A stretch of 64,000 nt of DNA from assembly GCA_017303895.1 (NCBI GenBank), contig JAFLBF010000010.1, positions 1 through 64,000 on the forward strand, in the 5' to 3' direction. The DNA is from Bacteroidota bacterium. Lineage in GTDB: Bacteria; Bacteroidota; Bacteroidia; 2-12-FULL-35-15. The notes beneath the pieces are model-generated. The model searched no databases. It was not told the DNA's origin and saw only the letters and a program-made list of their open reading frames with translations. Position numbers and translations under genes: made by a program. Of the stretch, positions 1 to 64,000 are shown piece after piece (positions within the stretch are counted from its first letter, which is position 1; the number at the start of each line of letters is the position of its first letter).

Positions 1-110
1 CCCTGGGTCGCGCGCCCAAGTTCGCGAATCTCGCGCACGCGCGTGCGGATCAACACGCCACCGGTGGTGATCAGCATGATCTCGTCTTCGTCACGCACCA
101 GGCCCCTCCG
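1..110 (-). other. Foreign GC-rich gyrA fragment (assembly chimera)
   Basis: Read on the minus strand, bases 104 to 1 encode a GyrA C-terminal propeller segment: it starts GLVRDEDEIM, continues with an ITTGGVLIRTRVREIRE-like stretch and ends GRATQG. The wording fits proteobacterial GyrA. Base composition is strongly GC-rich, unlike everything after about position 113. The native gyrA of this genome lies at 57063-59630 and differs in sequence. The frame of this fragment also differs from the frame of the gene it interrupts. An assembly or read chimera at a contig edge is the simplest explanation. The junction lies roughly between 104 and 113. Confidence 0.8.
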
Positions 111-1648
111 CCACTTAATTGCATATAATAAGGAGTATAGGATGAATTTATTTTTCCCAGATCAATATCCATGATGGTCGCTTTTTTTGATAATGATACA
201 ACTATACAACGGACATCATTCGCCATTACCAGGCTATCTTTTCCTATCATATAAGCCGATTTACAATCTTTGAAAGGCAACAAATAAGCCACTTCATTGT
301 CGTATGCAATAAAATCGGCATATACCAGAACAATATTATTCTTGTTGGTAGGGTCGTAATTAAATGCTTTGATCCTGTTTCTGTTAATGTGTTTTTCAAA
401 ACTTCTAATTTCACGACTCTGCAATGGCACAAGCGTATAATCAGGCTTTAACTCGTTTCTAAATGCCTTTACCGACTGAGTATTGTAGTCGTTAATCGTT
501 TTATTGCTTTTGTCCTTATCAAAAATAACCTCAGCCAGATCGATCCCTTTTTTTATCGCCAATGTATCACGGCACAAAAATTTATTTTCTTGCTCCAAAT
601 AGTATAATGGATATTCTTTTTTTAGATTAAAATCCAGTAATAATCTGTTTACAATTGGTTTATACTGTGTTTTACCATCTTGTATCACCATTCTAAAGGC
701 ATTCAACTGTTGCTTCAGTTCTTTGGTGGAAAAGCGGGGAGGGCGCATACCATAATAAATAAGTGGTTTGCCATTATTAGCTTCCTCAATAACATATCCC
801 ACATTATCATCCAGTTTACCTCTCAGTATAACTTTTTTTTCTATTTCAGCTGCAATTAGATGCGCTGAATGATCGTAGTTCATATCCTGACTCAAGGTCA
901 TTTTGGCCGGATCGGGAATTTGATATGTTTTGCATGCGGAAATAAAAACATCTCCGTTCTTTTCCTGATCAAAAAATTTATGCGGATGCGGAGTGCCCGG
1001 CTGATAAGAATAGAAAAAATCTTCAAATGTTTTAATCTTTTTATTAGCGCAATCAATGATAAAAGCTGTACTGATCCTTGCATTTACTTTTTTACCATTT
1101 ACTTTTTTTTCTCCCGGTATGGAGTAGCTTCCCACGATAGTTTTTGAATCTAACATGTATCCCAGAGAATAAGAAGCTTTAAAAAGATTTATGCCTTTCA
1201 ATCCATCCGGATAATAATCAGCGGCATTTAAAAGCGTTTTTATTTCCATCGTATTCATATCCAATTCAGTCACATAGATATCGCTGCCATCTTTTTTGAT
1301 CTCTCCTTCCCATACTTTTATGAGTCGCTTATCCATAAGCTTATAGCCATCCAGCACTTCAAAATACGAATCATTCATTTTTTTGCTTTTGATCAATTTG
1401 TTTTTGCTCACATCGATCATCACTAAATAGGTGGCTTCACTTCCCGGTTTCTTACAATACATATCAAAAAGCACAGTGTCTTTATTGATATGAATATGTT
1501 TTCTAATGATAGGATCATTTCCATTACATAATGATCCCACATCGAGAACATCCACCATAAAGTGGCTATTAGGAAGTTCTGACTTTTTTTGTCCAAAAAT
1601 GGAGAAGGAAAACTGTGTGAGCAGAAGGAATAAGGCTATTTTTTTCAT
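71..1648 (-). CDS. Secreted hypothetical protein, 3' end lost in chimeric junction
   Basis: A Sec signal peptide is visible (MKKIALFLLLTQFSFSIFGQ), followed by about 500 residues without a domain I recognise. The alternation of short hydrophobic strands and polar turns suggests a beta-rich exported protein, possibly a propeller, but this is only an impression. The native frame is trustworthy from 1648 down to about 113. The last dozen residues (after QLSGG) and the stop codon at 71 come from the foreign GC-rich sequence. The true C-terminus is therefore missing and the apparent 525-residue length is artificial. It is transcribed alone, with a repeat-bearing intergenic region upstream. Confidence 0.6.
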   Translation of the reverse strand: MKKIALFLLLTQFSFSIFGQKKSELPNSHFMVDVLDVGSLCNGNDPIIRKHIHINKDTVLFDMYCKKPGSEATYLVMIDVSKNKLIKSKKMNDSYFEVLDGYKLMDKRLIKVWEGEIKKDGSDIYVTELDMNTMEIKTLLNAADYYPDGLKGINLFKASYSLGYMLDSKTIVGSYSIPGEKKVNGKKVNARISTAFIIDCANKKIKTFEDFFYSYQPGTPHPHKFFDQEKNGDVFISACKTYQIPDPAKMTLSQDMNYDHSAHLIAAEIEKKVILRGKLDDNVGYVIEEANNGKPLIYYGMRPPRFSTKELKQQLNAFRMVIQDGKTQYKPIVNRLLLDFNLKKEYPLYYLEQENKFLCRDTLAIKKGIDLAEVIFDKDKSNKTINDYNTQSVKAFRNELKPDYTLVPLQSREIRSFEKHINRNRIKAFNYDPTNKNNIVLVYADFIAYDNEVAYLLPFKDCKSAYMIGKDSLVMANDVRCIVVSLSKKATIMDIDLGKINSSYTPYYMQLSGGGAWCVTKTRSC

Positions 1649-1980
1649 ACCATGTTCAATTTATTCAAAAATAAAAAAACATTCCGTTCTGAAAAAAAGT
1701 TTGACAGCCGTATTTTTAAAAAACTTACTCTTTTATTCCTTCCCGGTGATAACACTTACAAGGGCAATGTGTGGGGATTTTTGGATTAAGGATTAAGAAT
1801 GAGATGGTACTTACAATTTTACTCTTATATAAGCTCTTTGGTGTGTTAGCCTTTGCAGGTGTTATCACCTGCAAGTCGGGCAAACGTCTTACTACTTTCT
1901 ACCGGATACTTTCTACTTGTATTACACCAACAAGGCCCGGAGTAGGATCAATTATCCTGATACTTAATACCTGATACTTA
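1649..1980. repeat. Intergenic region with GGTG-TTAT-CACC hairpin repeats
   Basis: There is no gene in these 332 bases. A perfect hairpin occupies 1853-1874: stem TTGCAGGTG, loop TTAT, stem CACCTGCAA. A degenerate copy of the core (GGTGATAACACT) is at 1745-1756. The end of the region carries short reiterated words of the type 'tgatactta.tacct' (about 1955-1985). The same words and the same hairpin family occur at 12050-12200, so this is a dispersed small repeat family rather than a gene-specific terminator. Confidence 0.6.
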
Positions 1981-2943
1981 CTACTTCATCTGACCCATAA
2001 AGAAATAGATCACATCTAAATTCACTTTGGAAGTTGTCCAATGCCCGATGTTCTCATAAGTTTTAAAAACTGGCTGGATGCCATTGGCTTTATACAATTC
2101 CTGACATTTGATATATCGCGTCTGCACCGTACTTCCGATGTGTGTATTGATGATCTTCCGTTCTGTTTCTGAATAAGCATCATCAAACTGCACGGCATCA
2201 TTATCATCCAGCTGACCCATGTAAATGTATTGTGGAATGTTTTGATATGCCTGTAGGTTAAATTCCTTTCCAAACAATGTATTCATATCAGCAATGCCGA
2301 TGGGGTAGAGGAGTGGTGTTTTATTTAATTCCTTTAATGGTAAGATCAATTCCCCGTTGAAGCCTCCAATGGCCAATGCCTGGATCTTCTCGGGATGAAG
2401 AAAAGAAAAGCGGTTGGTAAAGGTGCCGGAAGCCGAAAAGCCACTCATAAAGAATTTAGCTTTGACAGGCACATTCATACTTGCCAATATCTTTTTAGCA
2501 TCATCCACCATGGCTAATAACTGCAAGTCGAGGCGGTGGAGGGCAGGTGTTTTTTCTTCCATCACATCTCTGTCCAGCGCATGAGTGTAAGTAAGTTCTT
2601 TGGAAGCAGGACGGGGAAACACAGGAACCAATAAAGGGATCTTGAGTTCTGTAGAAATATTATTACCCACGGAGCTGACCGATGCCAAAGCAATGGCATG
2701 TTTTTCATGTACTTCCATACTATCGGTTACTTTCCCGGTATTGTTAGGTTCCACCAACAGAAACAACTCTTTATTGCGGAGCATTCCTTTGGGGATGAAT
2801 AAGATATAATCATTGTGAAAACCCTTTTCAGGTGCTTTATGAATTAGCAATACACTGTCCGTTTTAAAGGTTTCTGTACTTCCGTTTTGAGCCGAAAGCA
2901 AAGTACCACAAACCAGGAAAAGAAAAAGAAACAAATGACGCAT
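1981..2943 (-). CDS. Secreted alpha/beta-hydrolase (esterase-like)
   Basis: The 320-residue protein starts with a signal peptide (MRHLFLFLFLVCGTLLSAQ), so it probably acts in the periplasm or outside the cell. A nucleophile elbow GFSASG lies near residue 170. Plausible partners of a Ser-Asp-His triad are the acidic stretch GQLDDND near 240 and the His of NIGHW near 306. The order and spacing fit the alpha/beta-hydrolase fold, in the neighbourhood of polyhydroxybutyrate-depolymerase-like or peptidase S9-like esterases. The substrate cannot be told from sequence. It is a single gene with no partner on either side. Confidence 0.65.
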   Translation of the reverse strand: MRHLFLFLFLVCGTLLSAQNGSTETFKTDSVLLIHKAPEKGFHNDYILFIPKGMLRNKELFLLVEPNNTGKVTDSMEVHEKHAIALASVSSVGNNISTELKIPLLVPVFPRPASKELTYTHALDRDVMEEKTPALHRLDLQLLAMVDDAKKILASMNVPVKAKFFMSGFSASGTFTNRFSFLHPEKIQALAIGGFNGELILPLKELNKTPLLYPIGIADMNTLFGKEFNLQAYQNIPQYIYMGQLDDNDAVQFDDAYSETERKIINTHIGSTVQTRYIKCQELYKANGIQPVFKTYENIGHWTTSKVNLDVIYFFMGQMK

Positions 2944-3059
2944 GGAAAATTATTTTACCATGTGACGATGGAGGGAGGGAATTGTTACAATGCGGTGATT
3001 AAAGTTATATAAAGTTGTCTGTGTTATATGAATCCCAATCTCTGAAAATATATAATATA

Positions 3060-3914
3060 TTATAAAGATTTTTTCTTTCCAATAATTGCCTTATACGCTA
3101 CCGGTTTTAAACTTCCTTTCGTTTTTAAATCTTTAATTGGGTTTTTTATAATATGCAATACCATTCCCTTTTTTTTAGAAAGGTCAGATATATGAACAAA
3201 ATATAAAAAAGCATTATCACCTAATTGCTCGAGTGTTTTGTACTCATTTTCAGTTATAAAAAACTCTAGCGATTTATTAAGTGATGATTTGACCTCGATA
3301 AATCGATTTTCTTCAATTAAAGAACAACATATATCAAATCCAGCACTTGAGTTGATTTTAGACGTGTGTTCAATATAGTTTTTTGCATTCTTTACTCCAC
3401 AACTTCTTAATCTATTAAGTTCGTAATCTATGGCAATCTGTTCTCCAATAAAACCAATTTCTCTTTGTAATTGTAATTTTTCTTCAAGAGCTTTTGGGTC
3501 AATAAATTTTGATCTTTTATGTTTTTCTTCTCTTGACTGAAGAATAGTGATAAAGGATGCATTTTCAATTGTGTAATTTGGATGAAACTTAAGAATCCAT
3601 TTATCAAATGCTTTTCTTACTTCGCTATCTATTTTTTGTCTTGAAATCCACCCTCTTCCAACAGTTTTAGCAATATGTTTTTGTGTATTTCCTCCGTTGG
3701 TTTTATATCTATAATTAGTTATGTATTCTTCAACGGTTATATTTTTGAATGCGCAAAATTTAGAAAGGCCGAAATAATGCTGATTTTTATTTTTTATATG
3801 TACAAAGTATCTAGGTGCATTTCCAATAGTCGCTTTCCAGAATTCCGGTTTGTCAAAAAACTCGACAACGGATTGAATCAATTCTAACTCATTTTCAATA
3901 AACTTATAGCCCAT
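3060..3914 (-). CDS. DUF3883-type protein, PD-(D/E)XK nuclease-like
   Basis: The C-terminal half (about residues 165-270) has the look of DUF3883: a conserved helix (GFIGEQIAIDYE), then AGFDICCSL..FIEVKSS, which provides the D...ExK signature of PD-(D/E)XK nucleases, followed by an ENEYKTLEQLGD helix and a YFVHI strand. DUF3883 domains are known mostly from restriction and other defence loci. The N-terminal ~150 residues are unrecognised and basic. The gene is AT-rich and sits at one end of the accessory island with the two OLD-like genes. Nuclease activity and a defence role are inference from family and context. Confidence 0.6.
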   Translation of the reverse strand: MGYKFIENELELIQSVVEFFDKPEFWKATIGNAPRYFVHIKNKNQHYFGLSKFCAFKNITVEEYITNYRYKTNGGNTQKHIAKTVGRGWISRQKIDSEVRKAFDKWILKFHPNYTIENASFITILQSREEKHKRSKFIDPKALEEKLQLQREIGFIGEQIAIDYELNRLRSCGVKNAKNYIEHTSKINSSAGFDICCSLIEENRFIEVKSSLNKSLEFFITENEYKTLEQLGDNAFLYFVHISDLSKKKGMVLHIIKNPIKDLKTKGSLKPVAYKAIIGKKKSL

Positions 3915-3993
3915 TTCTAGATTTTTTTGATTTTGAATATATTATTGTCTTGGGCAAATTGTGTTTGTACACTTTTGAAACTGTAAACTATCA

Positions 3994-4061
3994 ATTAGCA
4001 CCAACATTGATAAATTGCTCAAATGTTTCTATTCGCACTGTAAAATCCGTATTAGGTGCAG
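3994..4061 (-). other. attC-like site following the OLD-like gene (candidate)
   Basis: In the plus orientation this stretch reads TTAGCACC, then GCTCAAATGTTTCTATT, GCACTGTAAAATCCG and ATTAGGTGC. The middle words recur in the better preserved site at 6859-6964 (GCATAAATGTTT, then GCACTGAACCCG), so the two are related. The box ATTAGGTGC (4051-4059) can pair with GCGTCTAAC (5588-5596), which lies just before the start codon of the same gene; eight of nine positions pair if G-T is allowed. That first-bases/last-box relation is what an integron cassette would show. The site is degenerate and the call is tentative. Confidence 0.4.
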
Positions 4062-5576
4062 TTATTTGTTCAGTTCTTTGCTAATTTCTTTAAGCCTTTC
4101 TATTACTTCTTTAGCACTTTCCTTAAATTTGTTTTTTGCATTATTCTCATCTTCATGTATCCAAACTTTTACTTCTTCAATCAGTTCTTTTTTTGCCTGT
4201 CTGCGTTTATACTTATCTTTGATGGCAATCACCATATCAACTTTTTCTTGAAACTCTGCAGGTAAATACTTCTCGAAGTCATGTTCAGAAAACTGACTAA
4301 AATTTGATTCGTTCCATCCAGATTTTGAGTATTTGTCGCGCATTCGATTAATTATATTTTGCTCTTCGCTACCAGCATCAATAATTACCCATACTTTATT
4401 TTTATATGTTGGTGCCATGTGAAGAAAAATAAATAATCGGTCGAAGTCATCAAATTTCGGGATAATAGATGATGTTCCTCCAGCAGAAAAAGTTCTTAGT
4501 TTGTTTTTAAGTGGTTTTACGAACCAATCTATTAGATAATCTCTAATTATTATCTCAGCCGATGATTCTTCTAGGAATAACCATCCTTTCCATAAGTCAA
4601 AATCAAAAAAGTCATAGCCTAAATCCTCAAGCACTTGCCGTCTTGATTCTGGGCTTTCAGGCACTTCGTTAATTTTTGATACAAATAAATTTTGACGTCC
4701 TGTGTCCCTAAAATCATTTGTTACATTAAAAACCTTTGCGCCTTCGACTCCACCCAAATATTTCATGACAATGTTAGAATGTGTCGAAACAAAGAATTGA
4801 TTAGAATTGGACTTGTCTATTATTAATTTTAAAAGTGCTTTGAGTGCTTTTGGGTGAATATCGTTTTCTGGTTCTTCAATCAGAAATATTCTATCTTCAG
4901 CAACACAAAGGTCAGTTATTAGCCCCAAAATATTAGCGACCCCTTCGCCCATTGCTGTTAAAGGGATGTGTTCCAAGTTGTGCACGAAATAAACTGCTTG
5001 TTTGCCATTTCCCTTAGCTAACGTTGATACTTCAAATCCTAAAATTGAGTTACAAGCTTCTACATACTGTTTATTACCAGGCTGAAATTGAGGTGTTACA
5101 AGTCTATCAACTTTAGAATACAAATTTGTAAAATTACCTGCTACAGAATTTGCATTTTGTTCGTTTATAGCGTCAACGTAATTAACCGCCTTTCTTTTTG
5201 ATAGGTATGGGTAAATTAAATTGTTAGGTTCCTGTTCAGGTATTTGATTTAGTCCACCGGTTTGAGAACCATTATTCATTCCGTAAAGTCGTTGGTTATT
5301 CGCCAAATTAAAAATCAATCTATTGTATGTATTATTGGACGGAATGAGCTGTAGGTGATTTCCTTTGTAGTATAGTTCAATTTTACCTTGAGTTTGTCCG
5401 ATTGTTATATCGTTTCGATTCAGGACCTGTCGTTGAAACTGAAAAATTGAATTAAGAATTGTTGATTTTCCAGCATTATTGGGTCCTATAAAAATGTTTA
5501 TTGAATCGGAAAAGTCTGTCTTAGGAATTCTTTGAAATCCACGAACATTTTCGATTTCTATTGCTGTTATTTTCAT
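4062..5576 (-). CDS. OLD-family-like ATPase with degenerate TOPRIM domain
   Basis: This is a 504-residue SMC/ABC-type ATPase: Walker A GPNNAGKST at residues 31-39, Walker B IFLIEEPENDIHP near 235, and an H-loop STHSN near 270. The C-terminal part begins with LFLEESSAEIII (TOPRIM first strand with Glu) and contains VWVIIDAG where active OLD nucleases have D-x-D; here the second Asp is Gly. It then ends in a Lys/Glu-rich helix. OLD proteins are ATP-dependent nucleases linked to phage interference. The missing metal-binding residue makes nuclease activity doubtful. No UvrD helicase (GajB) or other partner is adjacent. The gene sits alone in an attC-flanked unit. Confidence 0.7.
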   Translation of the reverse strand: MKITAIEIENVRGFQRIPKTDFSDSINIFIGPNNAGKSTILNSIFQFQRQVLNRNDITIGQTQGKIELYYKGNHLQLIPSNNTYNRLIFNLANNQRLYGMNNGSQTGGLNQIPEQEPNNLIYPYLSKRKAVNYVDAINEQNANSVAGNFTNLYSKVDRLVTPQFQPGNKQYVEACNSILGFEVSTLAKGNGKQAVYFVHNLEHIPLTAMGEGVANILGLITDLCVAEDRIFLIEEPENDIHPKALKALLKLIIDKSNSNQFFVSTHSNIVMKYLGGVEGAKVFNVTNDFRDTGRQNLFVSKINEVPESPESRRQVLEDLGYDFFDFDLWKGWLFLEESSAEIIIRDYLIDWFVKPLKNKLRTFSAGGTSSIIPKFDDFDRLFIFLHMAPTYKNKVWVIIDAGSEEQNIINRMRDKYSKSGWNESNFSQFSEHDFEKYLPAEFQEKVDMVIAIKDKYKRRQAKKELIEEVKVWIHEDENNAKNKFKESAKEVIERLKEISKELNK

Positions 5577-5587
5577 CTTTTATAATT

Positions 5588-5603
5588 GCGTCTAACGTTT
5601 TGC
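5588..5603 (-). other. Left half of an attC-like site, cut by the IS110 element
   Basis: GCGTCTAAC (5588-5596) followed by GTTTTGC reads, on the minus strand, as a core box GTTAGAC (GTTRRRY type) 14 bases before the ATG of the OLD-like gene. The stretch CTAACGTTTTGC (5592-5603) can pair with GCCAAAC-AGCT-GTTAG at 6944-6959 on the other side of the IS, with AGCT extrahelical. Removing the IS would join this half to 6861 and restore one long imperfect hairpin. Confidence 0.5.
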
Positions 5604-5639
5604 CTTTAGTTTGTATTTTAATTAAATATACAATAAATT

Positions 5640-5790
5640 AACTGAAAAGGAAACGGGTGAACTATAACGTTTTGTAGGTGTAGAGACCTAAAAGCTGCAT
5701 AAGTCCCGTTTCCTTCCTCAGACTTGTAAGAGCTAATTGGAATGATAGGCTTTAAGGCCTGCTAAAGGCAATCGCAAAACAAGTTTTTTA
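5640..5790 (+). ncRNA. Candidate IS110 bridge RNA with readable guides
   Basis: Two stem-loops lie between the left end and the transposase. The first is closed by an 11-bp perfect stem (AAGGAAACGGG 5647-5657 with 5705-5715) and contains a small inner hairpin (5675-5690). Inside it, TAACGTTTTG (5665-5674) is identical to the left target flank (5593-5602), and AAGCTGCA (5692-5699) is the complement of the right target flank TGCAGCTT (6859-6866). The second loop contains TTGGAATG (5737-5744), identical to the right end of the element (6853-6860 region), an AGGC/GCCT hairpin, and CTAAAGGCA (5762-5770), complementary to the left end TGCCTTTAG (5601-5609). This is the target-loop then donor-loop layout described for IS110 bridge RNAs. 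RNA ends are estimated. Confidence 0.75.
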
Positions 5791-5810
5791 TTTACCTTAA
5801 AAACAAAGTT

Positions 5811-6401
5811 ATGGAAAAAATTACAGAACAAAAACGGTTTACAGAAAGTGTTGGAATTGATGTTTCAAAACTTACAATCGATGTTTTTCTTTACAACAAA
5901 AAGAGTCATCGCCAATTTGCTAATACCCCCAAAGGGTTTTTACTTATGCAAAAATGGATAACATTTGAAGTAGGTAGTTTGAACGATTTAATTTATTGCT
6001 TTGAGCACACAGGTTGGTATTGCATCCTATTAAGTCATTTTTTACACGAACAGTCCTTGTTTTATTGTTGTATCAATCCGTTAGAACTGAAGCGTTCAAT
6101 GGGCTTTAAAAGAGGAAAAACTGACAAAACAGACTCCTATGAGATTGCTCGATTTTCCTGGTTAAGAAAAGAGGAATTAAATCCTTCTGTTCCAATGTCA
6201 TTAAAGTTAATTGAGCTTCAACGACTAATGAGTGTTCGAGAACAATTTGTAAAGCAATGTACGGCATTGAAAAACCTGGAAAAAGGATTGCTTGTTACAA
6301 TTGAAAAACTGACATCAGATATTGGACTTAAATTAATTCGACAATCGATTCAACAGTTAGAGCATCAAGTGAGTAAAGTAGAAAGGCGATGGAAGAATTA
6401 A
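5811..6401 (+). CDS. IS110-family transposase, N-terminal part (frameshifted)
   Basis: This 196-residue frame carries the RuvC-like DEDD catalytic domain of IS110 recombinases: Asp in VGIDVSK (near residue 17), Glu in CFEHTGWY (near 65) and the Asp pair in GKTDKTDSYEIA (near 107). A coiled-coil-prone helix follows. The frame ends early at 6401 because one base appears to be missing in the A-run around 6382-6384. With one extra A the reading continues VEKAMEELI into the next frame. There is no canonical slippery heptamer at this point, so programmed frameshifting is unlikely. Confidence 0.8.
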   Translation: MEKITEQKRFTESVGIDVSKLTIDVFLYNKKSHRQFANTPKGFLLMQKWITFEVGSLNDLIYCFEHTGWYCILLSHFLHEQSLFYCCINPLELKRSMGFKRGKTDKTDSYEIARFSWLRKEELNPSVPMSLKLIELQRLMSVREQFVKQCTALKNLEKGLLVTIEKLTSDIGLKLIRQSIQQLEHQVSKVERRWKN

Positions 6402-6823
6402 TAAAGCAGGAACCTGAAATGAAAACCAATTACAAATTAAGCAAAAGTGTAAAAGGAGTTGGTAAAATCCTTGCTATACAAATGATTCTGCATACACATA
6501 ACTATAGTCGTTTTGCAGAGTGGCGTCAGTTCTCGGCCTATTGTGGACTTGTTCCATATCCATTTCAATCAGGAACGAGTATCAATGGAAGGAGGAAAAT
6601 TCATGCAATAAGCGATGTTAAAATGAAAAGTCTATTATCATTGTCGGCAATTAGTGCGATACAACACGATTCGGAATTAAAACACTATTATCAAAAACGA
6701 GTAGAAGAAGGCAAACCTAAAATGGTAGCATTAAATATTATTAGAAACAAAATAGTGTCTAGAATTTTTGCAACAGTTAAACGAGGAACTCCATTTTTGG
6801 AACTAGCCAAATTTGCAGCTTAA
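6389..6823 (+). CDS. IS110-family transposase, C-terminal part (frameshifted)
   Basis: This frame (144 residues) holds the second IS110 domain (transposase_20 / IS116-IS110-IS902 type): the helix-hairpin-helix-like SVKGVGKILAIQMI, then FSAYCGLVPYPFQSGTSI, where the Ser of QSGTS sits where the nucleophilic serine of this family is expected, followed by the GRRKIHAISD helix. Joined to the preceding frame, the protein would be about 338 residues, the normal IS110 size. The apparent ATG at 6389 is internal to the real gene. The copy is inactive unless the missing base is an error. Confidence 0.8.
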   Translation: MEELIKQEPEMKTNYKLSKSVKGVGKILAIQMILHTHNYSRFAEWRQFSAYCGLVPYPFQSGTSINGRRKIHAISDVKMKSLLSLSAISAIQHDSELKHYYQKRVEEGKPKMVALNIIRNKIVSRIFATVKRGTPFLELAKFAA

Positions 6824-6858
6824 AATAATTGACAAAAAACTTGTTTTTGATCTTGGAA

Positions 6859-6964
6859 TGCAGCTTGCCGAAGTGGCGGATTTAGAAGCATAAATGTTTA
6901 TAAAAAAAACGAATGTTCAATTTAGCACTGAACCCGCCATTTTGCCAAACAGCTGTTAGCACTC
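6859..6964 (-). other. attC-like imperfect hairpin after the second OLD-like gene
   Basis: CAGCTTGCCGAAGTGGCGG (6861-6879) and its partner CCCGCCATTTTGCC..CAGCTG (6933-6955) form a long imperfect stem with a few unpaired bases on one arm and a loop of about 50 bases. The outer box GTTAGCACTC (6955-6964) lies five bases from the stop codon of the gene at 6969-8438. The same box occurs inverted as GAGTGCTAAC just before that gene's start (8465-8474). The layout resembles an integron attC site. The outer left arm is on the far side of the IS110 element (5588-5603). No integrase gene is in the window. Confidence 0.55.
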
Positions 6965-6968
6965 GTTT

Positions 6969-8438
6969 TTAATTTAAGGCTCTTTTTATTCTGTCAGCTA
7001 ATTTAGAATGATCTTCAGTTTCAATTATATAGTTACAAACCATTGATACAAATTCTTCTTCAGGTCTATTAACAGATGTAGCTGACGATACTAAGTCAGC
7101 AAAAAGTGCTTTACCGTCATTTTTATTGTTCTGCTTTTTTACATAGTCATTAATAATATTCTCTAATGATTTCTTTTTAAAAAAGCTATCACCAAAGTGT
7201 CTAAAAAATTTATGATCAACATTTTTAACCAATTTTTCTAGTAGAAATTTTTCTAGGCTTGGAATTGGAAGAAAACTAACATTTATATTTTTACATTTCC
7301 CTTTGTCTAAATAATTCGTTTTAAAAAGAGTTTCAACATCCCCATCTAAAATACTTATAACACTTTTGCTATATCCTAAAATTTCAGAATCTATGATTTC
7401 ACTATGTAACGTTAATGTGTTTTCCCAACCACCACTTGGAATTACGTGAATCAATTTAGATGCGTCAAGGTCGTGTTTTCTTTGCATCCATTCTATTAAT
7501 TTTCTGGCTAAATTGTCTTCAACTAATACTAACAAATCATAACCATCAAATAAAGAAATATTTTTTGTTGCATATGAAGGATAACAAGGATTTATAACCT
7601 CTACTGTCTTGTCTATATGTTTATGAAGATAATAAATATTATGTGGAGAGATTTGTCTTATTAAATCTACTGAATGGGTAGAAAAGTATATTGCAATATT
7701 TCTTTCTCTTGATATTTGACCTAAAAACTTTACAAGTCTAACCAAAGCTTGAGGATGTAACGCTAATTCGATCTCATCTAACAATACAATATAATGGTCT
7801 CTTTGCGGTTTTTTAATTAATTGAAAATGTATTGAATGAAGTAAAGAAATCAGCAAGTTTTCCCCTGTACTTAAGCTAAATTGACTAATTAAATGTCCAT
7901 CATCTGAATTTTCAACAAAATACGGTGAGCCACGAAATTTAAAAAGTGAAAAAGCTTCTTTAGCTTTTAATCTGTATAAATTTTCATAGTGATTTCCGTT
8001 ATCTTGTAAAATAACACCTAAATTGTCTTTAATGAAGTTTTCCGCGGGTGTTAAATGGTGCTTCTGAACTCTTGCAGCTTCATACAATGCTGAGTAGTTA
8101 GTGTCTCTAAATCTGTTACCGTGAATAATACTTCCTTCATAAAATCCATTTAACATTAAGTCGCCATTAAAATCCCATTTCTTTTGTTCTGAGTTTTTAC
8201 TAGCTAGCATTTTGTTTCCTTCAAGCTCATATTCAATTTTTGCATTTGAAGGACTATTTTGGAAATATGTTAAAAGAATTTTTCTATAAAATATAGATGC
8301 CAATGAAGCGATTAACGTACTTTTCCCACTAGCATTTTTACCTGTAATAGCATAAATGCCTGGTTTAAGATTCAACTCTAAATTAAGTGATTTTATTCCG
8401 CGAATGCCTTCTATTCCTATTTTTAATTTGTCTTTCAT
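6969..8438 (-). CDS. OLD-like ATPase with intact TOPRIM motif
   Basis: This 489-residue protein has Walker A GKNASGKST at residues 33-41, a Walker B strand [13 protein letters not shown] near 225 and an H-loop STHSVDL near 257. The C-terminal third is TOPRIM-like: LLVLVEDNLARKLIEW supplies the Glu, and SVISILDGDVE supplies D-x-D, followed by SLEKFLLEKL. It therefore keeps the metal-binding residues that the neighbouring OLD-like protein has lost. Similar ATPase-TOPRIM proteins act in phage defence (OLD, GajA, and as separate proteins in PARIS); which, if any, this belongs to cannot be told. It stands alone, is AT-rich, and is flanked by inverted TGTTAGCACTC boxes. Confidence 0.7.
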   Translation of the reverse strand: MKDKLKIGIEGIRGIKSLNLELNLKPGIYAITGKNASGKSTLIASLASIFYRKILLTYFQNSPSNAKIEYELEGNKMLASKNSEQKKWDFNGDLMLNGFYEGSIIHGNRFRDTNYSALYEAARVQKHHLTPAENFIKDNLGVILQDNGNHYENLYRLKAKEAFSLFKFRGSPYFVENSDDGHLISQFSLSTGENLLISLLHSIHFQLIKKPQRDHYIVLLDEIELALHPQALVRLVKFLGQISRERNIAIYFSTHSVDLIRQISPHNIYYLHKHIDKTVEVINPCYPSYATKNISLFDGYDLLVLVEDNLARKLIEWMQRKHDLDASKLIHVIPSGGWENTLTLHSEIIDSEILGYSKSVISILDGDVETLFKTNYLDKGKCKNINVSFLPIPSLEKFLLEKLVKNVDHKFFRHFGDSFFKKKSLENIINDYVKKQNNKNDGKALFADLVSSATSVNRPEEEFVSMVCNYIIETEDHSKLADRIKRALN

Positions 8439-8464
8439 CTTTTATGCGTGTTTTCTTTTAAAAT

Positions 8465-8475
8465 GAGTGCTAACA
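8465..8475 (-). repeat. Inverted copy of the cassette end box
   Basis: GAGTGCTAACA here is the exact reverse complement of TGTTAGCACTC at 6954-6964; agreement continues inward (xTTTTxAA on both sides). The pair brackets the gene at 6969-8438, one copy about 27 bases before the ATG and the other five bases after the stop. Confidence 0.6.
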
Positions 8476-8541
8476 TTCTACTAAACGTATTGCTAATATT
8501 TATTTATACGTATAGCCTTTTCCAAATATAAACCAAAAAAC

Positions 8542-8578
8542 AAAACCTCCAAATGAATTAGGATCATTTGGAGGTTTT
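8542..8578. terminator. Bidirectional terminator hairpin
   Basis: A perfect 15-bp stem (AAAACCTCCAAATGA with TCATTTGGAGGTTTT), a 7-base loop and A/T tracts on both sides. It lies just past the stop of the gene at 8615-9181 and separates it from the accessory island. Confidence 0.8.
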
Positions 8579-8614
8579 GATGTAAGGTTTTTGTAAAAAG
8601 AGTGGGAGAGAAGC

Positions 8615-9181
8615 TTAGTTGTTTTCTTCTACCACATCTAAAATGGCTTCCATTTTGGAGTCATCGTATTTTCCGGAAGTAGCATAGGCTATCTTTCCTG
8701 TTTTATCCAACACAAAGAAGTAAGGAATGTCTTTCTTTTCAAAGTCTAATTCATCCTTATAGGTTTTGTCGCCTTCGTAAAACAACAAATAATCATACAT
8801 CTGCTTATCGGTATTCTTTTTAATGTTCTCCTTAGAAGATTTGCTGGTCAACTGGTTCAAACCTGTAAACATAGGAATGAAATATAAATTCACATCGTGG
8901 TCAACACCGGCATCAAACACATCCGCCTTGCTGCGGTCCACCTTCAAAATGAATTTATTATACACCGGGTTGATCCATGTTTTTAGATCATCTTCGGCTT
9001 TGTTACTGAATGCCATTCCTAGCAAGGTGTATTTTCCTTTGGTATCGTTCGGCAAATTCACTTTTTTGCCATTGTAGTTCTCGCCTTGCAGGTAAGGAAA
9101 CATTTTTCCTACAACGCCTTTCGGCATAAAGGCATATCCTAAGGATGCCACCAATACAATTACTAATGCTGCTTTTTTCAT
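8615..9181 (-). CDS. Exported thioredoxin-fold-like protein lacking cysteines
   Basis: This is a 188-residue protein with an N-terminal hydrophobic segment (MKKAALVIVLVASLGYAF) that is either a signal peptide or an anchor. The pattern KYTLLGMAFSNKAEDDLKTW...YFIPMFTG...DIPYFFVLDKTGKIAYATSGKYD resembles a thioredoxin or peroxiredoxin-like fold: a first strand, a long helix, then the cis-Pro-like IPYFFVLD strand and the DKTGKI turn. There is no cysteine anywhere in the protein, so it cannot be a redox enzyme. It starts 11 bases after the ABC ATPase stops and is likely cotranscribed with it. The function is unknown. Confidence 0.55.
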   Translation of the reverse strand: MKKAALVIVLVASLGYAFMPKGVVGKMFPYLQGENYNGKKVNLPNDTKGKYTLLGMAFSNKAEDDLKTWINPVYNKFILKVDRSKADVFDAGVDHDVNLYFIPMFTGLNQLTSKSSKENIKKNTDKQMYDYLLFYEGDKTYKDELDFEKKDIPYFFVLDKTGKIAYATSGKYDDSKMEAILDVVEENN

Positions 9182-9192
9182 ATTCGTTTTTT

Positions 9193-10146
9193 TTATTCTG
9201 TAAAATTACTTTGTGTGCCCAATGGGTTTTCTTCGTTCACTTTGGCAATGAAGATATCATTCATGCTCGGTACTATTTCCTTGAATGAATTCACTTCCAC
9301 CGCTTGTATCACAGAGCCTAACAATTGGTTGGATGTGCTGCCGGGTGTTAAGGTTACTTGTGCTTTTCCATGTTCGCCCTCTGCTTTGTGTTCTCCTAAT
9401 TTCGCATAGGTCCACAAGGAATTGGTGAAACCCATCATATTGCCGGTAAATTCTATTTCAAATACATTGGAGCGGTATTGTTTACGGATCTCTTTTACGG
9501 AGCCATCCAATATTTTTTTAGAACGGTTGATCAAAGCAATATTATCACATAACTCTTCTACCGAACCCATATTGTGTGTGGAGAACAGAATAGTAGAACC
9601 TTGTGCTTTTAAATTCAGGATCTCGTTCTTAATGATATTCGCATTGATAGGATCGAAGCCGCTGAAGGGTTCATCCAGGATCAATAATTTAGGTTCGTGC
9701 AATACGGTAACAATGAATTGTACCTTTTGCTGCATCCCTTTGGAAAGCTCTTCTACCTTTTTATTCCACCAGGCATCGATCTCAAATTTCTCAAACCATT
9801 CTTTTAATTTCTTTTTGGCTTCGGCCTTTTTCATGCCTTTGAGTTGTGCCAGGTACAAAGCTTGTTCGCCCACTTCCATCTTTTTGTACAAGCCACGCTC
9901 TTCGGGTAAATAGCCAATTTGCTCAATATGTTTGGGTGCTAGTTCCTGTCCTTCAAAAAGAATTTGTCCGCTATCAGGACCTGTTATCTGGTTGATGATA
10001 CGGATTAGGGAAGTTTTTCCGGCACCGTTAGGACCTAAAAGCCCAAAGATACTTTGTGATGGAATATCCAATGATACATCGTCCAGTGCCGTGTGTGCGG
10101 CATAACGTTTTACAACATTCTTAACAGATAAAATAGGCTGACTCAT
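9193..10146 (-). CDS. ABC transporter ATP-binding protein (NatA/DUF4162 type)
   Basis: All ATPase motifs are present: Walker A GPNGAGKT (residues 38-45), signature LSKGMQQKV (near 135), Walker B LLILDEPFSGFDP (near 155) and a switch His in STHNMGS. The ~100-residue C-terminal extension is of the DUF4162 kind found on ATPases of ABC-2 exporters such as NatA and YhaQ. Its permease would be expected next door, but the neighbours are a thioredoxin-fold protein downstream and a small secreted protein upstream, so the partner must be encoded elsewhere. The exported substrate is unknown. Confidence 0.85.
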   Translation of the reverse strand: MSQPILSVKNVVKRYAAHTALDDVSLDIPSQSIFGLLGPNGAGKTSLIRIINQITGPDSGQILFEGQELAPKHIEQIGYLPEERGLYKKMEVGEQALYLAQLKGMKKAEAKKKLKEWFEKFEIDAWWNKKVEELSKGMQQKVQFIVTVLHEPKLLILDEPFSGFDPINANIIKNEILNLKAQGSTILFSTHNMGSVEELCDNIALINRSKKILDGSVKEIRKQYRSNVFEIEFTGNMMGFTNSLWTYAKLGEHKAEGEHGKAQVTLTPGSTSNQLLGSVIQAVEVNSFKEIVPSMNDIFIAKVNEENPLGTQSNFTE

Positions 10147-10196
10147 AATATATTTTGCTGTGCTCTAAAGTAATCATTTTAGAGAAAAAATGGGAA

Positions 10197-10616
10197 TTAG
10201 TTGAGAAATATTTCCAGGTCTTTTGTTTTACGGAATCCATCGGGCGCATGTACTTGAATGGATGTAAGATGAATGGCATTCCCTTTCTTTAAAGATTTTA
10301 TTACTTTTTTCTGATGATCAGTAAAAAAAGAACTGGCACTGGCTATTTGACTTAACACACCATTCTTCAATATCTCCAATTGAAAACGATCCACAAAAAT
10401 GTCATTGTTTTTGGAGGCTTCACATTCCTTGTGCATCACCAGTTCGATCTTCGCATCGGAATTGAACAAAGCCATTGGAATGGTATCCTTGTATTCTATG
10501 CCTTTACAACGCAATACGAAGTAACAATCATCGTAATACTCGCGTTTCTTTTTAACGCGGATGGTATCTTGTGAATAGGAGAGAAGAGGGATCAATAAAA
10601 AAAGAATAGACAACAT
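10197..10616 (-). CDS. Small secreted hypothetical protein
   Basis: The start at 10616 is preferred over an upstream ATG at 10664 because it gives a clean signal peptide (MLSILFLLIPLLSYSQ). The mature part is about 120 residues with one likely disulfide pair (YYDDCYFVLRCKG) and mixed beta/loop character. I do not recognise a family. It lies 50 bases upstream of the ABC ATPase start and just downstream of dnaJ on the same strand. Confidence 0.55.
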   Translation of the reverse strand: MLSILFLLIPLLSYSQDTIRVKKKREYYDDCYFVLRCKGIEYKDTIPMALFNSDAKIELVMHKECEASKNNDIFVDRFQLEILKNGVLSQIASASSFFTDHQKKVIKSLKKGNAIHLTSIQVHAPDGFRKTKDLEIFLN

Positions 10617-10680
10617 ACGGTTATGCTGTCTATTCTTATGTGTGTTTTGAGTGAATGAATCCATTCAATACCTGTTATGA

Positions 10681-11841
10681 TTACTCAAAATATTGTTTCA
10701 TACGCTCGAAGAAACTTTTCTGGTTCTTGCCCGGGTTGGGTTTGAAGTTTTCGGATTCTTTTAATCCTTCCAGGATCTTTTTCTCTTCTTTGCTTAAATT
10801 GGTTGGTGTCCACACGTTGATGTTCACCAAAATGTCGCCACGGGAATAGCTGTTGATATCGGGCAATCCTTTGGCTTTTAAGCGCAATACTTTTCCGCTT
10901 TGTGTACCCGGATCGATCTTTACTTTTGCTTTTCCATCAATGGTTGGCACTTCTATTTGTGTTCCTAAGGCTGCATCGCTAAAGCTGATGTAATGATCGT
11001 AGAACAAATGCATGCCATCACGTTTCAGGAATTCATGTTCTACTTCTTCTATCACCACGATCATATCGCCCGGAACACCGCCACGTGCGCCCATATTCCC
11101 TTTACCGGCAACAGAAAGCTGCATGCCTTCGGCAACACCTGCCGGAATATTGATGGTGATCACTTCTTCTTCGCGCACAATTCCATCGCCATGGCAGGAT
11201 GTACATTTGTCGGTAATGGTTTTTCCATCGCCACCGCAGGCAGGACAAGTGCTGGTGGTTTGCATCGCACCTAAAATGGTGTTGGTAACACGGGTAACTT
11301 GTCCGGTACCTTTACAGGTGGAACAAGTGCTGTGTGCCGATCCATTCTTTGCACCGCTACCGCTACATGGTTTGCAGGCAACGTATTTGTTTACTTTTAT
11401 TTTCTTTTCAACGCCATTGGCAATTTCTTCCAGGGTCATTTTTACTTTTACACGCAGGTTGGAACCGCGGTTAACGCGTCTGCCACCACGACCGCCTCCT
11501 CCAAAGCCACCGCCACCGAAATGTCCACCGAAAATGTCGCCAAACTGACTGAAGATATCGTCCATGTTCATGCCACCGAAACCACCATGACCGCCACCGC
11601 CAAAGCCACCGTTGCCGTTCACTCCGGCATGACCGAATTGATCGTAACGTTGTTTTTTCTCCGGATTGCTTAATATTTCATAAGCTTCAGCAGCTTCTTT
11701 GAATTTTTCTTCAGCAGCTTTATCGCCCGGATTTTTGTCGGGATGGTATTTAATGGCCATTTTACGATAAGCTTTTTTGATCTCATCGGCACTGGCATTC
11801 TTTTGTACTTCTAATATTTCGTAGTAATCGCGTTTACTCAT
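10681..11841 (-). CDS. dnaJ: Chaperone protein DnaJ
   Basis: This is a co-chaperone that stimulates DnaK ATP hydrolysis and delivers substrates in the cytoplasm. All type I domains are present in order: J domain with HPD (KYHPDKNPG, near residue 33), a long Gly/Phe-rich linker (about 75-125), a zinc domain with four CxxCxGxG repeats ([32 protein letters not shown]; about 155-215), and the two substrate-binding beta domains. The 386 residues are the normal size. It lies downstream of grpE on the same strand, but 350 bases of repeats separate the two. Confidence 0.97.
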
Positions 11842-12194
11842 TGTTTTTTTAGTCTCTTATCGACCTCACCCTCGGTCCCTCTCCTTCCACAAGGAGAGGG
11901 AAGGTAGATTGTTTTGGGTAATGGTCATTGTTTTTATTTTATATTTTATTGCTTGTGCTTATATCTGCTTCTCTTATCGACCTCACCCTCGGTCCCTCTC
12001 CTTCCACAAGGAGAGGGAAGGTAGATTGTTTTGGATAATGGTCATTGTTTTTATACCTGATACTTTATACTTAATTCTTAAAATTATGCCTTTGTTGGTG
12101 TTATCACCGACAAAGAGTTTTTACTATCAATTTTGCAGGTGATAACACCTGCAATGGCTTTAATCTTTTTGTCTTGATACTTGATACTTGCTAC
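11842..12194. repeat. 85-bp direct duplication and hairpin repeats between grpE and dnaJ
   Basis: Two 85-base copies (11853-11937 and 11970-12054) differ at a single base. Each contains a perfect hairpin, CCCTCTCCTT with AAGGAGAGGG (11877-11900 and 11994-12017). After them come two GGTG-TTAT-CACC family hairpins: 12090-12115 (stem CTTTGTTGGTG) and 12133-12154 (stem TTGCAGGTG, loop ATAA). Reiterated 'ttgatactt' words run up to the grpE stop. There is no gene here. The hairpins may end or process the grpE transcript before dnaJ. Confidence 0.8.
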
Positions 12195-12767
12195 TTACTG
12201 TCCTATCACCACTTTCGCAAAGCGGATGATCTTGCCGTTTAGGCTGTATCCCTTTTCCAATTCATCCACAACTTTTCCTTTTAGATCATCGGAAGGAGCA
12301 GGGATATTGGTGATGGCTTCGTGAATATCGGCATCAAACACTTCTCCATGCGATTTCATTTCCTGCAATCCTTTAGCAGTAAGTGTTGATCTGAATTTGT
12401 TAAAGATCAAATGAACACCATCGTTCACGGCTTTTACATCGGTCGTTTCCGCATTCGACTTAATGGCACGTTCAAAATCGTCCAATACAGGCAATAAACT
12501 TTTGAAGATCTCTTCACCGGCCGTATTGATCAATTCAACACGTTCCTTAGCCGTACGTTTACGGAAATTATCAAACTCCGAATACAAACGGATGTATTTA
12601 TCGTTGGCCTCTGCCAGTTTGGCTTCCAGCTCCGCTATCTTTGCTTCCTTTTCATCAGTTACAGGCGCTTGTTCCTGTGTGTTCTCCGGTGTATTGTTGT
12701 TCTCTTCGTTCAGTGTTTCGTTCTCTTGCGTATTCATTTTCTTAAATATATTTTTAATTTTCGACAT
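12195..12767 (-). CDS. grpE: Nucleotide exchange factor GrpE
   Basis: This is the nucleotide exchange factor of DnaK. The first ~55 residues are acidic and low in complexity (NETLNEENNNTPENTQEQ), as in many GrpE proteins. A long coiled coil follows (EAKIAELEAKLAEANDKYIRLYSEFDNFRKRTAKE), then the four-helix region and the C-terminal beta domain with HEAITNIPAPSDDLKGKVVDELEKGYSLNGKIIRFAKV, the GrpE signature. At 190 residues the length is typical. The grpE-then-dnaJ order is standard, with dnaK encoded elsewhere. Confidence 0.95.
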   Translation of the reverse strand: MSKIKNIFKKMNTQENETLNEENNNTPENTQEQAPVTDEKEAKIAELEAKLAEANDKYIRLYSEFDNFRKRTAKERVELINTAGEEIFKSLLPVLDDFERAIKSNAETTDVKAVNDGVHLIFNKFRSTLTAKGLQEMKSHGEVFDADIHEAITNIPAPSDDLKGKVVDELEKGYSLNGKIIRFAKVVIGQ

Positions 12768-12895
12768 CGTTTTTTAGCGCTTTTGTACCTCTCAAATTAT
12801 TTGCCAGTAAAGATAATAAGACATTTTGACACAAGGCCGGAAAATAAATGAACAAAGCTTGGCAATTTTGGCAATAGGAATGTACTTTTGTTGCT

Positions 12896-13303
12896 ATGCA
12901 AAAACGATTTTTAATATTCAGCGGAGCAGCAGGCGCATTGGCTGTTGCTTTAGGAGCCATGGCGGCACATGCGCTGGAAAAAAAAGTAGATGGAGTGGTG
13001 TTCACCCTCCGCAATTTAGAAGTGTTTGAAACCGCTGCCCGTTACCAGATGTATCATGCGCTGGCATTATTGGCATTGGCTTTCTTATCCGAAAAATTAG
13101 ATGCGAAGATGATCAACAAAGCAGGCTATTGTTTTATGGCGGGCATCGTCTTGTTCTCCGGTTCCTTATACCTTATTTCAACAGCCGGACTCATGGGTTT
13201 GAGCAGCATAAAATGGCTGGGACCCATCACACCCATTGGTGGATTATTCTTCATGGCAGGATGGGTATTGATCATTGTTTCGGCATTAAAAAAGAGATCT
13301 TAA
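12896..13303 (+). CDS. DUF423 family membrane protein
   Basis: This 135-residue protein has four predicted membrane helices: residues 5-24 (IFSGAAGALAVALGAMAAHAL), about 50-66, 72-95 and 105-130. The GAMAAHALE motif after the first helix and the GGLFFMAGW segment near the end fit the DUF423/YgdD family of small inner-membrane proteins of unknown function. It starts 129 bases from the divergent grpE and ends one base before the next gene, so it is likely cotranscribed with the M32 carboxypeptidase. Confidence 0.8.
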   Translation: MQKRFLIFSGAAGALAVALGAMAAHALEKKVDGVVFTLRNLEVFETAARYQMYHALALLALAFLSEKLDAKMINKAGYCFMAGIVLFSGSLYLISTAGLMGLSSIKWLGPITPIGGLFFMAGWVLIIVSALKKRS

Positions 13304-13304
13304 T

Positions 13305-14798
13305 ATGAATAGCAATTACTCCACATACACTCAATTACTGCGTAAGATAGCCGATGTGCAAAATGCAGCCAGCTTACTGAACTGGGATCAGGAAACCTAT
13401 ATGCCTGCAAAAAGTGCCACTTTCAGGGCACAACAACTTTCTACGCTGGCAGGAATAGCGCATGAATTATCTACTTCCAAAGAAATGGAAGAGGTTTTGA
13501 ATGCATTGGCGAATGATACCAGCTTGAGTGAAAAGGAAAAACGCAATGTAAAACAGTCCTTAAAGAACTTTAAGGATCATAAAAAATATACGACTGAGTT
13601 TGTAAAGGAGTTAAGTCAGACCATCTCTGAAACCTTTCAGGCATGGCATAAAGCAAAGGAGAATAATGATTTTGCATCTTATGCACCTCATTTGGAAAAA
13701 CTGATCGGACTGAAACGCAAAGAGGCAGAACTATTGGGCTATGAAGCACATCCCTATGATGCTTTGTTGGATCAGTATGAGCCGGGTGCTAAAACAGCCG
13801 ATCTAGAAAAGCTATTTGCTGATGTGCGCGAACAATTGGTAGCTTTTGTAAAACAAATTGCTGCCAAGCCGCAGAATGAAGATACGTTTATGTATCTGCA
13901 CTATGAAAAACAAAAGCAATGGGATCTGGGAATCGACCTGTTAAAACAAATGGGCTATGACTTTGAGGCGGGAAGGCAGGATCTGTCATCGCATCCTTTT
14001 ACTACCAATTTCAGTTGTGAGGATGTGCGTGTTACGACACGTATCAATGAGAACGACCTGAACGAAATGATCTGGAGCTGTATCCATGAAGGTGGACATG
14101 CTTTGTATGAGCAGGGATTATTACCATCGGAATATGGTTTACCATCGGGAGAATACATTTCACTGGGCATCCACGAGTCGCAATCGCGCCTATGGGAAAA
14201 CAATGTGGGCAGAAGTTTGAACTACTGGAAAGCGAATTTTCCTTTGATGCAACAGTATTTTCCGGAGCAATTAAAGAACAGAACGGTGGAGGATTTTTAC
14301 AAAGCGATGAACATTGTGAAGCCTTCTTTGATCCGTACTTCGGCCGATGAGCTGACCTATCATTTTCATGTATTGATCCGTTTTGAGATCGAGAAAGCAT
14401 TGATAGAAGGGAAGCTGGCGGTAAAAGATCTGCCTGCGTATTGGAATGCCAAATACAAGGAATATTTAGGAATAGAAGTGCCAAATGATACACAAGGTGT
14501 GTTGCAGGACATTCACTGGAGTCATGGCAGTCTGGGTTATTTCCCGACCTATTCATTGGGTAGTTTTTATGCTGCACAGTTCTTTGCGAAAGCAGGGCTG
14601 GAGATCCCCAATCTGGCAACAGAAATAGAAAAAGGAAACATGCAGCCATTGTTGAGCTGGTTGAGAGAAAAAGTACACCGACATGGCAAATATTATACAG
14701 CCGAGGAATTGTGTGTGGAATTAACCGGTGAGAAGTTGAATTTTAAATATTTTATGGACTATGCAAAAGCCAAATATGGCTATCTGTATGGTTTGTAA
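13305..14798 (+). CDS. M32 family metallocarboxypeptidase (Taq type)
   Basis: A cytoplasmic zinc carboxypeptidase that removes C-terminal residues with broad specificity. The 497 residues match the family size. The zinc site is seen in WSCIHEGGHALYEQG (HExxH at about 261-265), and the third ligand in the downstream helix GIHESQSRLWEN (HES motif near 290). The DQYEPG motif near 163 and the C-terminal DIHWSHGSLGYFPTYSLG are also characteristic. There is no signal peptide. The gene follows the DUF423 gene without a gap. Confidence 0.93.
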   Translation: MNSNYSTYTQLLRKIADVQNAASLLNWDQETYMPAKSATFRAQQLSTLAGIAHELSTSKEMEEVLNALANDTSLSEKEKRNVKQSLKNFKDHKKYTTEFVKELSQTISETFQAWHKAKENNDFASYAPHLEKLIGLKRKEAELLGYEAHPYDALLDQYEPGAKTADLEKLFADVREQLVAFVKQIAAKPQNEDTFMYLHYEKQKQWDLGIDLLKQMGYDFEAGRQDLSSHPFTTNFSCEDVRVTTRINENDLNEMIWSCIHEGGHALYEQGLLPSEYGLPSGEYISLGIHESQSRLWENNVGRSLNYWKANFPLMQQYFPEQLKNRTVEDFYKAMNIVKPSLIRTSADELTYHFHVLIRFEIEKALIEGKLAVKDLPAYWNAKYKEYLGIEVPNDTQGVLQDIHWSHGSLGYFPTYSLGSFYAAQFFAKAGLEIPNLATEIEKGNMQPLLSWLREKVHRHGKYYTAEELCVELTGEKLNFKYFMDYAKAKYGYLYGL

Positions 14799-15011
14799 AT
14801 GAGGCTTCCCATAAGGAATTTATCAACAGGTGTATTCTATAATCATTTTAAATAAATACCCTATATAACTGATTATCATTATTTTAAATTTAATTATTTA
14901 AAGTTATAGATTCGTTTAAAAACTTTAAATTATTTACTCAACGCAGTACAACGTACAAAAAATGTTATTTTTGTGCTCTCAAAATCAAAGTATTTACCAA
15001 AAACACAAGAA

Positions 15012-16625
15012 ATGAACGAATTTGGAATTAAGGCCAAAAATGCAAGCATTGCAAGTTTAGGTTTAGGAAATGTATCAGCAGCGTATTGGAATTTGAATCC
15101 TGCTGAATTAGTAGAAGAAACATTATTAAGAGGCGAAGGCGTATTAACAGATACCGGAGCATTGGCGGTTGACACAGGCGAATTTACAGGTCGTTCACCA
15201 AAAGACAAATTTGTTGTATTGGATGAAAAAACAAAAGATTCGATCTGGTGGGGTGATGTGAATTTTAAATTCGATGCTGATAAATTTGATGTGCTTTACA
15301 ACCGTGTGTGTGCTTACCTTTCAGGTAAAGATGTATATGTGCGCGATTCATACGCATGTGCTGATCCGAAATACAGATTGAACATCCGTGTAGTAACAGA
15401 GTATCCTTGGTCGAACTTATTTGCCAACAACTTATTCTTACGTCCAACACACGAAGAGATCTTGAGCTTCGACCCGGAATGGACCATCATCAATGCACCG
15501 GGCTTCAGAGCTACACCGGAAATTGATGGAACCCGTCAACACAACTTCACCATCCTTAACATGACCAAAAAGATCATCTTGATCGGTGGTTCAGGTTATA
15601 CCGGTGAGATCAAAAAAGGAATTTTCTCATTATTGAATTATATTTTACCACACGAAAAAGGTGTGTTATCTATGCACTGCTCTGCTAATATCGGTAAAGA
15701 TGGCGATACAGCTATTTTCTTCGGTTTATCAGGAACAGGTAAAACAACGCTTTCAGCTGATCCAAACCGTGGATTGATCGGTGATGATGAGCATGGATGG
15801 AGCGAAACAGGAGTATTTAACTTTGAAGGTGGATGCTATGCAAAATGTGTTGACCTTACCAAAGAAAAAGAACCTGAAATTTTTGGTGCCGTTAAATTTG
15901 GTGCTTTATTAGAAAACATTGAGTTCTACGAAAACACAGCAACGGTTGATTTCAGCAATATCTCTAAAACAGAGAACACTCGTGTGGGATATCCGATCAA
16001 CTTTATTGAAAATGCAGTGGAGCCATCTGTAGGAAACATTCCTAAGAACATCTTCTTCTTAACATGCGATGCGTATGGTGTATTACCTCCAATCTCTAAA
16101 TTAACTACCGGTCAGGCCATGTATCACTTCATCAGTGGTTACACCGCTAAAGTTGCAGGTACAGAGATGGGGATCACAGAGCCTACATTAACTTTCTCTG
16201 CTTGCTTCGGAAAAGTATTCTTGCCATTACACCCGACAAAATATGCGGAGTTATTAGGTGAGAAATTGAAAAAACACAAAGTGAATGTGTGGTTGGTGAA
16301 CACCGGATGGAGTGGTGGTGCTTTCGGAGTAGGAAGCCGTATGAAACTTTCTTACACCCGCTCTATGATCACTGCTGCTTTAACAGGAAAATTAGACAAC
16401 GTGAAATACGAAACATTACCAATATTCGGTTTACAAATGCCAACAGAATGTGCAGATGTTCCAACTGAAATATTGAATCCTCGTAACACCTGGAAAGACA
16501 AAGATGCTTACGATGCTACAGCAAATAAATTAGCTGCATCATTCGTGAAAAACTTTGAGCAATACCAAAGTGCTGCGAACGATGAAATTATGGCTGCTGC
16601 TCCAAAAGCTGCTGTTAATGCTTAA
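15012..16625 (+). CDS. pckA: Phosphoenolpyruvate carboxykinase (ATP)
   Basis: Converts oxaloacetate plus ATP to PEP, CO2 and ADP at the start of gluconeogenesis. The P-loop GLSGTGKTTLSAD (near residue 238) and the metal-binding GDDEHGW that follows are diagnostic of the ATP-dependent form; the substrate motif FTGRSPKDKF is near residue 58. I chose the ATG at 15012 (537 residues, the family length) over 14973, since the extra 13 residues are not conserved in character and a TATTTTTG box lies at 14966-14973. The leader of about 170 bases before it is AT-rich and holds no gene. Confidence 0.95.
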   Translation: MNEFGIKAKNASIASLGLGNVSAAYWNLNPAELVEETLLRGEGVLTDTGALAVDTGEFTGRSPKDKFVVLDEKTKDSIWWGDVNFKFDADKFDVLYNRVCAYLSGKDVYVRDSYACADPKYRLNIRVVTEYPWSNLFANNLFLRPTHEEILSFDPEWTIINAPGFRATPEIDGTRQHNFTILNMTKKIILIGGSGYTGEIKKGIFSLLNYILPHEKGVLSMHCSANIGKDGDTAIFFGLSGTGKTTLSADPNRGLIGDDEHGWSETGVFNFEGGCYAKCVDLTKEKEPEIFGAVKFGALLENIEFYENTATVDFSNISKTENTRVGYPINFIENAVEPSVGNIPKNIFFLTCDAYGVLPPISKLTTGQAMYHFISGYTAKVAGTEMGITEPTLTFSACFGKVFLPLHPTKYAELLGEKLKKHKVNVWLVNTGWSGGAFGVGSRMKLSYTRSMITAALTGKLDNVKYETLPIFGLQMPTECADVPTEILNPRNTWKDKDAYDATANKLAASFVKNFEQYQSAANDEIMAAAPKAAVNA

Positions 16626-16658
16626 TTGGCTATAATGTTTTATTAAATTATTTATAAG

Positions 16659-16690
16659 AATGCTCGATCGAAAGGTTGAGCATTTTTATT
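16659..16690 (+). terminator. Terminator after pckA
   Basis: AATGCTCGATC, a GAAA tetraloop and GGTTGAGCATT form an 11-bp stem with two G-T pairs, followed by TTTTATTTT. Confidence 0.75.
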
Positions 16691-16709
16691 TTGATCAAAT
16701 AACAAACAC

Positions 16710-17423
16710 ATGCATCTATTCTACACACCTGATATCACACCCGGCACCTACACACTTTCCGAAGAAGAAAGCAAACATGCTATCCGTGTATTGCGCCTGG
16801 TGAATGGCGACCGTATTCAATTGATCGATGGCAAAGGAGGATGGTATGAAGCGGAGATCATAGAAGATCATCAGAAACGATGTACGGTTCGCATTCTCTC
16901 TCACACAGCAGAATTCAACAAACGTTCTTTTTATTTGCACATTGCCATTGCGCCAACCAAGAGCAACGACCGCACGGAATGGTTCATTGAGAAAGCAACA
17001 GAGACCGGAATAGATGAGATCAGTTTTATCGATTGTGATAAAAGTGAACGTGCGGTGATCAAACACGAACGTGTAGAGAAAGTGGCTATATCAGCGATCA
17101 AACAAAGTGTGAAGGCGTATTTGCCCAAGTTGAATGAGATGAGTTCATTCAAAGCATTTATACAAACAAGCAAGACATTCGAAGGACAAAAATTCATTGC
17201 ACACTGTCATGAACGTGCGGTGTTGCCACATATCAAAACATTGTATCAATCTGGAAAAGATGTGTTGATCGCAATCGGACCCGAAGGTGATTTTTCAAAA
17301 GAAGAAGTAGCCTTGGCGATAGAAAATGGTTTCAAAGAGATCAGTCTGGGAGCAGCCCGCTTACGCACGGAAACCGCAGCATTGTATGCCTGCAGCGCTA
17401 TGAATATTTTGAACGAACAATAA
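16710..17423 (+). CDS. rsmE: 16S rRNA (uracil1498-N3)-methyltransferase
   Basis: Methylates U1498 in the decoding region of 16S rRNA. The N-terminal PUA-like domain (HAIRVLRLVNGDRIQLIDGKGGWYEA) is followed by a SPOUT knot domain with AIGPEGDFSKEEV near 190 and LGAARLRTETAALYA near 212, both hallmarks of RsmE. At 237 residues the length is typical. It stands alone between the pckA terminator and a bidirectional terminator shared with the HU gene. Confidence 0.93.
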   Translation: MHLFYTPDITPGTYTLSEEESKHAIRVLRLVNGDRIQLIDGKGGWYEAEIIEDHQKRCTVRILSHTAEFNKRSFYLHIAIAPTKSNDRTEWFIEKATETGIDEISFIDCDKSERAVIKHERVEKVAISAIKQSVKAYLPKLNEMSSFKAFIQTSKTFEGQKFIAHCHERAVLPHIKTLYQSGKDVLIAIGPEGDFSKEEVALAIENGFKEISLGAARLRTETAALYACSAMNILNEQ

Positions 17424-17451
17424 GAATAGAAGAATTGAAGAGTTGAAAATA

Positions 17452-17482
17452 AAAATGCCCCGCAATTTGCGAGGCATTTTTT
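17452..17482. terminator. Bidirectional terminator between rsmE and HU
   Basis: AAAATGCCCCGC, loop AATTT, GCGAGGCATTTT (one C-A mismatch), with T-runs on both strands between two convergent genes. Confidence 0.85.
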
Positions 17483-17502
17483 GTTTGCTTTAGTTGAAAC
17501 AA

Positions 17503-17778
17503 TTATTTGTTAACTGTTTTAGCTAAGTCAGCACCAGCTTTAAATTTAGCTACTTTTTTAGCAGCAATTTTAATTGTTTTGCCAGTTTGTGGGTTACGAC
17601 CGTTACGTGCAGCTCTTTTAGAAACTGAGAAAGATCCGAAACCTACTAAAGCTACTCTGTCGCCTTTTTTCAATGCTTTTGTTGTTGCGTTAACGAATGC
17701 ATCTAAAGCTCTTTGAGCATCTGCTTTTGTTAATTTAGACTCTGCTGCGATTGCATCAACTAATTCTGCTTTGTTCAT
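17503..17778 (-). CDS. DNA-binding protein HU, copy 1
   Basis: This is a nucleoid protein of 91 residues. The HU/IHF signature [21 protein letters not shown] (about 47-67) contains the DNA-clamping arm with the conserved GRNPQTG tip. It differs at only six positions from the second HU at 26309-26584. Both have the same leader (20 identical bases at 17787-17806 and 26593-26612) and the same 24-base upstream element, so the pair is a duplication that kept its control region. There is no operon partner. Confidence 0.95.
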
Positions 17779-17874
17779 TTTAATTGTTTTTTAAGGGTTA
17801 AACATTTTTTTGTTGTAACTAAATTAGGCTAGAAACTATATGTAAAGCAAGTATTTAGAGCAGAAATTGACATT

Positions 17875-17898
17875 TTGTTGATAAATCGTGTTTTTGTT
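17875..17898 (-). promoter_or_regulatory. Conserved upstream element of HU copy 1
   Basis: These 24 bases are identical to 26689-26712, which lies at nearly the same distance (97 against 105 bases) upstream of the other HU gene. On the coding strand they contain ACACGATTTATCAACAA. They lie upstream of the expected -33 region, where an activator site or UP-like element would be. Confidence 0.5.
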
Positions 17899-17964
17899 GA
17901 AAACCCCTGAAAGTGGACGATCCATGATCTTTCTCAAAAAAAGTGCATTTTTTTGAGAAATGAA

Positions 17965-17972
17965 TACCTTTG
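17965..17972 (+). promoter_or_regulatory. Probable -7 box of the sterol-desaturase-like gene
   Basis: TACCTTTG matches the Bacteroidota -7 consensus TAnnTTTG. It lies inside a possible longer reading frame starting at 17960, which argues for the later ATG at 17993. No good -33 TTG is seen at the right spacing. Confidence 0.45.
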
Positions 17973-17992
17973 CAGCTACAATCATTACAGCC

Positions 17993-18877
17993 ATGACCGA
18001 GTTTAGAGAAGAGCTTCTGATCGCCATTACCACGCCTATTTACGCCATTGTGATCGGGGCGGAGATCCTGTTCAGCTATTTGCACCATAAACATTATTAT
18101 AGTGTAAAAGGGGTATTGGCCAATATTTACCTATCTGCACTCAACTTTACCCTCGATATTGTATTGCGTGTGGTTTGCCTGTTTGTACTCAATTTCTTTT
18201 TCCAATACCGCTTTTTAGAAATAGAGAATGTGTATCTCTATTGGTTTGCGTTGCTCATCGGGCAGGATTTTATGTTCTACTGGCTGCACCGCATCGATCA
18301 TTATTGCCGCTTATTCTGGGCTGTACATGTTACCCATCATTCCTCCGAAGAATACAATTTAACGGTAGGCTTCCGCTCATCGGTGTTTCAGCCATTGTAC
18401 CGTTTTATTTATTTCATTCCATTATCCCTGTTTGGTTTTAAAGGAGTGGACATCATGTTCATGTATGCGGCCACACAGATCTACGGCATCCTGATCCACA
18501 CACAAACCATTGATAAATTAGGTTTTTTAGAATATTTCCTGTCCACACCATCGCATCACCGTGTACACCATGCCAGCAATGTAAAATACCTGGATAAGAA
18601 CATGGGCATGGTATTGATCATCTGGGACAAGCTATTCGGCACTTTCCAGGCGGAAGAGAAAGATACCAAAGTGGTGTATGGATTAACGGAAAACATTAAA
18701 ACCTATCATCCATTAAAAATGGTCTTCCATGAATGGATCAATATTCTCAACGACCTGAAAAAAGCACCCAACTGGAAAGCCCGTTTTATGTATGTATTCG
18801 GACCTCCGGGCTGGAGTCATGATGGAAGTAAAAAAACATCGCGTCAGTTGCGCGAAGAATTGTACCGTTCAAAATAA
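17993..18877 (+). CDS. Sterol desaturase / fatty acid hydroxylase family protein
   Basis: An integral membrane di-iron oxygenase. The three His clusters are present: HRIDH in YWLHRIDHYC, HVTHHSSEEYN, and HHRVHHASN, matching HxxxH, HxxHH and HxxHH. About five hydrophobic segments surround them (for example residues 10-30, 50-75, 85-105). The start at 17993 (MTEFREELLI) is chosen because a -7 promoter box overlaps the upstream ATG at 17960. Substrate unknown; relatives hydroxylate or desaturate lipids. The pbpC gene follows five bases later, so the two are cotranscribed. Confidence 0.88.
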   Translation: MTEFREELLIAITTPIYAIVIGAEILFSYLHHKHYYSVKGVLANIYLSALNFTLDIVLRVVCLFVLNFFFQYRFLEIENVYLYWFALLIGQDFMFYWLHRIDHYCRLFWAVHVTHHSSEEYNLTVGFRSSVFQPLYRFIYFIPLSLFGFKGVDIMFMYAATQIYGILIHTQTIDKLGFLEYFLSTPSHHRVHHASNVKYLDKNMGMVLIIWDKLFGTFQAEEKDTKVVYGLTENIKTYHPLKMVFHEWINILNDLKKAPNWKARFMYVFGPPGWSHDGSKKTSRQLREELYRSK

Positions 18878-18882
18878 AGCAA

Positions 18883-21249
18883 TTGAAATACTTCTCCTTC
18901 TTCCAAACAAAAAAAGGGATCTTCAGTCTGATCATCTCCGGCTTGTTCATCTGGTTCCTGGTTTGTTTGCCCGATCCGCTTTTTAAAACACCCACCAGTA
19001 CGGTACTCGAAGACAGTGAGGGTAAATTATTGTCGGCAAGGATCGCTACTGACGGACAATGGCGATTTCCTTTGAATACCGCTGTGCCTGCTAAATTCGC
19101 CACCTGCATCATTCAGTTTGAAGACAAACAATTCTTTCATCACCGCGGATTCGATCCTTTTGCATTTGCCCGTGCCATCGTGCAAAATATAAAAGCAAAA
19201 AAAGTAGTGAGTGGAGGAAGCACCCTGTCCATGCAGGTGATACGCCTTTCCAGAAAAGGGAAACAAAGAACCTTCTTCGAAAAATTCATTGAAGTGATCA
19301 TGGCTTCGCGCATGGAAATGAGTTATTCCAAATTGGATATCTTATCATTATATGCATCCAACGCACCTTTTGGAAGTAATGTAGTAGGACTCGATGCGGC
19401 ATCCTGGCGTTATTTTGGAAGAGAACCCAACAAACTTTCCTGGGCTGAATCGGCTACACTGGCTGTATTGCCGAATGCTCCCAGCTTGATCTATCCGGGA
19501 AAAAATCAGGAGCGACTCTTAAAGAAACGTAACCGATTGCTCGATCAGCTAAAAAAAGCCAAGATCATTGATGATGAAACCTGTGAATTGAGTAAACAGG
19601 AACCTTTACCACAAAAGCCGCATGCCATTCCGCAACTGGCACCACATCTGTTACAACGTGCAGCAGCCGAAGGATACAAAGGCAAACGCATACGTTCTAC
19701 GATCAATGCCAGCATACAAGAAAGAGTAAATGCGATCGTAGAGAATCATCATAAGCTTTTACGAGCCAATGAAATTCACAATGCGGCCGCTATTGTATTA
19801 GATGTAAACACCGGCAATGTGTTGGCTTATATTGGTAATACGTCCAATGAAGATAAACCCGAATACGAAGGAGATGTGGATTGTGCCAATGCTCCCAGAA
19901 GTACAGGCAGTATCTTAAAACCATTTTTGTTTGCACAGATGTTGAACGATGGCGAATTGTTGCCCGCAACACTCATTCCCGATATTCCTACACAAATTGC
20001 CGGCTATGCTCCGCAAAATTACAACATGAGTTTTGATGGTGCGGTGCCTGCTAAACGCGCCCTGGCAAGAAGTCTGAACATTCCCGCAGTTCGTATGCTA
20101 CAGAATTATGGCACCGAGCGCTTCTGTTTTAATTTAAAGAAAATGGGCATGAGCACACTGCGCTTTTCTCCCGATCATTATGGACTATCCATTATATTAG
20201 GAGGAGCAGAAGGGAAGCTCTGGGATATTTGCGGCATGTATGCCAGCATGGCGCGCACATTGAATCATTATACAACTTATGGTGGAAAGTATTCACCTGC
20301 TGATATTCATGCACCAAGATATATGCAGGAGGCAGAAGAAACTGATGATGAGCTTAGCAACACTGCATTATTAGATGCCGCCTCCATCTATCTCACTTTT
20401 GAAGCCATGGTGGAAGTATCGCGTCCCGATGAAGAAGCAGGATGGAAATATTTTACCTCTGCCAATAAAGTAGCCTGGAAAACTGGAACTAGCTTTGGTT
20501 TTAGAGATGGCTGGGCAGTGGGTGTTACGTCTAAATATGTGGTAGGCGTGTGGACAGGTAATGCTGATGGGGAAGGCCGTCCGGGATTAACGGGGATTCA
20601 AACAGCAGCACCGTTGTTGTTCAATATATTCAGCGTATTAAAACCGGGGAAATGGTTCAACACACCTTACGATGAAATGGAAAAAATTCCTTTGTGCCGG
20701 CAGAGTGGAAGCAGAGCCAGCGATATATGTGAACCTATTGATACTGTATGGATCCAGAAAGCCGGACTCCGCACCGAACCCTGCAAATACCACCGTTTGA
20801 TCCATTTGGATGAAAGCGGCAATTACCGCGTGAACAGTTCCTGCGAAGATGTGAGCAAAATGAAACATGTGAGTTGGTTTGTATTGCCACCCGCCATTGA
20901 ATGGTATTACAAATCGAAGAATGTGAATTATAAAGAATTACCTCCTTTGCGCGAAGATTGTGAAGCAACAGGCTTGAATGCCATGGAGATCATTTATCCG
21001 AAACAGTTCAGCAAGATCTATGTGCCGGTGGAGATCGATGGGAAGATGGGAAAAACAGTGTTTCAGGTGGCTCACCGCAAAGCGAGTAAAGTTATTTACT
21101 GGCATTTGGATGGAGCATTCATCGGAAGCACGCAAAGCAATCATCAATTGGACATTGCACCCGATGAAGGAGAACACATACTCACGCTGGTGGATGAAGA
21201 TGGAGAATCGCTCATTCAAAAGTTTGAGATCGTAAGTAAGAGAAAATGA
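18883..21249 (+). CDS. pbpC: Penicillin-binding protein 1C (bifunctional glycosyltransferase/transpeptidase)
   Basis: One membrane anchor (residues about 13-30) precedes a GT51 glycosyltransferase domain with EDKQFFHHRGFDP near 85 and GGSTLSMQVIRLSR near 110. The transpeptidase domain has SxxK in RSTGSILKPF (Ser near 340), ARSLNIP as the SxN motif, and KTGTSFG near 532. The C-terminal ~90 residues fit the PBP1C C-terminal domain. At 788 residues it is a normal size. The start is TTG; no ATG gives the anchor in frame. The alpha-2-macroglobulin gene often paired with pbpC is absent; the upstream neighbour is the lipid hydroxylase-like gene. Confidence 0.92.
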   Translation: MKYFSFFQTKKGIFSLIISGLFIWFLVCLPDPLFKTPTSTVLEDSEGKLLSARIATDGQWRFPLNTAVPAKFATCIIQFEDKQFFHHRGFDPFAFARAIVQNIKAKKVVSGGSTLSMQVIRLSRKGKQRTFFEKFIEVIMASRMEMSYSKLDILSLYASNAPFGSNVVGLDAASWRYFGREPNKLSWAESATLAVLPNAPSLIYPGKNQERLLKKRNRLLDQLKKAKIIDDETCELSKQEPLPQKPHAIPQLAPHLLQRAAAEGYKGKRIRSTINASIQERVNAIVENHHKLLRANEIHNAAAIVLDVNTGNVLAYIGNTSNEDKPEYEGDVDCANAPRSTGSILKPFLFAQMLNDGELLPATLIPDIPTQIAGYAPQNYNMSFDGAVPAKRALARSLNIPAVRMLQNYGTERFCFNLKKMGMSTLRFSPDHYGLSIILGGAEGKLWDICGMYASMARTLNHYTTYGGKYSPADIHAPRYMQEAEETDDELSNTALLDAASIYLTFEAMVEVSRPDEEAGWKYFTSANKVAWKTGTSFGFRDGWAVGVTSKYVVGVWTGNADGEGRPGLTGIQTAAPLLFNIFSVLKPGKWFNTPYDEMEKIPLCRQSGSRASDICEPIDTVWIQKAGLRTEPCKYHRLIHLDESGNYRVNSSCEDVSKMKHVSWFVLPPAIEWYYKSKNVNYKELPPLREDCEATGLNAMEIIYPKQFSKIYVPVEIDGKMGKTVFQVAHRKASKVIYWHLDGAFIGSTQSNHQLDIAPDEGEHILTLVDEDGESLIQKFEIVSKRK

Positions 21250-21299
21250 TGCTTCTCTTTTAATTATTATTAATAGTTTTGTAACGTAATACAAGGTTT

Positions 21300-22628
21300 A
21301 TGAAAAAGATATTGGTCATAGGAGCAGGGCGTTCTGCTTCATCGCTTATAAAATACTTATTGGATAATGCTGCTGCTGAAAATTGGATGGTAACGGTGGG
21401 TGATGTATCGCTGGAGCTGGTTCAACAAAAAACAAAAGGACATGCAAACTCAAGAGCGATCGCTTTTGATATCAATAATGATGCGCAACGCGAAGAAGAA
21501 ATAAAGAATGCGGATCTGGTGATCTCTATGTTACCGGCATTCATGCACATGAATGTGGCAAAAGATTGTGTTCGATTTAAAAAACATTTAGCCACAGCAT
21601 CCTATGTTTCAAAAGAAATGGCGGAGCTGAATGAAGAAGCAGAAAAAGCAGGCATCATCCTGATGAATGAGATCGGATTGGATCCGGGCATCGACCATGC
21701 TTCGGCCATGAAGATCATCGATCATATTCATGCAAACGGAGGAGAATTAACATCCTTCAAATCGTATTGCGGTGGTTTGGTGGCACCTGAAAGCAATGAC
21801 AATCCATGGGGATACAAATTCTCCTGGAACCCGAGAAATGTGATCCTTGCCGGACAAGGCACTGCTCAATACATTGAGCATAAAGAATACAAATACATTC
21901 CTTACAACAGATTATACACACAGATCGATACCATTGAAGTGGAAGGTTACGGAAAATTTGATGCTTATGCCAACCGTGATTCTTTGTCGTATAGAAAGCC
22001 CTATGGAATAGAAAATATTCCAACGATGTTGCGTGGAACGCTTCGTATGCCTGGCTATTGCAATGCCTGGAATGTATTGGTAAAATTAGGATTAACAGAT
22101 GATACCTATAAAATAGAAGCATCGGATAAAATGAGCTATGCGCAATTGATGGCCGCTTATTTACCTGCAGGCAAAGGTTCTTTAAAAGAACGTCTGATCC
22201 AATTCATGGGAGCAGAAGCAACTAAAGAATCCATCGAAAAGATCGAATGGCTGGAATTATTCTCCGATCGTAAGATCCGTGTTGCGAATGCGAGTCCGGC
22301 TCAAATACTGCAAGATCTATTGGAAGAGAAATGGAAGTTGAAGGAACATGATAAGGATATGATCGTGATGCAGCATCAATTTGAATACAAGAATTCAAAA
22401 GGAGAATCGAAACGCATTGAGTCGTCCTTGGTAGTGAAAGGAGAAGATCAAACCTATACAGCCATGGCCCAAACGGTGGGTTTACCATTGGCGATCACAG
22501 CCAAACATATTCTAAAAGGAACGATCACGCGCAAAGGTGTTGTGATCCCAACAACGAAAGATATCTACAAACCGGTTTTGAATGAGCTGGAAACAATGGG
22601 GATTACCTTTGTTGAGAAGGAATTTTAA
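21300..22628 (+). CDS. Saccharopine dehydrogenase family protein
   Basis: An NAD(P)-binding Rossmann fold opens the protein (MKKILVIGAGRSASSLIKYL, GxGxxxxxL), and DLVISMLPAFMHMNVAKDC, MNEIGLDPGIDHASAMKIID and FKSYCGGLVAPESNDNPWGYKFSWNPRNV match the saccharopine reductase/lysine-ketoglutarate-reductase-type C-terminal domain. At 442 residues the size fits. It probably works in lysine breakdown or a related imine reduction. The exact reaction is not clear from sequence. Its stop codon overlaps the stop of the convergent trmN6-like gene by three bases. Confidence 0.88.
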   Translation: MKKILVIGAGRSASSLIKYLLDNAAAENWMVTVGDVSLELVQQKTKGHANSRAIAFDINNDAQREEEIKNADLVISMLPAFMHMNVAKDCVRFKKHLATASYVSKEMAELNEEAEKAGIILMNEIGLDPGIDHASAMKIIDHIHANGGELTSFKSYCGGLVAPESNDNPWGYKFSWNPRNVILAGQGTAQYIEHKEYKYIPYNRLYTQIDTIEVEGYGKFDAYANRDSLSYRKPYGIENIPTMLRGTLRMPGYCNAWNVLVKLGLTDDTYKIEASDKMSYAQLMAAYLPAGKGSLKERLIQFMGAEATKESIEKIEWLELFSDRKIRVANASPAQILQDLLEEKWKLKEHDKDMIVMQHQFEYKNSKGESKRIESSLVVKGEDQTYTAMAQTVGLPLAITAKHILKGTITRKGVVIPTTKDIYKPVLNELETMGITFVEKEF

Positions 22629-23338
22629 AACGCCAGATAATAATCTTTGGTTAGTTCTTTATACTCTTCAGTATAAGAATGGCGCTCATCTTTTTCGATT
22701 ATGATAGCACTTTCGGAGAAGCTGCGTGGAGTGAATTCAAAACGCATCAACCAACGCTTTTCAGGTTTATCTGCACGGGTGATCACACGTGTAAGCTTGG
22801 TCAGGTATAATTTATTCTCTAAAGCCAGATCACGGAATAGTTCACTCTCCTTAGTAGGTAAGATCACATAAAATTTTCCGGTGGGACTTAACAAACTCAA
22901 CACACCATTCAACAAAGCATCATAAGGCAATTGATCGGTATGACGTGCATTGGTACGTGCTTCTTCCGAAGCTTTCGATGAATCTACAAAATAAGGAGGA
23001 TTGCTTACGATCAGATCATATTTACGATCACTCTCTTTGGCGAAATTTTGAAGGGAGATCTGCTGAACATGAATCCGGTCTTTCCAGTTGCTGGCATTTA
23101 CATTCTCAGAAGCTTGAATAAAAGCATTCGGGTCAATATCGATGGCATCGATCTTTGCACCCGATTTTTGGGCTAGCATCAAAGCAATGATGCCTGTTCC
23201 GGTGCCAATATCCAATATGTGTTTTGCATTGGCGGTATTTACCCATGCTCCCAAAAGAACAGCATCGGTGCCTACTTTCATAGCACATTTGTCCTGATTG
23301 ATCTTGAATTGTTTAAAAGCAAATGATTGGTTTGCCAT
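22625..23338 (-). CDS. trmN6: tRNA1(Val) (adenine37-N6)-methyltransferase
   Basis: A class I SAM methyltransferase: motif I DIGTGTGIIALMLAQK near 43, an acidic DAIDIDPNAF, and the N6-adenine catalytic tetrad in IVSNPPYF near 118. The N-terminal FKQFKINQDKCAMKVGTDAVLLGAW is the TrmN6/YfiC signature. The ATG at 23338 (MANQSFAF) is preferred to the one five codons earlier, since homologues begin near F-x-F-K-Q-F. The gene converges on the saccharopine dehydrogenase gene with overlapping stops. Confidence 0.9.
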   Translation of the reverse strand: MANQSFAFKQFKINQDKCAMKVGTDAVLLGAWVNTANAKHILDIGTGTGIIALMLAQKSGAKIDAIDIDPNAFIQASENVNASNWKDRIHVQQISLQNFAKESDRKYDLIVSNPPYFVDSSKASEEARTNARHTDQLPYDALLNGVLSLLSPTGKFYVILPTKESELFRDLALENKLYLTKLTRVITRADKPEKRWLMRFEFTPRSFSESAIIIEKDERHSYTEEYKELTKDYYLAF

Positions 23339-23438
23339 AAAGATCCATTGCAATTTTAATTCAGAGTGTAGGAGTGAATTGGTTGCAATTGTTACATAAA
23401 GTTAGAATAATTTATCGTATTCCAAACAAAAACTTCAT

Positions 23439-23987
23439 TTATTCCTCTTCATCGGATATTTCATCCTCCAGGTAAAGTTCGATCAATCCTTCGGGAGCTA
23501 CCACCTGTATCTCCTTTTTGGCTCGGTCGATCTTCTTCACAAACTCATCTTTTATTGGCAAAAGGATCTCTTTTGTTCCTTTTTTGATCTGTAATATGGC
23601 TTGTTGCGGAAAGTCGAGTACGGTCTCCACTTCACCAATGTTTCCATGATGCGCATCGATCACCGCAAATCCGGGTACTTCGTGATAGTAGAATTTATTT
23701 CCTTTTAATTCAGGTAGGAGAGAGAGGGGAAGGCAAAGACTTGTTCCCACGAGTTCCTGTGCTTTTTGTGTGGAATCGATCCCATCCAACTGTACCAGAG
23801 CCGAATTACCACGCAACTGAATATTGGTAATGAAAAATGGAACCAGTCCACCATTCAACTCTATAAAAACGCTTTCCAGTTTTTGGTAACGCTTCACATT
23901 GTCCACATCCAGCTGAAACAATACTTCACCTTTAATTCCAACCGATTTGGAGATATATCCTAAATTAAAACATTCGTTCTTATTCAT
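23439..23987 (-). CDS. rimM: Ribosome maturation factor RimM
   Basis: Assists assembly of the 30S head by binding S19. The N-terminal RimM domain (NLGYISKSVGIKGEVLFQLDVDN) and the C-terminal PRC barrel (FYYHEVPGFAVIDAHHGNIGEVETVLDFPQQAILQI, then LLPIKDEFVKKIDRAKKEIQV) are both clear. The C-terminus is acidic (YLEDEISDEEE). It lies downstream of rpsP as in the classical rpsP-rimM-trmD operon, but a DinB-like gene is inserted between them, and trmD does not follow. Confidence 0.93.
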   Translation of the reverse strand: MNKNECFNLGYISKSVGIKGEVLFQLDVDNVKRYQKLESVFIELNGGLVPFFITNIQLRGNSALVQLDGIDSTQKAQELVGTSLCLPLSLLPELKGNKFYYHEVPGFAVIDAHHGNIGEVETVLDFPQQAILQIKKGTKEILLPIKDEFVKKIDRAKKEIQVVAPEGLIELYLEDEISDEEE

Positions 23988-23996
23988 GTGTAAGTG

Positions 23997-24515
23997 CTAT
24001 TTTTTGATGAGTTGAAGATGAGCATAATGTTGATTTCCATGCCAAGCGTACAAAGCGATCATTTCATCCAATGGAAATGTCTTATTGTATTCCGGATGGA
24101 TATATGTTCTTTGAAAATCGCTCGCATTTAGGTTTTTCAATAAAATAACCCAACGCTGGTGAATTAACTCGATCAGCTGAAGAGAACTTGAGATAGGGTA
24201 AAGCTCACTATCTATTAAATTGGCCCACTGATCCTGGTTATAGGGCTTTATTACGGGACTATTCTCAGTAAGTGTAAGTTTTGTCCGGATATACGCATTC
24301 ATGTGACTATCGGCAATATGATGAATGATTTGTTTGGCCGACCAGCCACCATCACGGTAAGAGCGGTTTAAATCGGTCTCCGAAAATGTTGCGACCAATT
24401 CTTTTAATTTTTTAGGCAGGGCTTCAATTTCTTTAATGTTCTTTTCATTATCAGCATTTGAATAGGTTTTCCCGTATTCAAATTTACCATTGGGATATTT
24501 TAATTGTTCCATCAT
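23997..24515 (-). CDS. DinB/YfiT-type putative metal-dependent hydrolase
   Basis: This is a 172-residue four-helix protein of the DinB/YfiT superfamily. Potential metal ligands are the His of IIHHIADSH (near 65) and the two His of YAWHGNQHYAHL (near 160), the usual three-His arrangement. The GGWSAKQIIHHIADSH motif is typical of the YfiT (BstA) branch, which includes bacillithiol-dependent transferases. The specific function is unknown. It lies between rpsP and rimM; nine bases separate it from rimM, so the two are cotranscribed, while a hairpin separates it from rpsP. Confidence 0.85.
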   Translation of the reverse strand: MMEQLKYPNGKFEYGKTYSNADNEKNIKEIEALPKKLKELVATFSETDLNRSYRDGGWSAKQIIHHIADSHMNAYIRTKLTLTENSPVIKPYNQDQWANLIDSELYPISSSLQLIELIHQRWVILLKNLNASDFQRTYIHPEYNKTFPLDEMIALYAWHGNQHYAHLQLIKK

Positions 24516-24524
24516 CAGTGAATA

Positions 24525-24558
24525 AAAAAAGGCAGTCGAATGATCAACTGCCTTTTTT
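24525..24558 (-). terminator. Terminator/attenuator after rpsP
   Basis: AAAAAAGGCAGT and ACTGCCTTTTTT form a 12-bp stem with a ten-base loop, directly after rpsP and before the DinB-like gene. It would lower readthrough from the ribosomal gene into the downstream genes. Confidence 0.8.
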
Positions 24559-24575
24559 GAATGTATAAAAAATGA

Positions 24576-25094
24576 TTATGCTTCCGCTTGTGGAGCATCT
24601 GCTTCAGGAGCAGCAGCTTCTTCTGTTGCAACCGGTGCAGCAGCTTTTGCAGCGATCTTAGCAGCTTTTGCTTCTTTAGCAGCAGCTTCAGCAGCCATAC
24701 GGTTTTTGTAAGCATCTTTCTTAGCGTTCGCTAATTTGTCAACTTTACCGCTGATCTTTGTTTCTTTTTCTGACAACCATTTTGCAAATTTTGCATCAGC
24801 TTGTTCTTGTGTTAAAGCACCTTTTCTAACACCACCTTGTAAGTGGTTCTTGTACATTACTCCTTTGTAAGAAAGGATAGCACGACAAGTGTCTGTAGGT
24901 TGAGCACCATTGTTTAACCATGCTAATGCTTTATCAGCATCAAGGTTAATGGTTGCAGGATTTGTAGTTGGGTTGTACGTACCAATTTTCTCAATGAATT
25001 TACCATCACGAGGTGCACGACCATCCGCAATTACAATGTGGAAAAAGGCAGCACCTTTTTTACCATGTCTTTGTAATCTAATCTTTACTGGCAT
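24576..25094 (-). CDS. rpsP: 30S ribosomal protein S16
   Basis: The S16 core is at residues 1-80 (MPVKIRLQRHGKKGAAFFHIVIADGRAPRDGKFIEKIGTYNP). The remaining ~90 residues are a Lys/Ala/Glu-rich extension (KKDAYKNRMAAEAAAKEAKAAKIAAKAAA), ending in an acidic Ala/Glu tail. Such extensions are common in Bacteroidota S16. At 172 residues it is about twice the size of the E. coli protein. It heads the rpsP / DinB-like / rimM group. Confidence 0.96.
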   Translation of the reverse strand: MPVKIRLQRHGKKGAAFFHIVIADGRAPRDGKFIEKIGTYNPTTNPATINLDADKALAWLNNGAQPTDTCRAILSYKGVMYKNHLQGGVRKGALTQEQADAKFAKWLSEKETKISGKVDKLANAKKDAYKNRMAAEAAAKEAKAAKIAAKAAAPVATEEAAAPEADAPQAEA

Positions 25095-25298
25095 TTTGTT
25101 TGAATTTAATTGTTAATAAACTGTTTTTCCCTTTTGGGAGCACGAAAGTAGTAAAATATTTTGAACTGACAATGCTTTTGCATGATTTTCTCACCTAAAA
25201 TGTTCATTTTCTTGCGTATCGTTTTCTATTGACACTTATTTTTTGAAGATGAAGGGGCTAAAAATATTGTTAAATGTTAATATTCAAACTTTTATTCG

Positions 25299-25306
25299 TA
25301 GTTTTG
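25299..25306 (+). promoter_or_regulatory. -7 box of the universal stress protein gene
   Basis: TAGTTTTG matches TAnnTTTG and lies 26 bases before the ATG at 25332. No convincing -33 TTG is found at 17-20 bases upstream. Confidence 0.4.
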
Positions 25307-25331
25307 CAAAAATTTAAACCTTATCATACCT

Positions 25332-26153
25332 ATGTCAAATCCAACAACATGTATCTTAGTTCCTATTGATTCTACTGAACAAACCATTATTGCATTAAGC
25401 CAGTCGTATAATTTAGCCCGTTTAACCAACTCTAAAATCGTGTTATTAACTATTGAAGAGGGGAATGCTGCCGAAGCACAAAAGAAATTGGACGAATTAG
25501 CAAAAGAAGCTTCTGCTAAATCTGGTCAGCCGGTTGAAACAATGGTTCGTAAAGGAAATGTTTACGAAGAGATCAACAAAGTAGCGGATGTATTGAATCC
25601 ATTATTTGTAATGATCGGTTTATCTTCTAAGATCTCTTTAAGCAAGATCATCGGACAAAACGCATTTAAAATGGTGCGTGAGTCGAAACACCCTGTAATT
25701 ACTATCCGTGGTAAAGTTCACCGTGATGGCTGTAAAACGATCCTATTACCACTTGACTTAACTAAAGAAACACGTGAAAAAGTAAATAAAGCGATCGAGT
25801 TAGCGAAGATCTTCAATGCCGATATCCGTGTGATCTCTATCTTGACACAAAAAGATGAAGAGTCAGAAAATAAATTGATCTCTTATTCCAATCAGGTTTG
25901 GAAATACATTAAAGACGAAGGAGTTCGTTGTACTATCAAAACATTACGTGGACATGATATTCCACAAATGGTTATGGATTACGGACATGAAGTGGAAGCT
26001 GATATCATCTTGATCATGAGTAAAGCTGAGTTGAGCATGAAAGAATTCTTTATTGGAACTGTTGCTCAACGAATCATCAATGAAAGTGATATCCCTGTAT
26101 TGAGTTTCCGTCCGATGGAAAGAAAAGATACTTCGGTATTCAACCCATACTAA
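25332..26153 (+). CDS. Tandem-domain universal stress protein
   Basis: Two UspA domains in tandem, about residues 5-132 (TTCILVPIDSTEQTIIALSQSYNLA ... HPVITIRG) and 135-265 (KTILLPLDLTKETREKVNKAIELAKIF ... DIPVLSFRP). Neither copy shows the G-2x-G-9x-G(S/T) ATP-binding motif clearly, so it probably belongs to the non-nucleotide-binding type. Cytoplasmic, no signal peptide. It is transcribed alone and ends at its own terminator, back to back with an HU gene. Confidence 0.88.
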   Translation: MSNPTTCILVPIDSTEQTIIALSQSYNLARLTNSKIVLLTIEEGNAAEAQKKLDELAKEASAKSGQPVETMVRKGNVYEEINKVADVLNPLFVMIGLSSKISLSKIIGQNAFKMVRESKHPVITIRGKVHRDGCKTILLPLDLTKETREKVNKAIELAKIFNADIRVISILTQKDEESENKLISYSNQVWKYIKDEGVRCTIKTLRGHDIPQMVMDYGHEVEADIILIMSKAELSMKEFFIGTVAQRIINESDIPVLSFRPMERKDTSVFNPY

Positions 26154-26176
26154 ACAAAACCGATAATACTTCATTT

Positions 26177-26209
26177 TAAAAGCCCTTTGAAAAATGCAAA
26201 GGGCTTTTT
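26177..26209 (+). terminator. Terminator after the universal stress protein gene
   Basis: AAAAGCCCTTTG and CAAAGGGCTTTT form a perfect stem with a seven-base loop, followed by a T-run. Confidence 0.85.
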
Positions 26210-26255
26210 GTTTATCTCCAATTTAAATGCAGCAGAAGTATCAGAATGTATCTAA

Positions 26256-26291
26256 AATAAAAAAGCCTCCTCATAAGAGAAGGCTTTTTTA
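26256..26291 (-). terminator. Terminator after HU copy 2
   Basis: AAAAAGCCTCCTC, loop ATAA, GAGAAGGCTTTTTT: a stem with one mismatch and a U-run on the minus strand. Confidence 0.8.
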
Positions 26292-26308
26292 TTTGCTTTA
26301 GTCGATGA

Positions 26309-26584
26309 CTATTTGTTAACAGCTTTTGCTAACTCAGCACCAGCTTTAAATTTAGCTACTTTTTTAGCAGCAATTTTAATAGCTTTACCAGTTTGTGGGT
26401 TACGACCAGTTCTAGCAGCTCTTTTAGAGATAGAGAAAGATCCGAAACCTACTAATGCAACTCTGTCACCTTTTTTAAGTGCTTTTGTTGTAGCGTTAAC
26501 GAATGCATCTAAAGCTCTTTGAGCATCAGCTTTAGTCAATTTTGATTCTGATGCGATAGCATCAACTAATTCTGCTTTGTTCAT
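26309..26584 (-). CDS. DNA-binding protein HU, copy 2
   Basis: A 91-residue HU with the same fold and GRNPQTG arm tip as copy 1 (17503-17778). The six differences are conservative or at the surface (for example N/T before GRNPQTG, D/E and T/A in the last ten residues). A near-consensus promoter (26634-26663), a shared leader and a shared far-upstream element are visible. Two nearly identical HU genes 9 kb apart point to a dosage or growth-phase division of labour rather than separate functions; that is inference. Confidence 0.95.
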
Positions 26585-26633
26585 TTGATTAGTTTTTTAA
26601 GGGTTAAACATTAATTAATTACTTGAACAGGAA

Positions 26634-26663
26634 CAAAATTAATACAAATGAGTGTTCGTGCAA
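26634..26663 (-). promoter_or_regulatory. Bacteroidota sigma promoter of HU copy 2
   Basis: On the minus strand: TTG (26663-26661), 19 bases, then TAATTTTG (26641-26634), a full match to TTG-N19-TAnnTTTG. The start codon is at 26584, giving a leader of roughly 45 bases. Confidence 0.8.
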
Positions 26664-26688
26664 CATTCAGAGCTAAAAAAGTGCAAAA

Positions 26689-26712
26689 TTGTTGATAAAT
26701 CGTGTTTTTGTT
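26689..26712 (-). promoter_or_regulatory. Conserved upstream element of HU copy 2
   Basis: 24 bases identical to 17875-17898 upstream of HU copy 1. It starts 26 bases upstream of the -33 TTG. The flanking bases between the two genes are not conserved, so the identity looks selected. Confidence 0.5.
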
Positions 26713-26858
26713 AATAACTGTGTCCGAAATGGCACATATAGTTGCGTTTGACAAACTCAGAATACCGAATACATATATATAGTTAAAAAATAGGAGGAGG
26801 GAGGCTGAAGAAGAGCGGAAAATATATGTACTTACATGGATTTAAATCTCCTTAACAA

Positions 26859-27824
26859 TTACAGCACTTTCCAGCTTCCTGCCATCGGAAAGCCTCTTAA
26901 AAACTCAGCTGCAAGCAATCGCTTTTTTCCGGCCAGCTGAAGGTCGTCAATATGCATAAAACCGCCTTTAACGGCTACCTTTAATCCGGCCGAAGTCTCA
27001 GCAATTACAGTAGCTACAGGCAAATCGTGCACGACTGTTTCTTTTCTTGTTTTGAAAACTTTAATGGAATGGAGTTTCCCATCCGGCCCCAGTAGTTCGG
27101 TAAATGCTGTTGGATAAGGACTCAAACCTCTTACCTTATTATGGATCGCATCAAGCGTTCCTGTCCAGTCGATCCGGCAATCTTCTTTGAATATTTTGGG
27201 AGCATGCTTTTCCTCTTCTCCTTTGGCCAATAATTCCGCCTGATCGATCTGTGGATAATTCCCTGCCTCAATGGCTTTGACTGTTTTTAACACCAATTCC
27301 GAACCGATCAGCATTAAACGGTCATGAATATCACCTGCTGTTTCATTCTCGCCAATAGGCGTATGTTCTCTATAAATGATCTTTCCGGTATCGATCTGAT
27401 GCTGAAGAAAGAACGTAGATACACCTGTTTCGGTATCACCATTGATCACCGCCCAATTGATGGGAGCTGCACCACGGTAACGTGGTAATAAGGAGCCATG
27501 CAAATTAAATGTGCCTAAACGCGGCATACTCCAAACTACTTCGGGTAGCATCCTAAAAGCAACAACGATCTGCAGGTCGGCATTCAAGGCTTTTAACGCT
27601 TCCAAAAATTCAGGTGCTTTTAATTTTTCAGGCTGAAGAATATTCAAACCTTTTTCCAAAGCATATTTTTTTACGGCCGATTGTTGCAATTGCTGACCCC
27701 TTCCTGCAGGCTTATCGGGCACGGTGATCACACCAACTATATTATAATTATTCCGCACCAGAATATCCAACGACTCCACTGCAAATTCAGGAGTGCCCAT
27801 AAAAACAATTCGCAACTGACTCAT
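26859..27824 (-). CDS. fmt: Methionyl-tRNA formyltransferase
   Basis: Formylates initiator Met-tRNA using 10-formyl-THF. The catalytic Asn-His-Asp set is visible: N and H in FNLHGSLLPRYRGAAPINWA, D in QHQIDTGKII. The C-terminal OB-like domain has VRGLSPYPTAF. I chose the ATG at 27824 (MSQLRIVFMGTPEF, 321 residues, normal length); the longer frame to 27887 would add 21 atypical residues and overlap the divergent transporter gene at 27875. Confidence 0.95.
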   Translation of the reverse strand: MSQLRIVFMGTPEFAVESLDILVRNNYNIVGVITVPDKPAGRGQQLQQSAVKKYALEKGLNILQPEKLKAPEFLEALKALNADLQIVVAFRMLPEVVWSMPRLGTFNLHGSLLPRYRGAAPINWAVINGDTETGVSTFFLQHQIDTGKIIYREHTPIGENETAGDIHDRLMLIGSELVLKTVKAIEAGNYPQIDQAELLAKGEEEKHAPKIFKEDCRIDWTGTLDAIHNKVRGLSPYPTAFTELLGPDGKLHSIKVFKTRKETVVHDLPVATVIAETSAGLKVAVKGGFMHIDDLQLAGKKRLLAAEFLRGFPMAGSWKVL

Positions 27825-27874
27825 TTTTGTTATGTTTGCTTTAGAGTTCAAAACTAAAAATATTTTCTCGCTAA

Positions 27875-29329
27875 ATGAATTATTCAAAAAATATAAAGCT
27901 CATTGCAGGACCTCTTTTAGCGTTCATCCTATACCTGTCCGTTGATCTGGTTCCCGGCCAACCGGCTGTAACAGCTATGGCGGCCATCACCGTTTGGATG
28001 GCATTTTGGTGGCTCACCGAGGTGGTACATTTAGCTGTTACTGCTTTATTGCCGGTTATTCTCTTGCCTTTACTGGGTATTGCCGATAGTAAAACTGTAG
28101 CATTTCAATACATGGATCCGATCATCTTCTTATTTATAGGTGGATTCATCATTGCTTTTGCCATTGAAAAATGGAGATTGCATCAACGGATCGCATTGAA
28201 AATATTAATGATCGTGGGAACAAGTCCTTCCCGGATTTTATTAGGTGTTATGATCACCTCTTATCTGATCTCCATGTGGATCTCCAATACAGCAACAGTG
28301 ATGATGTTATTATCTGCGGTATTAGCATTGATCGTTCAAATTGAACAGCATTTTAAAAGTGAGCATCATTCCCATCGTACGGCCAGCGCATTGTTAATCG
28401 GATTGGCCTATGCGGCCACCATAGGAGGGATGGCCACCTTGGTAGGAACACCCACCAACATGATTTTTTTAAGAGAATACACCGAGAAATTCCCTATGAA
28501 TAACGACATGAATTTCTTTGCCTGGTTCAAAATAGGATTCCCTGTTTCTTTAGTATTATTAATAATTTCCTTTTTTATCATCAAGCTCATTTTTATTAAA
28601 CGCGATATGAAACTGGCGGTGGAGAAGAACTATTTCAAAGATGCTTACCAGCGTCTGGGTTCCATCAGCTATGAAGAGAAGATCGTTTCGGTGCTTTTTA
28701 TTTTAACGGCTGTTTTATGGTTTACAAGAGCTGATATCGACTTTGGAGGATTCACCATGAAAGGCTGGAGTAATTTGTTCGATAAGAAAGAATATTTACA
28801 GGACAGTACAGTCGCCATTTTTATGGCTCTTTTATTATTCATCATCCCCTCCAAATCGGAGCAGGGAAGAGCCTTGATCATTTGGGAAGATGTAAAACGA
28901 TTGCCATTTGATATTGTACTATTATTTGGAGGCGGATTTGCATTGGCCAAAGGATTTGAAATATCCGGCTTGTCGAATTGGCTGGCATCGCAATTGCATT
29001 TTTCTGCCGACACCAATATCCAGTTACTTGTACTCGGTATGTGTGTGCTGATTGCGATCATCAGTGAATTTGCCTCGAATGTGGCGTGCATTCAATTAAT
29101 GCTTCCGATCCTGATCGCACTTATTCATTCCATGCATTTGAACCCATTACTATTATTGATCCCGGCTACGCTGGCTTCCTCTTTAGGATTTATGCTGCCT
29201 GTTGCAACAGCACCCAACACGATCGTTTTTGGAAGCAATAGACTAAGAGTAAAGGATATGCTCGTTACCGGATTGATCATTGATATTGTGGGAATCATAC
29301 TTATAACAATAGCTACTTTTTTCTTTTAA
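27875..29329 (+). CDS. SLC13/DASS family sodium-anion symporter
   Basis: A 484-residue polytopic inner-membrane protein with about 11-12 hydrophobic segments. The two SNT-type substrate/sodium motifs of the DASS family are present: ISNTATVMMLL near 130 and VATAPNTIVFGS near 440. The GGFIIAFAIEKWRLHQRIAL stretch near 80 is also characteristic. Likely substrates are dicarboxylates, citrate or sulfate; sequence alone does not decide. It is divergent from fmt, about 50 bases away. Confidence 0.88.
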   Translation: MNYSKNIKLIAGPLLAFILYLSVDLVPGQPAVTAMAAITVWMAFWWLTEVVHLAVTALLPVILLPLLGIADSKTVAFQYMDPIIFLFIGGFIIAFAIEKWRLHQRIALKILMIVGTSPSRILLGVMITSYLISMWISNTATVMMLLSAVLALIVQIEQHFKSEHHSHRTASALLIGLAYAATIGGMATLVGTPTNMIFLREYTEKFPMNNDMNFFAWFKIGFPVSLVLLIISFFIIKLIFIKRDMKLAVEKNYFKDAYQRLGSISYEEKIVSVLFILTAVLWFTRADIDFGGFTMKGWSNLFDKKEYLQDSTVAIFMALLLFIIPSKSEQGRALIIWEDVKRLPFDIVLLFGGGFALAKGFEISGLSNWLASQLHFSADTNIQLLVLGMCVLIAIISEFASNVACIQLMLPILIALIHSMHLNPLLLLIPATLASSLGFMLPVATAPNTIVFGSNRLRVKDMLVTGLIIDIVGIILITIATFFF

Positions 29330-29400
29330 GTTTAACATTATAAATATCTGTATCTATAAAATTATTTCCTAATATTGCTTTACAAACACAGAAAAACAAC

Positions 29401-30108
29401 ATGAAAAAAACAATACTACTGGCAGCCTTTGCTATTTTAACAACAGGCATTATTAAATCTCAGGACAAAGCTTTTGAAAAAGGAAATATCACCTTCGACT
29501 TAGGAGCAGGTTTTGGTTTATATAGCACTAAAACACACATGGAGGAAAATAAATATGCCTATACCTGGAATGGATCCGGTTTTAGTAAGGTGGTAGTTGG
29601 AAAAACGACAAAAGATACTACTGATGGAGCCGGTTCAGGGATATTCCCGTTGAAAGTAGAATATGGTGTTACCAACTGGTTAGGGGTGGGTGCCCGCTTT
29701 GCTTATTCTAACTGGATCACAGAAAGAGACTCGGTGAGTGGAACAAAAGCAAAAGCAACATCTTTTGATGCAGGAGTGATGGTAAATTTCCATTTAGTAA
29801 AAAGCAAACGTTTCGACATGCCGATCAGTTTAACATTGGGTTACTCCAGCTTTAAATACTTGGCAAACGATCCATTGAATGGAATGGCAAAAGATAATGG
29901 CTTAAACTATGGAATTGGTTTACTGCCCCGTATCTATTTTGGTGATCATCTGGGGATGTATTTTAATGTTGGATATGCAGGTTATCGTTATCCAAGCTTA
30001 CAATTCTCGAACAGCAACGACTCCAATTTAAATGACGACAATGATTGGAAACAAAGCATCAAAGGTGGTGGTATTAATATGGGAATCGGTTTGATCGGTA
30101 AGTTCTAA
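29401..30108 (+). CDS. Outer-membrane beta-barrel protein
   Basis: A signal peptide (MKKTILLAAFAILTTGIIKSQ) is followed by alternating amphipathic strands (NITFDLGAGFGLYS, LPLKVEYGVTNWLGVGARFAYSN, FDAGVMVNFHLV, ISLTLGYSSF, GIGLLPRIYFGDHLGMYFNVGYAGYRYP), ending in GLIGKF with a terminal Phe, the usual BAM recognition end. An eight-stranded barrel is likely from the length. The function is unknown. It follows the transporter gene by 72 bases and ends at a shared terminator. Confidence 0.75.
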   Translation: MKKTILLAAFAILTTGIIKSQDKAFEKGNITFDLGAGFGLYSTKTHMEENKYAYTWNGSGFSKVVVGKTTKDTTDGAGSGIFPLKVEYGVTNWLGVGARFAYSNWITERDSVSGTKAKATSFDAGVMVNFHLVKSKRFDMPISLTLGYSSFKYLANDPLNGMAKDNGLNYGIGLLPRIYFGDHLGMYFNVGYAGYRYPSLQFSNSNDSNLNDDNDWKQSIKGGGINMGIGLIGKF

Positions 30109-30123
30109 GAAACATTCAGAATA

Positions 30124-30158
30124 AAAAAGCCCCTTGGTAGATCCAAGGGGCTTTTTTT
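30124..30158. terminator. Bidirectional terminator
   Basis: AGCCCCTTGG, loop TAGAT, CCAAGGGGCT with A- and T-runs, between two convergent genes. Confidence 0.9.
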
Positions 30159-30160
30159 AT

Positions 30161-30607
30161 TTAGTCATCCGTAGGTTCCGGAGCTTTTTGGAAATTCGCT
30201 TTTTTAGGTTTTATCTTTTTGATGAACAAAACGTTGATGATCTCATCATCAAGTGTAATGATCGGTTTTGACATGCCGTTGGTGATCGTAATAGGGAAGT
30301 TATCGCGTAATTTCTTTACCACTTTTTCGTAAGTATTGTTCTCCAAAAGAATATACATCGCAACCACTTTTCCTTCTTTTACTTCACATTTCCCATTATA
30401 ACATTGTGCATCGCTACCATTACGGAAAGAGATGATCACATCACTATAAGTACCGTCTGCTACTTCCTCGGCTCCGCGTTCTTCAAACTTCTGAGCCCAT
30501 TTTAGATAGCAATTACTATTCTCATCTACATTCTTTGCAGATGGTTGCGCATTTGAATAAAATGCGATCGTCAATAAAAGAGAAAGGGATGTAAAGATCT
30601 TTTTCAT
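30161..30607 (-). CDS. Small secreted hypothetical protein
   Basis: A signal peptide (MKKIFTSLSLLLTIAFYSNAQ) precedes about 127 residues with two cysteines close together (DAQCYNGKCEVKEGKV), probably a disulfide. The C-terminus is basic then acidic (KPKKANFQKAPEPTDD). I recognise no family. It is divergent from gmhA. Confidence 0.6.
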   Translation of the reverse strand: MKKIFTSLSLLLTIAFYSNAQPSAKNVDENSNCYLKWAQKFEERGAEEVADGTYSDVIISFRNGSDAQCYNGKCEVKEGKVVAMYILLENNTYEKVVKKLRDNFPITITNGMSKPIITLDDEIINVLFIKKIKPKKANFQKAPEPTDD

Positions 30608-30721
30608 AGAATAATTATTTGGTGCAAATTAATAAATAATTGTTGATAAATGTAAAATTTATGATCGGATTTTCAACTACTGTGCCAAAGATAATTTTCT
30701 TGAATTAGGAGAACCTTTTTT

Positions 30722-30750
30722 TTGTGAACATTCATTAATTTGTATCTTCG
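30722..30750 (+). promoter_or_regulatory. Promoter of gmhA
   Basis: TTG (30722-30724), 18 bases, TATCTTCG (30743-30750), one mismatch from TTG-N18-TAnnTTTG; the ATG is 22 bases further on. Confidence 0.6.
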
Positions 30751-30771
30751 TTTCCTCAAACAGTAAAAAAT

Positions 30772-31341
30772 ATGAGCAAAGCACTTATTGAGCAAAATCT
30801 GAAAGAAGCAGCCCTGATCCTGGAGCAGTTTCTGACAGATGGCAACATCAGTAAAATAGAGCAAGCCGGAGCGATCATGTCCAACGCCCTAAAGCAGGGG
30901 AACAAGATCATTTCATGTGGCAATGGTGGTTCTATGTGCGATGCTATGCACTTTGCGGAAGAATTGAGCGGAAGGTTCCGTGACGACCGTAAAGCATTAG
31001 CAGCAGTGTCCATTTCCGACCCATCGCATATTTCATGTGTAGGAAATGATTATGGTTACGATAAAGTCTTTTCCCGCTACCTCGAAGCATTAGGCAATAA
31101 AGGCGATGTTCTTTTAGCCATCAGCACCAGCGGCAATTCAAAGAATGTGTTGAACGCAATCGCTGTTGCAAAAGAAAAAGGAATAGCCGTTATCGGCTTA
31201 ACAGGGAAAGATGGTGGACAAATGGCTGCATTATGCGATGTGGAAATAAGAGCACCATTCAGTAAATATGCCGATAGAGCACAAGAAATACATATTAAAG
31301 TAATTCATTCACTAATTCATTATATAGAAAACAATCTTTAA
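30772..31341 (+). CDS. gmhA: Phosphoheptose isomerase (SIS domain)
   Basis: Converts sedoheptulose 7-phosphate to D-glycero-D-manno-heptose 7-phosphate for LPS core synthesis. The SIS fold is clear: [21 protein letters not shown] near 45-65 (phosphate loop and the His/Glu metal/catalytic pair), STSGNSKNV near 118 and [16 protein letters not shown] at the end, which gives the Gln and His ligands. At 189 residues it is the usual size. Other hep genes are not adjacent. Confidence 0.9.
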
Positions 31342-31421
31342 CAAACGAACACTTTATCCAACTGTTCATTGAGATCACTCCTAATCAATTTTCAGTAAAG
31401 TTGTTCCACCACAATTTTTTT

Positions 31422-32960
31422 ATGCTTGTAAAAACGTATGGGAGTGCTGTGTATGGCATCAATGCCACAACAGTTACGGTAGAAACAAACATTAACCCCG
31501 GAGTAAATTTCTTATTAGTTGGTTTGCCCGACAGTGCTGTAAAAGAAAGTCAGCAACGCATTGATGCCGCCCTCAAAAACAACGGCTACAAAATTCCAGG
31601 CAAAAGTATCGTGATCAACATGGCTCCGGCCGATATTCGCAAAGAAGGCTCGTCCTACGACTTGACCATAGCTGTTGGGGTATTAGCTGCATCCGAACAG
31701 ATCCTGTCGGATGAGATCCATCAATACATCATTATGGGTGAACTGTCATTGGATGGCGGTCTGCAACCCATCAAAGGTGTATTGCCCATTGCCATCAAGG
31801 CGCGCGAAGAAAAATTCAAAGGGATCATCCTGCCCAAACAAAATGCAAAAGAAGCAGCTATTGTGAGCGACCTTGAAGTGTACGGTGTAGAGAACATCAA
31901 AGAGGTGATCGGATTTTTTAATCACACTGTTCAATTGGAAAGAACCATCGTAGATACACGCGATGAATTTTATTCAAAATTAAATGATTCGGAAGTTGAT
32001 TTTGCAGATGTAAAAGGACAGGAGAACATAAAGCGTGCATTGGAAATAGCAGCAGCCGGAGGACACAATGTGATCCTGATCGGGCCTCCCGGAGCAGGAA
32101 AAACAATGCTGGCCAAACGTTTACCCACCATTCTTCCTCCCATGAATTTGCATGAAGCATTGGAGACCACAAAAATTCATAGTGTAGCAGGTAAAATGGG
32201 AAAGAATACAGGACTTATCTCCGTTCGTCCTTTCCGCTCACCCCATCATACGATCTCTGATGTGGCCCTGGTTGGAGGAGGAGGTGTGCCTCAACCCGGA
32301 GAAATATCATTGGCTCATAATGGAGTTTTGTTTCTGGATGAGTTACCCGAATTCAAGCGCACTGTTCTGGAAGTAATGCGACAACCGCTGGAAGATAGAG
32401 TCGTTACCATCTCAAGAGCAAAATTTGCTGTGGAATATCCAACCAGCTTTATGCTCATTGCTTCTATGAACCCTTGTCCATGCGGATTCTACAACCATCC
32501 CGAAAAGAATTGTGTATGTGCACCCGGTGTGGTGCAGAAATACCTGAATAAAATTTCCGGACCGCTATTGGATAGGATCGATATTCACATTGAGGTAACT
32601 CCTGTTTCATATACGGAATTGGCTGCAGAACGTGTGTCAGAAAAAAGTAAGGCTGTACGCGATAGGGTTGTAAAAGCCAGAGAGATCCAGGAAGAACGAT
32701 TTAAAGATAAAGAAGGAGTGCATTGCAATGCGCAAATTGGATCTAAACAATTACGTGAAGTATGCAAAATAGATGAAGCCGGAAATCAGTTGTTAAAAAC
32801 AGCCATGGAACGATTAGGATTATCGGCCCGTGCATACGACCGCATATTAAAAGTAGCGCGCACCATTGCCGATCTGGATAATAGTGAGAATATAGAAACC
32901 AATCATCTGGCTGAAGCTATTCAGTATAGGAGTTTGGACAGAGATGGCTGGGCAGGATAA
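31422..32960 (+). CDS. ComM/YifB family Mg-chelatase-like AAA+ protein
   Basis: An AAA+ protein of 512 residues with the YifB/ComM layout: an N-terminal Lon-protease-like fold domain ([27 protein letters not shown]), Walker [15 protein letters not shown] near 213, sensor/Walker [14 protein letters not shown] near 297, a cysteine cluster [17 protein letters not shown] and the C-terminal helical lid. In Vibrio and Haemophilus ComM promotes branch migration during transformation; a similar role here is inference. The ATG at 31422 is used; the frame before it only has a TTG at 31401. Confidence 0.92.
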
Positions 32961-32984
32961 AATATTTTTTATACATTTAGGGAG

Positions 32985-34622
32985 ATGATCGCTCAACATC
33001 AAAATATAAAACTATTTCCTTTTGTAGCAATGCTATTGCTAAATAGTATCGTGACCTATGCACAAGTAAAGAATGTAAAGGCGAATAAAAAGAAGGCAAA
33101 GACCTATCTTTCAAACGATGACTACAACAGAGCGCTCAAAGAAAATCTGATCCTTTACAATGAGAATAAAAACGATGCTGAACTCAATCGCGCGATTGGT
33201 ATTTGCTATTTGAATATCAATGATGATCGTTCCAAAGCCATCCCATATCTCGAATATGCGTTAAAATCAGGGAAGATAGGAAGCGACATTTATTTACATC
33301 TGGGAATGGCGCATATGTATAGTTATGATTTTGATAAAGCAATTTCCTATTTCAATGAATACAGCTCAAAGAAAGATGCCAAAGAATTGGAACAAGCAGA
33401 ATTGTTGATCAAGAATTGTAATAATGCCAAAGAAATGGTTAAACATCCCGTAAATGTAACCTTCGAAAATCTTGGGAAAGATTTAAACACAGTTTATCCC
33501 GACTACTATCCATTTGTTACGGAGAATGAAGGCACCATGTATTTTACCAGCAGAAGAGATGCCACCATGGGAAACATTCAAAGTTGGCAAGGTTATTATA
33601 CTTCCGATATCTATGTTTCAAAAGTGGTGAATGGCCAATGGGGGAAAGCCAAGAATATGGGACCACTGGTGAACTCACAGGAAGATGAACAATGTGTGTA
33701 CATGACACCCGATGGAAAGATCATGATGGTGTATGTAGATAATACCAAAACCTCCGGAGATCTGTTCTTAACTTCCATTGGAGGAAAGGTAAAAGCTTTC
33801 CCTAAACCAATTCCTTTTGAGGAACCTGTTAATACTGATTTTTCAGAGCTGGAAGGTTGCATCAATACCGAAGGCAATATGATCATTTTTGCCAGCGATA
33901 GGAATGGTGGGGTAGGAAACATGGATCTGTATATGTCGAAGAAATTACCGAACGGAAGTTGGGGAAAGCCGGTGAACCTTGGTAACACGATCAATACCGG
34001 ATTCAATGAAGGATTTCCTGTATTTGATGAAGTAAATCAAGTGCTTTATTTTTCTTCTGAAGGACATTACAACATGGGCGGCTACGACATCTTCAAATCG
34101 AAGTACGATACCCTCTCCAAAACATTCAGTGAGCCTGAGAATATGGGTTATCCGATCAATACTCCGGAAGACAATATGCAGTTTTCGCTCGCAGGAAACA
34201 GAAGAGATGCGTATATCTCTGCCTACCGGAAGGAAGGATATGGTGATCTGGATATCTACAAAGTTATTTTTCATGATGTAGAAAGTAGAATGACGGCATT
34301 AAAAGGGAAAGTAAAAACAGCAGATTCTACCGCTACAGGAAAAGAGGTGGAGGTTACTATTTTAAATGAGACAACCAAAGAAGTGATCGATACGAAGACG
34401 GTAAAATTGAATGAGAGCAAATTCCTTTTTGCCTTAGAGCCAGGCAATTACATTATTAAAGCCAAGTGCGAAGGTTATCTCGATCTCTCCGAAAAATTAG
34501 CCATTTTAGATAAAGCAAATTTTGTATCTGTGAAAACAAAAAATCTGGAACTGATCGACAAGAATAAAAAAGAAGAACCACCTGTCAAGAAAACAACAGC
34601 CAAAAAGCCGGTTAAAAAATAG
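32985..34622 (+). CDS. Exported TPR / PD40 beta-propeller protein
   Basis: The order is signal peptide (ends VTYAQ), TPR-like helices (about 30-140, KAKTYLSNDDYNRALKENLILYNEN), a PD40/WD40-like propeller (about 150-430, repeated NEGTMYFTSRRD, DGKIMMVYVDN, GNMIIFASDRNGGVGNMDLY, QVLYFSSEGHYNMGGYDIF, RDAYISAYRKEGYGDLDIY), and a carboxypeptidase-regulatory-like domain (about 440-520). This is the architecture of PorE-type envelope proteins of the type IX secretion machinery, but the C-terminal OmpA peptidoglycan-binding domain is missing; the protein ends in a Lys/Pro/Thr-rich tail. It is likely periplasmic or outer-membrane associated. Confidence 0.8.
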   Translation: MIAQHQNIKLFPFVAMLLLNSIVTYAQVKNVKANKKKAKTYLSNDDYNRALKENLILYNENKNDAELNRAIGICYLNINDDRSKAIPYLEYALKSGKIGSDIYLHLGMAHMYSYDFDKAISYFNEYSSKKDAKELEQAELLIKNCNNAKEMVKHPVNVTFENLGKDLNTVYPDYYPFVTENEGTMYFTSRRDATMGNIQSWQGYYTSDIYVSKVVNGQWGKAKNMGPLVNSQEDEQCVYMTPDGKIMMVYVDNTKTSGDLFLTSIGGKVKAFPKPIPFEEPVNTDFSELEGCINTEGNMIIFASDRNGGVGNMDLYMSKKLPNGSWGKPVNLGNTINTGFNEGFPVFDEVNQVLYFSSEGHYNMGGYDIFKSKYDTLSKTFSEPENMGYPINTPEDNMQFSLAGNRRDAYISAYRKEGYGDLDIYKVIFHDVESRMTALKGKVKTADSTATGKEVEVTILNETTKEVIDTKTVKLNESKFLFALEPGNYIIKAKCEGYLDLSEKLAILDKANFVSVKTKNLELIDKNKKEEPPVKKTTAKKPVKK

Positions 34623-34662
34623 AACGTTTTGAACAAAATACATCCTCTAATGTTTAATGAAC

Positions 34663-35157
34663 ATGAGATACCTTTTTTTAATAAGCATTATTACTTTGTT
34701 TTTCTCCTGTCAGGGAAACAGTCAAACATCATCAACGAATACATCTACTATGAATAACGATAGCACCAATAAAGCAATTAATAAAACAGAAGAAGAGTGG
34801 AAAAAGGTTTTAAGTCCTGAGCAGTATTATGTGATCCGTCAGAAAGGAACTGAGGCTCCTTTCTCCGGCAAGTTCTACAAACATACTGATAAGGGAACCT
34901 ATGTATGTGCTGCTTGTGGGGAGGAACTGTTTAAATCGGATACAAAATTTGATGCCGGCTGTGGTTGGCCTAGCTTTTTTGAAGCCATTGATTCTACTAA
35001 AATTACCTATACACGCGATACCAGCCATGGCATGATCCGTACAGAGATCACCTGCACAAAATGTGGCGGACATCTTGGTCATGTTTTTGATGATGGACCT
35101 CAGCCAACAGGATTGAGATACTGCGTGAATTCACTTTCTATCGATTTTAAAAAATAA
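34663..35157 (+). CDS. msrB: Exported peptide-methionine (R)-S-oxide reductase MsrB
   Basis: Repairs oxidised methionine (R form). The zinc cysteines are in [10 protein letters not shown] and [14 protein letters not shown], and the catalytic Cys is in [13 protein letters not shown] near the end; the [12 protein letters not shown] motif is also standard. The N-terminus has a lipobox-like sequence (LITLFFSC), so this is an envelope lipoprotein. Start at 34663 (MRYLF) or two codons earlier at 34657; both are plausible. It lies about 120 bases upstream of a yceI-like gene. Confidence 0.93.
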
Positions 35158-35213
35158 TAAATAATTGAAAATCAATATTTTGATTCTTAATTACAAAAAT
35201 AATGTTAAAACAT

Positions 35214-35244
35214 TATATGTATATACATATATTTTATATCTTTG
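35214..35244 (+). promoter_or_regulatory. Palindromic operator overlapping the yceI promoter
   Basis: A perfect 18-base palindrome (35214-35231, core ATATGTATATACATAT) ends five bases before a -7 box TATCTTTG (35237-35244). It occupies the place where the -33 TTG should be, which is absent. A dimeric regulator, acting as activator or repressor, is the natural reading. Confidence 0.5.
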
Positions 35245-35276
35245 CAGTGTTAAAATAAAAACCAAAAAATAAAACA

Positions 35277-35882
35277 ATGATAAACAAACTTACAACAGGC
35301 GTTATTGCAGTAGCTGCAGTAGTTGCATTTGCTTTCACAGCACCGGAGAAAAAACACACCGACACTTTTAATGTTGACACCAAAGCAACAACAGCAAATT
35401 GGTTAGCTAAAAAAGTAACAGGTGAACACAAAGGTGGTATCTCTATCTCTAAAGGAACTCTTTCTGTTGATCATGGTAAAATAGCAGGTGGTTCATTTGA
35501 ATTTGATATGAATTCTATCACTTGTACTGATTTAACAGACAAAGAGTGGAACGGTAAATTGATCGGACATTTAAAATCAGATGATTTCTTTAGCGTAGAA
35601 AAAAATCCTACAGCTAAATTTGAGATCACAAAAGTGGCTCAAAAAGAAGGAACAAATTTCGATGTAACAGGAAAATTAACGATCAAAGGCATTACCAACG
35701 AGATCATTTTCCCTGCTGTTATCACAATGAATGATAAAGCTGTTGTAACAGTGGCTAAGATCACAGTAAACAGAACTAAATTCGATATTAAATACGGTTC
35801 AGCTAGCTTCTTCGAAGGAATTGGCGACAAAGCGATCTATGATGATTTCGAATTATCAGTAAATGTAGTTGCTAAGAAATAA
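35277..35882 (+). CDS. YceI-like lipocalin-fold protein
   Basis: A signal peptide (MINKLTTGVIAVAAVVAFAFTA) precedes a YceI domain of about 175 residues: NWLAKKVTGEHKGGISISKGTLSV, AGGSFEFDMNSITCTDL, IGHLKSDDFFSVEKNPTAKFEIT, TGKLTIKGITNEIIFPA and FDIKYGSASFFEGIGDKAIYDDFELSV are all typical. The fold binds isoprenoid or fatty-acid-like ligands in the periplasm. There is a single Cys. The gene has its own promoter region with a striking palindrome and its own terminator. Confidence 0.92.
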   Translation: MINKLTTGVIAVAAVVAFAFTAPEKKHTDTFNVDTKATTANWLAKKVTGEHKGGISISKGTLSVDHGKIAGGSFEFDMNSITCTDLTDKEWNGKLIGHLKSDDFFSVEKNPTAKFEITKVAQKEGTNFDVTGKLTIKGITNEIIFPAVITMNDKAVVTVAKITVNRTKFDIKYGSASFFEGIGDKAIYDDFELSVNVVAKK

Positions 35883-35895
35883 TATTAGTCACAAT

Positions 35896-35931
35896 AAAAA
35901 AAGCCCTTCAGAGATCTGAAGGGCTTTTTTT
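35896..35931. terminator. Bidirectional terminator after yceI
   Basis: AAGCCCTTCAG, loop AGAT, CTGAAGGGCTT with A- and T-runs; it also serves the convergent T9SS-substrate gene. Confidence 0.9.
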
Positions 35932-35960
35932 ATTGAGATAGGATCGTAATAAAATATACG

Positions 35961-36989
35961 TTATTGCTTAACGATCTTTTTTACAATTGAACCATTCTTT
36001 GTATCAATGCTTAGAAAATAAACTCCCGGGATCATTGGTAAATCCTTCAAGATGATCATTGAATTTCTATCCATCTCCATATTTTTTTGATACACCCTCT
36101 GTCCTGTCAAATTAAATATCTGTATACCTATTTTTTGATCTTTTAAGTCAGCCAATTCGATTTTCAATTCATTTTGATAGGGATTGGGGTAAATTTCAAT
36201 CTTTTCACTCCAATTAAGCTCGCTTACGCTTGTACACATTTGTACATCCACATAAATACTATCCGTGTAATTACATGTGGTATCTTGTGTATAGGTAACA
36301 TAGTAAAATCCTTCAGATAATGAGTTAACCGCTATAATTGAAGGATTTTGAATATTAGATGTGAATCCATCAGGTCCGCTCCAAGTATAAATTCCTCCTC
36401 CTAAATGTGAAGTTGAATTCAATTGCAAACTTGCCCCGTCACACACCGGAGAGTTTGAAAATGCATTTGTTACACAATTTTGAGAACATGATAAAGTGGC
36501 TGTGCTTATCGTATCAATACTAAATTCAACCGTAGCAGGAATGTTGGCAAAATTTGTAACCATTACTAGATAATACTCTCCGCTTTGTGCTCCGTAAACA
36601 TCTAATACTTCCATAAAGTCGGTAGAATAACTACAATCAACTGCGCTCGACTGAAGTGATACTGAATCGGTACATGGTGTTGTAGGGGAGGAGAAGGGGC
36701 CCCAACAAATAAAGTCAACATCCACTCCGGTATCTGTTGAATCGACCTGGATCATATTGATCACCAGATCACCGGATACATCAATTTGAAAATAGAACCA
36801 GGAAGGATTTGGCTGACTGCCTAAACAACCATAATTAGGACCGGTTTCGGCTGTTTGATCAACGCTAGCCGGAAACGACATGTTTCCTGCCGGACAAATT
36901 TGTGCGGCATTGACACACAGTGGTGAGGTTTGCGCCCCTCCAAAGAAATAGATAATTATTAGAGCGAATGTCAAAAAAAGTTTTTTCAT
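35961..36989 (-). CDS. Secreted protein with T9SS type A sorting domain
   Basis: Start at 36989 gives a signal peptide (MKKLFLTFALIIIYFFGGAQ); the frame extends further upstream into pnp but that part is not protein-like. The body has Cys-rich beta segments (about 20-190), then an Ig/PKD-like segment (CDGASLQLNSTSHLGGGIYTWSGPDGFTSNIQNPSI), and the C-terminal sorting domain IEIYPNPYQNELKIEL ... GIQIFNLTGQRVYQ ... GVYFLSIDTKNGSIVKKIVKQ. It is therefore exported by the type IX system and probably attached to or released from the cell surface. Its role is unknown. Confidence 0.88.
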   Translation of the reverse strand: MKKLFLTFALIIIYFFGGAQTSPLCVNAAQICPAGNMSFPASVDQTAETGPNYGCLGSQPNPSWFYFQIDVSGDLVINMIQVDSTDTGVDVDFICWGPFSSPTTPCTDSVSLQSSAVDCSYSTDFMEVLDVYGAQSGEYYLVMVTNFANIPATVEFSIDTISTATLSCSQNCVTNAFSNSPVCDGASLQLNSTSHLGGGIYTWSGPDGFTSNIQNPSIIAVNSLSEGFYYVTYTQDTTCNYTDSIYVDVQMCTSVSELNWSEKIEIYPNPYQNELKIELADLKDQKIGIQIFNLTGQRVYQKNMEMDRNSMIILKDLPMIPGVYFLSIDTKNGSIVKKIVKQ

Positions 36990-37062
36990 GAACCTACATG
37001 CTTTAATGAATTGATCAAAAGTAAAAAAAATCCCCCGACAGTTTTTGCGGGGGATGTAAGTA

Positions 37063-39219
37063 TTAATTTTGAGCCGGTGCTTGCTGTTGTTCCGGTTTTG
37101 GTAACAACACCTTGCGCGACAATTTAAATTTACCTGTTTTGGGATCAACACCGATCAGTTTCACCTGGATCTTTTCTCCTTCTTTCAACACACCTTCCAT
37201 GTTCTCTAATCTGCGGTGTTCAATTTCAGAAATGTGTAATAGACCATCTTTACCCGGCATAAACTCAACGAATGCACCGAATGCCATGATCGATTTTACT
37301 TTTCCTTCATATACTTCACCAACTTCAGGAACAGCTACAATACCTTTGATCTTCGCTAATACCGCATTGATCGCATCAGCATTGGTTGCAACGATATCAA
37401 TGTGACCCATATTATCTTTTTCTTCGATAACGATCGTAGCACCTGTTTCACGTTGCATTTCCTGAATGATCTTACCACCTGGTCCGATCACTGCACCGAT
37501 AAACTCTTTAGGGATCGTCATTTTAACGATACGAGGAGCATGTGGTTTGTAATCTTCACGGGTTGTAGAGATCGTTTTGCTCATTTCACCAAGGATGTGT
37601 AAACGTCCCTCTTTAGCTTGATTCAAAGCCTCTGCCATTACTTCGTATGGCAAACCGTGTACTTTCAAGTCCATCTGACAAGCAGTGATACCATCTTTTG
37701 TTCCGGTTACTTTAAAGTCCATATCTCCTAAATGATCTTCATCACCAAGGATATCAGAAAGGATCGCATATTTACCTTGATCATCTGTGATCAATCCCAT
37801 AGCAATACCTGAAACCGGTTTGGTGATCTTCACACCGGCATCCATTAATGCAAGTGTACCTGCACAAACTGTTGCCATGGATGATGAACCATTTGATTCT
37901 AAAATATCAGAAACAACACGAACAGTGTATGGATTCTCTGATGATAATACTTGTTTTAACGCACGTTCAGCCAAGTTACCATGTCCAACTTCACGTCTTC
38001 CCGGACCACGGTTTGGTTTTACCTCACCTGTTGAGAAAGCAGGGAAGTTATAGTGCAACATAAAGTTGTTTGTACCTTGTTGCAATGCTCTGTCGATGGT
38101 TTGAAGATCTAACTTCGTACCCAAAGTTACAGTTGTTAATGATTGTGTTTCTCCACGAGTAAAGATCGCTGAACCGTGAGCAGAAGGTAAATAACCAACT
38201 TCGCTCCAGATCGGACGGATCTGGTTGGTTGCACGGCCATCTAAACGTACGCGCTCATCAAGTACCACACGTCTTACTGCAACGTATTCTACTTCGTGAT
38301 AATATTTCTTAGCCAATGATTCGCTTAATAAAGCTCTTTCTTCTTCAGCAATTCCTTCCCAGAATTCTTTGAATACGGCTTTGAAAGCTTCACCACGCTC
38401 TTTCTTATTCGGATTTTTTGATTTAGCAACAGCATACGCTTTATCGTAAGTAGCTTTGAAAATACGCTCTTTCAATTCAGCATCGTTTGTTTCGTGACAA
38501 TATTCACGCTTTACGATCTTACCTTTTACAGCTTCTACTTTTGCTACTAACTCATTGATTGCTTTGATCTGTAATTTGATGGCTTCGTGAGCAAATTTGA
38601 TCGCCTCTAACATTTCTGCTTCAGAGATCTCTTTCATTTCACCTTCCACCATTACGATATCTTTTTCAGATGCTGCGATGATCATATCGATCACTGATTT
38701 CTCCATTTGTTCAACAGTAGGGTTGATCACTAACTGACCATCTACTTTACCAACACGTACTTCAGAGATCGGTCCGTTGAACGGAATATCAGATACAGCA
38801 ACAGCAGCACTTGCAGCCAAACATGCAAAAGCGTCCGGTGAAGTTTGTGCATCTCCGGAAATAAGAGAGATCAATACTTGTGTATCAGCATGATAATCTT
38901 CCGGGAATAATGGACGTAATGCACGATCCACTAAGCGGGAAATTAATACTTCATAGTCAGATAATTTAGCTTCGCGTTTGAAGAAACCTCCAGGGAATCT
39001 TCCTGCAGAAGCGAATTTTTCTTGATAATCAACAGATAATGGTAAAAAATCAACTCCTTCTTTCGCATCTTTGTTAGATACAACTGTTGCAAGCAACATG
39101 GTGTTGCCCATTTTTACGACAACAGATCCATCAGCTTGTTTTGCCAATTTACCTGTTTCTAACGTAATCTCACGTCCATCAGCTAGTGCAAACGTGTGTG
39201 TAATTCCAATTTGTGACAT
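37063..39219 (-). CDS. pnp: Polyribonucleotide nucleotidyltransferase (PNPase)
   Basis: A 3'-to-5' phosphorolytic exoribonuclease. Two RNase PH domains (about 10-145 and 310-545), the helical linker, a KH domain ([28 protein letters not shown], near 560-620) and an S1 domain ([38 protein letters not shown], near 630-695) are in order. Length 718 is normal. It follows rpsO on the same strand, the classic rpsO-pnp pair, with a terminator hairpin between them. Confidence 0.97.
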
Positions 39220-39324
39220 AATTTTTTTGTTTGTATCCTCCGAAGCTTCAGCGGAGGATGGGTTTTTAATTTATTGTTTTCTTTGACCTCTTTTTACTCG
39301 ATTTTGTAAACTATAATAAAATAC

Positions 39325-39356
39325 AAAAAGCATCCCGGTGTTCCGGAATGCTTTTT
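39325..39356 (-). terminator. Hairpin between rpsO and pnp
   Basis: AAAAAGCATCCCGG, loop TGTT, CCGGAATGCTTTTT, one mismatch. It lies where rpsO-pnp operons usually carry a terminator or RNase III site. Confidence 0.75.
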
Positions 39357-39382
39357 AATTGTATATTAAATAAGCATTAAGA

Positions 39383-39652
39383 TTACTTTCTTAAATCTAA
39401 TTTTTTAACAATAGCACGGTAACGCTCAATGTCGTTTGCTTTGATATAATCCAACATACTACGTCTTTTACCAACTAAGTTGATCAATGCACGTTGAGTA
39501 CCAAAATCTTTTTTGTTTGATTTCAAGTGGTTGGTCAAGTGGTCAATTCTGTGTGTAAACAAAGCAACTTGTCCTTCAGCAGAACCAGTGTCTTTTTCAG
39601 ATTTTCCGTGTTTTTTGAAAATGTCTTTTTTAATTTCTGATGTTAAATACAT
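39383..39652 (-). CDS. rpsO: 30S ribosomal protein S15
   Basis: An 89-residue S15. The hallmark GSAEGQVALFTHRIDHLTNHLKSNKKDFGTQRALINLVGKRRSMLDYIKANDIERY spans most of the protein and includes the 16S-binding helices. It lies upstream of pnp, the conserved order. Confidence 0.97.
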   Translation of the reverse strand: MYLTSEIKKDIFKKHGKSEKDTGSAEGQVALFTHRIDHLTNHLKSNKKDFGTQRALINLVGKRRSMLDYIKANDIERYRAIVKKLDLRK

Positions 39653-39758
39653 TGTATTAGGTATTTTTAATTTTTAATTTTCGGACTGCAAAGATAAATA
39701 TCTTTTTTAAATCTGCAATATTTTTTACCTCAGATTCAGAAAAAAGAGGGGAGTCCCA

Positions 39759-40610
39759 CTAATTTTTGAACATTTTCAGCAATTGCGCCAATTTATCCTT
39801 TAGCTCGGTACGGCTCACGATCTTATCCAAAAAGCCATGCTCCAATACGAATTCAGAGGTTTGGAAGCCTTTCGGAAGGTCTTTTCCGATGGTTTCTTTT
39901 ACCACACGTGGACCAGCAAAACCGATCAAAGCGCCCGGCTCAGCAATATTCAAGTCGCCCAACATCGCATAAGAAGCTGTTACACCACCTGTTGTTGGGT
40001 CGGTCAGGAACGAAATATAAGGGATCTTGGCTTCTGCCATCAAGGATAATTTAGCAGATGTCTTTGCCATTTGCATCAATGAGAAAGCCGCTTCCATCAT
40101 ACGTGCACCACCGGATTTAGAGATAATCATCAAGGGAATACGGTTCGCTAAACAATAATCAATTGAACGGGCAATTTTTTCACCCACCACTGATCCCATC
40201 GAGCCACCAATAAAGCTGAAATCCATACAAGCTACTACCAGATCCTCACCATCTACTTTTCCATGTGCCGTGCGGATAGCATCTTTTAAATTCGTTTTCT
40301 TGATCGAGTCCTTTAAACGGTCGGTGTACTTTTTTGTATCCGTAAAGTTTAAAGGGTCACCTGCGGTTAGATCCGGATTCAACTCCTTAAATTCATTGTT
40401 ATCGAAAATGATCTCAAAATATTCTTTCGAACCAATTTTTTCATGATAGTTACACTCCGCATTCGAGCAAACATATAAATGCTGTGCATGCTCATCTGAA
40501 GAAGTGATCTTCTTACACTTCGGACATTTATACCACAATCCTTCCGGAGTTTCTTTCTTTTCACCTGTTGTGGTAGTGATTCCTTCTATTTTTCTTTTAA
40601 ACCAACTCAT
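39759..40610 (-). CDS. accD: Acetyl-CoA carboxylase carboxyltransferase subunit beta
   Basis: Transfers the carboxyl group from biotin to acetyl-CoA, with AccA as partner. The N-terminal zinc ribbon has KCPKCKK and [10 protein letters not shown]; the second pair has spacing C-x4-C rather than the usual C-x2-C. The crotonase-like core shows [38 protein letters not shown] and [16 protein letters not shown]. Length 283 is normal. It lies 66 bases downstream of the aldolase gene on the same strand. accA is not in the window. Confidence 0.95.
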
Positions 40611-40676
40611 TTTATGAAGTATTAAATCTAAAGCATAGAGTATTAAGAGTTTCCTAATACCTACACAACGACTTGT

Positions 40677-41735
40677 TTAAGCAATAGTAATCGTATTATC
40701 TAAATAAACATCTTGAATGGTGTTCAACAATTCCACACCTTCTTTCATTGGTTTTTGGAAGGCTTTACGACCGGAGATCAAACCTTGACCACCGGCACGC
40801 TTGTTGATCACAGCTGTTGTTACTGCTTCAGCCATATCACTTGCACCTTTTGATTCACCACCGCTATTGATCAAACCCATTCTTCCCATGTAGCAATTTG
40901 CTACCTGGTAACGGCAAAGATCAATTGGATTATCTGTTGTTAACTCTGAATATACTTTTGGATGTGTTTTACCATGTCCGGTAGCCAAATAACCACCATT
41001 TTTATCAGATAACTTTTGTTTGATGATATCAGCTTGGATGGTTACACCTAAATGGTTGGCTTGCGATGATAGATCGGCAGCAGTGTGATAATCAACACCG
41101 TCTTTTTTGAACGCACTGTTACGGGTATAACACCATAAAATAGTTGCCATTCCTAACTCATGAGCTCTTTCAAATGCTTGCGCTACTTCCACGATCTGAC
41201 GGGATGATTCATGTGAACCAAAATAGATCGTTGCACCAACAGCAACAGCTCCCATGTTCCAGGCTTCTTCTACAGAACCAAACATGATCTGGTCAAATTT
41301 ATTCGGATAGGAAAGGAATTCATTATGATTGATCTTTACAATGAAAGGGATCTTGTGTGCATATTTACGTGATACAGATGCCAACACGCCATACGTTGAC
41401 GCAACAGCATTACAACCACCTTCGATCGCCAATTTTACAATGTTCTCTGAATCGAAATACATTGGATTTGGAGCAAAAGAGGCACCTGCGCTGTGTTCAA
41501 TTCCCTGATCAACTGGAAGGATACTCATGTATCCGGTATTCGCTAAACGACCGGTTCCGTATAGTTGTTGCAAACTTCTAAGAACTTGTGGACTGCGGTT
41601 CGATCCCATGAAGATACGATCTACAAAATCGTTTCCAGGTAAATGGATATTTTCTTTAGAGATCGTTTTGCAAGTATGGTTCAATAAGCTGTCAGCGTTT
41701 GAGCCCAATAGTTCTTCGATTTTTTTAGTTGCCAT
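40677..41735 (-). CDS. fbaB: Class I fructose-bisphosphate aldolase (FbaB/DhnA type)
   Basis: Cleaves fructose 1,6-bisphosphate through a Schiff base. The family is recognised by [20 protein letters not shown] near 80, [16 protein letters not shown] near 140 (Lys region), [16 protein letters not shown] near 172 and [18 protein letters not shown] near 300. At 352 residues it matches the archaeal/bacterial FbaB size. Likely cotranscribed with accD. Confidence 0.92.
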
Positions 41736-41843
41736 ATGTATCTATTTTGCTGTTATAATTTTAGGAAGGCAAAGCTAATAATTTTTTATGATTAATGAAT
41801 AGGCTTTTTTGCCCGAAAAAATGCAGAAAAAGGGAAGAAATCC

Positions 41844-44330
41844 TTAAAAAGGATATCCAATACCGATATTAAAGGCTAAAAAGGAGTATTTACGGTCGTT
41901 ATGACTCAAACGGTAATCTTCCTTCCAGGTATCATTAAAGAGATTTTTGATTACCCAGCGCTTATCTTCCGCAAACTGAGGATCACGCACCTTTACGCCC
42001 ATATCGAAACGCAATACGAAAAAGCTGAAATCAGCCCGCAAGCCAATACCCGAACCAATCGCGATCTCTTTATAAAAACGGTCGAACTTAAACTCTCCAC
42101 CCGGACGGGCTGCATTGGGCTCTTTTAACCAGACATTCCCTGCATCTACGAAAAGTGCCCCATGGATCACTTTCAACATTTTAAAACGATATTCCACATT
42201 GGCCTCTAACTGTCCGTCACCCAATTGATCAAAGGTAAATTCTCCATTATCGGAATAGGAGCCGGGGCCTAATGAGCGCGACTGCCACGCTCTAATACCA
42301 TTGGCACCACCACTAAAAAAACTACGCTCGAAGGGTAGGGAAGGGAAGTTTCTCAATGGCTTTCCAATACCGGCTGCTATACGGAATACCACCTTATTGA
42401 TCTCATTCGAATTATAATAATACCTGAAATCACCGTCTATCCTTAAGTATTGTGAGAATGGGATGCCCAATAAATTGAAACGACCTAAACTATCTTCTGT
42501 AAATGTAGCAGGCTGCAGCTGATTGGTCAACTCATAAATTCCTCGTAGAATATTACCACTCGATTCAGCATTCAAACGGAAGAACTTGAAATTTTGATCC
42601 TTTTTAATATCCTGCTCATTAAAGGTAAAGGTGTAACGTGTGCTTGTTGAAACGTGGTTACTATAACTATTGATGATATAGAGATCGCGAATGTTGTTAA
42701 ATAAGTTATTCTCAAAACTCGAGCTCAGATTCACCTTTACAAGGTTGGCTACCAACGGACTGATCGTATGGCGTTTGGTTAACGTTTCTCTCCAGGAGTA
42801 ACCAAAGGAAAGATTAGTGATCTCTCGCGTAAAATCGGGTCTGCGCTGAAAACTATACGAACTCGTTAAAATGGTTTTCGGACTCGATCTTTTGGATGCT
42901 TTCACATTAAAAGGAACCAGGAAACGAGGAATATAAAGATTCACTTCGGGAATTACTTCAATGGTATTGAACTGTTGAGCCGGACGGGAAAGGTCGGTAA
43001 GGTCATTTAACTGATTCGAATTTTGATCATTCACCCGTTGCGCTTCGATACCACCTTTCAAACGGATCTCTAAAATTTCAGCACCTTTGAATAAGTTACG
43101 GTTTTGATACACCATACTTCCCGAGATCCCCAAGTTTCCACCCGTATTTGTTCCTTCGGTTTCAATTGTATAGGACTGTTTAAGCACAGGAGCCATTTGG
43201 ATGTAACAATCCAGATATTCCCCTTTTGCTTTTTTAAAGGAAATGTTAATAGAGCGGAATGCTCTTAATTCAGCCAGTTTTTTGTAGGTGTCTTCTGCAT
43301 TTTTCAACTGGTAGAGTTCGCCTTTTCTTAAGAAGATCGCATTTAAGACCAATTTGGGCTTGTAATTCAATTTGTCATGCGACAAGAAAATAAAATCTTC
43401 TACTCGCATTGTGTCTTTTGATTCCCCATCTCTTTTCTTGGACACAAAATCCGTTTGTATATACACATTGTTAATGTAATATCGCTGATGTGGACTTTCG
43501 ATGATCGAATCGGAATAGTCAGAATACTTGGATGCAAAGTTTTTGATCCCTAAAGTGATATTTACTTTTCGATTACCAACATTCGTATCCACTTCGTAGT
43601 GAACGTAATCCTTCGTAAAAAAGTAATAACCATTATTACTCAACTCCGTTGTGATACGCTCCCGTTCTTTTTGCAAAACATCCACATCATAATTGTTTCC
43701 ACGTTTGATCAAGGTATTGGAGGAATCCGCAAAGACATAATATTGAAGTAGATTATCTTCTATATCGTATTTGATATCGTTGAATTTATAGGGAGCCGAA
43801 GCTTTAATTTGATAATATACCTTCGCCCGTTTTCTTCGCTTAAAATAAACGGAGTCTTTTACAGAACTAACAAAATAACCTTTGTTATTTAAGAGCGATT
43901 TGATCTGTTTGGCTGATTTATAAGTAAGTAATGAGTCGTAGATCACAGGAGCTTCACCAATATTCATGAGCCATTCTCCAAACAATTGGCGGTTCTTTGT
44001 TTTGGGTTTCTTTCCTTTTGCCTTGCGCTTCATATTCTTCTCCTGCATCTTGCTATCATAAAGAATACGTTTTCTTTTTACCTTATTTTCATCCACCTGA
44101 TTGTACAACCATAAGTGAAAGCGGAAGGCCAGTAAGATCTTTCTATTGGGCTTCTGCTTGATATAGCTCTCTATATCCGACTTTTCAACATCGGTATCCT
44201 TATCCAATACAGTATTCCTGAGTAATAAATATTCTCCGTCTTTCAGCTTTTTGGTGGGATTACAAGCCGCCAGCAGCAACACAAAACAGGTGCAAAAAAA
44301 TAAACGACTATGTGGTTGAATGCGGAGCAA
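41844..44330 (-). CDS. tamL: TamL-type Omp85/BamA-family outer-membrane lipoprotein
   Basis: The N-terminus is a lipoprotein signal with lipobox LLLAACNPTKKLKDGEYLL, the usual opening of Bacteroidota TamL. POTRA-like domains follow (about 100-400), then a C-terminal 16-strand Omp85 barrel (about 430-828) with the surface-antigen motif SFFSGGANGIRAWQSRSLGPGSYS, the GDGQLEANVEYRFKM strand, and the final strand YSFLAFNIGIGYPF ending in Phe. The 828 residues are typical. It likely works with a TamB-type protein in outer-membrane biogenesis; tamB is not adjacent here. Confidence 0.9.
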   Translation of the reverse strand: MLRIQPHSRLFFCTCFVLLLAACNPTKKLKDGEYLLLRNTVLDKDTDVEKSDIESYIKQKPNRKILLAFRFHLWLYNQVDENKVKRKRILYDSKMQEKNMKRKAKGKKPKTKNRQLFGEWLMNIGEAPVIYDSLLTYKSAKQIKSLLNNKGYFVSSVKDSVYFKRRKRAKVYYQIKASAPYKFNDIKYDIEDNLLQYYVFADSSNTLIKRGNNYDVDVLQKERERITTELSNNGYYFFTKDYVHYEVDTNVGNRKVNITLGIKNFASKYSDYSDSIIESPHQRYYINNVYIQTDFVSKKRDGESKDTMRVEDFIFLSHDKLNYKPKLVLNAIFLRKGELYQLKNAEDTYKKLAELRAFRSINISFKKAKGEYLDCYIQMAPVLKQSYTIETEGTNTGGNLGISGSMVYQNRNLFKGAEILEIRLKGGIEAQRVNDQNSNQLNDLTDLSRPAQQFNTIEVIPEVNLYIPRFLVPFNVKASKRSSPKTILTSSYSFQRRPDFTREITNLSFGYSWRETLTKRHTISPLVANLVKVNLSSSFENNLFNNIRDLYIINSYSNHVSTSTRYTFTFNEQDIKKDQNFKFFRLNAESSGNILRGIYELTNQLQPATFTEDSLGRFNLLGIPFSQYLRIDGDFRYYYNSNEINKVVFRIAAGIGKPLRNFPSLPFERSFFSGGANGIRAWQSRSLGPGSYSDNGEFTFDQLGDGQLEANVEYRFKMLKVIHGALFVDAGNVWLKEPNAARPGGEFKFDRFYKEIAIGSGIGLRADFSFFVLRFDMGVKVRDPQFAEDKRWVIKNLFNDTWKEDYRLSHNDRKYSFLAFNIGIGYPF

Positions 44331-44453
44331 TGGTCTAAAATGATATGGCGCTAAAATACTATAATTCTTTGTTTAATTCGCTTTTTTACAGAAGTGAAGT
44401 GCTTCGAAATTAAAAAAAATCATGTAGGTTTGTCAGCAAGAAAAGGACCAAAG

Positions 44454-45221
44454 ATGCTTTCAAAAAATCAGATCAAATTTGCCAACTCATTAAAACAAAA
44501 AAAGGAACGCGAAGCGCTTCGTCTATTTGTTATAGAAGGAAGCAAAATGGTGAAAGAAGCCTTGGCATCCAGCTTAAAGATCAAACATCTGTTTGCTACA
44601 CCTGATTTTATTCGCCAGAACGACCTGGAGCATTATCCTGTGATTCAGGAAGTGACAGTTGCCGAATTGGAACGCATCACATCCCTGATGACGCCCAACG
44701 AAGCTTTGGCTATTTGCGAAATGCCATCCTATCAACTGGTTGCTTCAGAATTAAAAAATAAGCTGAGTCTGGTATTGGACGACATCAAGGATCCGGGAAA
44801 TCTGGGAACCATTATCCGTATTGCCGACTGGTATGGAATTGAGCATATTATTTGCAGTGAACAGACAGTAGATGTGTATAACTCAAAAGTGGTACAATCT
44901 ACCATGGGATCGGTTTGCAGGATAAAAGTACATTATACCGATCTGGCTCTGTTTTTAGCCAATAATCGCCAAAATGAGAAGATCCCGGTATTTGGTGCTC
45001 TGCTGGAAGGTGAGAACATCTATAAAAAAACACTCTCCTCTGAAGGCTTGATCATCATCGGAAATGAGTCGAAAGGCATCAGAGAGACATTGATCCCAAT
45101 GATCGATCAAAAAATACATATTCCTACTTTTTCACACTTCAAACAGAGTGGGGAAGAGGCTGAATCCTTGAATGCAGCTATTGCTACGGCCATTATTTGC
45201 TCTGAATTTAGAAGAGGATAG
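44454..45221 (+). CDS. TrmH/SpoU family RNA 2'-O-methyltransferase
   Basis: A SPOUT methyltransferase with an N-terminal substrate-binding domain (KFANSLKQKKEREALRLFVIEGSKMVKEAL). Knot motifs: DDIKDPGNLGTIIRIADWYG (motif 1), GLIIIGNESKGI (motif 2), and IPTFSHFKQSGEEAESLNAAIATAI (motif 3). It is closest in layout to RlmB/TsnR-like 23S rRNA methyltransferases; the exact site is not decided. The ATG at 44454 is used; a GTG at 44394 would add 20 unlike residues. Divergent from tamL. Confidence 0.85.
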   Translation: MLSKNQIKFANSLKQKKEREALRLFVIEGSKMVKEALASSLKIKHLFATPDFIRQNDLEHYPVIQEVTVAELERITSLMTPNEALAICEMPSYQLVASELKNKLSLVLDDIKDPGNLGTIIRIADWYGIEHIICSEQTVDVYNSKVVQSTMGSVCRIKVHYTDLALFLANNRQNEKIPVFGALLEGENIYKKTLSSEGLIIIGNESKGIRETLIPMIDQKIHIPTFSHFKQSGEEAESLNAAIATAIICSEFRRG

Positions 45222-45242
45222 TATATTTATCAGAAAAATATT

Positions 45243-45271
45243 TTGCAATAGAAAATCTTTTTCTACATTTG
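45243..45271 (+). promoter_or_regulatory. Promoter of tRNA-Ser
   Basis: TTG (45243-45245), 18 bases, TACATTTG (45264-45271): a full match to TTG-N18-TAnnTTTG, 22 bases before the tRNA. Confidence 0.85.
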
Positions 45272-45293
45272 CAATCCGCAAAAAAGCGGTATA

Positions 45294-45380
<87 letters not shown>

Positions 45381-45390
45381 CAGATAAATG

Positions 45391-45413
45391 AAAAAGTGCC
45401 GAAAGGCATTTTT
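45391..45413 (+). terminator. Terminator after tRNA-Ser
   Basis: AAAAAGTGCC, GAAA tetraloop, GGCATTTTT. It separates tRNA-Ser from the tRNA-Pro unit. The following 155 bases, up to the tRNA-Pro promoter, hold nothing recognisable. Confidence 0.7.
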
Positions 45414-45568
45414 GTTGACAGAAAGCGTTGAAAATCTATTTTCAAAAGCTTTCAGGAAACAAAAAACAAATGCGAAGCATTTACTTTTTCATTTTCAAAA
45501 TGGGTGTACAGGGAACACATTGTAATCCCGCTTCAAAGCGTTATTTGTATTATTTTTTAAAGAATTAT

Positions 45569-45597
45569 TTGTTTAATAAAAAATAATATTACATTTG
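45569..45597 (+). promoter_or_regulatory. Promoter of the tRNA-Pro / repeat / tRNA-Arg unit
   Basis: TTG (45569-45571), 18 bases, TACATTTG (45590-45597), again a full consensus match. No other promoter is visible before tRNA-Arg, so it may drive everything to 46281. Confidence 0.85.
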
Positions 45598-45634
45598 CAC
45601 CCGCTTTAGCGTTCTTTATTTAAAGCAAACAGTT

Positions 45635-45709
45635 CGGGGCGTAGCGTAGTCCGGTTATCGCGCCTGGTTTGGGACCAGGAGGTCGCAAGTTCGAATCTTG
45701 CCGCCCCGA
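45635..45709 (+). tRNA. tRNA-Pro (TGG)
   Basis: 75 bases; acceptor CGGGGCG with CGCCCCG, discriminator A. Anticodon stem CCTGG/CCAGG, loop TTTGGGA with anticodon TGG (45670-45672). T arm GCAAGTTCGAATCTTGC. CCA not encoded. Confidence 0.96.
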
Positions 45710-45798
45710 CTTTAGATTAGCTAATTAGTTAATTCGGTAGTTTGAAAACATACTTTTCAAATTTTCAAATTGCTTAATTAGCTTTTTTTTTATCTATT

Positions 45799-46169
45799 GG
45801 TTCCGTATCCGCCCAGGCGGATGGATAGAGCATCCCGACCTAAAGTCGGGAAGGCCATCAGGAAAATTGTTAATTGAAATAAAATACTGGTTCCGTATCC
45901 GCATAGGCGGATGGATAGAGCATCCCGACCTAAAGTCGGGAAGGCCATCAGGAAAATTTTTAATTGAAATAAAATACTGGTTCCGTATCCGCATAGGCGG
46001 ATGGATAGAGCATCCCGACCTAAAGTCGGGAAGGCCATCAGGAAAATTGTTAATTGAAATAAAATACTGGTTCCGTATCCGCCTCAGGCGGATGGATAGA
46101 GCATCCCGACCTAAAGTCGGGAAGGCCATCTGAAGGATCGAGGAAAATTGTTAATTGAAATAATAAATT
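45799..46169 (+). repeat. Four tandem tRNA-Arg-derived repeats with palindromic arms
   Basis: Units start at 45799, 45889, 45979 and 46069 (period 90; the last is 101 because of 11 extra bases near 46131). Each keeps pieces of the tRNA-Arg at 46170 in order: GGTTCCGTA, TGGATAGAGCA and AGGCCAT. The D-stem 5' half is replaced by a palindrome (TCCGC..GCGGA, loop varying CCAG/ATAG/CTCA), and the anticodon arm by TCCCGAC-CTAAA-GTCGGGA. The T arm and 3' acceptor strand are missing and are replaced by an AT-rich linker (GGAAAATTGTTAATTG). The same linker precedes the real tRNA. None of the units could be a working tRNA. Confidence 0.85.
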
Positions 46170-46243
46170 GGTTCCGTAGCTCAGCTGGATAGAGCAACTG
46201 CCTTCTAAGCAGTAGGCCATTGGTTCGAATCCAATCGGAATCA
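46170..46243 (+). tRNA. tRNA-Arg (TCT)
   Basis: 74 bases; acceptor GGTTCCG with CGGAATC (one G-T), discriminator A. D arm GCTC..GAGC, anticodon stem ACTGC/GCAGT, loop CTTCTAA with anticodon TCT. T arm ATTGGTTCGAATCCAAT. It directly follows the fourth tRNA-like repeat with no promoter of its own in view. Confidence 0.96.
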
Positions 46244-46250
46244 CACTCCT

Positions 46251-46281
46251 AAAAAGCTCTTCAATCATGAAGGGCTTTTTT
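46251..46281 (+). terminator. Terminator after tRNA-Arg
   Basis: AAAAAGCTCTTCA, loop ATCA, TGAAGGGCTTTTT with one T-G pair and a T-run. Confidence 0.85.
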
Positions 46282-46386
46282 ATTTCCTACCATTCATCCA
46301 TATTTTCTACCACTTAATAAGTACTTCGAAAATCATATTAATTTAACCAGCTAAATACTATATTTGTGTGCAAAGAAAATTTACCT

Positions 46387-48270
46387 ATGAAAAGTTACTC
46401 TTCTATCATTTCCTTGTCGCTCCTAAGCGCTGTTTGCATATTGAACAGTTCTTGCGGAGGTGACAATACAACCACTGATACAAAAAAAGACACCTTAAGC
46501 AATAATGTAAGCGCCAAGGATGTAAAGTACATTCAGATCGCTGATGCGACAGAATTCCTTCCTTCCTGGTCGAAAGAGAACGTATTGATCTATCATGAGA
46601 TCGGTGAACCGGATGATATGCATCCCACAAATGGAGCATCGGCAGCGCGTTCAGACATCATGGTGAATACACAAGTGTATGTTGTAGGAACTGATTATAG
46701 AAACCTAAGCGTTCGCCCGATAGCCGTTAAATCAATGCCTCAGGTCTCAGCCAACGAGTTAGAATTTACCTATGAATTAAGAAATGATATCCAGTTCGAT
46801 GATGGAAGTCCTATTTCGGTAGACGATATCATCTTCACCTATAAAGCCAATAAATGTCCACTCACAAATAATCCGCATGCTAAATCCTATTTAGAAAATT
46901 TAGTGGAGATCAAAGCTGATCCTGCGAAGCCGGGAACATTTACTGTGGTGATGAAAGAGAAATATATTCAGAACATTACATTCATGGCCGACTATCCGAT
47001 CATGCAACGTTCGTTCTTCGACAAGAACAATGTGTTAGCAAAATATACATTCGCCCAATTCAATGATCCCAACTTTAAAGCCGATAAAAACAAAGACCTG
47101 GCTGACTGGGCAGCAGAATTTAACAGTGCGAAATATGGTAGAGAGGTCAATAATTTAGTTGGCGCTGGTCCATACAAAATTGAGAAATGGGAACCGGGAC
47201 AGAGTATCACACTTGTTAAAAAAGCTAACCACTGGAGCGACAAATCGAACAATGCATACGAAACTTCTTATCCTCAAAAGATCATCTTTAAATTAAACAA
47301 AGATGCTAATTCACAGATCTTGGAATTTAAATCGCAAACAATGGATGTGTCAACCAATATGTCAACTAAAACATTATTGGAGCTTCAAGCCGATCCTAAA
47401 TTCAACGAGAACTACAACTCCCGTTTTACCGACACTTATAACTATGGTTATATTGCCATGAACATGAAGCCGGATGGGATCAAACACAAAAAAATATTCG
47501 TTGACAAAAAAGTGAGAAGAGCCATGGCACTTTTAACACCTTTGGATAACATCAATAAAGTACTCAACAAAAGCAAGAACAAACGCACTGTTGGTCCTGT
47601 ATCTTATTTAAAACCGGAATACAACAGCGATTTAAAATTGATCCCATTTGATATTGAAGCTGCCAAAAAACTATTGGATGAAGCTGGTTGGAAAGATACG
47701 GATGGTGATAATATCCGTGATAAAGTGGTAGATGGAGAAAAGATCAAAATGGAATTTAACATCAATTACATGACCACTCAGGTGGAATGGAAGAATACTG
47801 CCGAGATGATCTCCGAGCAAATGTATAAAGCCGGAGTAAAAGCCAATTTAAATCCGATCGACTTTTCTGTATTGGTTGAAACTGCACGTAATCACGATTT
47901 TGATATGATGCTGGCATCTTGGGCTGGCAACTTTGCTCCGGAAGATTATACGCAGCTATGGCACACATCTGCCTGGGCTTCTAAAGGTTCTAACTATACC
48001 GGATTTGGAAATGCGGAAAGTGATGCCTTGATCGATTCGATCAAACATACCATTGATGATGCCAAACGTATCCCATTGATCAAACGTTTTCAGGAGATCG
48101 TATATGATGAACAACCTTATATCTTTATGTTCTCTGCACTCAGAAGAAATGTTATCCATAAACGTTTCGGAAATCAGGAAATGTATTTTGAACGTCCCGG
48201 TGTTTGGTTGGGCAATCTGAAGCTCATCTCAAATGCTGGAGCTTCTAATAAACCAAGTTCTGTTTACTAA
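46387..48270 (+). CDS. ABC peptide-type substrate-binding lipoprotein (SBP family 5)
   Basis: A lipoprotein signal with lipobox (SLLSAVCILNSSCGG) is followed by a family 5 extracellular solute-binding domain: FTYELRNDIQFDDGSPISVDDIIFTYKA near 130, VGAGPYKIEKWEPGQSITLVKKANHW near 260, KKVRRAMALLTPLD near 370, and DFDMMLASWAGNFAPEDY near 510. Such proteins deliver oligopeptides or similar solutes to Dpp/Opp permeases, which follow here. 627 residues from the ATG at 46387; a GTG seven codons earlier would spoil the signal peptide. A TATATTTG box lies at 46357-46364. A strong terminator separates it from the permease genes. Confidence 0.9.
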   Translation: MKSYSSIISLSLLSAVCILNSSCGGDNTTTDTKKDTLSNNVSAKDVKYIQIADATEFLPSWSKENVLIYHEIGEPDDMHPTNGASAARSDIMVNTQVYVVGTDYRNLSVRPIAVKSMPQVSANELEFTYELRNDIQFDDGSPISVDDIIFTYKANKCPLTNNPHAKSYLENLVEIKADPAKPGTFTVVMKEKYIQNITFMADYPIMQRSFFDKNNVLAKYTFAQFNDPNFKADKNKDLADWAAEFNSAKYGREVNNLVGAGPYKIEKWEPGQSITLVKKANHWSDKSNNAYETSYPQKIIFKLNKDANSQILEFKSQTMDVSTNMSTKTLLELQADPKFNENYNSRFTDTYNYGYIAMNMKPDGIKHKKIFVDKKVRRAMALLTPLDNINKVLNKSKNKRTVGPVSYLKPEYNSDLKLIPFDIEAAKKLLDEAGWKDTDGDNIRDKVVDGEKIKMEFNINYMTTQVEWKNTAEMISEQMYKAGVKANLNPIDFSVLVETARNHDFDMMLASWAGNFAPEDYTQLWHTSAWASKGSNYTGFGNAESDALIDSIKHTIDDAKRIPLIKRFQEIVYDEQPYIFMFSALRRNVIHKRFGNQEMYFERPGVWLGNLKLISNAGASNKPSSVY

Positions 48271-48274
48271 AAAG

Positions 48275-48313
48275 AAAACGCTTTCTTAACAAATTAAGAA
48301 AGCGTTTTTTTTT
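48275..48313 (+). terminator. Strong hairpin between binding protein and permease genes
   Basis: AAAACGCTTTCTTAA, loop CAAA, TTAAGAAAGCGTTTT followed by a T-run: a 15-bp perfect stem. It lies inside what otherwise looks like one operon and would favour the binding protein over the permeases. Confidence 0.85.
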
Positions 48314-48352
48314 ATGCAAAAACAATGTATCTTGTGTGGCAAAATAAGCCGC

Positions 48353-49825
48353 ATGTTCCGGTACATCTTAAAGCGTATTTTCATCTTTATTCCTACACTG
48401 ATCATCATAACCTTGTTGGGTTTTTTGATCAGCATCAATGCGCCCGGTGATCCGGTAGAACGGATGGTTTCCTCCGCTCAATCTGGCGGAGAAGTTGGTA
48501 CGCAGTCGGTAAGCCAGATGAAAGATAAACTTTTCTGGCGCAAAAAATTAGGCTTGGATCTGCCTGTGTTTTATTTCTCCGTAACAAGCTATGCTTACCC
48601 CGATACATTGTATAAGATCGGTGATAAACCGGAGAGAGAAGCACTCAGCCGGCTGATCTCTAATCATGGAAATTGGAATGCGATCGAACAATATCACAAT
48701 AGCCTTATTCGCTTCTGTGATGCGCAGCTCTTCTTTAGACCCGATACCAATCAGCTGAAAGGATACGAGACCAATAAGGTGATCGAAGATCTGAATCAGA
48801 TCAAATTTGAAGCACTTTCATTAAAGGCTAGTTATGAAGAAGTTTTGATGCAAGCCAAGATCGACAAGATTCAAACAATATTAAGTAAATATTCTTTTTT
48901 AAATGACTCCAAGCGCTTGTTTGATCAAGTTGTATCGGATCATCAAAACATAAAAAATACAGAAAGCAAATGGAAGAATTATATTCCTAAGATCGCTTTT
49001 TACAAGAACAATCAGTATCACCGCTGGTTGTTTGGCGATGGTGGTGAATTCTCCAAAGGTATTATCCGTGGCGATTTTGGCACATCCTACGTTACCAAAC
49101 AACCGATATCAGAGGTGATCTATTCGAAGATCGGCTGGTCGTTGTTCTTTACTTTATTATCCGTTATTCTGGCTTATTTTGTAAGTATTCCAATAGGAGT
49201 AAAAGCGGCTGCCAACAGAGGATCTCGCTTCGATAAAAGTTCTTCCATTGTTTTATTTATGTTGTATTCCATGCCTTCGTTCTGGTTGGCAACCTTATTA
49301 TTAATGACATTTGCGAACCCTGATGTGTTTCATTGGCTTCCGGCATCAGGTGTTAAACCGGCTACCGGTTATCCCGAAGGTGCTGGCTTGTTTGAAAAGA
49401 TCAAGATCTCTTTCCCATACATTATTCTTCCTGCGATCTGCTATACGTACAGCTCATTCGCATTTTTATCGAGAACCATGCGTGTTTCCATGATCGAGAT
49501 CGTTGGACAGGATTATATCCGCACGGCCAAAGCAAAAGGATTACCGGAGAATAAAGTAATCTGGAAACATGCATTCCGCAATTCCTTATTGCCGATCATT
49601 ACCGTATTTGCCAACATTTTTCCTGCTGCTATTGGTGGATCCGTGATCCTCGAAAGTATTTTCACCATTCCCGGAATGGGCTCTGAAGCCATCTTTGCAA
49701 TTCAAAACAATAATTATCCGATGATCATTGCTATACTTACCATCACCGGATTTTTAACATTAGTAGGATACCTGATCTCCGATATTTTGTACGCATTAGT
49801 AGATCCAAGAATATCGTATAAATAA
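48353..49825 (+). CDS. ABC transporter permease, DppB/OppB type
   Basis: An inner-membrane permease of 490 residues. TM1 (MFRYILKRIFIFIPTLIIITLLGFLISINAPGDP) is the DppB opening. A periplasmic insertion of about 200 residues follows (about 45-245), much longer than in E. coli DppB (339 residues in total). The remaining five TMs start near WSLFFTLLSVILAYFVSIPIGVKAA. The EAA loop GQDYIRTAKAKGLPENKVIWKHAFRNSLLPII contacts the ATPase. The ATG at 48353 is chosen; 13 residues upstream (from 48314) overlap the terminator T-run. One base separates it from the next permease gene. Confidence 0.9.
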   Translation: MFRYILKRIFIFIPTLIIITLLGFLISINAPGDPVERMVSSAQSGGEVGTQSVSQMKDKLFWRKKLGLDLPVFYFSVTSYAYPDTLYKIGDKPEREALSRLISNHGNWNAIEQYHNSLIRFCDAQLFFRPDTNQLKGYETNKVIEDLNQIKFEALSLKASYEEVLMQAKIDKIQTILSKYSFLNDSKRLFDQVVSDHQNIKNTESKWKNYIPKIAFYKNNQYHRWLFGDGGEFSKGIIRGDFGTSYVTKQPISEVIYSKIGWSLFFTLLSVILAYFVSIPIGVKAAANRGSRFDKSSSIVLFMLYSMPSFWLATLLLMTFANPDVFHWLPASGVKPATGYPEGAGLFEKIKISFPYIILPAICYTYSSFAFLSRTMRVSMIEIVGQDYIRTAKAKGLPENKVIWKHAFRNSLLPIITVFANIFPAAIGGSVILESIFTIPGMGSEAIFAIQNNNYPMIIAILTITGFLTLVGYLISDILYALVDPRISYK

Positions 49826-49826
49826 A

Positions 49827-51182
49827 ATGGAAGAATTGAAAAAAGACATATCTATTGAAGAATCGAAAGCTGATTTCAGCTTCCGAAAATATGCCTGGAC
49901 GCAATTCAAAAAGAATAAACCGGCTTATTATTCCTATAAAGTATTGGTCTTTTTGGCGATCATTGCCATCATTGCTCCCTTTATTGCTACCGATCAACCA
50001 CTGTATTGTAAGTACAAAGGAGTAAATATGTTCCCCGCATTTTCTTTTTCTAATAATTGTGAGATCAAAGATCCTGCAACCGGAGCCATAGAAAACATTC
50101 AATATGATATTGCCGACTGGAAGCACATGGAGGCCGAAACGATCATTTTTGCACCGATTGCTTATTCGCCAAATAAAACAGATTATGATAATGCGGATTA
50201 TGTTTCACCGGGAGGAAAACAGATTTTCATAACCGCAGAAGGAGAAGAAATGGAGATTCCAGCCAAATTCCGTCATTGGCTGGGGACCAACAAAGCAGGA
50301 GAAGATGTGCTATCCGGCTTGATCAATGGAACACGTGTTTCATTAACGATCGGCATCCTGTCGATGGGAATCGCTTCCTTGATAGGCATTCTACTCGGAG
50401 CCATGGCCGGCTATTTTGGAGATAAAAAATTGCAAACTACACGTGGTAGTTTTTGGACATTCATCATTGGATTGTTCTTTGCTTTTTATTATGCTTTCAT
50501 CATGCGTTCGTTTGAATTGGCTGATGGATTCGCCACTTCCAGTTTATCGATCCTCATTCAATTATTCATCAGCATTTTTATTTTTACGCTTATCAGCTTT
50601 GTTTTTTATTGGCTAGGAAAGCTGGTAGGAAAGATCGGCTTCTTGTCGCACAAAGTATTCATTCCTGTCGATTCGATCATTTCGAGAGCCATTGAGATCT
50701 TGATCTCTATGCCTTTGTTGATCCTCATCATTTCTGTTGCAGCCATTGCCAAAGAAAAATCCATCGTCAACATTATGATCATCATTGGATTAACATCATG
50801 GACAGGTATTGCACGATTAACAAGAGCAGAGTTCTTACGCATCTCCAATCTGGAATACATTCAAGCAGCCAAATCGATGGGATTTAAAGAATTCCGTATC
50901 ATCTTTAAACATGCGCTTCCCAATGCCTTAGCTCCGGCATTAGTGGCGATCGCTTTTGGTGTCGCATCCGCCATCTTAACAGAATCGGCCTTATCATTTT
51001 TAGGTGTTGGTGTGCCACCAACCACTGTAACATGGGGGTCCTTATTGAATGCCGGCCGTGAACAATTTAGCGCCTGGTGGCTGGTGGTGTTTCCCGGACT
51101 GGCGATCTTTGTGACGGTTACCATTTATAATTTATTGGGTGAGGGATTAAGAGATGCGCTCGACCCACGATTGAAAAAATAA
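49827..51182 (+). CDS. ABC transporter permease, DppC/OppC type
   Basis: The second permease, 451 residues. After TM1 (YYSYKVLVFLAIIAIIAPFIATDQ) comes a ~110-residue periplasmic segment ending in FRHWLGTNKAGEDVLSGLINGTRVSLTIG, the DppC signature (usually HPLGTDxxGRD). An extra pair of TMs seems to be inserted after AGYFGDK (FWTFIIGLFFAFYYAFIMRSF and LIQLFISIFIFTLISFVFYWL), which explains the length against about 300 for E. coli DppC. The EAA loop is EYIQAAKSMGFKEFRIIFKHALPNALAPALV. No ATPase genes (DppD/F) follow; they must be elsewhere. Confidence 0.9.
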   Translation: MEELKKDISIEESKADFSFRKYAWTQFKKNKPAYYSYKVLVFLAIIAIIAPFIATDQPLYCKYKGVNMFPAFSFSNNCEIKDPATGAIENIQYDIADWKHMEAETIIFAPIAYSPNKTDYDNADYVSPGGKQIFITAEGEEMEIPAKFRHWLGTNKAGEDVLSGLINGTRVSLTIGILSMGIASLIGILLGAMAGYFGDKKLQTTRGSFWTFIIGLFFAFYYAFIMRSFELADGFATSSLSILIQLFISIFIFTLISFVFYWLGKLVGKIGFLSHKVFIPVDSIISRAIEILISMPLLILIISVAAIAKEKSIVNIMIIIGLTSWTGIARLTRAEFLRISNLEYIQAAKSMGFKEFRIIFKHALPNALAPALVAIAFGVASAILTESALSFLGVGVPPTTVTWGSLLNAGREQFSAWWLVVFPGLAIFVTVTIYNLLGEGLRDALDPRLKK

Positions 51183-51213
51183 AAAAGGTGCTTTTAATGA
51201 AAGCGCCTTTTTT
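51181..51213. terminator. Terminator after the permease operon
   Basis: AAAAAAGGTGCTTT, loop TAAT, GAAAGCGCCTTTTTT, one T-G pair; A- and T-runs allow function in both directions. Confidence 0.8.
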
Positions 51214-51233
51214 ATTTTAAAATGATCAGCATA

Positions 51234-52055
51234 TTATTCCTTCTTCTTTCCAAATGTGTAATGAATCCCCACATTTACGCCCCAACTACTGAATGGGAGG
51301 TAGATCTTTAAAGATTGAGCGGGTTGATTCGGATCGTAACTGGCATTCGAATTATAGCTATCAACAAATTCTGTTTCTGTGCTATGAACAGGTAATGTAG
51401 AAAGCTGATCTTGACTATTAACTAAAAATTTTGTTGTTACATTTTTTTTAGGTGCCCATGCTTGTGAAATAAAATTCACTTCCCCAAACACTGCTAAATT
51501 TTCTGACAAAGAAAGATCAAGTCCAAGATTGCCTTTAAATCCCATTGACATACCGCCTGAAAACTCGCTCGTTTCTTCTGTTTTTACGATGCCCGACCAG
51601 TCGTAGCTATATTGAACCGATTCGTCTATCAACTTACAGCCAGCACCTAATACAAATCCAAGCTTTGTGTATGGACGGAATTTTTCGCCTGTGGTGATCT
51701 TAATAGCAGGAATGATTCGAATCATTCTTCCTTTTAAAGTCTCCACATCTGCAGGTGTATTTGGACTAGATGCATCAGTAAACTCGGTCTTTCCACCCAA
51801 TAAATAGCTGGCATTGATCTCTGCACCAATATTTTTATTGAAATAAAATCCGAAACCGCCCCCAAACTCTAATCCTTTCCCAAAAGAGGATCTAACTGAT
51901 TCCACCACGCCATTATTGTTGTAATTGGCACTAATAGACATGGGAGCTAAAGAAAAACCGTAAGAACTGATCGTATTGACATACAATCCTTGAGCTTTTA
52001 CATTACTCACTGTGATCAAACCGACCGCTAACAATATTGTGTTTATTTTTTTCAT
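51234..52055 (-). CDS. Outer-membrane beta-barrel protein
   Basis: A signal peptide (MKKINTILLAVGLITVSNVKAQ) is followed by barrel-like strands (GLEFGGGFGFYFNKNIGAEINASYLLGG, MIRIIPAIKITTGEKFRPYTKLGFVLGAG, GFKGNLGLDLSLSENLAVFGEVNFISQAW, SSWGVNVGIHYTFG). The OmpA/OprF-like eight-stranded barrel domain (OMP_b-brl) is the best guess. The function is unknown; no OmpA peptidoglycan domain is present. Divergent from mpl. Confidence 0.75.
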   Translation of the reverse strand: MKKINTILLAVGLITVSNVKAQGLYVNTISSYGFSLAPMSISANYNNNGVVESVRSSFGKGLEFGGGFGFYFNKNIGAEINASYLLGGKTEFTDASSPNTPADVETLKGRMIRIIPAIKITTGEKFRPYTKLGFVLGAGCKLIDESVQYSYDWSGIVKTEETSEFSGGMSMGFKGNLGLDLSLSENLAVFGEVNFISQAWAPKKNVTTKFLVNSQDQLSTLPVHSTETEFVDSYNSNASYDPNQPAQSLKIYLPFSSWGVNVGIHYTFGKKKE

Positions 52056-52176
52056 ACCTATATTTTTTTTAGCAAAACTAAAGCATTACTAATAACAAAC
52101 GAGTGTTTAAAAGTTGATTGTTATCATATTCTCCTGCATATAAAGTTTGGCTAAGTTTAGGCTAAATTTAATTCCT

Positions 52177-53538
52177 ATGAATGTACATTTCATTGCTATT
52201 GGCGGATCCGCCATGCACAATATGGCCATTGCCATGCATAAAAAAGGATTTCATGTAACAGGATCGGATGATGAGATCTTTGAACCTTCTAAAACCCGTT
52301 TGGCAAAATTGAACTTGCTTCCTGCAAAAGAAGGCTGGGATGTCAATAATATTCATGAAGGCTTGGATGCTGTGATCCTTGGAATGCACGCCAGGGTCGA
52401 CAATCCCGAATTATTAAAAGCACAGGAATTAGGATTAAAGATCTACTCTTATCCGGAATACATTTACGAGCAAACAAAAGACAAAACAAGGATCGTTGTT
52501 GGAGGAAGTCACGGCAAAACTTCTATCACCGCCATGATCTTGCATGTATTGCATTACAATAAGATCGACTGCGACTACATGGTTGGCGCGCAACTGGAAG
52601 GTTTCGACACCATGGTGAAACTTACCAAAGAAGCAACGATTGCAGTGATTGAAGGTGATGAGTATTTATCTTCACCTATTGACAGAAGACCGAAATTCCA
52701 TTTATATAAACCCTATATCGCCATATTAAGCGGTATTGCCTGGGATCATATCAATGTGTTTCCTACGTTCGAAAATTATGTGGAGCAGTTCAGCATTTTC
52801 GTTGACCTGATCGAAAAGGACGGAGCACTGATCTATTGCGAATTGGATGAACAGGTAAAAAAGGTTTCTGAAAAGGGGAGAGGTGACATAAAAAAATATC
52901 CATATGCCATTCCTGCGCATGTTATCCGGAACGGGACCAGTTATTTAATAACGGACTCCGGGAAAGAAGTTCCATTATTAGTGTTTGGCGATCATAACCT
53001 GATGAATGTGAATGGAGCCCGTATGGTATGCAATCAGGTGGGCATAACAGATGAACAATTCAATGAAGCTATCCAAAGCTTTAAAGGAGCAGCGAAACGT
53101 TTGGAATTGGTTAAGAAAAATGAAAGCACAGCAGTTTACAAAGATTTTGCGCATTCACCATCCAAATTGAAAGCTACGACACAAGCTGTAAAAAAACAGT
53201 TTCCTGATCGTAAACTAATAGCTTGTATGGAATTACACACCTTTAGCAGTTTGAATGAAAATTTCCTGAAAGAATACAATGGATCCATGGCTTTAGCCGA
53301 TGAGGCTTATGTGTATTATAATCCGCATACGATCGAACACAAGAAACTAAAACCGATTACAGAACAACAAGTAAATCAATCATTTGGAGGCAGCAATTTA
53401 AAGATCTACACAAACTCAAAATTATTACTGGAAGATCTGTTGAAACACGATTTTACGAATAAAAATCTATTGATGATGAGCTCCGGTAATTTTGACGGGA
53501 TCGATTTTAAGGAGCTGGGAGAACAGGTTGTAAAATAG
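52177..53538 (+). CDS. mpl: UDP-N-acetylmuramate:L-alanyl-gamma-D-glutamyl-meso-diaminopimelate ligase
   Basis: A Mur ligase that reattaches recycled tripeptide to UDP-MurNAc. The N-terminal Rossmann part opens with MNVHFIAIGGSAMHNMAIAMHKKGFHVTGSD, the ATP loop is VVGGSHGKTSITAMI near 112, and AHSPSKLKATTQAVKKQFPDRKLIACMELHTFSSLN is in the third domain. The recognisable difference from MurC is the Mpl-specific IEGDEYLSSPIDRRPKFHLYKP motif. The ATG at 52177 gives 453 residues; the frame upstream only has a TTG. Confidence 0.92.
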   Translation: MNVHFIAIGGSAMHNMAIAMHKKGFHVTGSDDEIFEPSKTRLAKLNLLPAKEGWDVNNIHEGLDAVILGMHARVDNPELLKAQELGLKIYSYPEYIYEQTKDKTRIVVGGSHGKTSITAMILHVLHYNKIDCDYMVGAQLEGFDTMVKLTKEATIAVIEGDEYLSSPIDRRPKFHLYKPYIAILSGIAWDHINVFPTFENYVEQFSIFVDLIEKDGALIYCELDEQVKKVSEKGRGDIKKYPYAIPAHVIRNGTSYLITDSGKEVPLLVFGDHNLMNVNGARMVCNQVGITDEQFNEAIQSFKGAAKRLELVKKNESTAVYKDFAHSPSKLKATTQAVKKQFPDRKLIACMELHTFSSLNENFLKEYNGSMALADEAYVYYNPHTIEHKKLKPITEQQVNQSFGGSNLKIYTNSKLLLEDLLKHDFTNKNLLMMSSGNFDGIDFKELGEQVVK

Positions 53539-53559
53539 TATTCAGAAGTGTATAAAAAC

Positions 53560-53591
53560 AAAAACACCCATCAGCATCGATGGGTGTTTTT
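53560..53591. terminator. Terminator between mpl and the cold-shock gene
   Basis: AAAAACACCCATC, loop AGCATC, GATGGGTGTTTTT between convergent genes. Confidence 0.9.
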
Positions 53592-53610
53592 GTTTAAAAA
53601 GAAAATTATA

Positions 53611-53799
53611 TTAAGCTTTTTTTACGTTTACCGCATTTAAACCTTTTCTTCCTTCAGTTACTTCGAAAGTAACTGTGTCGTTTTCTTTTACTTTTTCAGT
53701 CAAACCTGTTGCATGAACAAAAATTTCTTGACCTGATTCATCTTTAATGAAACCGAAACCTTTGGTCTCATTGAAAAATTTTACTGTACCTGTTTTCAT
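53611..53799 (-). CDS. Cold-shock domain protein (CspA family)
   Basis: A 62-residue single-domain nucleic-acid chaperone. RNP1 KGFGFIKDE (about 13-21) and RNP2 EIFVHAT (about 25-31) are intact. It is a little shorter than CspA (70 residues), as in many Bacteroidota. A -7 box (53830-53837) predicts a short leader of only about 25 bases, so the long CspA-type thermosensor leader seems to be absent unless an earlier promoter exists. Confidence 0.95.
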   Translation of the reverse strand: MKTGTVKFFNETKGFGFIKDESGQEIFVHATGLTEKVKENDTVTFEVTEGRKGLNAVNVKKA

Positions 53800-54332
53800 T
53801 GTAATTTTTAAAAATTGTTATTAATTCTACAAATGTAAAACATATTCTTTTTAATTCCTAATAATTATTTTTTTGTCGATTTTATACCTTTGAACATCGA
53901 TGCAAATATGTTATTAAACGATTATGACAAGGGTTATTAACAGGATTGTTAAATCAGACACAATGCTCATAATTAATAATAACCTAAAAATCAACTAGTT
54001 AATAATCAATGCGTAAGATTATTGGGGAACAATTTTATTTAAACTTTTGATCTAATAATTAATGATTAGGCACAATTCTTGACAATAAGAATAATTATTT
54101 ACCGTTGTTTTAATTTATATTAATTCTAAATAGCACAAAAAAACCATTAAAAACTCTTGATTTTATTGATTTTTTTGATTAATTTAGTTCAGTAATTAGA
54201 ACTTTTTGTTATTAAATATAATATTTTTTTTTGTTCAGCTATTGACTTTTTCAATAATATTACGGAGCAAAATAAAAAACCAGCAGCAAATTGTTTAATT
54301 ATTATTATATTTGCGACCCAAAAAAACACACT
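53800..54332. other. 533-bp AT-rich intergenic region, no gene
   Basis: Very AT-rich. On the minus strand CAAATGTA (53830-53837, i.e. TACATTTG) is a likely -7 box for the cold-shock gene. On the plus strand TACCTTTG (53885-53892) and TATATTTG (54306-54313) match the -7 consensus; the second lies 20 bases before the ATG at 54333 and probably serves that operon. Neither has a good -33 TTG. Between 53893 and 54300 I see no open frame, strong hairpin or repeat; a small RNA from the 53885 box cannot be excluded. Confidence 0.5.
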
Positions 54333-54566
54333 ATGAGTAAGCCAAAGTTATTATTTACAGAGAAAGCATTGCCTTTAATATTAGAGGCATTTGGAAAATC
54401 AATTAACGAAGAGGGAATTATTGTTGATTCGAATGGCGAGCCTGTCTTAACTACTGATGGTGAATGTATTGAAGCATCCAAATTTGGAGGAATAAAAAAA
54501 GGCTCTGAAATTTTTATCAAAGACGATTTATACTCTATAATGAATCTCTCCGAAGGAAAAATTTAA
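54333..54566 (+). CDS. Hypothetical protein, first gene of an unknown two-gene operon
   Basis: A 77-residue cytoplasmic protein from the ATG at 54333 (MSKPKLLFTEKALPLILEAFG). The 14 codons upstream in frame overlap the promoter box, so the later start is preferred. The middle part (GIIVDSNGEPVLTTDGECIEASKFGGIKKGSEIFIKDD) looks beta-rich, with an SH3-like or barrel rhythm. No family is recognised. Four bases separate it from the next gene; the pair ends at a terminator and is probably a functional unit. Confidence 0.6.
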   Translation: MSKPKLLFTEKALPLILEAFGKSINEEGIIVDSNGEPVLTTDGECIEASKFGGIKKGSEIFIKDDLYSIMNLSEGKI

Positions 54567-54570
54567 GTTT

Positions 54571-55440
54571 ATGAATTTTAAAAGTAGGGCTAAAAAGGTT
54601 CGAAAAGTTATCGATCCTATTACGGAGATAATGTCTCATGCCAAAAAGCCTGGTGTTACTATCATCATAGATCCTGATGAATCGACATCTACTTCTAAAA
54701 GCGGCAGTGCATATTCATACGATAGCAAGTCGAAAATTTTGACTATAAATGCTAGCTCTCCTTTATTTTCAGATGAGCACAATAGGCAGTTTTTATTAGA
54801 AATTATTAGATCTTCTTTTGATGCCGGAGGACTTATTTTCAAATCAGAGAAAAGTGATTTGTTAAAAGAGTATAGCTCTTATTACAAGAAAAATCTAAAT
54901 GAGGACATTTTAAATGTATTCAGAAAAATAATTTCACATGCAGATTATGAGGCATTGAAAATGTCTTTTTTTGTAAGAGAAGAGTCAAAAAAGGGAAGAC
55001 CTATTCACTCACTTAGAAATGATATCAAGGACAAATTTGGCGATAGAGGACTTAATATAGCCAATCTGTGTACAGCAGGATATTTTGAATCCGAGCTCCA
55101 TGAGATATACAAGAGAGATACAGTTAATATAGAAGAGTTCAAGAGATATTATGATTTAGTTGTTACTCAAAAAGCAAGAGCTCTGTTTGTACATAGCAAT
55201 ATGACTCCTAATGAAGTAATGAGTCAAGTCATAAAAATGGTTGAGAAAGCAAGAAAATACCACATAGATGACTTTAGGATACATGGCATTGGGCAAAGTA
55301 ATATTGATACAATAACAAAAGCTATTAAACTTTTAGAGGAGGAGTCAGAGGATTTCCAAGAGGGCTTGTTCACAATTGATCTCACTTCAAAAGAACCGTA
55401 CTCGATAGTTTATACTGTTAAAATTGAAAAGGAAGACTAA
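54571..55440 (+). CDS. Hypothetical protein, second gene of the unknown operon
   Basis: A 289-residue soluble protein. The first ~90 residues are rich in Lys and Ser (VTIIIDPDESTSTSKSGSAYSYDSKSKILTINASSPLF looks like two strands around a Ser-rich turn). Residues about 95-230 are helical and charged (NEDILNVFRKIISHADYEALKMSFFVREESKKGRPIHSLRNDIKDKFGDRGLNIANLC), and 230-289 end in FTIDLTSKEPYSIVYTVKIEKED. The middle could include a helix-turn-helix, but that is a guess. No signal peptide or membrane segment. It is more AT-rich than the housekeeping genes around it, which suggests recent acquisition. Confidence 0.55.
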   Translation: MNFKSRAKKVRKVIDPITEIMSHAKKPGVTIIIDPDESTSTSKSGSAYSYDSKSKILTINASSPLFSDEHNRQFLLEIIRSSFDAGGLIFKSEKSDLLKEYSSYYKKNLNEDILNVFRKIISHADYEALKMSFFVREESKKGRPIHSLRNDIKDKFGDRGLNIANLCTAGYFESELHEIYKRDTVNIEEFKRYYDLVVTQKARALFVHSNMTPNEVMSQVIKMVEKARKYHIDDFRIHGIGQSNIDTITKAIKLLEEESEDFQEGLFTIDLTSKEPYSIVYTVKIEKED

Positions 55441-55457
55441 AAATTGTCTTCCTTTTT
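55427..55457 (+). terminator. Terminator of the unknown operon
   Basis: AAAAGGAAGAC, loop TAAAAATT, GTCTTCCTTTTT; the stop codon of the gene is in the loop. Confidence 0.8.
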
Positions 55458-55730
55458 AATTTCCATCTTTTTCAATCAGTTACAAATTTTGGAGCAAGTT
55501 CAAAAACAAATTTGCTCAGGAAACACAACAGCAGCAAGCCGTTAAACTTTGATCGATACAAATGTATATTTTATTGGCAAACACTCAAAGTATAATTACT
55601 TAAAAATCAAGCACTTACATTTTTACAGCGTGCTAATTTTTGCATATAATAAATATTATGTTAAATTGTAAAGTTATTGATTATTAATTATATATGCAAA
55701 TTCTTATCTCTTTCACATCACTTATTCATA

Positions 55731-55760
55731 AAAAAAACGGGATACATTTCTGTACCCCGT
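55731..55760 (-). terminator. Terminator after the TPR protein gene
   Basis: ACGGGATACA, loop TTTC, TGTACCCCGT with one mismatch and a U-run on the minus strand. The 270 bases between this and 55458 are AT-rich; only a weak stem GAGCAAGTT/AATTTGCTC (about 55492-55527) is visible. Confidence 0.75.
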
Positions 55761-55787
55761 CTCTAATGAAAACTAAACTGGAAGCGT

Positions 55788-57038
55788 CTAGTTTTTCAAT
55801 TTCTCATTGATAGCTTTTAACTTATCCAATTGCTGTGTTCTGCTATAGATCTGTTTCAAAGCATACATTGTATTCTTGTCTGTTGGATTTACTTCCAATG
55901 CTTTTTCCAATACCGGCATGGCATTGTTAAATGCTGTGGCTGCTTTCGCTAGTTCTGCATCATATTTCTTTTGATCTGTGATCTTGTCAGCCATTTTTGA
56001 AATCGCTACACCCTGGTTGTTATACAAAGCACCTAAGTTGTACAAAGCATCAAAATAATCCGCTTTGATCTCAACCGCTTTTTTATAATCAGCTTCTGCT
56101 GAAGCGATCAATTCTGTATAATTTTTTGGCTTGTCTAATTCCTTACCTGTAGCATCTTTCGGATTCGCTAAATTATCGTAGATGTTTCCTCTTACCAAGT
56201 ATAAGTTAGCGTCAGCCGGTTTTGCAGCAATGGCTTGTGTTAAATTGGTCAATGCTGCAGTACTTTGGTTGGTCTTTAAATAATAGTTGGTTTCAGAGAT
56301 CAATAAATTGATGTCGTTCGGATAAGCTGCTCTTCCTTTTTTCAATACATCCATACCTCCTGTTGTGTCTTTCGACATTAAATAAGCATTCATTAATGAA
56401 GAATAAGTATTTCCTTTTCCTTGCTTATTGTCAACCATTTTTTGATAATAGGTCTTCGCTTTATCAAAATTAGAAGCTCTCTCCGCTGTTACCGCACAGT
56501 TATAAAGCAAGTTGGTATCTTTCATTTCACCAACCGTATAAGCCATTTCAAATGAGGTTAAAGCGTCAGCGAATTTTTTTCCATTATAATCATAAGAACC
56601 TTTGTTGCTGAAATAAGCGGCTGATTTAGCAATTCCATTCGCGATCTCACCGGTATAATTTCCTTTAGCATCCAATGTTTTTGCTTTTGCATACGCTTGA
56701 TAAGCTGATGTTAACTCATTTGCCGATACAGCTTGGTAACCTGCAGCTTGTTTTTTGTTTGGATCGGTTTCAGTCGATTTTTCAGTCGCTAAACGCAAGT
56801 TATTCTCGAAAATAGCCATGTACACCTGACCTCTGTACACTTGTGTCTTTGCATTGTCCTTGGTATCAGGATGCTCCGAAGCTAAGTCGATCGCTTCTTT
56901 TGCTTTGTTCAATGATTCAACATCTTTGCTGCTGTTAAAATCTTGCATGTAACGGTAAGCAGTTACCACTTTTGCACTTTGAGCATTCGCATTTACTGCA
57001 AAAATGGATGCTAATGCTAATACACCTATTCTTTTCAT
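55788..57038 (-). CDS. Exported tetratricopeptide-repeat protein
   Basis: A signal peptide (MKRIGVLALASIFAVNANAQ) is followed by about 395 residues of helical repeats; TPR-like pairs are clear at about 110-230 (AYQAYAKAKTLDAKGNY, ALTSFEMAYTVGEMKDTNLLYNCAVTAERASNFDKAKTYYQKMVDN) and 245-400 (AALTNLTQAIAAKPADANLYLVRGNIYDNL, AEADYKKAVEIKADYFDALYNLGALYNNQG). A periplasmic scaffold role is likely; the partner is unknown. It follows gyrA by 24 bases and is probably cotranscribed. Confidence 0.85.
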   Translation of the reverse strand: MKRIGVLALASIFAVNANAQSAKVVTAYRYMQDFNSSKDVESLNKAKEAIDLASEHPDTKDNAKTQVYRGQVYMAIFENNLRLATEKSTETDPNKKQAAGYQAVSANELTSAYQAYAKAKTLDAKGNYTGEIANGIAKSAAYFSNKGSYDYNGKKFADALTSFEMAYTVGEMKDTNLLYNCAVTAERASNFDKAKTYYQKMVDNKQGKGNTYSSLMNAYLMSKDTTGGMDVLKKGRAAYPNDINLLISETNYYLKTNQSTAALTNLTQAIAAKPADANLYLVRGNIYDNLANPKDATGKELDKPKNYTELIASAEADYKKAVEIKADYFDALYNLGALYNNQGVAISKMADKITDQKKYDAELAKAATAFNNAMPVLEKALEVNPTDKNTMYALKQIYSRTQQLDKLKAINEKLKN

Positions 57039-57062
57039 AGTTTTTATTTTTTCTATTTAAAA

Positions 57063-59630
57063 TTAATTCGATTCGTTATTATCAACTTCCTTGCCATCAT
57101 TACTTTCTGTGTTATCAGACGCATTGTTGGCATCATTTCCATATTCAGTTGATGCGTTTTCTGCTCCTTCTACATTTTCTACTTCTTCATCAATATCCAC
57201 CTTTGTTACGGCAGCAATATCATCGCCTTCTTTCAAGTTGATCAAACGAACACCTTGTGTTGCTCTTCCGATCACTCGTAAATCAGCTACCGATAAACGG
57301 ATAATGATACCCGATTTATTAATGATCATTAAGTCATTCTTATCGGTTACATCTTTAATTGCGATCAAATTACCTGTCTTATCAGTAATGTTGATGGTCT
57401 TCACACCTTTACCACCACGGTTTGTTACACGGTATTCTTCAATATCGGAACGTTTACCGTATCCTTTTTCAGAAACTACCATCACATTGGTTTGTGGATC
57501 AGCAATAGCGATCATACCTACCACTTCATTGTCTTTGCTGTCAGAAATGTTGATACCTCTTACTCCGGAAGCATTTCTTCCCATCGGACGAACGGTTGAT
57601 TCATTGAAACGAACCACTTTTCCTTCTTTTGAAGCCAGCATGATCTCGTTGGTTCCATTGGTCAATAATGCTTCTAACAACGTATCTCCATCACGAACAG
57701 TGATCGCGTTGATACCGCTTTGACGTGGACGGGAATATGCTTCTAATGTTGTTTTCTTGATGATACCATTCTTCGTACACATAATAATGAAGTTATTATT
57801 GATGTACTCTTCATCGTTCAGATTCTTCACATTGATGAATGCTTTCACCTTATCATCACTTGGAATATTGATCAAGTTTTGGATTGCGCGGCCTTTTGAT
57901 TGACGGTTTCCTTCCGGCACCTCAAATGCTCTCATCCAGAAACAACGACCTTGCTCGGTGAACAACAATAAATAGTTATGTGTAGAAGCTGTGAACAAAT
58001 GCTCGATAAAGTCTTCATCACGTGTGGTACTTCCTTTTGCACCTTTTCCGCCTCTTGCCTGTGTTCTGTATTCTGTTAATGGTGTACGTTTGATGTATCC
58101 CATGTGAGAGATGGTGATCACCACTTCTTCATCAGCGATCATATCTTCCATTCTGAAATCACCAGCTGCATAAACGATCTCTGATTTACGCTCATCACCA
58201 TATTTCTCTTTGATCTCCAACAATTCGTCTTTGATCACTTTCATTCGCATTCCTTCATCATTCAATAATGAACGCAAGTAATCGATCAACTTCATTAACT
58301 CATCGTATTCTGCTTTGATCTTATCACGCTCCAGTCCTGTCAATACACGTAAACGCATTTCCAGGATCGCTTTTGCCTGCAATTCGCTTAATCCGAAATT
58401 GCTCATCAAGCCATCTTGTGCATCTTGTGGTGTTGCTGATTCACGGATCAATTTGATCACTTCATCCAAATGATCCAAAGCGATCAAATATCCTTGCAAG
58501 ATGTGTGCACGCTTCTCTGCTTGTGCTAATTCATATTTTGTTCTGCGAACAACAACATCATGACGGTGATCCACAAAGTGAACGATCATGTCTCTCAAGT
58601 TCAACATCATTGGGCGACCGCCTACTAAAGCAATGTTGTTTACGCTGAAAGATGTTTGTAATTCGGTGTATTTATAAAGATTATTCAATACCACATTGGT
58701 GATCGCATCACGTTTGATCTCATACACAATGCGCATACCATCTCTATCCGACTCATCGCGGATATCAGAGATCCCTTCGATCTTTTTATCATTTACCAAT
58801 TCCGCTGTTTTGCGGATCATCTCAGCTTTGTTGATCTGATATGGGATAGCGTTCACAATGATACGCTCTCTTCCACCATCTGTTACTTCTACATTGGTGC
58901 TGGCACGCATCACGATACGGCCTCTTCCTGTTTCAAATGCTTCTTTTACTCCTTCATATCCGTAAATGATACCACCTGTCGGGAAGTCAGGTGCCTTCAC
59001 ATATTGCATCAATCCAGCCACATCGATCTCACGGTTGTCGATATAAGCCACTGTAGCATTTACGATCTCCGTTAAATTGTGCGGAGGCATATTGGTAGCC
59101 ATACCCACGGCAATACCGCTGGCACCATTGATCAATAAGTTAGGGATGCGTGTTGGTAATACAGTTGGCTCTTCCAAAGAATCGTCAAAGTTCGGACGGA
59201 AATCAACCGTATCTTTTTCGATATCTGCCAACATTTCTTCTGCGATCTTTTTCAAACGCGCTTCGGTATAACGCATCGCAGCCGGACTATCACCATCGAT
59301 AGAACCGTAGTTACCTTGTCCGTCAACCAAAGGATAACGCAAGCTCCAATCCTGCGCCATACGCACCATGGTGTCATACACCGATGAGTCACCATGCGGG
59401 TGATACTTACCCAATACCTCCCCTACGATACGGGCAGATTTTTTATAGGGACGGTTGGAAAGAACGCCTAAGTCCAACATACCATACAATACCCTGCGGT
59501 GTACAGGCTTTAAACCATCTCTCACATCCGGTAAAGCACGTGACACGATAACCGACATCGAATAATCGATGTAGGCCGATTTCATTTCTTCTTCAATGTT
59601 GATCTGAATGATTTTTTCTCCGTCTGCCAT
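57063..59630 (-). CDS. gyrA: DNA gyrase subunit A
   Basis: The native GyrA, 855 residues. The cleavage Tyr is in [10 protein letters not shown] near 122. In the quinolone-resistance region ([19 protein letters not shown]) the positions equivalent to E. coli Ser83 and Asp87 are Ser and Asp, the sensitive state. The C-terminal propeller contains [13 protein letters not shown], the GyrA-box equivalent, and later [12 protein letters not shown]. The protein ends in a ~45-residue acidic Asn/Asp/Glu tail ([20 protein letters not shown]). A fragment of another organism's gyrA lies at the left edge of the window. Confidence 0.97.
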
Positions 59631-59865
59631 AATTTCTTTTTAGCTTGGTTTTAAATATCTGTTTTTACTGTTTTTTAAGAATTATTGTCATAAAATTTCT
59701 TTAGCACAATTATTGATTTGGCATAGTAAATTTTAGGAGTTCGAAAATACTTATTTGGGCAGAGATAAAGCCTTTTTTGAGCATCAAATTATCAACATAT
59801 TAACAGTTTTTTTGTTGATAAAAATAAAGCCCCAACAGTGCTTTCTAATAAACCGAGAAGTACTT

Positions 59866-59895
59866 TTGAATAATTAGTGAAAAGCCCTATTTTTG
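59866..59895 (+). promoter_or_regulatory. Promoter of clpC
   Basis: TTG (59866-59868), 19 bases, TATTTTTG (59888-59895): full consensus. The -7 box lies in the loop side of a small hairpin (AGCCCTAT/ATAGGGTT, 59883-59903). The ATG is 60 bases on. The rest of 59631-59865 (gyrA upstream) shows no gene and no clear gyrA promoter. Confidence 0.8.
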
Positions 59896-59955
59896 ATAGG
59901 GTTTGTAACTATAAAAGTTTTGAAACGTTTTAATCATAACTAATACACGCATTCT

Positions 59956-62487
59956 ATGGAAGCTAAATTTTCACCAAGAGTAAAAGACGTTATTACCTAC
60001 AGCCGCGAAGAAGCTTTGCGCCTGGGACATGACTATATTGGTACCGAACACTTATTGTTAGGGATCATCCGCGAAGGCGAAGGAACTGCAGTTAAGCTTC
60101 TTAAAGGGCTGGGCGTAGATCTGATGGACTTAAGAAAAACAATTGAGGATGCGATCGGAACAGGTAACCACAAGGTGGCGAATCTTGCCAATATCCCATT
60201 AATGAAACAAGCCGAAAGAGCTCTAAAGATCACTTATTTAGAGGCTAAGCTTTTTAAATCTGCCGTTATCGGTACAGAACATTTGATATTGTCCATTCTA
60301 AAGGATGAAGATAATGTGGCTACTAAATCGTTGAACAAGTTTAAAGTAGACTATGAGGTTATGAAAAAAGAATTGGAAATGTCAAAAACCGACCCGAAAG
60401 CTGAATTTCCGGGCACTCCTTCCGATGATGACGGGGATGATGATAGCTTCAGCGCATCCAGCAGCACTAAAAAGCCGGTGGATAGCAAATCAAAAACGCC
60501 TGTATTGGATAACTTCGGTCGCGACCTTACCAAAGCGGCTGAAGATGGTAAATTAGATCCAATCGTTGGTCGTGAAAAAGAGATCGAACGTGTATCTCAG
60601 ATCCTTTCCCGTAGAAAGAAAAACAATCCGATCTTGATTGGTGAACCGGGTGTTGGTAAATCAGCTATTGCTGAAGGATTGGCATTACGCATCGTACAGC
60701 GTAAAGTATCACGTGTATTGTTCGGAAAACGTGTAGTAACACTTGATCTTGCCTCCTTGGTGGCAGGAACAAAATACCGTGGTCAGTTCGAAGAGCGCAT
60801 GAAAGCAGTGATGAACGAATTGGAAAAATCACCGGATGTGATCCTCTTCATTGATGAGATCCACACCATCATTGGTGCTGGTGGTGCCAGCGGCTCATTG
60901 GATGCTTCCAATATGTTCAAACCGGCATTGGCTCGTGGAGAGATCCAATGTATCGGTGCGACTACACTTGATGAGTACCGTCAGTACATCGAGAAAGATG
61001 GTGCATTGGAAAGACGTTTCCAAAAGGTAATTGTAGAGCCGGCTACACCGGATGAAACATTGCAGATCTTGAATAACATCAAAGCGAAATACGAAGATCA
61101 TCACAATGTAACTTACACTGATGAAGCATTAAAAGCGTGTGTGAGTTTAACTGCACGTTATATCACAGACAGACATTTGCCGGATAAAGCGATCGATGCA
61201 TTGGATGAAGCTGGTTCACGTGTACACATTACCAATATCAATGTGCCGAAGAACATTGTGGAGATCGAGAAAAAATTAGAAGAGATCAAAGAAGAAAAGA
61301 ACAAAGTGGTTCGTTCTCAGAAATATGAAGAGGCTGCCCGCTTAAGAGATACTGAGCGTCAATTGTTAGAACAATTGGATGCAGCTAAAAAAGCATGGGA
61401 AGAAGAGAGCAAAACACACCGTGAAATGGTAACGGAAGAAAATGTAGCTGAAGTAGTAGCAATGATGACTGGTGTTCCTGTTCAACGTGTGGCACAAAAC
61501 GAAGGCGACAAATTGATCCGTATGGCGGATGAGTTAAAAGGTAAAGTGATCGGACAGGATGATGCGGTGAAAAAAGTTGTAAAAGCGATTCAACGTAACC
61601 GTGCCGGATTAAAAGATCCGAACAAACCAATTGGATCCTTCATTTTCCTTGGTCCTACCGGTGTTGGTAAAACACAATTAGCGAAGATCTTATCGAAATA
61701 TTTATTTGATAATGATGATGCCTTGATCCGCATCGATATGAGTGAGTACATGGAGAAATTTGCTGTATCCCGTTTAGTGGGAGCGCCTCCGGGATACGTT
61801 GGATACGAAGAAGGTGGTCAGTTAACCGAAAAAGTGCGCAGACGTCCCTACTCTATCGTATTGTTAGATGAGATCGAAAAAGCACATCCTGACGTATTTA
61901 ACTTGTTATTGCAAGCTTTGGATGATGGACAAATGACGGATAGTTTAGGTCGTAAGATCGACTTTAAGAATACCATCATTATCATGACATCCAACATTGG
62001 TGCTCGTCAGTTAAAAGATTTCGGTCAAGGTGTTGGTTTCACCACCACTGCTAAAAAAGAATCGGAAGAAGAACATTCAAAAGGTGTGATCGAGAATGCA
62101 TTGAAAAAAGCATTTGCTCCTGAGTTCTTGAATCGTATTGATGATGTGATCATGTTTAACTCATTGAGTCGTGAAGACATTCATAAGATCATTGATATTG
62201 AATTGAACAGCTTGTACGGCCGTATCAATGGATTAGGTTATGGTGTAAAAGTATCGGAAGAGGCAAAAGACTTTATCTCCGACAAAGGATACGATTCACA
62301 ATTTGGTGCACGTCCGTTGAAGCGTGCGATACAAAAATACCTGGAAGATCCATTGGCTGAAGAGATCATCAAATCGAACTTAAGTGAAGGAGATGTAATT
62401 GAAGTGGATGTAGAGAACGATGAGATCAAGATCAAGATCAGCAAACCAAAAGAGCCAAAAGCAAAGAAGTCTAAAAAAGATGAATAA
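59956..62487 (+). CDS. clpC: ATP-dependent Clp protease ATP-binding subunit ClpC
   Basis: A class I Hsp100 unfoldase that feeds ClpP. Domains: double Clp-N repeat (about 3-145), acidic linker ([17 protein letters not shown]), AAA-1 with GEPGVGKS near 230 and [10 protein letters not shown], the UVR/middle segment ([25 protein letters not shown] near 453), and AAA-2 with [13 protein letters not shown] near 567 and [12 protein letters not shown]. The ClpP-binding loop is seen as VGF in [10 protein letters not shown]. Length 843 matches ClpC. The C-terminus is Lys-rich ([13 protein letters not shown]). It stands alone. Confidence 0.95.
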
Positions 62488-62489
62488 AT

Positions 62490-62519
62490 AAAAAGCGGAG
62501 CAAGATGCTCCGCTTTTTT
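62490..62519. terminator. Bidirectional terminator after clpC
   Basis: AAAAAGCGGAGCA, loop AGA, TGCTCCGCTTTTT between convergent genes. Confidence 0.9.
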
Positions 62520-62913
62520 ATTTTACCATGGGCTTATTTTCATTTTCCCATTTCATAAATCCACCTTTGAGATCGATCACCTGCTTGAATCCTTTTTTCT
62601 TCATGATCTTGGCTGTAAGCGGACTCCGGTGTTGTGTCTGACAATAAATAAAAACAGGCTTACTCTTATCTAAAGTGTCAATGCATTTCTTGATGTCGCC
62701 ACCAAAATAGCTGATATTGATAGCATTTTTGATATGGCTCTTGGCATATTCTTTATTGGTTCGTACATCAACAATAATTGCATCGCTGGTATTCGCCATT
62801 TTTTGTTCGTACTCAGACACTTTTAGCTCTTCATACTGAAACCCGGCTGAGTGTTTCCAGGCATTGCAGCTCAAAAGCATCAACAGTGGAATAAATAAAA
62901 GATATTTTTTCAT
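62518..62913 (-). CDS. Rhodanese-domain lipoprotein
   Basis: A lipoprotein signal (MKKYLLFIPLLMLLSC) precedes a single rhodanese domain (about 35-128): DAIIVDVRTNKEYAKSHIKNAINISYF and the active-site loop VFIYCQTQHRSPLTAKIM with the catalytic Cys and the C-x4-R pattern. It is a periplasmic persulfide carrier or sulfurtransferase; the acceptor is unknown. Confidence 0.9.
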   Translation of the reverse strand: MKKYLLFIPLLMLLSCNAWKHSAGFQYEELKVSEYEQKMANTSDAIIVDVRTNKEYAKSHIKNAINISYFGGDIKKCIDTLDKSKPVFIYCQTQHRSPLTAKIMKKKGFKQVIDLKGGFMKWENENKPMVK

Positions 62914-62966
62914 GCATCGAATGTAGCGGATAAATAAAGAAAGAAAAATGAGATGGATCAGGATGT

Positions 62967-63698
62967 TTACTTCCAGCGGTATTTAAAACTCTCGTACTTC
63001 CCTTTAATGGCCATCACCAATTCAAACTGTGAAGCCGACTGAATGAATTCATCACTCAGATTAAGGTATTTGATGAAGGCATCAAATTCTTCATCAGGCA
63101 GGTCGATCACATCATTTTTGATATAGATGCGGAACAGATCCTTCAACACATCACGTTTCAACTCTTCGTTCTCCCACTCTGCTACTTTGCGTTTGGAGCG
63201 CTCAAACTTACTGAATCGTTCGTATAAAAAAGTGATCGGACTCGACATTGCATCGGCTGTTCCTTGTGTGGAATAAGTATTTTTCACTCCCAATTTGTTG
63301 ATATCTTTCTGAATATCATTTAAACTTCTGTTGGCAAATACACTCACCTCTTTCAATTCAAAACGAAGATGTTTGAGCGGCACTTCTACATAATAGCTTT
63401 CTTTATCTATTGAATCTTTTAAGCAGATCTTCTTGGTATGAAATCCTAATGCAGAAAAAACGAGTGTATCTGTCTTGTATGCTTTTAAGCTGAATTTTCC
63501 TTCTGAGTCGGCAAAGCTGCCATTGTTTGTGCGCTTGTTGATCACCATCAATTTGGGCAATGGTAATTTTGGATCTTCAAAATCGAATGCTTTCCCGGAG
63601 ACGGTAATTGTTTGAACCTGTGCATTCACATTCCCTAATTGAAAGCAAACAAATGCCACACAGAGTAGAATGCTTGCTTTTATTTGGGTTAAGTTCAT
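62967..63698 (-). CDS. Exported carboxypeptidase-regulatory-like domain protein
   Basis: A signal peptide (ends GNVNAQ) precedes a CarboxypepD_reg-like/CNA-B-type beta-sandwich (about 30-110: ITVSGKAFDFEDPKLPLPKLMVINKRTNNGSFADSEGKFSLKAYKTDTLVFSALGFHTKKI). The C-terminal half (about 120-243) is helical and charged (ERFSKFERSKRKVAEWENEELKRDVLKDLFRIYIKNDVIDLPDEEFDAFIKYL), a pattern repeated in many Bacteroidota surface proteins of unknown role. A single gene. Confidence 0.8.
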   Translation of the reverse strand: MNLTQIKASILLCVAFVCFQLGNVNAQVQTITVSGKAFDFEDPKLPLPKLMVINKRTNNGSFADSEGKFSLKAYKTDTLVFSALGFHTKKICLKDSIDKESYYVEVPLKHLRFELKEVSVFANRSLNDIQKDINKLGVKNTYSTQGTADAMSSPITFLYERFSKFERSKRKVAEWENEELKRDVLKDLFRIYIKNDVIDLPDEEFDAFIKYLNLSDEFIQSASQFELVMAIKGKYESFKYRWK

Positions 63699-63765
63699 GA
63701 AACAAATTTAAGAATGATCGTGCTTTTAGAAAGCCAACAAAAGTTAAAACAGATTGCCCACCAAT

Positions 63766-64000
63766 TTATTGTTTGGCTTCTTCTGTTTGTAATTCTTCAA
63801 CAGGTTCTTCCACCTTCTTTTTTTTCTTGATGATCTTGGCTTTCGACTCTTCTCTTCTCAACAAACGCTCAATGTTCTTTTGATGCGTGATCAATACCAT
63901 GATGGCAATCAGAATAGAAAAGATGATCAACGAAGGAACTTTGGTTTGAAATACAACGATCACGATCACGGGGAAAGCCACTGCTGCAATCATGGAACCA
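63766..64000 (-). CDS. plsY: Glycerol-3-phosphate acyltransferase PlsY, C-terminal part
   Basis: The frame is open to the window edge, so only the last ~78 residues are seen. They include one TM (KVPSLIIFSILIAIMVLITH) and the PlsY end motif HQKNIERLLRREESKAKI, which corresponds to the conserved [RH]-x-NI-x-RL-x-GxE-x-K tail of PlsY. A Lys/Glu extension follows (KKKKKVEEPVEELQTEEAKQ). PlsY makes lysophosphatidic acid from acyl-phosphate and glycerol 3-phosphate. The identity rests on a short segment. Confidence 0.75.
   Translation of the reverse strand, partial: GSMIAAVAFPVIVIVVFQTKVPSLIIFSILIAIMVLITHQKNIERLLRREESKAKIIKKKKKVEEPVEELQTEEAKQ

Follow-up and report, generated by a model that had tools for sequence, protein, structure and literature searches.

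An apparently RNA-guided IS110-type insertion in an attC-like cassette site of a Bacteroidota bacterium

Introduction

RNA guidance of insertion has already been published for elements of this kind, as the bridge RNA of IS621 and the IS110 family (PMC11208160, PMC11208158) and as seekRNA (PMC11187229). The element described here lies in a 64,000-nucleotide stretch of a Bacteroidota genome (the whole stretch analysed, hereafter the window). It resembles IS621 and its IS110 relatives in having a 5' non-coding RNA with a target loop followed by a donor loop, a DEDD plus Ser recombinase, left guides that are identical and right guides that are complementary to the top strand, and guides that are reprogrammed in nature. 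It is unlike IS621, whose core is CT, in having a TG core and relatives in which the left junction often carries another dinucleotide than the right one, and it also departs from IS621 in its Bacteroidota host and attC-like target. With the seekRNA of ISEc21 and the IS1111 family it shares a non-coding RNA that matches both target strands and natural re-programming (PMC11187229). In IS1111, however, the RNA region lies downstream of the gene and there are sub-terminal inverted repeats (PMC11187229), whereas the RNA of the window element lies upstream, as in the IS110 type.

PMC11187229 also cites an IS1111-attC group (ISKpn4 and ISPst6; Tetu and Holmes 2008, Post and Hall 2009) whose members insert, like the window element, at one end of cassette attC sites. 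These are IS1111-type elements in attC sites of integron-associated cassettes, whereas the element studied here is of the IS110 type and occupies attC-like sites of Bacteroidota. The attC-type target shared by the two groups is presumably convergent.

Integrons are thought to be rare in Bacteroidota. One complete integron, in Salinibacter, was reported for Bacteroidetes proper with IntegronFinder 2.0 (PMC9024848). The sites analysed below are similar to integron attC arrays and CALIN (IntegronFinder 2.0, PMC9024848), being arrays of palindromic sites in which the 5' box is complementary to the preceding 3' box, with few genes per cassette and a tyrosine recombinase nearby. They are unlike integrons in that this recombinase falls under the cut-off of the IntI model and lacks part of its profile, and in their 3' boxes, which are of the GTTAGCR type.

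Results

Boundaries and state of the insertion sequence

The features of the locus are compiled in Table 1. The IS110-type element is present as a single copy in the host genome. In silico removal of 5603-6860 restored an imperfect palindrome like the intact copies found elsewhere in the genome and the genus, which indicates that the element ends are placed correctly. The left end CCTTTAG and right end (T)TGGAATG were seen again in relatives, the close ones starting with CCTTTAG and most of them finishing with (T)TGGAATG or ATAGAATG. The restored palindrome and the recurring ends bear out the boundaries that an earlier note on this DNA had assigned. The layout is not of the IS1111 type: only 37 bp lie between the stop codon and the right end, and the RNA region is upstream of the gene. 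Separately, positions 1-110 of the window have a GC-rich look unlike the remaining contig, a possible contig-end artefact.

Both transposase domains, DEDD (PF01548) and Transposase_20 (PF02371), are present, split over two ORFs in the window copy, and the catalytic residues D17/E65/D105/D108 and S255 are conserved. The transposase is single-frame in L010, L021, L014, and L015. In the window copy the frame shifts near 6390, and four relatives carry one extra A in an A-run at ~6374-6377 and keep the frame intact. Programmed frameshifting of the split gene was considered and set aside, since the same run is one A longer in these four relatives and their frame is unbroken; a 1-nt deletion or an assembly error is thus the more likely cause, as judged from the aligned copies. 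The window copy is probably a pseudogene or carries an assembly error, its activity is doubtful because of the frameshift, and from its sequence it is probably inactive now. The earlier note mentioned neither the broken frame nor the repeated attC-like site to which the target belongs.

Table 1. Coordinates of the features of the IS110-type element and its target in the window
Feature	Position	Strand	Basis or remark
Left part of attC-like site split by the IS (box GTCTAAC followed by GTTTTG)	5590..5602	+	Sequence
IS110-type insertion sequence, 1258 bp	5603..6860	+	Boundaries from relatives and restored target palindrome
Bridge RNA, two-loop fold, span of covariance model R1	5642..5784	+	Covariation, 38 aligned sequences
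Left target guide TAACGTTTTG	5665..5674	+	Same as 5593-5602
Right target guide AAGCTGCA	5692..5699	+	Reverse complement of TGCAGCTT, 6859-6866
Left donor guide TTGGAATG	5737..5744	+	Same as element right end 6853-6860
Right donor guide CTAAAGGCA	5762..5770	+	Reverse complement of TGCCTTTAG, left end 5601-5609
Transposase, N-terminal DEDD/RuvC part (PF01548)	5811..6401	+	Frame broken afterwards by apparent 1-nt deletion, A-run near 6374-6377
Transposase, C-terminal part (PF02371), next frame, conserved Ser-Gly	6389..6823	+	Domain match and alignment
Remainder of interrupted attC-like site, box GTTAGCA at end	6861..6961	+	Sequence
Apparent cassette gene: 489-aa AAA ATPase (PF13304/PF13175), owner of the IS-split attC-like site	6969..8438	-	
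Cassette start GTTAGCACTC	8465..8474	-	Reverse complement of box GAGTGCTAAC, 10/10, copy at 6955-6964

A predicted two-loop RNA and its guides

A long stretch of non-coding sequence precedes the gene and has a two-loop RNA fold, and the four guide matches of the earlier note were all found to be exact on direct reading of the sequence. Its proposal that the element follows IS110 bridge-RNA logic, target loop and then donor loop, holds for the window element and for ~30 divergent relatives, as does the rule of a left guide identical to the top strand and a right guide complementary to it, with guides that co-vary with the flanks. Loop 2 was confirmed to match both ends of the element itself.

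The earlier note had also named a covariance model of the two-loop RNA as a check, and we built one from the 5' ends of six relatives. In the 38 aligned sequences, which include one weak antisense hit in L021, 88% of cells were paired, compared with 27-46% in slid control versions of the fold, a gap that is still large given that the alignment was fitted to the structure and leans in the fold's favor. The fold is backed by covariation, with 37 of 38 pairs changed on both sides. Rfam gave no match at gathering scores for the RNA or for the palindrome.

Loop-1 guides of relatives follow their own flanks

Genomes of the same genus contain close relatives, as do those of other Bacteroidota. In two draws of 395 genomes, the covariance model had matches in 10 and 23 genomes, a count that includes the genome of the window, and it contributed ~30 further members across Bacteroidota, giving ~37 members in all. 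A plasmid tblastn and a viral-contig scan with the transposase returned no relative.

For each member, the left end was located by a CCTTTA-like anchor and the right end by a donor-guide-like anchor, and loop 1 was scored by how well it could be matched to the flanks at best, with swapped pairs maximized identically. The ends of the relatives were chosen by best match and the null was maximized equally, so that the test stands and single junctions may be wrong. Left target guides matched left flanks with a sum of 230 (permuted mean 137.8, SD 7.7; 31 relatives) and right target guides matched right flanks with a sum of 200 (permuted mean 153.4, SD 4.7; 32 relatives), values that none of 20,000 permutations reached for either side. 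Exclusion of the window-like guide group again gave 0/20,000 permutations on both sides.

The target guides of relatives thus vary widely and follow their own flanks. L026 has the guides GGCTTGG and CCTTCGCA and the flanks GGCTTGG and TGCGAAGG, and its left donor guide ATAGAATG equals its own right end; in L021, GGTCGCA faces TGCGACT. Further clear single cases are L086 (AGACGCGAG), L088 (CAGGTCTT / CGTTCGAT), L082 (CCTGAGCA), and L066 (TGCCTGTA). A few relatives (L077, L081) had no convincing flank match, probably through mis-assigned ends. In the close relatives L010 and L014, the right ends, CTTGGCGTTTAG and CTTGGACGATTTG, deviate from the left donor guide; these ends resemble a near-copy, 7-8 nt long, of the left target. 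At L015:2260-2290 the left end is doubled (CCTTTAGTTTG twice) and the right flank is like a left end, possibly an abortive or tandem event or an assembly artefact.

Chance matches, or flanking DNA copied by the element, could in principle mimic guides that have no such function, and the identical loop 1 of the closest relatives cannot on its own separate a guide from a fossil of this kind. Divergent members with a wholly different loop 1, however, match their own flanks and not those of others, the right guide is complementary and not identical, which copying would not yield, and the RNA pairing covaries. The permutation tests also contradict chance or copying, which we regard as highly improbable, and we read loop 1 as a functional guide. 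The earlier note had held chance to be very unlikely and had staked its claim on loop 1 changing with the flank in related copies inserted at other sites; both statements survived the permutation tests.

Core dinucleotides

The recombination core had been read as TG. TG does occur at both junctions of the window copy, but it does not hold as a family-wide core: left/right junction dinucleotides in relatives were GG/TG, CG/TG, GT/TA, GG/TA, AG/TG, and TT/AT. The two junctions agree in the window (TG/TG) and in L021 and differ in most other resolved relatives, a count that is suggestive only, since right ends were chosen partly by right-guide pairing. In the relatives, the dinucleotide at the left junction often fits the left guide, and the one at the right junction pairs with the right guide. 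In the published model, the core of the incoming donor is paired by the right target guide once the top strands have been exchanged (PMC11208158). The pattern seen here fits that model and suggests that, in this element group, the core of the target can differ from that of the donor.

The target belongs to a family of attC-like sites

After removal of the element, the target reads GTCTAACGTTTTG-CAGCTTGCCGAAGTGGCGG...CCGCCATTTTGCCAAACAGCTGTTAGCA, an imperfect palindrome with relatives in the genome and the genus. No whole attC-like site was found in the window because the IS splits its only one, and the AAA ATPase gene next to it looks like a lone cassette with a site broken by the IS. AAA ATPase genes (AAA_15/AAA_21, AbiEii-like) lie on both sides of the IS, at 6969-8438 and 4062-5576; they are possibly defense genes, the former in an apparent cassette.

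Several of the sites form arrays with a usual spacing of 0.4-4 kb and mostly one gene, or a few, between them. In 15/17 consecutive pairs, the 3' box of the first site was matched, as an exact reverse complement, by the 5' box of the next (shuffled pairs: mean 1.57, maximum 8; 20,000 permutations), whereas the boxes within one site matched in just 2/23. More arrays obeyed the rule in 5/5 and 4/4 pairs. The chain in G000 C8 (L037:390-16778) has six attC-like sites with matching boxes in 5/5 consecutive pairs, one of which spans 8.8 kb of ordinary genes. Such a pattern is expected from integron cassette insertion, and to our knowledge nothing else produces it.

The loop-1 target of the window element, AACGTTTTGCAGCT, closely resembles the outer-end consensus of these sites (AACGTTTTG|CRGCT). 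Exact matches to the 14-nt guide target were present in 3/39 attC-like sites and matches within 2 mismatches in 15/39; the background at <=2 mismatches was 4 matches in 328 kb of strand. A folding null based on swapping left flanks was uninformative, as the pairing arm lies mostly in the right flank. Other members in attC-like sites are L010, L014, L021, L026, right ends in G016, and possibly L068 and L069. L068, L069, and L071 come from another Bacteroidota class and are inserted near a TAAC box with different guides, a possible case of independent retargeting to cassette sites.

A tyrosine recombinase beside the arrays

Sites of this family were located near a tyrosine recombinase in the window genome (G000, C14) and in G016, G027, G034, G003, G031, G035, and G017. 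The recombinase has 350-390 aa (the open frame is longer in a few), and several directly adjoin sites; five 20-kb control regions contained no site. About half of the recombinase loci were without a site in the stretch examined, partly since contigs end there. Arrays lie beside the gene in G000 C14 (L055:119-6847), G016 C3 (L040:1022-5477), G027 C37 (L117), and G034 C42 (L125), the recombinase being divergent from the cassettes in G000 and co-directional with them in G016, G027, and G034.

The recombinase matches NF040815 (XerA / integron integrase) near the cut-off and scores 187-216 bits with TIGR02249, under the cut-off of 265, with positions 182-237 unmatched, which we take to be the place of the IntI-specific segment. 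It is thus not an IntI integrase that exceeds the curated cut-off and carries that segment, and its nearest solved structures are XerA, an XerC-like protein, and IntI4.

These observations also bear on whether the target could instead belong to a REP-like family of intergenic palindromes. The sites are indeed palindromic, intergenic, and repeated, and IS110/IS1111 elements in REPs have been published (PMC11208160, PMC11187229). Against this, the boxes match between consecutive sites and not inside a site, mostly one or few genes lie between sites, and the arrays adjoin an IntI/XerA-like recombinase while control regions are free of sites. We know of no REPs with matching boxes, cassette-like spacing, or a neighboring recombinase. 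A REP-like origin is accordingly improbable, and we favor a cassette recombination site.

Discussion

We are highly confident in the overall explanation that an IS110-type element was inserted under RNA guidance into the attC-like site of a cassette and that this copy is now probably inactive. Loop 1 of the bridge RNA would bind both strands of the target DNA and loop 2 both strands of the joined element ends, and the DEDD/Ser recombinase would then insert the excised circle at the loop-1 target. RNA expression, a circular intermediate, and top-strand exchange are expected here by analogy with published work on IS621 and ISEc21. A loop-1 guide fitted to the conserved outer end of attC-like sites would offer the element many intergenic landing sites; in the window, the one hit would have been that of the lone AAA ATPase cassette.

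On balance, we also favor a broader and less certain reading, in which this Bacteroidota genus and its relatives carry integron-like cassette arrays that depend on a XerA/IntI-like tyrosine recombinase with no IntI-specific segment, and the target loops of IS110 bridge RNAs in the phylum have been tuned repeatedly to the conserved end of the cassette sites. The strategy of targeting attC is known from IS1111; for this IS110-type group it seems not to have been described before. Our literature search found no description of this integron-like system of Bacteroidota, which is weak evidence of novelty; more of the novelty may lie in this platform than in the element.

The ~37 members, with many guide pairs and varied core dinucleotides, constitute a natural, phylum-wide bridge-RNA data set beyond IS621 that can help to learn which positions of guides and core are unconstrained. 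With regard to target choice, the site found here indicates that IS110-type elements, like those of the IS1111-attC group, pick cassette recombination sites. The findings also point to integron-like gene capture in Bacteroidota that goes uncalled when IntI profiles are searched with the curated cut-off.
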